The notes beneath the pieces were generated by a model, which was not told the DNA's origin, searched no databases, and worked only from the letters and a program-made list of their open reading frames with translations. 36,295 bases of DNA from Anaerolineae bacterium. Lineage in GTDB: Bacteria > Chloroflexota > Anaerolineae > J036 > Brachytrichaceae. The translations under genes and the position numbers were made by a program. Shown piece by piece: positions 1 through 36,295 of the stretch; position 1 is the first letter of the stretch, and every line of letters starts with the position of its first letter. The DNA is taken from positions 1 to 36,295 of the forward strand of contig JAHBAL020000544.1 of assembly GCA_018500105.2 (NCBI GenBank), written 5' to 3'.

Positions 1-202
1 GCCTCATTTTAATCACCTCATGTTCTAATTTTTATGGATTCCTTACACGATCTTTAAACTAAATCAGTCTAAAGGTTTATAATGACGATATTTAACGGCT
101 TATCCCCGTTTTTTATTATCCAAAACTTAACGCGAACGTTAACTATTCATTGTTGCACACGCCGTTTATATATTAAATTTCGTCAGAAGAGAAGGAAAAT
201 CC

Positions 203-1363
203 ATGTCATCCAATACACCTCAACCTGCGGCTGCACCAGCCAAACCACCTTTTGTCAAGGGCTTAGCTGGCGTCGTAGCAGCACAAACCGCCGTCAGCCA
301 TGTTGATGGGCCAAATAGCACCCTCATTTATCGCGGCATCAACATTAATGACCTAGTGACAAATGCTAGCTACGAAGAAGTGGCGTATTTGGTATTGTTT
401 GGCGCATTGCCAAACGCCAGCCAATTGGCCGCATTCGATGCGCAACTGAAGGCGAACCGCGATTTGCCGCAGCCCATCATGGCATGGCTTTACACCTTGC
501 CCAAAGAGACTGTGCCGATGGAAGTGCTGCGCACTGCCGTCTCGATGATGTCGCACTACGAAAACGATGTGCAAAGCATCAGCATTGACTCGACCACCGC
601 CAAAGCCATTCGTTTGACCGCGCAATTGCCGACGCTATGCGCGGCTTATCAACGCATCCGCGAAGGCAAAATGCCGATTGCGCCTAATTCGGCGCTGTCG
701 CACTCAGCCAACATGCTGTTCATGCTCAACGGGCAAGTGCCAGACAAAGCGCTTGAGGACGCCATGAGCGCCTATTTTGTGCTGTTGGCCGACCACAGCC
801 TAAACGCCAGCACCTTTACCGCCCGCGTCATCGCCAGCACCCAAGCCGATTTGCATTCGTCCATTTCGGGCGCACTCGCGGCCCTCAAAGGCCCATTGCA
901 CGGCGGCGCAAACGAGGCCACCATGAACACCTTGCTCGAAATTGGCGAGCCAGAGAATGTGGATACGTGGGTTGACAACGCTTTCGCCACCAAGCGCCTG
1001 ATCATGGGCTTCGGGCATCGCATTTACAAGAATGGCGACCCACGCGCCCGCGTGCTCACCCGCTTGGCCGACGAAATTGGCCGCAAGGTTGGCCTCGACA
1101 AGTATGCCAGAATGTCGCACATGGTTGAGAAAGCCGTGCAACGCCACCGCGAACTCTATCCAAACGTAGATTTTTATAGCGCATCGTTGCTCTATTGCTT
1201 GGGCATCCCCATTGACCTGTTCACGCCCATGTTCGCTTGCTCGCGCATTATTGGCTGGAGCGCCCACGTGATCGAGCAATACAAGGACAGCGTCCTCATC
1301 CGCCCCGCCGCCGAATACGTGGGCCGCTTGGGCGATGCCTTTGTGGCGATTGAAAACAGATAG
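203..1363 (+). CDS. gltA: Citrate synthase / 2-methylcitrate synthase family
   Basis: 386 aa ORF with citrate synthase motifs (LHGGANEATMNTL, MGFGHRIYKNGDPRARVL, DFYSASLLYCLGIP); AAGGAAAA-like sequence upstream of ATG. Confidence 0.93.
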   Translation: MSSNTPQPAAAPAKPPFVKGLAGVVAAQTAVSHVDGPNSTLIYRGININDLVTNASYEEVAYLVLFGALPNASQLAAFDAQLKANRDLPQPIMAWLYTLPKETVPMEVLRTAVSMMSHYENDVQSISIDSTTAKAIRLTAQLPTLCAAYQRIREGKMPIAPNSALSHSANMLFMLNGQVPDKALEDAMSAYFVLLADHSLNASTFTARVIASTQADLHSSISGALAALKGPLHGGANEATMNTLLEIGEPENVDTWVDNAFATKRLIMGFGHRIYKNGDPRARVLTRLADEIGRKVGLDKYARMSHMVEKAVQRHRELYPNVDFYSASLLYCLGIPIDLFTPMFACSRIIGWSAHVIEQYKDSVLIRPAAEYVGRLGDAFVAIENR

Positions 1364-1451
1364 AAAAATGTAGAATTGAAAATTGAAAATGTAAAATTGA
1401 GAGGCTCAATCCCAACAATTTTACATTTTCAATTCTACATTTTCAATTTTT
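1364..1451. repeat. Heptad-repeat inverted array A (between gltA and eda)
   Basis: Right arm is five heptads CAATTTT/ACATTTT/CAATTCT/ACATTTT/CAATTTT (1416-1450). Perfect 19-bp inverted core 1381-1399 / 1416-1434 with 16-nt loop. Fills the gap from the gltA stop to the eda ATG. Confidence 0.85.
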
Positions 1452-2093
1452 ATGTGGACGATTGAAACCCGCCTGCGGCATATGTTTGCCAACCCGATTT
1501 CGGGGGTGATGCGGCTAAACAGCGCCGAAAATACGCTCAACGCTGGGCGTTGTTTGATCGCGGCTGGATTCAAAGCCGTCGAAGTGACCTTGACCACGCC
1601 CGACGCCTTAAATGTGGTCAAGACGCTGGTCAAAGAAGCCCCCGCCGATGTGCTGGTGGGGGTGGGCACGGCGATGAGCGCCGCCGATGCCCGCGCCGCC
1701 ATTGATGCCGGTGGGCAATTTGTCGTCTCGGCCATTTGCGAGACCGACATCGTGCGGCCTTGCCGCGATGCCGGTATTGTGTGTATACCAGCAGGCATGA
1801 CCCCCACCGAGATTGTTCACGCATGGCGCATGGGGGCGCATGTGGTCAAAATTTTCCCCGCCGCCATCATCGGTGGCCCCAATTTTGTGCGAGCCGTGCG
1901 CGGCCCCTTGCCCGAAATTCCGCTCTGGGTGAGCGGCATGATTCCGGCTAAAGATGCGCAAGAATATTTGCGAGCGGGCGCAAATCTGGTCGGTCTGACC
2001 AACGAACTCTTCCCCGCCAACCTCATCCAAGCCCAAGACTGGTCGGCGCTGACTGAGCATATGCGCAACGTATTGCGTATCGCTACGATGTAA
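1452..2093 (+). CDS. eda: 2-dehydro-3-deoxy-phosphogluconate / 4-hydroxy-2-oxoglutarate aldolase (KDPG aldolase family)
   Basis: 213 aa; GxGT (VGVGTAMSAADARAAIDAGGQFVVS), IPAGMTPTEI, VKIFPAAIIGGPNFVRAVRGPLPEIPLWVSG. Confidence 0.92.
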   Translation: MWTIETRLRHMFANPISGVMRLNSAENTLNAGRCLIAAGFKAVEVTLTTPDALNVVKTLVKEAPADVLVGVGTAMSAADARAAIDAGGQFVVSAICETDIVRPCRDAGIVCIPAGMTPTEIVHAWRMGAHVVKIFPAAIIGGPNFVRAVRGPLPEIPLWVSGMIPAKDAQEYLRAGANLVGLTNELFPANLIQAQDWSALTEHMRNVLRIATM

Positions 2094-2196
2094 AATGAGT
2101 GAATGGGTAAGTGAGTGAATGAATGGGCCACAAGTGACCCATCCGCCCGAAGCACAAAATCACGCATTCACTCATTCCCAAAATCACTCATTTTCC
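2094..2196. repeat. Octad-repeat inverted array B (between eda and dnaG)
   Basis: Left AATGAGTG AATGGGTA AGTGAGTG AATGAATG (2094-2125); right CATTCACT CATTCCCA AAATCACT CATTTTCC (2165-2196), imperfect reverse complements. Confidence 0.75.
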
Positions 2197-2202
2197 ATCG
2201 CC

Positions 2203-4188
2203 ATGTCAGCAATAGATGAAATTAAAGCCAAAATAGACTTGGTGGAGTTGGTCGGCGCGTCGGTCAAGCTCACCAAGGCGGGGCGCTTGTATAAGGGCTT
2301 GTCGCCCTTTAAACAAGAGCGCACGCCGTCGTTTTTCGTTGACCCTGAGCGGCAATATTTTAAGTGCTACGCCAGCGGCGAATCGGGCGATATTTTTGGC
2401 TGGGTGATGAAGCGCGAGGGGCTGAATTTCCGCGAAGCCATGCGCGAATTGGCGCAAAAAGCCGGCATTCAACTCGAGGAACGCACCCCGCAGCAACAGC
2501 ATCACGACGAGCAAGCCGACCGCTTGCGCAAGGCCGCTGATGAGGCCGCGCACTATTTTCATCGCCTATTTTTAACCGCGCCACAGGCCGCCGAATGCCG
2601 CGCCTATGTCAAAGAAAAACGCGGCCTAACCGACGAGACCATCGCCACTTGGATGATCGGGTTCAGCCTGAATGACTATCAAGCGCTGTCTAACTATTTG
2701 ACCCAACGCGGGTATACGCCGCAAGAATTGGTGGCGGCGGGGTTGATGATCGAAAACGACGAAGGGCGACGCTACGACCGTTTTCGCGGGCGGCTCATGA
2801 TCCCCATCCGCGACGAACGAGGCCGGGCGGTCGGGTTTGGTTCGCGCTCGCTCGATGGCTCGGAGCCGAAATACATGAACTCGCCCGCCACGCTCATTTT
2901 CGAGAAAAGCCGCACCCTGTTCGGCCTCGACCGAGCGCGGGCCGCCATTCGCAACGGCGTGAATGGGCTGACTGGCTCGGTGCTGGTCGAAGGCTACATG
3001 GATGTGATCGGGGTGGCGCAGGCGGGCTTTGCCAATGTCGTGTCGAGCATGGGCACGTCGCTCACCGAAGACCAATTTCGCGCCCTGAAAAAGCTGCATC
3101 CGCGTATCGTCTTGGCGCTCGACCCCGACGCGGCGGGCAATCGGGCCATTTTGCGCGGAGTGGATGTAGCACGTGAGGCGCTGGAGCGCGACGACGTTGC
3201 CACATTTGATGCACGTGGGGTGCTGCGCCACGAAAGCAAACTGAATGCCGATATTCGGGTGGCAGTGATGCCCGACGGCAAAGACCCCGACGAATTGGTG
3301 CTGGATGCGCCCGACGAGTGGCGGCGCATCATTCAAAACGCCCGACCGGTGGTTGAGCATGTCATTGACACGCTGCTTGCCAATTACAACCTCGACGACC
3401 CACGCGGCAAATCCGAAGCCGTGCAAGCCGTTGCCCCCATCGTCAAAGACCTGACTGATCCGGTGCAGCGCGATTTTTATATTCAAAAATTGTCGCGGGC
3501 GCTCAAACTAACCGAGCGGGCCGTGACGCAGGCCCTTGGCGTGGTTGCGGCACAGCCCGCCGCCACATCCCCCCAAAGAAGTAGCCCGAAAAGTGCCGAA
3601 TCGCCGCAAAAACCCAGCACGCTTGCAACAAGCGCGGGGGAGTTGGGGTTAAATGCCAGAGCTGGCGAGTCGCGGGTAAAAACCAATTTGGAGTTGCATT
3701 TGTTGGCATTGCTGGCAAACAAACCCGAATTGTTGATTGACGCGAATGTGACATTAACGCGAGCAAAATTGTCGGTATTGGGGCCGGAAGATTTTGTTAA
3801 TCCGGCGGTGCGCTTGGGGTTTACTCAACTCAGCCGCGAGGCGATGGGGGGGCTGCCGCAAGTGATCAATACGCTTTCGGGCGACCATGAGGCAGTTGAC
3901 GATGATTGGCTAAGTTTGATTGCTGACCAAAAGATTACACATGAAGATGATTTGCAATTGCGTGAAGAAGCGGTGCGCACCGCGTTGCGGCTGCGCGAAA
4001 GCAATCTCGAACGCGAATTAACTTCGATGCGTTTTCTCATTGACCAAGCAACAGATTCGGCGAAGGAAAACGGCAATTCTGCCGACTTACAAGTGCTAAA
4101 TCGTCAAGCACAAGAATTGGCTAGCAACCGGTTTCGCGCTCAAAAAGCGCTGCGCTTGCGCAATGCGTTGGTGTTAGATCAAAGTTGA
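2203..4188 (+). CDS. dnaG: DNA primase DnaG
   Basis: CHC2-like N-terminus (MSAIDEIKAKIDLVELVGASVKLTKAGRLYKGLSPFKQERTPSFFVDPERQYFKCY), TOPRIM (SVLVEGYMDVIGVAQAGFANVVSSMGTSLTEDQ; ALDPDAAGNRA). Start placed at internal ATG 2203; the upstream extension is repeat-encoded. Confidence 0.93.
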   Translation: MSAIDEIKAKIDLVELVGASVKLTKAGRLYKGLSPFKQERTPSFFVDPERQYFKCYASGESGDIFGWVMKREGLNFREAMRELAQKAGIQLEERTPQQQHHDEQADRLRKAADEAAHYFHRLFLTAPQAAECRAYVKEKRGLTDETIATWMIGFSLNDYQALSNYLTQRGYTPQELVAAGLMIENDEGRRYDRFRGRLMIPIRDERGRAVGFGSRSLDGSEPKYMNSPATLIFEKSRTLFGLDRARAAIRNGVNGLTGSVLVEGYMDVIGVAQAGFANVVSSMGTSLTEDQFRALKKLHPRIVLALDPDAAGNRAILRGVDVAREALERDDVATFDARGVLRHESKLNADIRVAVMPDGKDPDELVLDAPDEWRRIIQNARPVVEHVIDTLLANYNLDDPRGKSEAVQAVAPIVKDLTDPVQRDFYIQKLSRALKLTERAVTQALGVVAAQPAATSPQRSSPKSAESPQKPSTLATSAGELGLNARAGESRVKTNLELHLLALLANKPELLIDANVTLTRAKLSVLGPEDFVNPAVRLGFTQLSREAMGGLPQVINTLSGDHEAVDDDWLSLIADQKITHEDDLQLREEAVRTALRLRESNLERELTSMRFLIDQATDSAKENGNSADLQVLNRQAQELASNRFRAQKALRLRNALVLDQS

Positions 4189-4521
4189 GAGTTGAGAGTT
4201 GAGAGTTAAGAGTTAGGCTATTGCGTTGAAATAAATGACAGAATGGGTTAGCCTGAACGGCGATCAATCGCCGTTCTCCATAATAACGCCGGTTACACCG
4301 GCTGCGTTTGCAGCCCACGTAGTGGGCGTTGTTACGTAGCGCGGGGATTTATCCCCGTGCGGGTGCGGCACATGGGATTTTGCTGCTCGCTAAGGTTTTC
4401 AATCAATTATTTATTTTCGCTAAGTGGCCTTAAGGGTTGAGCATCCCCTCAAGATAGGAGAAGCCCTCAACTCCGAACTATCAACTCTTTACTATCAACT
4501 CTCAACTCTCAACCCTCAACT
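4183..4521. repeat. Heptad-armed composite intergenic element C (between dnaG and sigma factor)
   Basis: Left arm five heptads AGTTGAG x3, AGTTAAG, AGTTAGG (4183-4217); right arm eight heptads of CTCAACT type (4466-4521), reverse complement of the left. Five short hairpins lie at 4255-4357. Confidence 0.85.
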
Positions 4522-4569
4522 AGGTATTGTGGACGATATACGAGACATTTAAGGAAAGGGGCAATCATC

Positions 4570-6549
4570 ATGAGTAGAATTACTATGTCTCTCGATAACA
4601 AACCAAACATCAGGTCAATGAATGGGCAAAAAACGTCTGTTACAAACAACAGCACGACGGCGAATTTGGAGCGCTTTCAAGCATCTGATGCGATAATGAC
4701 CGATATTCCATTGACTAAGCGTAGCAACAAAAAACCTGAACGTAGTCGTTCACAACCATCGGCCCAAGTGAATACGGCATTTGAGCCGAATCTTGATGTG
4801 CCGGGCGCTGGCTCCGACATGGGCCTATTGCAACGCCTATCGCCGAGTCGTGGGCAAAATGGCGCACGCCCCGCCGAGGGCCGTAAAGGGAGCAAACCCC
4901 TTGCCGACAAGCTGGAATATGATGCGTCGCTGTCCATGGGTGAAATGGACGATATGGATAGCGAGATGGGGGGCAGCTACGAAAATGGATATGCTGGCGA
5001 TGCGGGAGATGGATTAAACGATCAAGACACGTTTGAGTTAAAAGTCGCTGACGATTTTGAAGCAGCCGTGCCTGAAGACGAGCTGGCGGCGGCCTACGCA
5101 CTGCATGATGATGACGACAACTTAGACGACGATTTGACCGACTTGGACGAGCGACGGCTAAACGCCAAGCTCGAAGAATTGCCCATTAGCGAATCGGAAA
5201 GCGACCCAATCCGCATGTATTTGCGCGAAATCAGTGCATCGCCGTTGCTGGTCGCCGATCAGGAAATTCGCATGTGCGCCACCTTTGCCGCCGATTTACG
5301 CGCCAAAGAGTTGAGCGAAGTTGCCCGCGCCACCAAACAAAGCTTGTGGCAAGTAACGTATCAATCATTAACAACGCATTGGGAGACGGTGCAGTCGTTG
5401 TGCCCAACGTTTGACGTGGATGCGCCCGCCTTGCACACAATTTTGCACGACGCCCGCGAAACGCCCAACAACTATACCGTTGCGTCGCAATCGGCCATGC
5501 AAGTCTTTTTGCGCAGTTTGGGTTGGGGGGCCGATCTCAAAATTGAGCAGATCAGCAAGCCGTTGTTCGATCTGGTTTTGGCGGCTATTATTTTGCCAGC
5601 CAGTTTTGTCAAATCGCTCGAAGAATTTGTCGAGTCGTCGTATGGTCAATTGCCCGAATGGGAGGAGGCCAGCGAGTGGTTGCCAGACCTCGACGAGAGC
5701 GAGGATCATTTGCGCATGCTCAAGGTGCAGGGGGATGAGGCGCGGCGCGGGCTGATTCGCTCGAACTTGCGGCTGGTGGTCAGCATCGCCAAACGCTATG
5801 TTGGGCGTGGCATCACCTTTCTCGATCTCATTCAAGAGGGCAATTTGGGTTTGTTGCGAGCCACCGAGAAATTTTCGGCATGGCGCGGTTTCAAATTCAG
5901 CACCTATGCCACATGGTGGATCAAGCAATCGGTCACCCGTGCCATTGCCGACCAAGCCCGCACCATTCGCATTCCGGTGCATTTAATCGAGACGATCAAC
6001 AAACTGTCGCAAACACAGCGCCGCATGACCCAAGTGCTGGGCCAAGAGCCAACTTCGGAAGATTTGGCGATGGAATTGGGCATGTTTGATGAAAAAGAAC
6101 TGACCCAAATTATGGAGGCGCACAGCAAAAGCAAACCGATTGCGCCCGAACTGGCTCGCAAACTCGACGCCGCCATCCGCAAGGTGCAATCTATCATGCG
6201 CGTGTCGGCAGAGCCAATTTCGCTGGATGCGCCGGTGGGCAGCGAGCAAAATAGCCTGTTGGGTGATTTCATCGAAGACCAAAACGAAATGTCGCCTTCA
6301 GATTCGGCCACGCTAGAGATGCTGAAGCAGCAAGTGCGCAACGTGTTGGGCCAATTGACCGACCGCGAACGCGAGGTATTAGAAATGCGCTTCGGCTTTG
6401 GCGATGGTCGCCCGCGCACGCTCGAAGAGATCGGCCAAACCAACGGCATTACCCGCGAACGGGTGCGGCAGATCGAGGCCAAGGCATTGCGCAAATTGCG
6501 CCATCCCCTGCACAGCCGCCGCCTGCGCGATTATTTGGCCGACACCTAA
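4570..6549 (+). CDS. rpoD: RNA polymerase primary sigma factor (sigma-70, RpoD/SigA-like)
   Basis: Regions 1.2 ([11 protein letters not shown]), 2 ([33 protein letters not shown]...[29 protein letters not shown]), 4 ([15 protein letters not shown]...[30 protein letters not shown]); AAGGAAAGG upstream. Confidence 0.95.
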
Positions 6550-6552
6550 TTT

Positions 6553-6682
6553 GAATTTTAGATTTTGGATTTTGGCTAAAACATCAGAGGTCTGAGCGCA
6601 AGTTGTGGCTACCGCAACGGGCTGAACTCAGACCTCCGATGTTTACGTTGCGCCCTTACCACCAAAATCTAAAATCTAAAAT
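6553..6682. repeat. Heptad-armed nested palindrome D (between convergent sigma and Nudix genes)
   Basis: Left GAATTTT AGATTTT GGATTTT GG from 6553; right CCAAAAT CTAAAAT CTAAAAT (6662-6682). Nested arm AAACATCAGAGGTCTGAG (6579-6596) against CTCAGACCTCCGATGTTT (6627-6644), 17/18 complementary. Confidence 0.85.
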
Positions 6683-6686
6683 TTCC

Positions 6687-7346
6687 TCAGGGGAACAATC
6701 GTCTTGTTTTAACCTCAGAAACCGCATCTTCGCGGAAGCAATAGAGCATGGCTGGGCGACCTTCGCCGCCAGTGCGACGGCCCGTTTCTTCGATCACCCC
6801 TGCCTGCAAAATACGCCGTCGGAAATTGCGTTTGTCGAGGCTAATCCCCAAAATGGTTTCGTAGGCATGTTGCAATTTGGTCAGCGTGAATTCAGGCGGC
6901 AGCAACTGAAAGCCGACGGCGGTGTATTCCAATTTGTAACGCAGACGCTTAAGCGCATAATCCAAAATGTAGTGATGGTCGAACGCCATCGTCGGCAGGT
7001 TATACATTGACTTCCATGCCGCGTCGCGGGTTTCGCTGGTGTCAAGCACCAGCGGCGCTGGCACAAGCGCAAAATAGGTGATGGTAACCACGCGCCCACG
7101 CGGGTCACGATTAATTTCGCCAAAGGTATAAAGCTGCTCAATATGCACATCGCGCACGCTGGTTTCGTCATACAACACCCGTGCCGCAGCATCTTCGAGC
7201 GATTCTTGGGGTTTGACATAGCCGCCCGGCATGGCCCACAACCCTTCAAATGGCGGGTGTTGGCGGCGCACCAGCAGCACTTGCAAATCATCATCACGCA
7301 AGGCAAAAATGACCACGTCTACCGTCACAGAAACTTCAGAATTCAT
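6687..7346 (-). CDS. Nudix domain + C-terminal winged-helix protein (NrtR-like regulator / Nudix hydrolase)
   Basis: SVTVDVVIFALRDDDLQVLLVRRQHPPFEGLWAMPGGYVKPQESLEDAAARVLYDETS...LYTFGEINRDPRGRVVTITYFAL plus C-terminal HTH-like FTLTKLQHAYETILGISLDKRNFRRRILQAGVIEETGRR. Start trimmed to ATG at 7346. Confidence 0.85.
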   Translation of the reverse strand: MNSEVSVTVDVVIFALRDDDLQVLLVRRQHPPFEGLWAMPGGYVKPQESLEDAAARVLYDETSVRDVHIEQLYTFGEINRDPRGRVVTITYFALVPAPLVLDTSETRDAAWKSMYNLPTMAFDHHYILDYALKRLRYKLEYTAVGFQLLPPEFTLTKLQHAYETILGISLDKRNFRRRILQAGVIEETGRRTGGEGRPAMLYCFREDAVSEVKTRRLFP

Positions 7347-7368
7347 ATTGTTTAACGTTAAAGCATAT
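7345..7368. promoter_or_regulatory. Candidate operator palindrome in the Nudix/peptidase divergent intergenic region
   Basis: ATATtgTTTAACGTTAAAgcATAT; perfect 12-bp palindrome TTTAACGTTAAA at 7351-7362, 10/12 half-site symmetry overall. Confidence 0.45.
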
Positions 7369-7394
7369 ATCTTAACCGATAGAAAATCAAGTCG

Positions 7395-7400
7395 TATAAT
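7395..7400 (+). promoter_or_regulatory. Candidate -10 box (TATAAT) for the peptidase gene
   Basis: Exact TATAAT 8 nt upstream of the GTG at 7409, compatible with a leaderless transcript. Confidence 0.45.
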
Positions 7401-7408
7401 GCCAAACG

Positions 7409-8896
7409 GTGAGCTATTTTGCCCAACATCGTCGCTGGCTTTTCCTAAGCCTGAGTATGCTACTACTCGCGCTATTTCCGGCTTGTGGCACAGTCTCACC
7501 AGTGGCAACCTCTTTGCCCACCCCGCGAAACACATCAACGCCAATTCTGTTGCAGCGCCCTATTTATCGTCTAAATGTAACGCTCGATTATGAGCAAGGA
7601 TTAATTTCGGCGCAAGAGCGGGTGGAATTTGTCAACCCGGCCAATGTTGACCTACGCGAAATTAAATTCAATGTGCCGCCAGCGCGTCATGCTGGTGCAA
7701 TTAGCATTACCGACGCCCGAATTGCGGGGCAACCCAACGCGCTTTTGTTTAGCCAAGACAAAACCGTGCTGACGGTGCAATTGGCCGAGCCACTCCCGGT
7801 AGGCAAATCGTTAAACTTAGCATTTAATTTTACGCTGCGCTTGGCACGCCAAGAAGCCTCTTGGGGTATTGGCGGCGACGACACGGCACGCGGGCCAAAT
7901 AGCTTGATCGCAGGGCATTGGTATCTCATGCTCGCACCTTATCGCAATGGCGCATGGGACACGCCCGATTATTTCCCCGTCGGCGACTCATATACCGAAT
8001 CATTGGCCGATTATGAGGTGCTAATCATCGCCCCCAACAATGTCACTATCGCCGCGCCGGGATTTGTTAAAAAAGAAGATCGTCTGTGGCGCTACGAATT
8101 GAGCCGCGCTCGTGTATTTGCTTTTGCCGCCAGCAAAATCTACAAAGTGCGACAATCGCAGGCAGATGGCATTACCTATATTCATTATGGTTACCCAAAC
8201 CACGATGCGTTTGCCGACGATGTGCTGGTTACGGCTGAGCGAGCAGTCAAGCTGTTTAGCAAACTCTACGGCCCCTACCCCTACGACAAACTCATTTTGG
8301 TCGAGATTGACCGCGCCCAAGGCCAAGAATATAGCGGCATGGTGGCGCTGGGATCAGGTTTGTATGGCGGCTATTCGGGCAGCGGCGCACGGCACGACCT
8401 CATCTCATCCACCGCACACGAGGTGGCGCATCAGTGGTGGTATCACGTGGTGGGCAATGACCAAGTGCGCACGCCTTGGCTTGATGAGGCGTTTGCCCGC
8501 ATGGCCGAATATCGCTTTTACCAAACCTATTACCCGCAAGATGCCGATTGGTGGCTAAACTACTATATTAAAAGCCGCAACCCGCAAGGCCCGATAGATT
8601 TATCGCTGTCAGGCTATAAAGATGCGCTGGCCTATGTCAGTGCCATTTATCGGCGCGGCGTGGTCTTTTTGATCGAATTACGAAAATTGATGGGCGATGC
8701 GGCCTTCGATGCAGCCATTGGCGAATATTACGCCACCCAAACCTATAAATTGGCAAGCACCGACGCTTTTTTTGATGCAGTGGCAAGGCACACCGACCGC
8801 GACCTTAGCACATTGGTGCGCACCTATTTTGCCAATCCACCCAAATTGCCATGCAAGATCAGCGCAAATGCGCCAGACTGCCGAAAATTGAGTTAA
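7409..8896 (+). CDS. M1-family-like zinc aminopeptidase, predicted lipoprotein
   Basis: Signal peptide with lipobox-like LFPAC; HEVAHQWW...DEAFA (HExxH-18-E). GTG start at 7409 or ATG at 7457. Confidence 0.88.
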   Translation: MSYFAQHRRWLFLSLSMLLLALFPACGTVSPVATSLPTPRNTSTPILLQRPIYRLNVTLDYEQGLISAQERVEFVNPANVDLREIKFNVPPARHAGAISITDARIAGQPNALLFSQDKTVLTVQLAEPLPVGKSLNLAFNFTLRLARQEASWGIGGDDTARGPNSLIAGHWYLMLAPYRNGAWDTPDYFPVGDSYTESLADYEVLIIAPNNVTIAAPGFVKKEDRLWRYELSRARVFAFAASKIYKVRQSQADGITYIHYGYPNHDAFADDVLVTAERAVKLFSKLYGPYPYDKLILVEIDRAQGQEYSGMVALGSGLYGGYSGSGARHDLISSTAHEVAHQWWYHVVGNDQVRTPWLDEAFARMAEYRFYQTYYPQDADWWLNYYIKSRNPQGPIDLSLSGYKDALAYVSAIYRRGVVFLIELRKLMGDAAFDAAIGEYYATQTYKLASTDAFFDAVARHTDRDLSTLVRTYFANPPKLPCKISANAPDCRKLS

Positions 8897-8908
8897 GATT
8901 AAGACGTT

Positions 8909-9598
8909 ATGCGAGTGTTATTAGCCGAAGATGACCGACGAATCGCTAGTTTTATTGTAAAAGGCCTGAAAGAAGAGGGTTATGTGGTCGAGCATGTACT
9001 CGACGGTGAAACGGCCCTCAATTTTGCCTTGGCCGAGCCAGATTACCCCTTCGATATCATTATTCTGGATGTGATGTTGCCCAAACGCGACGGCATGTCG
9101 GCGTGCCGCGAACTGCGCACCCGTGGCTTGCGCGGGCCGGTGCTCATGCTCACCGCAATGGGGAATCTCGATGACCGAGTGCGTGGCCTCGACAGCGGTG
9201 CAGACGATTATTTGGTCAAACCCTTTGCCTTCCCCGAATTATTGGCCCGATTACGAGCATTGTCGCGGCGTGTGCCCACCGCTGTGCCAACCTCATTGTT
9301 GCAGGTCGCCGACCTCACGCTCAATACCCAGTTGCGCACTGCCAACCGTGCAGGCCGCAATATCGAATTGAGCACCCGCGAATATCAACTGCTAGAATAT
9401 CTTATGCGGCAAGCTGGCAAACCCGTCAGCCGCACCATCTTGCTACAAGCCGTTTGGGGCTATGATTATGATGGCGCGTCGAATGTGGTTGATGTGTATG
9501 TTGGTTATTTGCGCCGCAAAATAGACGCAAACCCACAAGCCACTCCCCTCGTGCACACCATTCGTAGCGTCGGTTACAAAATTTCAGAAATGGCCTAG
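8909..9598 (+). CDS. OmpR/PhoB-family response regulator
   Basis: Receiver (MRVLLAEDDRRIA, IILDVMLPKRDG, GADDYLVKPF) and C-terminal winged helix (LSTREYQLLEYLMRQAGKPVSRTILLQAVWGYDYDGASNVVDVYVGYLRRKID). Confidence 0.95.
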   Translation: MRVLLAEDDRRIASFIVKGLKEEGYVVEHVLDGETALNFALAEPDYPFDIIILDVMLPKRDGMSACRELRTRGLRGPVLMLTAMGNLDDRVRGLDSGADDYLVKPFAFPELLARLRALSRRVPTAVPTSLLQVADLTLNTQLRTANRAGRNIELSTREYQLLEYLMRQAGKPVSRTILLQAVWGYDYDGASNVVDVYVGYLRRKIDANPQATPLVHTIRSVGYKISEMA

Positions 9599-9604
9599 GA
9601 TTTC

Positions 9605-9660
9605 TAATGGTTAATGGTTAATGATTACTCGTTACTCATTACTCGTTACTCGTTACTCGT
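9605..9660. repeat. Heptad array E (between response regulator and histidine kinase)
   Basis: Eight consecutive in-register heptads: TAATGGT TAATGGT TAATGAT TACTCGT TACTCAT TACTCGT TACTCGT TACTCGT. Confidence 0.9.
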
Positions 9661-9689
9661 TTGAATTTTTTAACTCGAACTTTTTTGTT

Positions 9690-11096
9690 ATGTTGAGCTT
9701 TACGCGCACGCTGCGGTTTCGATTGGCCTTGTGGTTTATGGCCGTATTGGGCGGGGCGATGGTGGTGTTGGGGGCGTTGATTTATTTTGGACTGCAACAG
9801 GCGCTGCTAAACAATGTAGATATCACCTTGCGAAATGCGGCAGTGCGCAGCGTCATTCCCAGCAATAACGACGCCGCAGACGATCAACTGCGCCGTTTGT
9901 CATTCATCAGCCTTGCGCCATCGCGGCTGCTCTCGCTCGATGGCACAATGTTGCAATTTGATGCCGCTTTTCCGGTAGATTTGCCAATTGCGCCAGATTT
10001 GCTCGGCATCATCCAAGCCGGCAATGCCCGCTTCGAGACACAGCCTTTGGGCAGTGTGGCATATCGGCTCTATTCTGCGCCGGTGAGTGTGAATGACGGC
10101 GTTAACAACACCCGTGTCGCAGCCGTGCAAGTGGTGCAATCGCTCGAAAATGAATACACAACCTTGGCCAATATGCGGCGGCTGTTCGGAATACTCATTT
10201 TGGTCACCCTGCCATTGGCGGGGCTAGGCGGGTGGTTTTTGGCGGGGCGAGCATTGGCCCCAATCGAGCATGTGCGGCGTGACGTGGCAAGCATTATCGG
10301 CAATGCCGACCTGTCGCAGCGGGTGAGCGAGGGGCTGCCCGACGACGAAGTGGGCAAATTGGCCCGCACTTTCGACGGGCTGCTGGCCCGCATTGAGGGC
10401 GCAATGTCCCGCGAGCGCCAATTTACCGCCGATGCCTCGCACGAATTGCGTTCACCATTGGCGGCGCTCAAAGGCGAGATTTCGGTTGCGCTCAATCGCC
10501 CGCGCTCGGCTGCCGAATACCGCGACACCTTGAGCGAATTAGAAACTTCGGTTGACGACATGACACATGTGGTCGAGGATTTGCTGACGCTGGCCCGCAC
10601 CAACAACGACACCAAACCGGCGGATCAGCCGATTGAAGTGGTGGAAATGGTGATGGGTGTGTGTGACCGAATGATGGTATTGGCGCACGAAAAATCGCTC
10701 GAATTGCGGGTAAAATTGAGCGCCGACCAGCCAGTGGTGACAGGCGACCGCTCGCAACTGACCCGCGTCGTCACCAATTTGGTAGATAACGCCATTCGCT
10801 ACACCCCTGCCGGCGGTGTGGTTGAAGTGCGCGTCAGCCGCAATGTCGCCCATGCGCTTGTCGAAGTGCAGGATACCGGCATCGGCATCGCGCCCGAACA
10901 CGCGCCGCACATCTTTGATCGGTTTTATCGCACCGACAGCGCCCGCTCACGCGAAAATGGCGGCACAGGGCTGGGTCTCGCCATTGCACAAGCCATCATG
11001 CAGCGTCATGGCGGCGATATCGGCGTGGCGAGTGAGGTCGGCGTTGGCACGCTGTTTACCGTGCGGCTACCATTGGTGGCCGACTTGACGGCGTAA
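9690..11096 (+). CDS. HAMP-domain sensor histidine kinase
   Basis: TM-sensor-TM, HAMP, DHp (FTADASHELRSPLAALKGEI), HATPase (LVDNAIRYTPAGG, DTGIGIAPEH, GGTGLGLAIAQAI). Start placed at ATG 9690; the extension to 9621 is repeat-encoded. Confidence 0.94.
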   Translation: MLSFTRTLRFRLALWFMAVLGGAMVVLGALIYFGLQQALLNNVDITLRNAAVRSVIPSNNDAADDQLRRLSFISLAPSRLLSLDGTMLQFDAAFPVDLPIAPDLLGIIQAGNARFETQPLGSVAYRLYSAPVSVNDGVNNTRVAAVQVVQSLENEYTTLANMRRLFGILILVTLPLAGLGGWFLAGRALAPIEHVRRDVASIIGNADLSQRVSEGLPDDEVGKLARTFDGLLARIEGAMSRERQFTADASHELRSPLAALKGEISVALNRPRSAAEYRDTLSELETSVDDMTHVVEDLLTLARTNNDTKPADQPIEVVEMVMGVCDRMMVLAHEKSLELRVKLSADQPVVTGDRSQLTRVVTNLVDNAIRYTPAGGVVEVRVSRNVAHALVEVQDTGIGIAPEHAPHIFDRFYRTDSARSRENGGTGLGLAIAQAIMQRHGGDIGVASEVGVGTLFTVRLPLVADLTA

Positions 11097-11266
11097 TGAG
11101 GTATAGTTATAAAAATCGACGAACCCTCAGTTTGAGGCCGCACTCAATATAGATGCGACTTAAACCTCTCCAGAGATGGAATTTTTTTAGCCACTTCGAT
11201 CTCTGTTTTTTTCGCACGACAGGCGAATTTGAGATTCGACCCAGACAACAATAGACAATAATAAAC

Positions 11267-12190
11267 GTGAAAATTCAGACGCTGATTCCCACCCTGTTCA
11301 TCATCCTTAATGTTACGGCATGCGGGCCACAAGCCGGCCCCGCGCCCGCGCCGCCAACGGCTGCCGCCAAACCTGCCTCGACGACCGCTGCGCCCGCACC
11401 AATGTCGCTCGACGAGTTGCCAATTTTGCCCAATATCAGCCCCAAAATGGTCGCCTTGTATAAAGCTGGGCTGGCGCAAGGCAATAACCCGCGTGTGTTC
11501 ACAAAATTGGGTGATTGTATGACCGACAACCCCGACTTTTTGCGCCCGCTGGCCGAAGGCAAAATCGAATGGGGCGATTATGCGGCGCTAAAGCGCGTGG
11601 TTGAGCAATTTAAGGGCGTGCCCGCCCGCACCGAGCAAGGCTGGCGCGATGACTCCTTTGCCACTACCACGCTTACTTCGGCGGGTGGGTTTAATGTGGC
11701 TGGGCCGCTCGATGCCACATGGGCCGACCCCAAGTGGTGCAAATCGGGCGAGCACCCGCTGGCCTGCGAATATCGCCTCGCCAAGCCGAGCATTGCCGTC
11801 ATTATGTTTGGCACAAACGACGTGACTGCCACCGAGCCGCCCGACTTTGAGCGCTATCTGCGCGACATTTTGGGCGAAACGCTCAAGCACAATATTGTGC
11901 CGTTGCTCAACACCTTTCCAGCACGTCCCGAAAATCCCGAAAAATCGCAATTGCTCAACCAGATCATACTGAAGGTGGGGCGCGAGTTAGACGTGCCGGT
12001 CATCAACTTTCAACGCGCCATCGCTGGCCTGCCCAACAAAGGCGTAAATCCAAATGACACGACCCATTTGTCGTTGCCCGCCGGTGCACGTGCCGATGTG
12101 TTCACGGCAGACGGGCTAAAAGGCGGCGCCAACATGCGCAATTTGGTCACGTTGCAGGCGCTAGATGCGGTTTTGCAGGCAGCGAAGTGA
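11267..12190 (+). CDS. Predicted lipoprotein with SGNH/GDSL-hydrolase-like fold
   Basis: Lipobox-like LNVTAC; KLGDCMTDNPDF (block I-like), VIMFGTNDVTA (block III-like), NDTTHLSLP (D-x-x-H). Confidence 0.65.
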   Translation: MKIQTLIPTLFIILNVTACGPQAGPAPAPPTAAAKPASTTAAPAPMSLDELPILPNISPKMVALYKAGLAQGNNPRVFTKLGDCMTDNPDFLRPLAEGKIEWGDYAALKRVVEQFKGVPARTEQGWRDDSFATTTLTSAGGFNVAGPLDATWADPKWCKSGEHPLACEYRLAKPSIAVIMFGTNDVTATEPPDFERYLRDILGETLKHNIVPLLNTFPARPENPEKSQLLNQIILKVGRELDVPVINFQRAIAGLPNKGVNPNDTTHLSLPAGARADVFTADGLKGGANMRNLVTLQALDAVLQAAK

Positions 12191-12286
12191 AAACAAATTT
12201 CATTCTGACCGTTAACTTATAATATCAACAATCAAATAGTTGGTGTTTGTGGTTAGATATTCTCTATATCTAAAATTACTAAATTT

Positions 12287-15200
12287 ATGAAAAGCGGCAT
12301 GAACCCTTTACCGCTAACGGAATCAGTTGCTGGCACTCGTATTTATCAGTCGGCAGATGAAATAATAACTGCAAAAGATGCCTTAGCTTATCAGCATCTT
12401 TTGCTAAAAGCATGGCGCGAACTTCAACTGACAGCAGTATTGTCAATTAACGGTATTCCGACTGTTTATGTTCGTGACGATATAGAACCCGTCGAACCTC
12501 AAATAATTGCAGAATTACATCGCAAGTTTTGGAATCAGGGGTTAGCTACTATTTTTTTACTACGGGATACTAACCGAATCCGTGTATTTTCCGCAATGAA
12601 AACACCGATTGATCCAAAAACAGCAACAGAAAAAAACATAGAAAATGACCTTTTGGTTGAGGCAATCAATAACTCTACACAAGCTATTCAAGAAACACTC
12701 ATTCTTAAGATCGCAACAGGTCAATATTATGCTTCTAAGCCTGAATGGTTTGTTACAAATCAGGGGATTGATTCATATCTTTTGCGCAACCTTGAGGCTG
12801 TTCGTAACGAGTTGGTTGATGGCAAAGATGGCCTTAGTATTACCATTGCACACGCATTTTTGGGGAGAATTTTATTTGTTTGTTATTTATGCCATCGTGG
12901 AATTATTAACCTCGCCACTTATTTTCCAGATAAGGATTACGATCGATTACAAAGTTTACTTTCTAACCATGACGCGCTATATAACATACTCTTCCCTAAG
13001 CTAAAAGAAGAATTTAACGGCAGCATGTTTGATAACGATCTGTTTGAGGAAGGCAAAAAGATAAAACTACATCACCTTGAAGTTGTGCAAAGTTTCTTGA
13101 ATGGAGATGACGTTACGCGCCATCAAAAAACACTTGGAATATGGGCTTATGATTTTAGCTTCATTCCCATTGAGCTTATTAGCTCTATTTATGAGAAGTT
13201 TTTAGGTGCAGAAGATGATGGGCAACAAAAAAATTTAGGGGCTTACTATACACCGCGTTTCTTAGCTGAAATGACCCTTGACGTTGCATTAGAAGGTAGA
13301 GAAAATTATGATGGTTTGCGTTTCTTAGACCCAGCTTGTGGCTCAGGCATTTTTCTTGTTTTGATGTTTAACCGACTGGTCGCTGAGTGGAGATCAAAAC
13401 AACAAGAAGAAGGATTGCTTATTCAACAATCACAAGCGTTACGTGAAAGATTAAACTTGCTAAGGGGCGTAGATAAAAACCCAACTGCATGTCGAATTAC
13501 ATGTTTTAGCCTGTATGTTGCATATCTTGATCAGTTTAATCCACCAGATGTTCGAAAACATATGGAACAAACCGGTGAAAAGTTGCCAGCGCTTTTATAC
13601 TCTGACAAGCCCGACACAAAAAATTTATCGGTGGTCTGGGAACAAGATTTTTTTAATGTCGCAGATGAATGGCAAGGACAGTTTGACATTATTGTAGGAA
13701 ATCCGCCTTGGGTAGGACGCGGGACAAAACAAATTGCACAAGCATTTGTTGAAAAAACACCTGCATTGCTCTCACAAACAGGAAAAGCGACGCTTGTTGT
13801 TCCTTCAAAAATTTTACTTAACAAGACTGATAAGTTTCAATCTAAGTGGTTAGCGCTAGTAAGACTTGAAAAGGTCGTGCAGTTAGCTGATTACCGCTTC
13901 ATATTATTTAACGAAGCCAAAAGCCCAGCGACTATTATGCGCTTTATAAATACCCCGGCGCAGTTTAATCATAATATCGAATATGTAACACCCAAGGTGA
14001 CACCTACAGACTTGCGTAATGGTGTAATTAGTGTTTCTTCACAAGACCGTAAATGGATTCGCCAAACTCATGTGATGCAGGCTGCGAAACAAGGGATAGC
14101 CGGAGACACCTGGAAAATGTATTTGTGGGGAACGCCGCGTGACCAAAAGTTGTTGGCTTATTTATTAACATTTCCTAAATTAGAAGATCACATCGTTTTA
14201 CCAAGTAAGAATCGAAATAAAGAGTTACATCAGAGTTTTTGGCTAGCTGGTGTAGGATTTAAACCAACAAGTAAAAATGCGTCAGGGAAGTCTGACCGTG
14301 AACTGAAACCATTGGGGAATTGGCATCTAAATGATGAGTTTATTTCACATAAAGATATTAGGGGACTTTATTTTGTTCCCAATCAATTAACATCAACATT
14401 AGGCGAACACTTAACGACTACGAATAGCAGATTGGACGCACTTTATAGTAAACCGTCGGACAAAATTTTTGCCGCACCGTTAATTGTTTGGAATGGTGGA
14501 TTTACAGACGTTTCATTTTTTGATCGTAATGTGCGATTTCGAGATGCTTTGCATTCGATATCAGGGCCACCACAAGAAGAATCTAAGTTAATTTTTTTAA
14601 CAGCTTTTTTTCGATCCAAGTTAGCTAGGTATTTTATTTTTCATACAGCTGCTAGTCTTGGCATTGAACGTGATCAAGTTCACCTTCATGAAGCACTCCA
14701 ATTGCCGTTTTTATTACCTGAACATGAAGATGCTTTGCCAAACAGCCAAGTGTTGATGGATCAAATAGTTGCACAACTTTTAAAATTAAAATCTGAGGCT
14801 GAAAGAAGTGCAGATACAGTTAACAAAAGAATATCACCTTTAGACCCTATGAACTCAGGTGTTTTAAGCGGTTATCAAGAAACTCCATCGCAAATTTATC
14901 GTGAGTGGCGAGCCAGCTTAGTAAAAAAATCGCAGCAGGTGAAAGCGCAATTAGACCCTTTAATTTATCAGTATTTTGGTTTAACGAGTCAGGATATAGC
15001 TTTAGTGGAAGATACGTGTAATATTTTTGATAAGAGTGCTACACCATCTTCACTCGATTCAGCTAAATCTATTCCCACATTAAAAAATGTAGATGCACAA
15101 GGAATGCAAAGCTATGCAGATATGATAACCCAAACATTGAATGAGTGGACAAGTGGCGAAGTGCAAATATCTGCAACTGGGAGTAAAGACAATGAGACTG

Positions 15201-15472
15201 GCTTAGGACTTTTAGAACTCCGTCAGACAGTAAATGCCGAACCCTATACGATTAGTGCTTCTCCTCAGAATTTAGCTCGAAGTATGAATAAGTTGCAACA
15301 AATATCCCGCCAAAGAACGGGCATTTTAGAATATCAACATAGTGGTTGGTATTTTGATAATAATCGCATTATTATTGTTAAACCTGCCCGACTTGGGGAA
15401 TGGACACAGACAGCGGGACTCAATGATGCGGCTGAGATTTATGCTCATATTTCTATGGCACGCCAATCTTAA
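12287..15472 (+). CDS. Large DNA N6-adenine methyltransferase (Eco57I/type IIG-like)
   Basis: 1061 aa; motif I FLDPACGSGIFLVLMFNRL, motif IV NPPWVG, pre-motif SIYEKFLG...NLGAYYTPRFLAEMTLD. AT-rich relative to flanking genes. Confidence 0.85.
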   Translation: MKSGMNPLPLTESVAGTRIYQSADEIITAKDALAYQHLLLKAWRELQLTAVLSINGIPTVYVRDDIEPVEPQIIAELHRKFWNQGLATIFLLRDTNRIRVFSAMKTPIDPKTATEKNIENDLLVEAINNSTQAIQETLILKIATGQYYASKPEWFVTNQGIDSYLLRNLEAVRNELVDGKDGLSITIAHAFLGRILFVCYLCHRGIINLATYFPDKDYDRLQSLLSNHDALYNILFPKLKEEFNGSMFDNDLFEEGKKIKLHHLEVVQSFLNGDDVTRHQKTLGIWAYDFSFIPIELISSIYEKFLGAEDDGQQKNLGAYYTPRFLAEMTLDVALEGRENYDGLRFLDPACGSGIFLVLMFNRLVAEWRSKQQEEGLLIQQSQALRERLNLLRGVDKNPTACRITCFSLYVAYLDQFNPPDVRKHMEQTGEKLPALLYSDKPDTKNLSVVWEQDFFNVADEWQGQFDIIVGNPPWVGRGTKQIAQAFVEKTPALLSQTGKATLVVPSKILLNKTDKFQSKWLALVRLEKVVQLADYRFILFNEAKSPATIMRFINTPAQFNHNIEYVTPKVTPTDLRNGVISVSSQDRKWIRQTHVMQAAKQGIAGDTWKMYLWGTPRDQKLLAYLLTFPKLEDHIVLPSKNRNKELHQSFWLAGVGFKPTSKNASGKSDRELKPLGNWHLNDEFISHKDIRGLYFVPNQLTSTLGEHLTTTNSRLDALYSKPSDKIFAAPLIVWNGGFTDVSFFDRNVRFRDALHSISGPPQEESKLIFLTAFFRSKLARYFIFHTAASLGIERDQVHLHEALQLPFLLPEHEDALPNSQVLMDQIVAQLLKLKSEAERSADTVNKRISPLDPMNSGVLSGYQETPSQIYREWRASLVKKSQQVKAQLDPLIYQYFGLTSQDIALVEDTCNIFDKSATPSSLDSAKSIPTLKNVDAQGMQSYADMITQTLNEWTSGEVQISATGSKDNETGLGLLELRQTVNAEPYTISASPQNLARSMNKLQQISRQRTGILEYQHSGWYFDNNRIIIVKPARLGEWTQTAGLNDAAEIYAHISMARQS

Positions 15473-15477
15473 AAACT

Positions 15478-16107
15478 ATGACTGATACCGCATCGTGGAT
15501 CCCTTTGTTTCCAGAAGAACAAATCCCTAAAATTTTCGAGGCAATTTTCCGATGCATGTCTGCGATCAAAAAGAAAACGCCTAATGAATTAGAGACATCG
15601 CTTAATAAGCGACTCGCCAAAAATTTGATGCGCGATCCACAAATGAGGAATAGCCCGCTTGATATTTCTCGAGAAATGATTACGGATGATGAATCTTCTG
15701 ATGCTGAAGGGCGATTAGATATTGTTTTTAAATACTCTACCGCAGAGGTTAAACCTTGGCCTTATTTTGCGCTTGAAGGAAAGCGATTACATGTGACATT
15801 TTCTTCTGGGAAAAAGAACCTTGTTTCAGAGTATCTTGGTCATCAAGGAATGATGTGTTTTATTACTGGACGATATGCGAAGGGTTTAAAGTCAGGGGCA
15901 ATGCTGGGTTACGTTTTTGATGGCGATATTTTAAAGGCACATAACGCAATTTCACGAAGTATGCAGAAAGAACACACAAAATTGTTAACTAAGCCACCGC
16001 ACCAATTATCTCCATCTAAATTTTTTTCTCATCCACAGGTCTCAGAAACATTTCACACACTTTCGCACGGGGATTTTCAGCTTTTTCATATATTAGTTGC
16101 CGTTTAA
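15478..16107 (+). CDS. Hypothetical protein, possible PD-(D/E)XK nuclease, co-directional with the methyltransferase
   Basis: 209 aa ORF starting 5 nt after the methyltransferase stop; GRLDIVF...YFALEGKRL gives a D-x(n)-ExK pattern. Confidence 0.5.
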   Translation: MTDTASWIPLFPEEQIPKIFEAIFRCMSAIKKKTPNELETSLNKRLAKNLMRDPQMRNSPLDISREMITDDESSDAEGRLDIVFKYSTAEVKPWPYFALEGKRLHVTFSSGKKNLVSEYLGHQGMMCFITGRYAKGLKSGAMLGYVFDGDILKAHNAISRSMQKEHTKLLTKPPHQLSPSKFFSHPQVSETFHTLSHGDFQLFHILVAV

Positions 16108-16134
16108 TCATATTACAAAAGGCAATTTTTAAGT

Positions 16135-18033
16135 TTAATTTAGGGACATTTCCGGAATTAACTCGCCCATTTGTTTACGGATGGCGGCAGAATCGTTGCG
16201 CTCGGCAACAGCGGTCAGTGCGATTATGGCCTCATTTAAGCCTGCCGGAATATTGGCCTCGCTGTTGGTAGCGATGAAGATTTTCTCGTGGCGAGTGCGT
16301 TCGTAGTTTTCATGCGACAAAAATAGCTCCTCGTATAGCTTTTCGCCGGGCCGAATGCCGGTGAAGGCGATGTCAATATCGCGGCCCGGCTGCAAGCCCG
16401 ACAACTCGATCAGCGTGCGAGCGAGGTCGAGAATCTTGACCGGCTCGCCCATATCGAGCACAAAAATCTCGCCGCCTTGTCCCATAACCCCTGCCTGCAA
16501 AACAAGCTGCACGGCTTCGGGGATGGTCATAAAAAATCGCTCCATATCGGGATGCGTGACAGTGACCGGCCCGCCTGCCGCAATTTGTTTGCGGAAGGTC
16601 AGCACAACACTGCCGCGGCTGCCCAACACATTGCCAAAACGCACCGCGCTAAATGCGCGTTTTTTGCCCGCCCGCTGGTTGGCAGCTTGCATAACGACCA
16701 TTTCGGCGATGCGTTTGCTCGCCCCCATGATGGTGGTCGGGTTCACCGCCTTGTCGCTCGAAATCATGACAAACTTTTCCACATCATGCGCCACCGCCGC
16801 ATTCACCAGCATTTGCGTGCCGATGACGTTATTGGTGATGGCTTCGGGCGCGTTGCGCTCCATCAAAGGCACATGTTTGTGAGCCGCAGCATGAAAAATG
16901 ACTTGTGGACGATATTCGCCCATCAGCGCATTCACGCGGTTGGCATGGCGCAAATCACCAATGATGGCGCTAATTTTGGCTTGGCTGGGATCGAGCAAAC
17001 CCGATTTGAGCATTTTGGCGCGTAGGTCGTTTAGCTCGTTTTCGATCTCAAACACGCTGTTTTCGCCGTGCCCAAAAACAATCAGGTGTTCGGGTTGGCA
17101 GCGCAAAATTTGACGGCACAGTTCGCTGCCAATCGAGCCGCCGCCGCCGGTCACCAACACCCGTTTGCCGCGCAATAATTGCTGCACGCCTGCCGTATCA
17201 GTCACCACCGGCTCGCGCCGCAACAGGTCTTCGATCTGAATATTACGCAGTTGGCTGACATTGACCTTGCCGTCCAAAATTTCGTAAATGCCGGGGATGA
17301 TACGCGCACGTGCGCCCGATTGCTCGCTCCATTGCATCACTTGGCGCAGCACTTTACCGCTGGCGGTGGGCATGGCAATGATGGTTTGCTCAATGCCGAA
17401 CTTGGCAACTAAGCGCGGCAAATCTGCCGATTTGCCCAGCACGGGCAAGCCGTAAATGCGCACGCCTTGTTTGGCGGGATTGTCATCCACAAAGCCAAGC
17501 ACATGCAACCCCATTTGCGGGTTTTGGCTAATTTCGCGGGCGATCATTGCCCCCGCGTCACCCGCACCGACGATGAGGGCTGGCACGCTTTCGGCCCCGC
17601 GATTTTGCAAGCTGCGGCGGCGTTGTTGTTGCACCGAAAATTTGCTGGCCGAGCGAAAAAGCAAACGCGGCCCCGCCGTTGCCCAAATTGCCAACACCAA
17701 ATAGATGAATGGGGCTGAGCGCGGCACAACGATATCGGGAAAAACAAAATTGGCGATGATAAGGCTGACGCAACCGCCCAAAAGCACCCCGCTTGCGGTG
17801 CCAATCGTGAGCAAGAGCATGTCTTCGGTGGCAGCATAACGCCACATTCGCCCATATACATTGGTTTTGTAAAAAATGCCGATGGTAGCGACGACGGTGC
17901 TGCCGCCCAATAACAAGATGCCACTCAGATAATCGGAAACATTCACCCGATCGAGTCTGAGCATGTAGGTGGCAAACGCACCTAAAAGCAATAGCAAGGC
18001 ATCGGCCAACAAAAAATAACGATTGCGCAACAT
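16135..18033 (-). CDS. CapD-like nucleoside-diphosphate-sugar epimerase/dehydratase (membrane-anchored polysaccharide biosynthesis protein)
   Basis: N-terminal TM helices, ALIVGAGDAGAMIAREI, VLVTGGGGSIGSELCRQIL, IFHAAAHKHVPLME, SSDKAVNPTTIMGASKR. ATG 18033 chosen over 18123. Confidence 0.93.
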   Translation of the reverse strand: MLRNRYFLLADALLLLLGAFATYMLRLDRVNVSDYLSGILLLGGSTVVATIGIFYKTNVYGRMWRYAATEDMLLLTIGTASGVLLGGCVSLIIANFVFPDIVVPRSAPFIYLVLAIWATAGPRLLFRSASKFSVQQQRRRSLQNRGAESVPALIVGAGDAGAMIAREISQNPQMGLHVLGFVDDNPAKQGVRIYGLPVLGKSADLPRLVAKFGIEQTIIAMPTASGKVLRQVMQWSEQSGARARIIPGIYEILDGKVNVSQLRNIQIEDLLRREPVVTDTAGVQQLLRGKRVLVTGGGGSIGSELCRQILRCQPEHLIVFGHGENSVFEIENELNDLRAKMLKSGLLDPSQAKISAIIGDLRHANRVNALMGEYRPQVIFHAAAHKHVPLMERNAPEAITNNVIGTQMLVNAAVAHDVEKFVMISSDKAVNPTTIMGASKRIAEMVVMQAANQRAGKKRAFSAVRFGNVLGSRGSVVLTFRKQIAAGGPVTVTHPDMERFFMTIPEAVQLVLQAGVMGQGGEIFVLDMGEPVKILDLARTLIELSGLQPGRDIDIAFTGIRPGEKLYEELFLSHENYERTRHEKIFIATNSEANIPAGLNEAIIALTAVAERNDSAAIRKQMGELIPEMSLN

Positions 18034-18086
18034 GACAAGTGCCAACGAACGTATAGTCGTTGCGGGGAAGATTATATGCAGTCGGC

Positions 18087-19049
18087 TTAGCGCCAAACTT
18101 CGATGATGACGATTTCGGGCCATGTATTGAGGCGGGTGGGCGTGCTGGCCTCGCCACAGCCAGACGTAATATAAACATGGCCTTGGGGCAAATGGTATGA
18201 GCCACGATAAAGGTTGTATTTCACCGGCACGCCAAGACTGGGCGCAAATGGCAGATAGATTTGCCCAGCGTGGGTGTGCCCAAACAAAAATAGATCGGCA
18301 CGATGGGAAATCTCTTGCATGAGATCGGGGTTGTGTGCAATGACTAAGTGACAGGCGGCGCTTGCTTCCGCCGCCTCGGCAAAAGCTTGGGCAACATCAT
18401 GTTCCTCAACCCACAACTCGCCCAGGCCGGTAATACGCAGCCCACCGGCCTCATTGGCGGCGATAAAAGACTCATTGTGCAAGATACGAATATTGACCTG
18501 AGGCAACACAGCGTGCAGTTCGGCTTTGCGCGGGGTGCGGTCATGCAGCCCGTGATCATGATTGCCCATCACAGCGAACACGCCCAACCGCGATTTCAAT
18601 TGGGCCAGTGGCCCTAGTAAATCGGCCAAACGCAAATGGGCGGGCGGATGCCCGTAAAAATCGCCGCCATATAAAATAAGGTCGGGCGTGTGCGCGTTGA
18701 TGGCGTCCACAACCCGCTGCGTCCATTCGGCGCGTTTGAAACGCCCAACATGCAAGTCAGAAAAATAGGCAATCGTATAGGCAGGCGGTGTGCCATTTTC
18801 GGGCGTGCCAATGTGCAAACGCCGCACATGCAACTGCTTCGGCGCGATAAACCGCGCATAAATGCCAATCGCAGCGCAAGCCAACATCACCAGCCCCAGC
18901 CCAGCCCACAGCCACAGCCCTTGCCACGCCGCGATCAGCGTCCCGATCAATGCCGCGATGCCAATCGGCAGCGACGACAAAAAGATGAGGTCAATAAGCA
19001 ACTCAATATTGGGGTAAACGACGTCGGTGATGAATTTAGGTGGGCGCAT
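18087..19049 (-). CDS. Metallophosphoesterase, membrane-associated (YaeI-like)
   Basis: FSDLHVGRF, YGGDFYGH, VMGNHDHG, LVIAHNPD, LFGHTHAGQI; N-terminal TM helices. Confidence 0.9.
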   Translation of the reverse strand: MRPPKFITDVVYPNIELLIDLIFLSSLPIGIAALIGTLIAAWQGLWLWAGLGLVMLACAAIGIYARFIAPKQLHVRRLHIGTPENGTPPAYTIAYFSDLHVGRFKRAEWTQRVVDAINAHTPDLILYGGDFYGHPPAHLRLADLLGPLAQLKSRLGVFAVMGNHDHGLHDRTPRKAELHAVLPQVNIRILHNESFIAANEAGGLRITGLGELWVEEHDVAQAFAEAAEASAACHLVIAHNPDLMQEISHRADLFLFGHTHAGQIYLPFAPSLGVPVKYNLYRGSYHLPQGHVYITSGCGEASTPTRLNTWPEIVIIEVWR

Positions 19050-19067
19050 AGTTCCAACATTTTCCCT

Positions 19068-19097
19068 ATTGTAGCGATTGGCGCTGCAAGGTATAAT
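19068..19097. promoter_or_regulatory. Overlapping divergent promoters (metallophosphoesterase/secG)
   Basis: + strand TTGTAG (19069-19074)-17 nt-TATAAT (19092-19097), ATG at 19106. - strand TTATAC (19096-19091)-17 nt-TACAAT (19073-19068). Confidence 0.5.
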
Positions 19098-19105
19098 AGT
19101 TTGTT

Positions 19106-19339
19106 ATGATCTTAAATGTCTTCCTCGGCATCGCACAGATTGTTTTAGCCATTGCGCTAATTGGCGCAGTGCTGTTGCAAAGCAAGGGCGAAGAATTAGG
19201 CGGCGTATTTGGTGGGGCGCAAAGCATCTATCAAACCCGTCGCGGCGTTGATCGCTTGTTATTCACCATCACGGTGTTTCTTGCGATTGCCTTCTTCGTG
19301 CTCGCCATTGTCAACGTGATTATGTCGGCTGCAAAATAA
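19106..19339 (+). CDS. secG: Preprotein translocase subunit SecG
   Basis: 77 aa, two TM segments, QSKGEELGGVFGGAQSIYQTRRGVDRLL. Confidence 0.9.
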   Translation: MILNVFLGIAQIVLAIALIGAVLLQSKGEELGGVFGGAQSIYQTRRGVDRLLFTITVFLAIAFFVLAIVNVIMSAAK

Positions 19340-19429
19340 TTATTCGCGATCAGGCATCTGTAATCAGTCATCGTAATCAAAACTATCCTCTTCTGATTGC
19401 GATGGCTGGTGATGATGTTGTAAATTTTT

Positions 19430-21097
19430 ATGAGATCGCTTCGTTTGCCGCTCGTTCTGTTTGTTGTTGGGATTATTGCAACACTTTACTTGGCTTTTCG
19501 CCTCGTATTGCCCAGCGCTACGACCGCCTCAAATACCAGCAGCGGAACCTACATCGAAGGGGTTGCCGGTGCGCCGCGCACCATTAACCCGCTGTTGTGC
19601 GACCTCAATGAGGCCGACCGCGATATTTGCAGCTTAACATTTGTTGGCCTTACACGCTTCAATGAATATGGCGAAGTTGTGCCGCAAATCGGCTCGTGGG
19701 TGATTTCGAGCGACGGTCAAACCTACACCTTCAAACTTCAAGCTGGGCATCGCTGGCACGATGGCGTGAATGTGACCAGCGATGACGTCATGTTTACCGT
19801 CAGCCTGTTGCAAGCCCCCGAATTCCCCGGCCGTCCCGACGTTGGCGCATTGTGGAAAACCGTCAAGGCCGAGAAAACCGATCAAGACACAGTTGTGTTT
19901 AAATTGGCCGAACCATACGCGCCATTTCTCGACTACACCACCATTGGCTTGTTGCCGCGCCATATTTTGTCGGGCACATTGCCTAGCCAACTCGACAAAA
20001 TTCCGTTCAACCTTCAGCCAGTGGGCAATGGCCCTTGGCGCGTCACCCAAATTGGCACATCGGGCGTGCGCGTATCTTCGGTCACGCTCGAACCATTTGC
20101 AAGCGCCGTGCCGGGTGTGAGCAAAAAGCCAAATCTGTCGCGCCTCATCTTTCGTTATTATGCCAACCCCGAAGCGGTGGCCGAGGCGTTTCGCAATGGC
20201 GACGTGGACGGCGTCAACAGCATTAACCCAGAAATCGCCAAACAGTTGGGCGAACGCACCGACCTAACCGTTTACTCGACCCAACAAACGCATGTCGTCT
20301 CGTTGTTTATCAACCAGCGGCGTGACAGCGGCGTCATTGCGCTTTCAGAAAAAAGCGTGCGGCAGGCATTAATGCTGGCGCTTGACCGTCGCCGCATCAT
20401 TAGCGATGCGCTCGAAAACCGCGCCGTATTGGCACACAGCTTGTTCATCCCCGGCACATGGGCCTATAACAACGATGTCAAAAAATATGCGTTTGACCTT
20501 GACAAAGCCAAGCAAATGCTGCGCGATGCAGGTTACGATTTTCGCGCGGTTGCGCCATCGCCGGTCGAGGTGTGGCAAAAAGATGGCGAGGCGTTGGCCT
20601 TTACCATGCTCACGCCCGATGACCCCTCGCGCCGCGCTGTGGCCGAAAGTGTGGCGACGCAATGGCGCGATTTGGGCGTGCGCGTAACGGTGCAGCCAGT
20701 GCGAAATTTACAACGTGACTTTCTTGAGTCGCGCAGCTATCAGGTGGCTTTGGTCGAAATTTCAATGGATGGCGACCCCGATCCTTACCCGCTGTGGCAT
20801 CCATCGCAAAGTGTGCGCGGGCAAAATTACACAGGCTACAACAACAAACAAGCCGGTGAAATGATCGAAGCCGCTCGACTTACCAACGACCGTGCCCAGC
20901 GCATCGCCCAATATTACAAATTTCAAGACGCATTTACCGAAGATTTGCCCGCAATTCCGCTCTATTACCCCACTTATCGCTACGGCGTCGCCTCGCACAT
21001 CAGCAATGTGCAACTCCCCGCGCTCACGTATGCCAGCGATCGTCTGCGCAGCCTCGCCGATTGGGCCATTGGCAATCGCGTGGCTCGCCGCCAATAA
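19430..21097 (+). CDS. ABC transporter solute-binding protein, family 5 (peptide/oligopeptide type)
   Basis: GAPRTINPLLCDLNEADRDICSLTFVGLTRFNEYGEVVPQIGSWVISSDGQTYTFKLQAGHRWHDGVNVTSDDV...VRQALMLALDRRRI. Confidence 0.92.
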   Translation: MRSLRLPLVLFVVGIIATLYLAFRLVLPSATTASNTSSGTYIEGVAGAPRTINPLLCDLNEADRDICSLTFVGLTRFNEYGEVVPQIGSWVISSDGQTYTFKLQAGHRWHDGVNVTSDDVMFTVSLLQAPEFPGRPDVGALWKTVKAEKTDQDTVVFKLAEPYAPFLDYTTIGLLPRHILSGTLPSQLDKIPFNLQPVGNGPWRVTQIGTSGVRVSSVTLEPFASAVPGVSKKPNLSRLIFRYYANPEAVAEAFRNGDVDGVNSINPEIAKQLGERTDLTVYSTQQTHVVSLFINQRRDSGVIALSEKSVRQALMLALDRRRIISDALENRAVLAHSLFIPGTWAYNNDVKKYAFDLDKAKQMLRDAGYDFRAVAPSPVEVWQKDGEALAFTMLTPDDPSRRAVAESVATQWRDLGVRVTVQPVRNLQRDFLESRSYQVALVEISMDGDPDPYPLWHPSQSVRGQNYTGYNNKQAGEMIEAARLTNDRAQRIAQYYKFQDAFTEDLPAIPLYYPTYRYGVASHISNVQLPALTYASDRLRSLADWAIGNRVARRQ

Positions 21098-21379
21098 ATT
21101 AAAATTTTAAAGGTGGACTTCCTTAAAATACTAAGCAAATTCAACGTAACCTGTGTATACTAAGCCTCATCCAAAATAGCACATTAAGCTGGGGGGCTTA
21201 GCTGCGTTTGAGGCAATTTGTCTCGCAAATTCTACGTCTAGTCCCAGTTTTTTTACAATGTCTATGAGGCAAGAGGCATTTTAGTGGGCGAATAGCAATA
21301 CAGTTTGTTCAAATCGTGCATAGGACATAGCGCTTATACGGCATTTGACGGATAGATTTCTATTCGAGATTTTTGTAAA

Positions 21380-22186
21380 ATGAAAAGCATGAACCGAACG
21401 GGAAAAATACCCGGATTGATGCAAGGGGCAGTGCTAGAAGCGGCAGACCGCTCTGGCGCCCGCATCTACCTTAATGCTGATGTAATTTCGATTGGTCGCG
21501 CTGTGTCAGGCGAACATGATATTCTTATTTCGCCACAAGATACAGCAGTATCGCGCGAACATGCGCGGCTTATTTTTGAAAATGGACATTGGTTGGTCGA
21601 AGATTGTAGCCGCAATGGCACAATGATCAACGGGGATTTAGTGAAACGTCGCACCGAAAAATTAAGTGCAGGGGATCATATCCAAGTTGGCAAATCGTTC
21701 GACTATTACTTCTTTGACCTTAGCGTTACGGAAGATTTCACCATTCCGCAACAAGGGTCAAAGCCGGTAGAGCCAACCGTGTCATCTGCTTCGCGCAACG
21801 GCGCATCGGGCAGCAATGGTCATGGGGGCGTGGTTGCGGTCGCTGTGCCAGCCGCCGCCGCATCACCTGTGCGCGAAGCCCCACCCGCCCAACGTGGCAT
21901 CTGGATTAGCCCCAGCGCCGTCATTTGGCGTGATGGTGAAATTTTGCCGGTCACGCTATCGCGCACCGAGTATCGCTTGCTCAAGTATTTGGCAAGTCGC
22001 CCGGGTGATGTATGCGAATATGACGCCGTTATGCAGTCCGTTTGGGGCGATATCCGCAACAAAGACAGCCTGCACGAGTTGGTCTTTAGGCTTCGACGCA
22101 AGATCGAACGCAGCCCATCCACACCGAGATTTATTGTCATTCGCTCTGGCATTGGGATTGTGTTCTTTCCACAGGGTTTACAATAG
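21380..22186 (+). CDS. FHA domain protein with C-terminal OmpR-type winged-helix domain
   Basis: FHA: ISIGRAVSGEHDILISPQDTAVSREHARLIFENGHWLVEDCSRNGTMINGD. C-terminal: LSRTEYRLLKYLASRPGDVCEYDAVMQSVWGD...LHELVFRLRRKIE. Confidence 0.88.
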   Translation: MKSMNRTGKIPGLMQGAVLEAADRSGARIYLNADVISIGRAVSGEHDILISPQDTAVSREHARLIFENGHWLVEDCSRNGTMINGDLVKRRTEKLSAGDHIQVGKSFDYYFFDLSVTEDFTIPQQGSKPVEPTVSSASRNGASGSNGHGGVVAVAVPAAAASPVREAPPAQRGIWISPSAVIWRDGEILPVTLSRTEYRLLKYLASRPGDVCEYDAVMQSVWGDIRNKDSLHELVFRLRRKIERSPSTPRFIVIRSGIGIVFFPQGLQ

Positions 22187-22201
22187 CACCCTCCTCCCCT
22201 A

Positions 22202-22240
22202 AACAACAAGCGCCTAGTTTTACGGCGCTTGTTGTTTTTT
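22202..22240 (+). terminator. Rho-independent terminator
   Basis: 13-bp stem AACAACAAGCGCC/GGCGCTTGTTGTT with 9-nt loop and T-run, 15 nt after the FHA-gene stop. Confidence 0.9.
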
Positions 22241-22340
22241 TCGCTCTGTGCCACACCCACCCCAAATAATCACTATAATATTTCTTAATTGCGGTCTTCG
22301 CAATGAATGCAACAACAATATTAGAAGCTTAGGAGGCAAA

Positions 22341-23540
22341 ATGTATATTAACAAACGATTAATGAAGCTGACGCAACGTTTATGCGCGGCAATTGCAGTC
22401 GGGGCCATGCTCTCGGCTTGTGTGGGGGTTGCACCCAAAATGACACACCAAGGGCGTTTGCTCAATTCGAGTGGACAACCTGTGTCTGACGGGAACTACA
22501 ACGTCACTTATTCCTTGTATAACGCCAGCACGGGCGGCACGGCGCTGCATACCGAAAGCAAAAGCGTGGCGGTCAAAAATGGCTTATTTAGCTCAGACAT
22601 TGGTGTAACCAAAGCCATCACCAATGCCGAAATTTTTGCCCAGCCGCTCTATTTAGAGTTAACCGTAAATGGCGAAACGCTCACCCCACGCCAAGAATTG
22701 ATGGGCGCACCTTATGCCATGAGTTTGACCTCGGGCGCAGTGGTACAAGGCGTTCAGCCTATCACCCGCACCTTGCTCGGCAATGCCAACACGGGATCGG
22801 CCTTGATGGTGGCGAATTTGGACACCAGCGCCACTGGTGGACATGGGCTTGTGGTGGTTAACCGCGCCAGCCCACCCAACGATACCGAGGCCCAGAAAGT
22901 AGCAGCGCTCGAAGTCGTGGCCGATCGCGCCAGCGGAACCACCCGCACCGCGTATGCCGCCTCATTCATCTCAGATGGCTTCCGGGGCATTTATGTTAAG
23001 AGCGGAACCGCCGGTGCAGCTACGTTCTTTGACGCGATTTTTGATGGCCCTGTCGGCATTCAAGTGGTCGGCAATTGCACAGGTTGCACAATGGCTTATG
23101 TTGTGCGCAATGTCGGTTCGAGCCGCATTCAAAGCGGCGACCTATTGGCCGCAGCCGGGGTCGAAATGGACAAAGAACTCGGTCAGCCGGTTATGTTGGT
23201 GCGCAAGGCCGAAGCGGGTGACGATGCCACGCTGGTCGGGGTGGCGAAAAACATGATGTCGCGCAGTGCGGTTGAAGAAGCGAATGGAAAGCGCATAGGC
23301 GGCTTCGGCGAACGGGCGGGCAACACCGCCGCCACCGGCGAATATTTGACCGTAGTCGTAAATGGGCTTGCGCAAGTTAAGGTCAGCAGCAAAAGCAATG
23401 CCAAGATCGCCATCGGGGATCGGCTAACCATTGGCGACGGGGGGAGCACCCGCGCCACTGGCGGTGAAAATAGTATTGCCCGTGCCATGAGCGCCGTTGA
23501 CAGCGACGGTTTGGTATGGGCGATGATTAGTGCGCGCTAG
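22341..23540 (+). CDS. Secreted lipoprotein, repetitive/tail-fibre-like hypothetical
   Basis: AGGAGG upstream of ATG 22341; signal peptide/lipobox AVGAMLSAC; MTHQGRLLNSSGQPVSDGNYNVTYSLYNASTGG. Confidence 0.75.
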   Translation: MYINKRLMKLTQRLCAAIAVGAMLSACVGVAPKMTHQGRLLNSSGQPVSDGNYNVTYSLYNASTGGTALHTESKSVAVKNGLFSSDIGVTKAITNAEIFAQPLYLELTVNGETLTPRQELMGAPYAMSLTSGAVVQGVQPITRTLLGNANTGSALMVANLDTSATGGHGLVVVNRASPPNDTEAQKVAALEVVADRASGTTRTAYAASFISDGFRGIYVKSGTAGAATFFDAIFDGPVGIQVVGNCTGCTMAYVVRNVGSSRIQSGDLLAAAGVEMDKELGQPVMLVRKAEAGDDATLVGVAKNMMSRSAVEEANGKRIGGFGERAGNTAATGEYLTVVVNGLAQVKVSSKSNAKIAIGDRLTIGDGGSTRATGGENSIARAMSAVDSDGLVWAMISAR

Positions 23541-23550
23541 GAGGCGGAAT

Positions 23551-24189
23551 ATGAACCGCAAGCGCTTATTAATCTTCGGCGGCATGCTCGCGCTTAGCGC
23601 TGCCTTGCTGACCAATACCCTCATTTCACCCGCAACCGAATCTGAAGAAGATATTGGTTTTGCTAATTTTAATGTTGGCTGGAACGTGCTTTCGGGCGGT
23701 TCTGGCGCGATGAATAGCGCATCATTCCAGATGCAAAGCACATTGGGTCAACCCGTTGCCGCGTTATCATTGAGCAGTGCTAGTTTTAAGGTTTGTAACG
23801 GCTATCAATGTGGCACGGGAACCGACGCTGTGGCAGCCGCAACTGCGACGCCAACAGCGACTCCGACACCAACGCCAACCCCAACGCCTAGCGGCGGGTT
23901 AGCCAATCAAACAATTACGTTTACGCCGATTCCCAATAAACGCACAAGCGACGCGCCATTTGGAGTCAGTGCCACTGCGTCGTCGGGGTTGGCGGTCACG
24001 TTTAGCTCGCAAACCCCGGGCACCTGCACGGTGGCGGGAAACACAGTCACCATCGTTGCGGCGGGCAATTGCACCATTCGGGCCTCGCAAGCCGGAAATG
24101 GCAGCTTTAACCCAGCCACACAAGATTACAGCATTTCTATTGCAAACGACTTCAGGCTCATCATTCCGATGATCTTTGATTCGCCTTAA
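23551..24189 (+). CDS. Secreted protein with Thr-Pro linker and bacterial Ig/MBG-like domain
   Basis: Signal anchor; ATPTATPTPTPTPTPSGG linker; FGVSATASSGLAVTFSSQTPGTCTVAGNTVTIVAAGNCTIRASQAGNGSFNPA; AGGAGG upstream of ATG 23551, overlapping the preceding stop. Confidence 0.75.
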   Translation: MNRKRLLIFGGMLALSAALLTNTLISPATESEEDIGFANFNVGWNVLSGGSGAMNSASFQMQSTLGQPVAALSLSSASFKVCNGYQCGTGTDAVAAATATPTATPTPTPTPTPSGGLANQTITFTPIPNKRTSDAPFGVSATASSGLAVTFSSQTPGTCTVAGNTVTIVAAGNCTIRASQAGNGSFNPATQDYSISIANDFRLIIPMIFDSP

Positions 24190-24208
24190 GTTTAGCTTAA
24201 AACTTACG

Positions 24209-24269
24209 TGTAGCGCCGTCATCTTGACGGCTCCCGTGACTATCGGGCCGTCAAGATGACGGCGCTACA
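24209..24269. repeat. Perfect 23-bp inverted repeat between convergent genes (possible bidirectional terminator/palindromic element)
   Basis: TGTAGCGCCGTCATCTTGACGGC (24209-24231) and its exact reverse complement (24247-24269), 15-nt loop. Confidence 0.9.
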
Positions 24270-24278
24270 AAAGTAGCT

Positions 24279-25631
24279 TTAACGCTTTGAACGCAAAATG
24301 ATGCCAGTGCTGTGGCTGGTTTCGCCAAAGTCTGGGCTGTTGGTGGTATCGGTCATGGTTTGCACCACTGCCCCACGGAAATCATCAGGCACGTTAATGG
24401 CCGACAAGCCGAAGTCTTTCTCGGCAATTTCGATCAACACCTGTGAAGGCGGTGTTCCGAGGGCTGTTTTATACACCTGCTTCTTAAATTTGCTTGTGAC
24501 CGCTTTTGCCGTTTCATCATCAATATCAAAACCGCAAATTTCGTGTAAGAAATAGTGGATGACGTTCCAGCCACTCAAGGGGCCAAGCAAAACTTCGGTC
24601 TCGGTCACGCCAAATTGATCGAGCGGGTGCGCCTCGTAGGTGCCAGCGTCGTTGATGACGGCCTTTGAATGCACCCCAGCCGCGTGGGTGCGATTGGTCA
24701 GGCTGACCGGCTCTTTGCTCGGCACCAGCTTGCGCATTTTGTCGGCCATAAACACATTAATTGGATACGACCCGCGCAAATGATAACCATCGAGCTTTTC
24801 ATAATGCTTGTCAATGAATAAGTTGAGCATTAAGCCCGTCATCGAGGTGATGCCAGAACGCTCGCCTACGCCCAACAGCGTGCTTTGAATATAGCGCATT
24901 CCGTTATGCACCGCTTCGAGCGCGTTGATCGTCGCGTAACCGCGATCATCATGAAAATGCCCTTCGAGGTCAACATCGGGGTAACGCTGGCGCAGGGCTT
25001 GAATGCGTTTAGCAACCCCGTTTGGCGTCGCCACACCTACGGTGTCGGGTGTGCCCAACCGATGCACCAACGGCGCAATCTCGTCATATACACGGAATAA
25101 ATCGGCCTCGCGGGTGCGGAAGGCATCTTCGCCGCTAAAGCGCAAAATCAGGTGCGGGTAGCTTTTTTTCACTTGCTCAATCAAGTCTCGCGCTTTGCGG
25201 GTAATTTGATCGAGCGTCAATCCGTGTTTGTGGGCAATAGATTGATCGGACGTGCCAATATACATATTTAAGCCATCCGCCCCAGCCTTGACTGCCGCTT
25301 CAACATCATCGGGGTGGCAGCGCACATGCGACAGCAAAAAGGTGTAGCCCCGTTGGGTGATCAATTCGTCACGGGTTTGTTTGATGGCCTGAAAATCAGC
25401 AGCTTCTTGGGCGCTCACCGTAGGCGCAAATAACTCGATAAATTTGACGCCATACAAAATGAGTGAGCGCACAATGTCAATTTTGTCGGCAGTGCTAAAA
25501 AAATATTTGTGGTGGTCGTGCAATAGCGATGATTGCTGACCTTCGCGCAGGGTGGTATCAATAATCTCCAATTGGCGCGGTTGGTATTGAGAAAATGTAA
25601 ATTGCATAATTCGTGGATAATCGCTTGTCAT
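24279..25631 (-). CDS. HMGL-like/alpha-isopropylmalate-homocitrate synthase family protein
   Basis: LEIIDTTLREGQQ, EGHFHDDRGYATINALEAVHNGMRYIQSTLLGVGERSGI. Start may be ATG 25607. Confidence 0.85.
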   Translation of the reverse strand: MTSDYPRIMQFTFSQYQPRQLEIIDTTLREGQQSSLLHDHHKYFFSTADKIDIVRSLILYGVKFIELFAPTVSAQEAADFQAIKQTRDELITQRGYTFLLSHVRCHPDDVEAAVKAGADGLNMYIGTSDQSIAHKHGLTLDQITRKARDLIEQVKKSYPHLILRFSGEDAFRTREADLFRVYDEIAPLVHRLGTPDTVGVATPNGVAKRIQALRQRYPDVDLEGHFHDDRGYATINALEAVHNGMRYIQSTLLGVGERSGITSMTGLMLNLFIDKHYEKLDGYHLRGSYPINVFMADKMRKLVPSKEPVSLTNRTHAAGVHSKAVINDAGTYEAHPLDQFGVTETEVLLGPLSGWNVIHYFLHEICGFDIDDETAKAVTSKFKKQVYKTALGTPPSQVLIEIAEKDFGLSAINVPDDFRGAVVQTMTDTTNSPDFGETSHSTGIILRSKR

Positions 25632-25636
25632 AGCAA

Positions 25637-26767
25637 ATGACCCGTGCGCTTATTATCCCCGAATATGCCTCATCTGGAGGCACTTTAACATTTTTCTTGA
25701 CATTACTCGATATTCATCGCGCTGCAAAACTTGACACGGCGGTGCTGATTCCGCGTGAGCAAGCCTTTCCGCACGTATTGCGCGAAATCGAGGCGCATGG
25801 CACACGGCTTTTTATTGGCCCCAATCGTGGCAAACTCGGCAGCAAAAATTACCTGTCATTTGCCTATGATATGGCATTTTGTGGCCCGGCCTATGCCAAA
25901 TTTAAGCCAGAGTTGGTCACCGTCATCAATGGCACACCGCGCATGATGCTGGGCGCATTGGCCTTGCCCGCCCCAACGGTTTACATCATGCAAACATACC
26001 CATTGCAACCGCTGCGCAATGGCGTGCGGCGGCTAGTGCAGCACATGGCTGGCAAGCGCAAAAACAAAATCGTCACCGTGTCGGCATTTGCAGCGCGGCG
26101 AATTGAGCAATTGATGGGGTTGCCATTCGAGCGCACGCGCGTTATTTACAACAGCTACCGCGAACGCAACCACGAAGCCGCGATAATGAATGGCGAAATC
26201 GCCGACCTGCCTCTACAACCTCGTGCGTTGATCGTGCTAAATACATCGCATGTGGTGGCGTGGAAAGGGCCAGAGTGTTGGATCGAAACGGCGCGGCTGG
26301 TGTTAAAACAACGCCCGAATGTCACTTTTCGCTGGCTGGGGATTGGCGATCAACTCGACGAGATGCGAGCCAAAGTGAGCGCCTTGGGCCTACAAGATCG
26401 CATCTTGTTTGCAGGTTACGATAGCGACGTAGCGAAGCATTTGGGCGAGGCCAGCGTCTATTTTCAGCCCAGCCGAATCGAAAACCACAGCATGGCGGTG
26501 GCCGACGCGATGGCGCACGGCTTGCCCTGCGTCGTTTCGAATGTGGGCGGAATGCCCGAAGCCGTCATTGACGGCGAAACTGGCTTCGTGTGCCCCGACA
26601 ATGATGCTGCGGCCTTCGCCGGACGCATTCTCGAACTGCTCGACTCGCCCTATCTTTGCAGCCGCATGGGCGTTGCCGGTCAAAGTCGCGCCCGCGCCCG
26701 CTTCTCAGAGGCAGTGCAACGCCGCGACTATTTGGAAACCTATGGGGAGGTAATGAACAATGAGTAA
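25637..26767 (+). CDS. Glycosyltransferase family 4 (GT1-like C-terminal domain)
   Basis: VTVSAFAARRIEQLMGLP, FRWLGIGDQLDEMRAKV, LFAGYDSDVAKHLGEASVYFQPSRIENHSMAVADAMAHGLPCVVSNVGGMPEAVIDGETGFVC. Confidence 0.9.
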   Translation: MTRALIIPEYASSGGTLTFFLTLLDIHRAAKLDTAVLIPREQAFPHVLREIEAHGTRLFIGPNRGKLGSKNYLSFAYDMAFCGPAYAKFKPELVTVINGTPRMMLGALALPAPTVYIMQTYPLQPLRNGVRRLVQHMAGKRKNKIVTVSAFAARRIEQLMGLPFERTRVIYNSYRERNHEAAIMNGEIADLPLQPRALIVLNTSHVVAWKGPECWIETARLVLKQRPNVTFRWLGIGDQLDEMRAKVSALGLQDRILFAGYDSDVAKHLGEASVYFQPSRIENHSMAVADAMAHGLPCVVSNVGGMPEAVIDGETGFVCPDNDAAAFAGRILELLDSPYLCSRMGVAGQSRARARFSEAVQRRDYLETYGEVMNNE

Positions 26768-26838
26768 TGAGTAACGAGTAACGAGTAACGAGTGATCTAC
26801 ACGCACTCGTTACTCGTTACTCATTACTCATTACTCAT
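26760..26838. repeat. Heptad-repeat hairpin F
   Basis: 35-nt arms, each five heptads (ATGAGTA/ACGAGTA and TACTCGT/TACTCAT types), 34/35 complementary, 9-nt loop ATCTACACG (26795-26803). Confidence 0.95.
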
Positions 26839-26845
26839 CATTCTG

Positions 26846-27760
26846 ATGTCATCAATCGCATTCATCATTTTTAATCGGCCAGCGCAGACAGCGCGGGTGT
26901 TTGAGGCCATACGCGCAGCGCAGCCACGCCAATTGTTCATCATTGCCGATGGGCCGCGCCCTCACAAGGCGGGCGAGGCCGAGCGCTGTGCCGCGACCCG
27001 TGCCATCACCAATCAAATTGATTGGGCGTGCGAAATTCATCGCAACTATAGTGACGTTAATCTGGGTTGCCGGCAGCGGGTGTCAAGCGGTATTTCGTGG
27101 GTGTTCGAGCAGGTCGAAGACGCCATCATTCTTGAAGATGACTGCTTGCCGCACCCGACCTTTTTTCCATTTTGCAAGGCCTTGCTCGACCGATATCGCC
27201 ACGACCAGCGTGTGACCTCGATCAGCGGCAATAATTTCCAATTTGGCAACCAACGCACGGCTTACAGCTATTATTTTTCGCGCTACACCCACATTTGGGG
27301 CTGGGCGACTTGGCGACGCGCATGGTCAGGATTCGACCCACAACTGGCATATTGGCCGCGTGTGCAGACTAGCGGGGTGATCAAAAATCTATTTGCCGAG
27401 CCAGAATTGGCCGATTTTTGGGCCGCACGCTTCCAGAGCATCCTTACTGGGCGCGACACATGGGATTATCAATGGCAATTGCATACATGGTTGCAAGGCG
27501 GCTTAAATGTGCTGCCCAATGTCAATCTTGTGACAAATATCGGTTTTGGCGCTGATGCCACGCACACCCATGCAGTCAACCGCCTTGCCGATATTCCATT
27601 GGCTGCGCTCGACTTTCCGCTGCGCCACCCGCCCTATCTCATCCGCGATGCCTTGGCTGACCAAGCCACCGACGGTATTGTGTATGGGTATACTCATCGC
27701 CCAAAGAAAAATCTGCAATTTTGGCGCAATAAATTACAATCCCTAATCGCTAATCACTAA
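26846..27760 (+). CDS. Glycosyltransferase (GT-A fold, GT2-like sugar transferase)
   Basis: SIAFIIFNRPAQTARVFEAIR, IIADGPR, AIILEDDCLPHPTFFPFC, YTHIWGWATWRRAW. Start placed at ATG 26846 (the repeat encodes the upstream extension). Confidence 0.82.
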   Translation: MSSIAFIIFNRPAQTARVFEAIRAAQPRQLFIIADGPRPHKAGEAERCAATRAITNQIDWACEIHRNYSDVNLGCRQRVSSGISWVFEQVEDAIILEDDCLPHPTFFPFCKALLDRYRHDQRVTSISGNNFQFGNQRTAYSYYFSRYTHIWGWATWRRAWSGFDPQLAYWPRVQTSGVIKNLFAEPELADFWAARFQSILTGRDTWDYQWQLHTWLQGGLNVLPNVNLVTNIGFGADATHTHAVNRLADIPLAALDFPLRHPPYLIRDALADQATDGIVYGYTHRPKKNLQFWRNKLQSLIANH

Positions 27761-27765
27761 TCGCT
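27743..27765. repeat. Short heptad array G overlapping the 3' end of the glycosyltransferase gene
   Basis: CTAATCG CTAATCA CTAATCG CT; the TAA stop (27758-27760) lies inside the array. Confidence 0.75.
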
Positions 27766-27782
27766 ATCCTCAAAAACAACCC

Positions 27783-28571
27783 ATGCTCACCCGACTATCT
27801 CAAAATAAAATCACCCGCAACTTAATTCGCTTCGCCACCGATGCCCAATTTCGCCAAAATTTCATCGAGCGTGGCGCATTTAGCTTGGGCTGGTGTCCGG
27901 TTTGCGAAAAACGCACCGCGTTTGCGCATTTGGGGGCCGAGGCGCGATTGAGTGACCGCTGTGTGCGCTGCGGCAGTCTGCCGCGTTGGCGGGCGGTCAT
28001 TCACGCCCTGCAAACCCATTTCCCAAATTGGCGCGAGTTACATATTCACGAATCATCGCCCTATGGCGCGGCCTCAGACAAGCTGGAACACGAGTGCAAG
28101 CAATATGTCGGTTCGCATTACATGCCCGATGTGCCTTGGGGACAATATAAAGGGGCGTATCGTAGCGAAGACATTCAGCGCCAAACCTTTGCCGATGCCG
28201 CGTTCGATCTCGTCATTAGCCAAGATGTGTTCGAGCATGTCATGCATCCGGAACAGGGGTTCGCCGAGATAGCCCGCACACTCAGGCCCGGCGGGGCGCA
28301 TGTGTTCACCGTGCCTTGGCATGGCTGGCAGCCCACCCGCGTGCGCACCATCGAAGAAAATGGCGAGGTGAAGCTCCTCTTGCCGCCTGAATATCACGGC
28401 AACCCAATAGATGACAGCGGGTCGCTGGTCATCACCGAATGGGGAACTGATATGCCAGCATTAATCGAGGCGTGGACAGGGATGAAGACTGAGATTTTGC
28501 GCTTCAATAACAAACGCATGGGCATGGCTGCCAAATTCAACGAGGTTTTCATCAGCCGAAAAGCGCAATAG
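27783..28571 (+). CDS. SAM-dependent methyltransferase with N-terminal zinc-ribbon-like CxxC pair
   Basis: CPVCEKRTAF...CVRCGSLPRWRA; FDLVISQDVFEHVMHPEQGFAEIARTLRPGGAHVFTVPW. Confidence 0.85.
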   Translation: MLTRLSQNKITRNLIRFATDAQFRQNFIERGAFSLGWCPVCEKRTAFAHLGAEARLSDRCVRCGSLPRWRAVIHALQTHFPNWRELHIHESSPYGAASDKLEHECKQYVGSHYMPDVPWGQYKGAYRSEDIQRQTFADAAFDLVISQDVFEHVMHPEQGFAEIARTLRPGGAHVFTVPWHGWQPTRVRTIEENGEVKLLLPPEYHGNPIDDSGSLVITEWGTDMPALIEAWTGMKTEILRFNNKRMGMAAKFNEVFISRKAQ

Positions 28572-28584
28572 TACAATATTTTGC

Positions 28585-28830
28585 ATGCAAACCGTTACTT
28601 ATCAAGACGTCTTGCGTGAGATATGGCAAGTGCCGCCGCACCAACTTCAACTGCTCTTTAACTTTATTCACTTATTGCAAGAGCCAGCCCCAAAATTGCC
28701 AGCCAGTCATTCGCAAAGCAGCGCGACATTAACCCCACAAGCCACGCCCAAGACGCGCTCAATACAGGCATTGGAGCCATATATTGGCAGCATGCACCTT
28801 GGTGAAATGAACGCGATAGATGTCGTTTGA
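28585..28830 (+). CDS. Small hypothetical protein, antitoxin-like N-terminus
   Basis: 81 aa; MQTVTYQDVLREIWQVPPHQLQLLFNFIHLLQ; TACAAT 7 nt upstream of the ATG. Confidence 0.5.
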   Translation: MQTVTYQDVLREIWQVPPHQLQLLFNFIHLLQEPAPKLPASHSQSSATLTPQATPKTRSIQALEPYIGSMHLGEMNAIDVV

Positions 28831-28886
28831 TACTGATTTTGATTATGTTCAATGGCTAACGAGGGTTGCGTGATCTGTGCTCAATA

Positions 28887-28920
28887 AAAAAGCCGCTCAA
28901 GTGATTGAGCGGCTTTTGTT
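28887..28920. terminator. Bidirectional Rho-independent terminator
   Basis: AAAAAAGCCGCTCAA-GTGA-TTGAGCGGCTTTTGTT; 9-bp stem, between convergent genes. Confidence 0.92.
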
Positions 28921-30212
28921 TATTGAACTTGCCCTGAGCGGAAGCGAGTCACGAGGTCTTTGACCATCTTCGGCGCGTAGGCGGCGGGGTTGTCGGGACG
29001 CTTGACCTTAACCGTGTCTTCGCCAGCTTTCTTCAGCCAGTCGTCATATACTTTGCGTTGGGCGCTTTGCAAATCAAACTCGCTGAGTGCGCGAACTTCG
29101 CGGCCCTTCGGCTGCACCACATAAAAGCCGCCAAAGGTCGAGCTAATGACGTTGCTCACTTGCCCAACTGGCGCAGTATCGAGCGCCGCCACAATTTCGC
29201 TGCCATAGCGCGAATCCACGCCGGGTTTTAACGTCCAGTCAATACTTTCACCACTGCCGATTGACTCGGTAATGGCGTTGGTTTGGCTAATCAACGCCTC
29301 GAACGAAATCGCCTTGCTGACAAGCTTGGCCTGCGCCTCTTTGGCTTTGGCCTCGTCATTAAAACGCAAATAATCAAACTTGTAGTGCAAGTCGTCCTTC
29401 TTAACATCCTTGCTAAGGGTCTCGCGTAGTTTGTTATCGAGCAAAGTCAACTCAAAGATCTTGCGAAAGTCAGACTCGGTATAACCATACGCCTTGTAAA
29501 ACTCAACCCCGCGTTGTTGGCTCGATTGCAAATCGGCATCGCTGATCGAAGTCGGTTGCACCCGCGGTTCAGCCGTCGCCGTGCCAGCCGGGGCCGGGGT
29601 GTTGGTCGGGAACGGGGTCAGCGTCGCCCGATAAAACCCGAAAGTCTTCTCAAGCTCGGCTTGAATCTCGGTCTCGGAAGTCGTAATGCCACGCGCCGCA
29701 GCTTCTTGGCGAATCAACTGCTCGTTAATGAGCGCATTCACCGATTGGCGCGATATATTATTAACATCAACCTGTTGCCCCAATTGTTGCAATTGTTGCT
29801 GATAAAACTGCGCCAAAAATTGAGCGCTATCACCACCGCTGGCTTGCGCTTGTTGCGCCGACACCGCCAAATCGTTGAAGCGGTTGACCAATTGGGCCGT
29901 ATCCAATTTCATGCGGTTTTCGGCTTGGGTTCGGGTGATATTCACACTACCCACCGAGGCTACCGTCTGATTTGGCTCGATCACCAAGAGTTGCAACACC
30001 GCAGCGATGATAAGCAGCGTAACCAAAACAGCCGTAATCAGGCTGCCATAAATAACAATACGGCGGGTTTTGTCTTGTGTGCTGACACGAGGTTGTGGGA
30101 GTTCGATGTGGCCGCCGCGACGTTGCCCGCCCACACGCAAAACCGGCTGGGTGCTTTTGGGGTCTGCTTTGTTTTCTTCTGTGTCTGGCTTGCGTCGGAA
30201 TCGCTCTAACAT
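28920..30212 (-). CDS. Membrane-anchored parvulin-type peptidylprolyl isomerase (PpiC/SurA/PrsA-like)
   Basis: N-terminal TM; ASVGSVNITRTQAENRMKLDT; SIGSGESIDWTLKPGVDSRYGSEIVAALDTAPVGQVSNVISSTFGGFYVVQ. ATG 30212 favoured over 30248. Confidence 0.85.
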   Translation of the reverse strand: MLERFRRKPDTEENKADPKSTQPVLRVGGQRRGGHIELPQPRVSTQDKTRRIVIYGSLITAVLVTLLIIAAVLQLLVIEPNQTVASVGSVNITRTQAENRMKLDTAQLVNRFNDLAVSAQQAQASGGDSAQFLAQFYQQQLQQLGQQVDVNNISRQSVNALINEQLIRQEAAARGITTSETEIQAELEKTFGFYRATLTPFPTNTPAPAGTATAEPRVQPTSISDADLQSSQQRGVEFYKAYGYTESDFRKIFELTLLDNKLRETLSKDVKKDDLHYKFDYLRFNDEAKAKEAQAKLVSKAISFEALISQTNAITESIGSGESIDWTLKPGVDSRYGSEIVAALDTAPVGQVSNVISSTFGGFYVVQPKGREVRALSEFDLQSAQRKVYDDWLKKAGEDTVKVKRPDNPAAYAPKMVKDLVTRFRSGQVQ

Positions 30213-30291
30213 AATAACTATCTCTCTACCTAGGGCATTAGGGCACAAGATCGGCTATCGAAGCCACATCCATTCCCATGCTGGGTATAAA

Positions 30292-30693
30292 TTAAGCGAC
30301 ATCGGTGTTAAACGCATCCGTCGAATCACCGATATCATGGTAATGACTTTGATGAGGGTCGTATCGCTCGCTTAGCACCAGCATTTCACTGGCAATGATT
30401 TCGGTGCGGTGATGGCGTTTGCCGTTGTCATCTTCCCAACTGCGGGTTTGCAAACGCCCCTCAAAATAGGCATACTGCCCTTTAAATAACCGCTGCTTGC
30501 AAATTTCGGCCAGGTTGCCCCATGCCACCACCGTAAACCACTCGCTTTCGGTATGACGTTCGCCCTCTGCCGATTTCCATTCGCGGCGCGTTTCGATTAA
30601 CAAAGAAGTGACAGCTTTGCCATTGGGCGTGTACCGCATTTCTGGGTCACGCCCTAACTGACCGATGATCATGACTTTATTAAGTCCGCGCAT
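30292..30693 (-). CDS. ssb: Single-stranded DNA-binding protein
   Basis: MRGLNKVMIIGQLGRDPEMRYTPNGKAVTSLLIETRREWKS...WFTVVAWGNLAEICKQRLFKGQYAYFEGRLQTRSWEDDNGKRHHRTEIIASEML. Confidence 0.94.
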   Translation of the reverse strand: MRGLNKVMIIGQLGRDPEMRYTPNGKAVTSLLIETRREWKSAEGERHTESEWFTVVAWGNLAEICKQRLFKGQYAYFEGRLQTRSWEDDNGKRHHRTEIIASEMLVLSERYDPHQSHYHDIGDSTDAFNTDVA

Positions 30694-30725
30694 AGCGAAT
30701 GGGTTGATCTGGTCAGCGCAAATGC

Positions 30726-31124
30726 TTATTCGGCTGCGACGACTTCTTCATCAGCGGCTGGAATCAGGTCAGGGCTGACTGAAATTTCCTCGCTAATGAC
30801 TGCAACGGCTTTCTTATTGCCGCGACGCACAGGACGAATATGCTCTTCTTGCACAAACAAGTGGCGAATAACATCGGCGTTGAGCTTCAATCGGTTATCC
30901 AACGACTTGACTGAAGCTGGGGTGAGCTGGCACAGCAAGTGCATATAAAACCCTTCCTTGTGCTTGCCAATTGGGTAACCGAGCTTGCGCATCCCCCATT
31001 CCTTGGCGTTAACCACGCTGCCGCCTTCCATGGCAATCAATTCATTCACGCGCTCCACTGCACTGGCGCGGTTGGCATTATCCAAATCTGGTTTAACAAT
31101 ATAGGTTAATTCGTAATTTCGCAT
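30726..31124 (-). CDS. rpsF: 30S ribosomal protein S6
   Basis: MRNYELTYIVKPDLD...RKLGYPIGKHKEGFYMHLLCQLTPASVKSLDNRLKLNADVIRHLFV; AAGGAAAG upstream. Confidence 0.94.
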   Translation of the reverse strand: MRNYELTYIVKPDLDNANRASAVERVNELIAMEGGSVVNAKEWGMRKLGYPIGKHKEGFYMHLLCQLTPASVKSLDNRLKLNADVIRHLFVQEEHIRPVRRGNKKAVAVISEEISVSPDLIPAADEEVVAAE

Positions 31125-31201
31125 TTTCTTTGTCTTTCCTTGGTAGTTTTCTCACTGCTTCTTCAACGCGCAACAAATATTTAGCCACACACACTTTGCG
31201 C

Positions 31202-31240
31202 AAAAAAACGGGCTGGCCAATTCGGCCTGCCCGCTTTTTC
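31202..31240. terminator. Terminator/attenuator-like hairpin upstream of rpsF
   Basis: CGGGCTGGCCAATTCGGCCTGCCCG (31209-31233), flanked by A7 (T7 on the - strand) on one side and T5 on the other. Confidence 0.75.
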
Positions 31241-31322
31241 AAGAAGCGGAAAGCCCGCTCACGCGGGGCATACAATCATATCACAAGTATGCTTATTTTC
31301 CGATATGAATTTGTTGACAAAT

Positions 31323-31676
31323 CTAGGCTGGTTCAACTAAACCCAGCCATTTTAGATCAGGTTGGCTATCGTTCAAATAAGTTCGCACTTCGTTAAGCAA
31401 TTTTGGCCGCTGGCGGCGCATACGCAAACCATGACGCACCATTTCGTGGCTATTTGACCATTTGACTTGGGTAAAAACTTGTTGCAAATCGGCGCTGCTA
31501 TTAACATACTGGGCCATTTGTTCAGGCGACGCTTGCAAAATAAGGCGGAAAACGTCCAACGCCACAATTTGTTGCATAGATGATGTCGTTTTGCCAAACG
31601 CATCGTGAACGTATTTACAAATTGCCTTGGCGGCAATGAGGTTGTTTTGATGAAGTTCTGTCGTGTAAGCTGTCAT
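31323..31676 (-). CDS. Hypothetical protein
   Basis: 117 aa ORF without an overlapping better ORF; no family recognised. Confidence 0.5.
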   Translation of the reverse strand: MTAYTTELHQNNLIAAKAICKYVHDAFGKTTSSMQQIVALDVFRLILQASPEQMAQYVNSSADLQQVFTQVKWSNSHEMVRHGLRMRRQRPKLLNEVRTYLNDSQPDLKWLGLVEPA

Positions 31677-31990
31677 GATTTTAGAGTTTCCTGTTTTGCA
31701 ATACTACGCAATTATTTTAGTGTTTTATTGCTGGTTATTATCCTAACATATCACTATCGTTGCCACTCTCGCTATTATTTTCATGGAAGCAACAACTTGC
31801 AATTAGATTGCGCTTAGATTTTTCAACAAATGCACTTAGAAAAAAGGACTCTGTGACTCAAGACGCAATGCAAACTAGGACATTGGATGTAAAAAGTTCT
31901 AGGTTTGACTCTATTTTGCAATTTTGGTCGTGTTGCAGAGTTGATTCACAAATAGCGATTAAATTGCTTGTAAACAGCGTCCAAACAGAC

Positions 31991-32596
31991 TCAAGGCGTA
32001 TCTTTCCAATAGCTGATTAGCTGACCAGCGGGGTCGAACAGCGCCCCATCGTCTTGGGCATCATCATCCCAGATAGGGTTACCGACATTCACAAAGTCAC
32101 GGGTTTCGCCGGGTTGCAATTGTCCAGTCAACCCGCGATGTTGTTGCCCACCGTTCAGGCTACACATGTGCCAGTCGGTCAAATCCACCACACTGTTGCT
32201 CATGTTTTGCAAGGTGACCATTTCGGGGAAACGTTGCTTATAAACATCCACAATTCGAACGGGTATGTTGGGCGCTTGGCTGGCGTCTACCTTAATGGCA
32301 CAACTAAATGCCGGGCGCGGCGTGGGGGTGTCGGTGGCCTCGGCTGTGCTTTCTGGGGTGGGCGTGGATGGCTGGGAGGTGGCAGTGGCAATGACGCTCT
32401 CAGTCGGCGTTGGGGTATGGCTCACTGCGGGCGTCGGTGTGCCATCCGACAAAACCGCCACCAACGGCAAAAATGCGATCGGGGTCAGTGTGGCCGAGGC
32501 TTGCAGCGAGCTGGCAAGTGGGGCAAATGGATTGAGCGCAAACAGCCAAGCCGCCGAGAGTAATGTGGCAATGATGTATCTCATACGCCCCATCAT
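31991..32596 (-). CDS. Secreted protein with Thr-Pro-rich spacer and lamin-tail-domain-like C-terminus
   Basis: Signal peptide; HTPTPTESVIATATSQPSTPTPESTAEATDTPTP; VTLQNMSNSVVDLTDWHMCSLNGGQQHRGLTGQLQPGETRDFVNVGNPIWDDD. Confidence 0.75.
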   Translation of the reverse strand: MMGRMRYIIATLLSAAWLFALNPFAPLASSLQASATLTPIAFLPLVAVLSDGTPTPAVSHTPTPTESVIATATSQPSTPTPESTAEATDTPTPRPAFSCAIKVDASQAPNIPVRIVDVYKQRFPEMVTLQNMSNSVVDLTDWHMCSLNGGQQHRGLTGQLQPGETRDFVNVGNPIWDDDAQDDGALFDPAGQLISYWKDTP

Positions 32597-32635
32597 AAAT
32601 TGGCCGCGCGAACCAAACGCCGAAATAAGTGGGCG

Positions 32636-32719
32636 CTAACGCACCGTCAAGATCAACAGGCAAATGACCAAAACCAACAGCGTGGCATCGAGCAAGGTGT
32701 AATGACTATCTTTTTTCAT
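32636..32719 (-). CDS. Possible 27-aa single-TM microprotein
   Basis: ATG...TAG translating to MKKDSHYTLLDATLLVLVICLLILTVR; below the ORF-track cutoff. Confidence 0.3.
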   Translation of the reverse strand: MKKDSHYTLLDATLLVLVICLLILTVR

Positions 32720-32873
32720 GATCGCAACGTAAAGATAACAACATCGTTGCGAACTTTCACCATTCTTTCGCCCGATTTATCATCCCTGAAATTTTCTGTT
32801 GCTTATATAGTCATAAAACGAATGATTTTTTGCATGCAAGCCAACCTACGTTTGCCCCACGATTACCCATCGC

Positions 32874-33992
32874 CTATATCCGCACCATATCATCGGCGTG
32901 AATAAGCCATTTGGCAAACTCGGTTCCCATCAAGGCCGATACCTCTGACGATTTTTTGCCGATCAAGCGCGTGGCTTCGGCAGATGACGCGCAGGTAATG
33001 CCTTTGGCGATTTCGGCTTGGCTGTTTTGCTTGCACACGCTAATCACCGCACCGCGCTCAAACTTGCCGACCACTGCCCGCACCCCCACATGCAGCAAGC
33101 TTTTGCCTTGGGCAATGGCTTGCGCTGCGCCATCATCTACATACACCATGCCCGATGTTTTGTCTGACAAAATCCACCGCTGGCGGCTATCGGGCGTGCT
33201 GGCTTGGGGCAAAAAGCGCGTGCCGATACGCTCTTGGTTTGCCACGCTGGTAATGACATCGGGCCGTTTGCCATGCGCCAATACCACCGCGATGCCCGAG
33301 CGGGTCGCCAGTTCGGCGGCCTGCAATTTGGTTGCCATGCCGCCCACGCCGAGATTGGTGGACGACACGCCAGCAATGCTGCGCAAATGATCATCAATTT
33401 GGCTGACCTCGTGGATGAGGGTGGCGGTGGGGTCTTTACGCGGGTCAGCGGTAAATAGGCCGTCTTGATCGGTGAGAATAAGCAAGACATTCGCATCCAC
33501 CACATTTGCCACCAGCGCCGACAAATTGTCGTTGTCGCCCACGCGAATTTCTTCGGTCACCACGGCGTCGTTTTCGTTCACGATCGGCACAATACCGTGC
33601 GCCAAAATGGCGAGCAGCGCCTCACGCGCATTCAAATAACGGTTGCGGTCGCTGAGATCGGCGCGAGTGAGTAACACTTGGGCGACTTTTAGCTCAAAAA
33701 TGCCAAACACCTGCTCCCAAGCCATCATCAAGCGGCTTTGGCCCACCGCTGCCAACATTTGTTTGTAGGGCATCAGCAACGATGTTTTTTTCGGGCGTTG
33801 GGCCGGTGTCACCCCCAAATGTTCGCGCCCAGCCGCCATTGCGCCCGACGACACCACGACCACCTCGTGGCCTTGCTCGCGCAATTTCACCATTTGCTGC
33901 GCCAATTCCAACATACGCCGACGATTGATGCGTTGTGTGCCGTCAGTTAAGGTGCTGGTTCCCAATTTAATAACAATGCGTTGTTGAGCCAT
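32874..33992 (-). CDS. proB: Glutamate 5-kinase (with C-terminal PUA domain)
   Basis: MAQQRIVIKLGTSTLTDG, VVVVSSGAMAAGREHLG, VPIVNENDAVVTEEIRVGDNDNLSALVANVVDANVLLILTDQDGLF, GVGGMATKLQAAELATRSGI. Confidence 0.94.
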   Translation of the reverse strand: MAQQRIVIKLGTSTLTDGTQRINRRRMLELAQQMVKLREQGHEVVVVSSGAMAAGREHLGVTPAQRPKKTSLLMPYKQMLAAVGQSRLMMAWEQVFGIFELKVAQVLLTRADLSDRNRYLNAREALLAILAHGIVPIVNENDAVVTEEIRVGDNDNLSALVANVVDANVLLILTDQDGLFTADPRKDPTATLIHEVSQIDDHLRSIAGVSSTNLGVGGMATKLQAAELATRSGIAVVLAHGKRPDVITSVANQERIGTRFLPQASTPDSRQRWILSDKTSGMVYVDDGAAQAIAQGKSLLHVGVRAVVGKFERGAVISVCKQNSQAEIAKGITCASSAEATRLIGKKSSEVSALMGTEFAKWLIHADDMVRI

Positions 33993-34024
33993 AACCCGCA
34001 CATTTTAGTGCAAATTTTCATGGT

Positions 34025-34224
34025 GTAAGGGCACGGCATGCCGTGCTAAGGCTGTTCAAAAGTCAGCATAGCGCTCAATACGTCACCTCCGCGAACGCGG
34101 AGATCCATAACGTCGCAAGCAAAAACGCAACAAACTCGTAACATTGCGTCAGTGGGGTTATGGATTCCCGCGTTCGCGGGAATGACGAGGCGACTTTTGA
34201 ACAGTCTTGCATGCCGTGCCCCTA
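34025..34224. repeat. About 200-nt multi-level nested palindromic element
   Basis: Outer GTAAGGGCACGGCATGC / GCATGCCGTGCCCCTAC; second GGCTGTTCAAAAGTC / GACTTTTGAACAGTC; third CGTCACCTCCGCGAACGCGGAGATCCATAAC / GTTATGGATTCCCGCGTTCGCGGGAATGACG; inner ACGCAA/TTGCGT. Confidence 0.88.
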
Positions 34225-34304
34225 CGCCGTCAAATCGGCATTGTATGCAAATTTCTCAGGCGGTATTAAAACAAAAATCGTGGTCATGCGGTAACATGCC
34301 AGCC

Positions 34305-34958
34305 ATGACAACTCACTTCACCGCACAGGCCCTATGCTTTGACCTCGATGGCACGTTGGTGCATTCAATTGAGGCGATTAACGAATGTTGGCAGCTTTGG
34401 GCCAACAAGACAGGGATTGACCTCGATTTGGTGATGCGCACCCACCCGGGCCGCCGCATGCTCGACACCATTCGCATTGTCGCCCCGCATCTGAATGCCG
34501 ACGCCGAGGCAGTTTATGTGACCGCGCTCGAGACCAGCATTTTCACCAATCTGCGCCCCATGCCCACCGCATTTAATCTGTTGAATACGTTGCCGGTTGA
34601 TCGTTGGGCGATTGTCACCTCAGGCTCGACACTCATTGCAACCACCCGCCTGATGCACACCCATTTGCCCATGCCAACGGTGTTGGTAACCAGCAAAGAT
34701 GTGAAGAATGGCAAACCCGCGCCCGACCCATTTGTCTTGGCGGCGCAGCGCTTGGGCGTGCCCGCCGCGCAATGTATCGCATTTGAAGATGCGCCCAGCG
34801 GTATTCGCTCGGCCAAAACCGCTGGCATGACGGTGATTGGTCTCGCCACCACCCACAGCGCCGACGAGTTGCACGAGGCCGATGCCGTTGTGGCTGGGTT
34901 GGATTGTGTAAAAGTGGCTGTGAATGAGGATGGGCAAATCAGCGTTCGTTTATCGTAA
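34305..34958 (+). CDS. HAD-family hydrolase (beta-phosphoglucomutase/phosphatase-like)
   Basis: ALCFDLDGTLVHSIEAINECW, AIVTSGS, KPAPDPFVLAAQRLGVPAAQCIAFEDAPSGIRSAKTAGMTVIGL. Start set at ATG 34305. Confidence 0.9.
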   Translation: MTTHFTAQALCFDLDGTLVHSIEAINECWQLWANKTGIDLDLVMRTHPGRRMLDTIRIVAPHLNADAEAVYVTALETSIFTNLRPMPTAFNLLNTLPVDRWAIVTSGSTLIATTRLMHTHLPMPTVLVTSKDVKNGKPAPDPFVLAAQRLGVPAAQCIAFEDAPSGIRSAKTAGMTVIGLATTHSADELHEADAVVAGLDCVKVAVNEDGQISVRLS

Positions 34959-34961
34959 ACA

Positions 34962-36182
34962 ATGCCAAAGATCTATGACCTTATTTTTGCGGGCGCGGGT
35001 TGCGCTGGGCTGAGTTTGTTGTGGCATTTGGGGCACGCAAATTGGCGAGACTGGCCCAAACAGCAAGTATTGCTCATTGACCCCGCGCCCAAAACGCAAA
35101 ACGACCGCACGTGGTGCTTTTGGGAGACAGGCCCCGGCCCGTTCGAGGAAATTGTGCATCGGCGTTGGCAACAGCTCGATTTTTGGGGCGCCAGCGATAT
35201 ACGCCCGCAGCCGCTCGACATCGCGCCGTATGCCTACAAAATGATTCGCAGCCTCGATTTTTATCGTCACATCAAGGCATGGCTCGCCACCCAACCCAAT
35301 GTCACCCTCGTGCGTGATGAAGTCATTGGGCGAATGGGGATTAAGGATGATGGCATGAAAATTGACACACCTTCTCAATCCCCAAGCACCCAAGTCATCA
35401 CCCGCCACCACCTATACGAAGGGCGGCTAGTATTCAATTCGATCGCACAGCCAACGCCGCCAACCAATCAAAACGACATCACACTATTGCAGCATTTTTG
35501 TGGCTGGTTTGTGCATTGCCGTGCGCCTGCCTTCGACCCCGCCCGCGCCACCTTGATGGATTTTCGGGTACAGCAAGCCAATGACACCCGTTTTGTCTAC
35601 GTCATGCCCTTCGATGCGCATCGCGCCTTGGTCGAATTTACCGTGTTTTCGCCCGCGTTGTTGCCGCAGGCAGAATATGATGTGGCATTGCGAGGCTATT
35701 TGCGCCACCAGTGCGGGCTGGCGGATAAGGCTTACGCCATCGAAGAACGCGAGTTTGGCGTGATTCCGATGAGTAATCGGCAATTTGCCCGCCACCCCGC
35801 GCCATACGTGCTCAATATTGGCACGGCGGGCGGGCGCACCAAGCCCAGCACCGGCTACACCTTCCAACGCATCCAGCGTGATTCGCGGCAAATAGCGCAT
35901 TGGCTGGCGACGCACCCGCTGCCAACTCACGGCGACCCCGCCGCCGCACTCGCCGCCACCCTGCGCGACCCGCCACGATCGCAATGGATGGACCGCGTTT
36001 TGCTCGATGTGCTTTATCATCAGCGTCCCCCCGGTCACCGCGTCTTCAGCGACCTTTTCCAGCGCAACCCCGCCTCACTTATCTTCAAATTTCTCGACGA
36101 AAACACCACCCTGCCCGAAGACTTGCGCATCATGAGTAGCGTCAATCTGTTGCCATTTTTGCGGGCGGCGGTGGGGAAATGA
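34962..36182 (+). CDS. crtY: Lycopene cyclase (CrtY-type)
   Basis: DLIFAGAGCAGLSLLWHL, DPAPKTQNDRTWCFWE, VEFTVFSPALLPQAEYDVALRGYL, EREFGVIPMS, IGTAGGRTKPSTGYTFQRIQRDS. Confidence 0.9.
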   Translation: MPKIYDLIFAGAGCAGLSLLWHLGHANWRDWPKQQVLLIDPAPKTQNDRTWCFWETGPGPFEEIVHRRWQQLDFWGASDIRPQPLDIAPYAYKMIRSLDFYRHIKAWLATQPNVTLVRDEVIGRMGIKDDGMKIDTPSQSPSTQVITRHHLYEGRLVFNSIAQPTPPTNQNDITLLQHFCGWFVHCRAPAFDPARATLMDFRVQQANDTRFVYVMPFDAHRALVEFTVFSPALLPQAEYDVALRGYLRHQCGLADKAYAIEEREFGVIPMSNRQFARHPAPYVLNIGTAGGRTKPSTGYTFQRIQRDSRQIAHWLATHPLPTHGDPAAALAATLRDPPRSQWMDRVLLDVLYHQRPPGHRVFSDLFQRNPASLIFKFLDENTTLPEDLRIMSSVNLLPFLRAAVGK

Positions 36183-36276
36183 GTGAATGAGTGAATGAGT
36201 GAATGGTTGATTGGGTGAATGGGTTGGGTTGAATGGTTGAATGGTTGATTGGTTGATTGGTTGGTTGGTTGATTGG
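36179..36276. repeat. Octad-repeat array H after lycopene cyclase
   Basis: ATGAGTGA x3, then ATTGGTTG/AATGGTTG-type 8-mers running to the adapter; the crtY TGA stop lies within the first unit. Confidence 0.85.
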
Positions 36277-36295
36277 CTGTCTCTTATACACATCT
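36277..36295. other. Tn5/Nextera mosaic-end adapter sequence (library artefact)
   Basis: CTGTCTCTTATACACATCT is the exact 19-nt Nextera transposase mosaic end. Confidence 0.97.

Follow-up and report, generated by a model that had tools for sequence, protein, structure and literature searches.

What kind of system is encoded by two adjacent genes, one for a very large DNA methyltransferase (MTase) and one for a small protein with a possible nuclease motif, and do the two belong together at all? The pair (gene 1 and gene 2) lies between an SGNH-like lipoprotein gene and capD in a 36,295-nt stretch of DNA from an Anaerolineae bacterium (contig JAHBAL020000544.1), which was analysed over its whole length and is called the window below. 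The following features bear on the question.

12192–16153: horizontally acquired insert of ~3.96 kb at the SGNH gene/capD junction, delimited by the empty site, GC and GC3
12218–12223, + strand: TATAAT hexamer, a candidate −10 element without a good −35 (sequence, promoter scan)
12253–12273, upstream of gene 1: perfect 8-bp inverted repeat TTAGATAT-TCTCT-ATATCTAA (sequence)
12287–15472, + strand: gene 1, a 1061-aa type IIG-like N6-adenine DNA MTase including a recognition region (Pfam, PADLOC, fold search)
12392–12592, + strand: core of the N-terminal domain of gene 1, nuclease-like but degenerate, ~residues 36–102 (hhalign, predicted structure)
15059–15469, + strand: C-terminal domain of gene 1, residues 925–1061 (domain profile search)
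15478–16107, + strand: gene 2, a 209-aa predicted PD-(D/E)XK nuclease with E39, D81 and E100-x-K102 (alignments, structure prediction, linkage, co-inheritance)

Reading of the open reading frames in the window showed two co-directional genes with a 5-nt gap and no internal stops, so that the 1061-aa and 209-aa frames of the original prediction are both intact on the same strand. Sliding GC content was 0.38–0.41 over 12.5–16 kb compared to ~0.50–0.60 around it (39% for the insert), and GC3 was 0.30 in gene 1 and 0.33 in gene 2, against 0.52–0.69 in all other genes of the window. Two genomes of the same genus (G403 and G405) contain the empty site, consisting of the SGNH gene, ~55 bp and capD, with 82% and 90–91% protein identity to the window for the two genes, respectively; their DNA homology to the window ends at 12191 and restarts at 16154. 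Composition and the two empty sites together confirmed the predicted AT-rich insert between the lipoprotein gene and capD, which is made of two genes with short edges in place of a short intergenic stretch. The lack of an integrase or tRNA border, also part of that prediction, held as well: no tRNA or Rfam RNA was found in the window, and no integrase was seen adjoining the insert. A mobile-element boundary was rejected on these grounds and because the empty site revealed a simple replacement. A second, milder GC dip (0.42) at 31001–32000 of the window is unrelated to the two-gene module.

The window copy has no regulatory gene, and gene 1 is preceded by ~96 nt containing the TATAAT hexamer and the inverted repeat. 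The hexamer, which had been proposed to drive the pair, is present, but a usable −35 is absent and the promoter scan omitted it; the TATAAT-driven promoter was therefore rejected. The inverted repeat is a possible operator; the region folded no better than its shuffled versions. Other loci often have a third gene in front of the pair. LexA/S24-type repressor genes located directly before it at L007:657-1301 and L008:6187-6792 suggest that DNA damage controls these copies, a MerR-type gene was found in the same place at L014, L016 and L021, and another HTH protein at L020. At L018:7587-7781 and in the homologous Labrenzia/Rhizobium plasmid loci, the pair follows a conserved ~64-aa ORF, ribbon-helix-helix-like by eye and lacking a Pfam match, which is a possible controller.

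The assignment of gene 1 as an Eco57I/type IIG-like MTase, made at first from the letters and translations, was supported by Pfam (Eco57I, 2.2e-16; N6_Mtase, 2.4e-12), by the PADLOC family REase_MTase_IIG (7e-70) and by the AlphaFold2 model (pLDDT 80), for which the type IIG enzyme BpuSI was the best match in the PDB (E 9e-15), with PglX/BrxX (E 2e-13), CamA and MmeI among the further matches. Motif I (DPACGSG) is conserved in the family alignment and the NPP of motif IV is invariant. No match to gene 1 was detected in the INPHARED phage genomes. The MTase and a recognition region are thus combined in one chain, as type IIG demands, and gene 1 departs from type IIG in its N-terminal region, where the D and ExK residues that a catalytic fused PD-(D/E)XK nuclease would have are missing.

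This N-terminal region, with a predicted helix-strand-strand-helix-strand-strand topology, was compared to fused counterparts. MTases from viral contigs falling just outside the clade of gene 1 (≤201 bits) carry an N-terminal nuclease with a PDY...FF-EAKKP pattern. The clade N-terminal profile aligned to fused nucleases over 109 columns (hhalign P 8.7e-6, probability 83%); the second half of the domain was kept (HRKFWNQGLATIFLLRDTNRIRVFS versus RRYGWSAKLPLCILTDFEEFAIYD) and the catalytic strand was lost. An ExK was present in the N-terminal region of only 1 of 26 clade (paired) MTases (L007, out of register) versus 11/11 fused ones. The domain appears catalytically dead, as far as residues can tell, and would be either a descendant of the fused type IIG nuclease or a domain of the same fold; the paired and fused domains could also share a common fold without direct descent. 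At the opposite end of the protein, the C-terminal domain (~925–1061) was detected by the domain profile search in clade MTases only, which makes it a candidate for the site at which gene 2 docks. The Agrobacterium plasmid copy L010:7783-10002 (A. tumefaciens pAtA74a_a) encodes a clade MTase without the nuclease-like domain and still has gene 2 downstream; hence, the dead domain may be dispensable for pairing.

Gene 2, searched singly or as a family, matched nothing in Pfam, NCBIfam, PADLOC, PHROGs or the PDB sequences beyond sub-threshold chance matches. Nine residues (E39, D81, E100, K102, Y119, G124, F128, M142 and H204) are invariant in 17 homologues; D81, E100, K102, Y119 and F128 stayed invariant upon addition of nine homologues from prophage contigs, and the same D and ExK were recognized by inspection in five more from the phylum. 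The AlphaFold2 model (pLDDT 85) begins with a helix (39–52) and two strands (61–65 and 82–86, the latter right after D81), followed by a strand bearing E100 and K102 (96–104), a helix (109–120) and a last strand (139–146). This predicted order is that of the canonical alpha-beta-beta-beta-alpha-beta core, and a conserved D together with E-x-K in such a core is what distinguishes the PD-(D/E)XK nucleases. Fold matches in the PDB were weak: the top one was the McrC nuclease (E 0.022, probability 0.85), MspJI and BamHI were among the others, none was below 0.001, and no significant match to the model came from a viral structure library. We therefore read gene 2 as a PD-(D/E)XK nuclease from its residue pattern and topology rather than from significant homology, and the nuclease-like motif initially noticed in it gained the backing of a family-wide invariant D/ExK in a predicted core. 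Nuclease activity of the protein is probable from these residues and the model. The idea that gene 2 arose by relocation of the fused N-terminal nuclease was considered and rejected: the catalytic segments align, but P was just 0.026. Two homologues, L190:4599-5309 (NZ_CP098363.1) and L192:4503-5177 (NZ_CP087096.1), carry the public label 'Fis family transcriptional regulator', apparently a misannotation.

Linkage of the second gene to the MTase had been set in advance as the test of the pair, and it turned out to be tight. Gene 2 was located directly downstream and on the same strand in 44 of the 46 evaluable clade MTase loci, which came from Acidobacteria and Verrucomicrobia MAGs, plasmids (22 loci, all with gene 2), viral or prophage contigs and 10 genomes of the window's own phylum, one of which (G267) retains only the C-terminus of the MTase. 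The two exceptions were L025, with a shortened MTase, and L031, with an intact MTase in the available sequence; L029 and G251 run off the contig end and are outside the count. Across 301 genomes of the phylum, MTase scores show a break and the presence of gene 2 tracks the side of the break: it accompanied all nine evaluable clade MTases (best match at least 221 bits) and, fragments apart, none of the lower-scoring MTases in the 189 genomes that had these alone (Fisher 9e-16). Tree distances of the two genes were correlated (Mantel r 0.75, 0/5000 permutations), with the same sub-clades recurring, and in both trees the window pair grouped with Acidobacteria and Verrucomicrobia pairs. This grouping, the empty site and the composition together point to cross-phylum transfer of the pair as a unit. 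Judged by linkage and co-inheritance in the sequences compared, gene 2 is part of the same system as gene 1. The pair was also found on conjugative plasmids and prophage contigs. At the plasmid loci L183, L014 and L180, genes of the TIR-domain and AbiH families are close neighbours of the pair, consistent with defence clusters. On pBel61 (L013:10974-19804), a second large methylase of the Eco57I type comes directly after the pair, with a helicase gene farther along, and this gene set is a possible plasmid defence island.

Taken together, the pair is best read as a type IIG-like restriction-modification system that is split, the dead fused nuclease being replaced by a separate one; we assign this reading a probability of roughly 0.7. 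Gene 1 would methylate adenine in a target sequence, probably an asymmetric one, chosen by its target-recognition region, and this methylation would mark self DNA. Gene 2, as a one-domain PD-(D/E)XK protein in which no recognition domain is visible, would supply the nuclease, probably docking on gene 1, perhaps at the clade-specific C-terminal domain, relying on its DNA reading and cutting unmethylated invading DNA. The complex, the borrowed specificity and a function in phage defence are what we infer from this architecture.

The alternative that survives best, although we consider it unlikely, is an ordinary type II restriction-modification pair, in which gene 2 is a free-standing enzyme reading the same sequence as an unusually large MTase. 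A length of 209–240 aa is usual for free-standing type II restriction enzymes, and the recognition region and gene 2 have diverged at comparable rates, as would happen if each followed the target sequence; no clean recognition-region swap was found. However, the recognition regions of L007/L008 and of L187/L189 diverged more than their gene 2 proteins, a single gene 2 family with a conserved catalytic core serves very diverse MTases, its model has no evident separate recognition domain, and the degenerate nuclease-like and private C-terminal domains of gene 1 suggest a complex. It is considerably less probable that gene 2 attacks foreign-methylated DNA in a type IV-like manner, or is a toxin neutralised by gene 1 methylation in abortive infection or plasmid maintenance. 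McrC and MspJI, its best weak fold matches, both come from modification-dependent systems, and the pair often occurs on plasmids and in the vicinity of toxin-antitoxin genes; against this, an McrB-like partner and a modified-base-binding domain are both absent, and the obligate pairing with an MTase fits self-modification better. Least probable of all is a non-restriction role with gene 1 as an epigenetic regulator and gene 2 as its non-catalytic partner. Some MTases with a related fold are indeed regulatory, and one of them, CamA, was among the top fold matches of gene 1, but gene 2 keeps its catalytic residues unchanged in ~31 diverse sequences and the context is mobile, on plasmids and prophages.

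The usual classification of restriction systems follows the cutter, which may be part of the methylase chain, act as an independent enzyme or depend on a translocase. A system whose fused cutter is dead and has a dedicated substitute acting in trans would stand between these designs and would show how restriction systems break up and recombine. A wider claim, to which we would give even odds, is that a distinct and widespread class is built in this way: its fused nuclease died, a separate uncatalogued PD-(D/E)XK family borrows recognition via a private C-terminal docking domain, and the regulators (LexA/S24, MerR and other HTH types) are interchangeable. None of the defence and protein-family libraries that were searched contains the gene 2 family, and annotation pipelines therefore report the methylase alone, calling gene 1 type IIG or 'N-6 DNA methylase' and gene 2 'hypothetical protein'. 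Many conjugative plasmids carry the pair in plant-associated and marine bacteria, where it may hinder the transfer of DNA. With only two proteins, it is also a simple test system for a nuclease that borrows its specificity.

Among known systems, the pair is closest in layout to the type IIG enzymes BpuSI, Eco57I and MmeI, sharing with them a single chain in which a target-recognition region comes after the N6-adenine MTase, and a nuclease-type domain at the N-terminus, which is degenerate in gene 1. It differs from them by the lost catalytic residues of that domain, by a separate nuclease gene and by the extra clade-specific C-terminal domain; with no fused catalytic nuclease, the pair falls outside type IIG as strictly defined. 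Gene 1 resembles PglX/BrxX of BREX as a large MTase with a recognition region and a similar fold, but scored only 62.8 against the PglX cut-off of 400, and the pair has a nuclease instead of the core genes (PglZ, BrxC and others), none of which was annotated in the neighbourhoods read or in the insert, where there are two genes only. The BREX-related systems of PMC12839542, built on DUF499/PglZ, also gave no match to the pair. Unlike DISARM, the insert contains neither the DrmA helicase nor DrmB (the DrmMI match was weak, 27.5 bits), and unlike type I, it has no helicase (HsdR) or S subunit (hsdM, 17.9 bits versus a cut-off of 242.75). With partner genes absent and family scores far below the cut-offs, assignment to BREX, DISARM or type I was rejected, bearing out the mismatch with these standard gene sets in the original prediction. 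Gene 2 shares a weak PD-(D/E)XK fold similarity with McrC and MspJI, but comes without an McrB NTPase or a modified-base-binding domain and without detectable sequence similarity to them. Separate modification and restriction genes are found in type IIH and in ordinary type II pairs as well. Type IIH has type I-like M and S subunits, and ordinary type II MTases are, to our knowledge, smaller and devoid of a dead nuclease domain. A described system of the same composition, named beforehand as a possible refutation, was found neither in the libraries searched nor in the open-access literature searched; clade members may stand in REBASE as putative type IIG enzymes. Set beside the known types, the pair looks like an undescribed restriction-system layout, and its two genes are inherited together in widely different bacteria and on plasmids and prophages.
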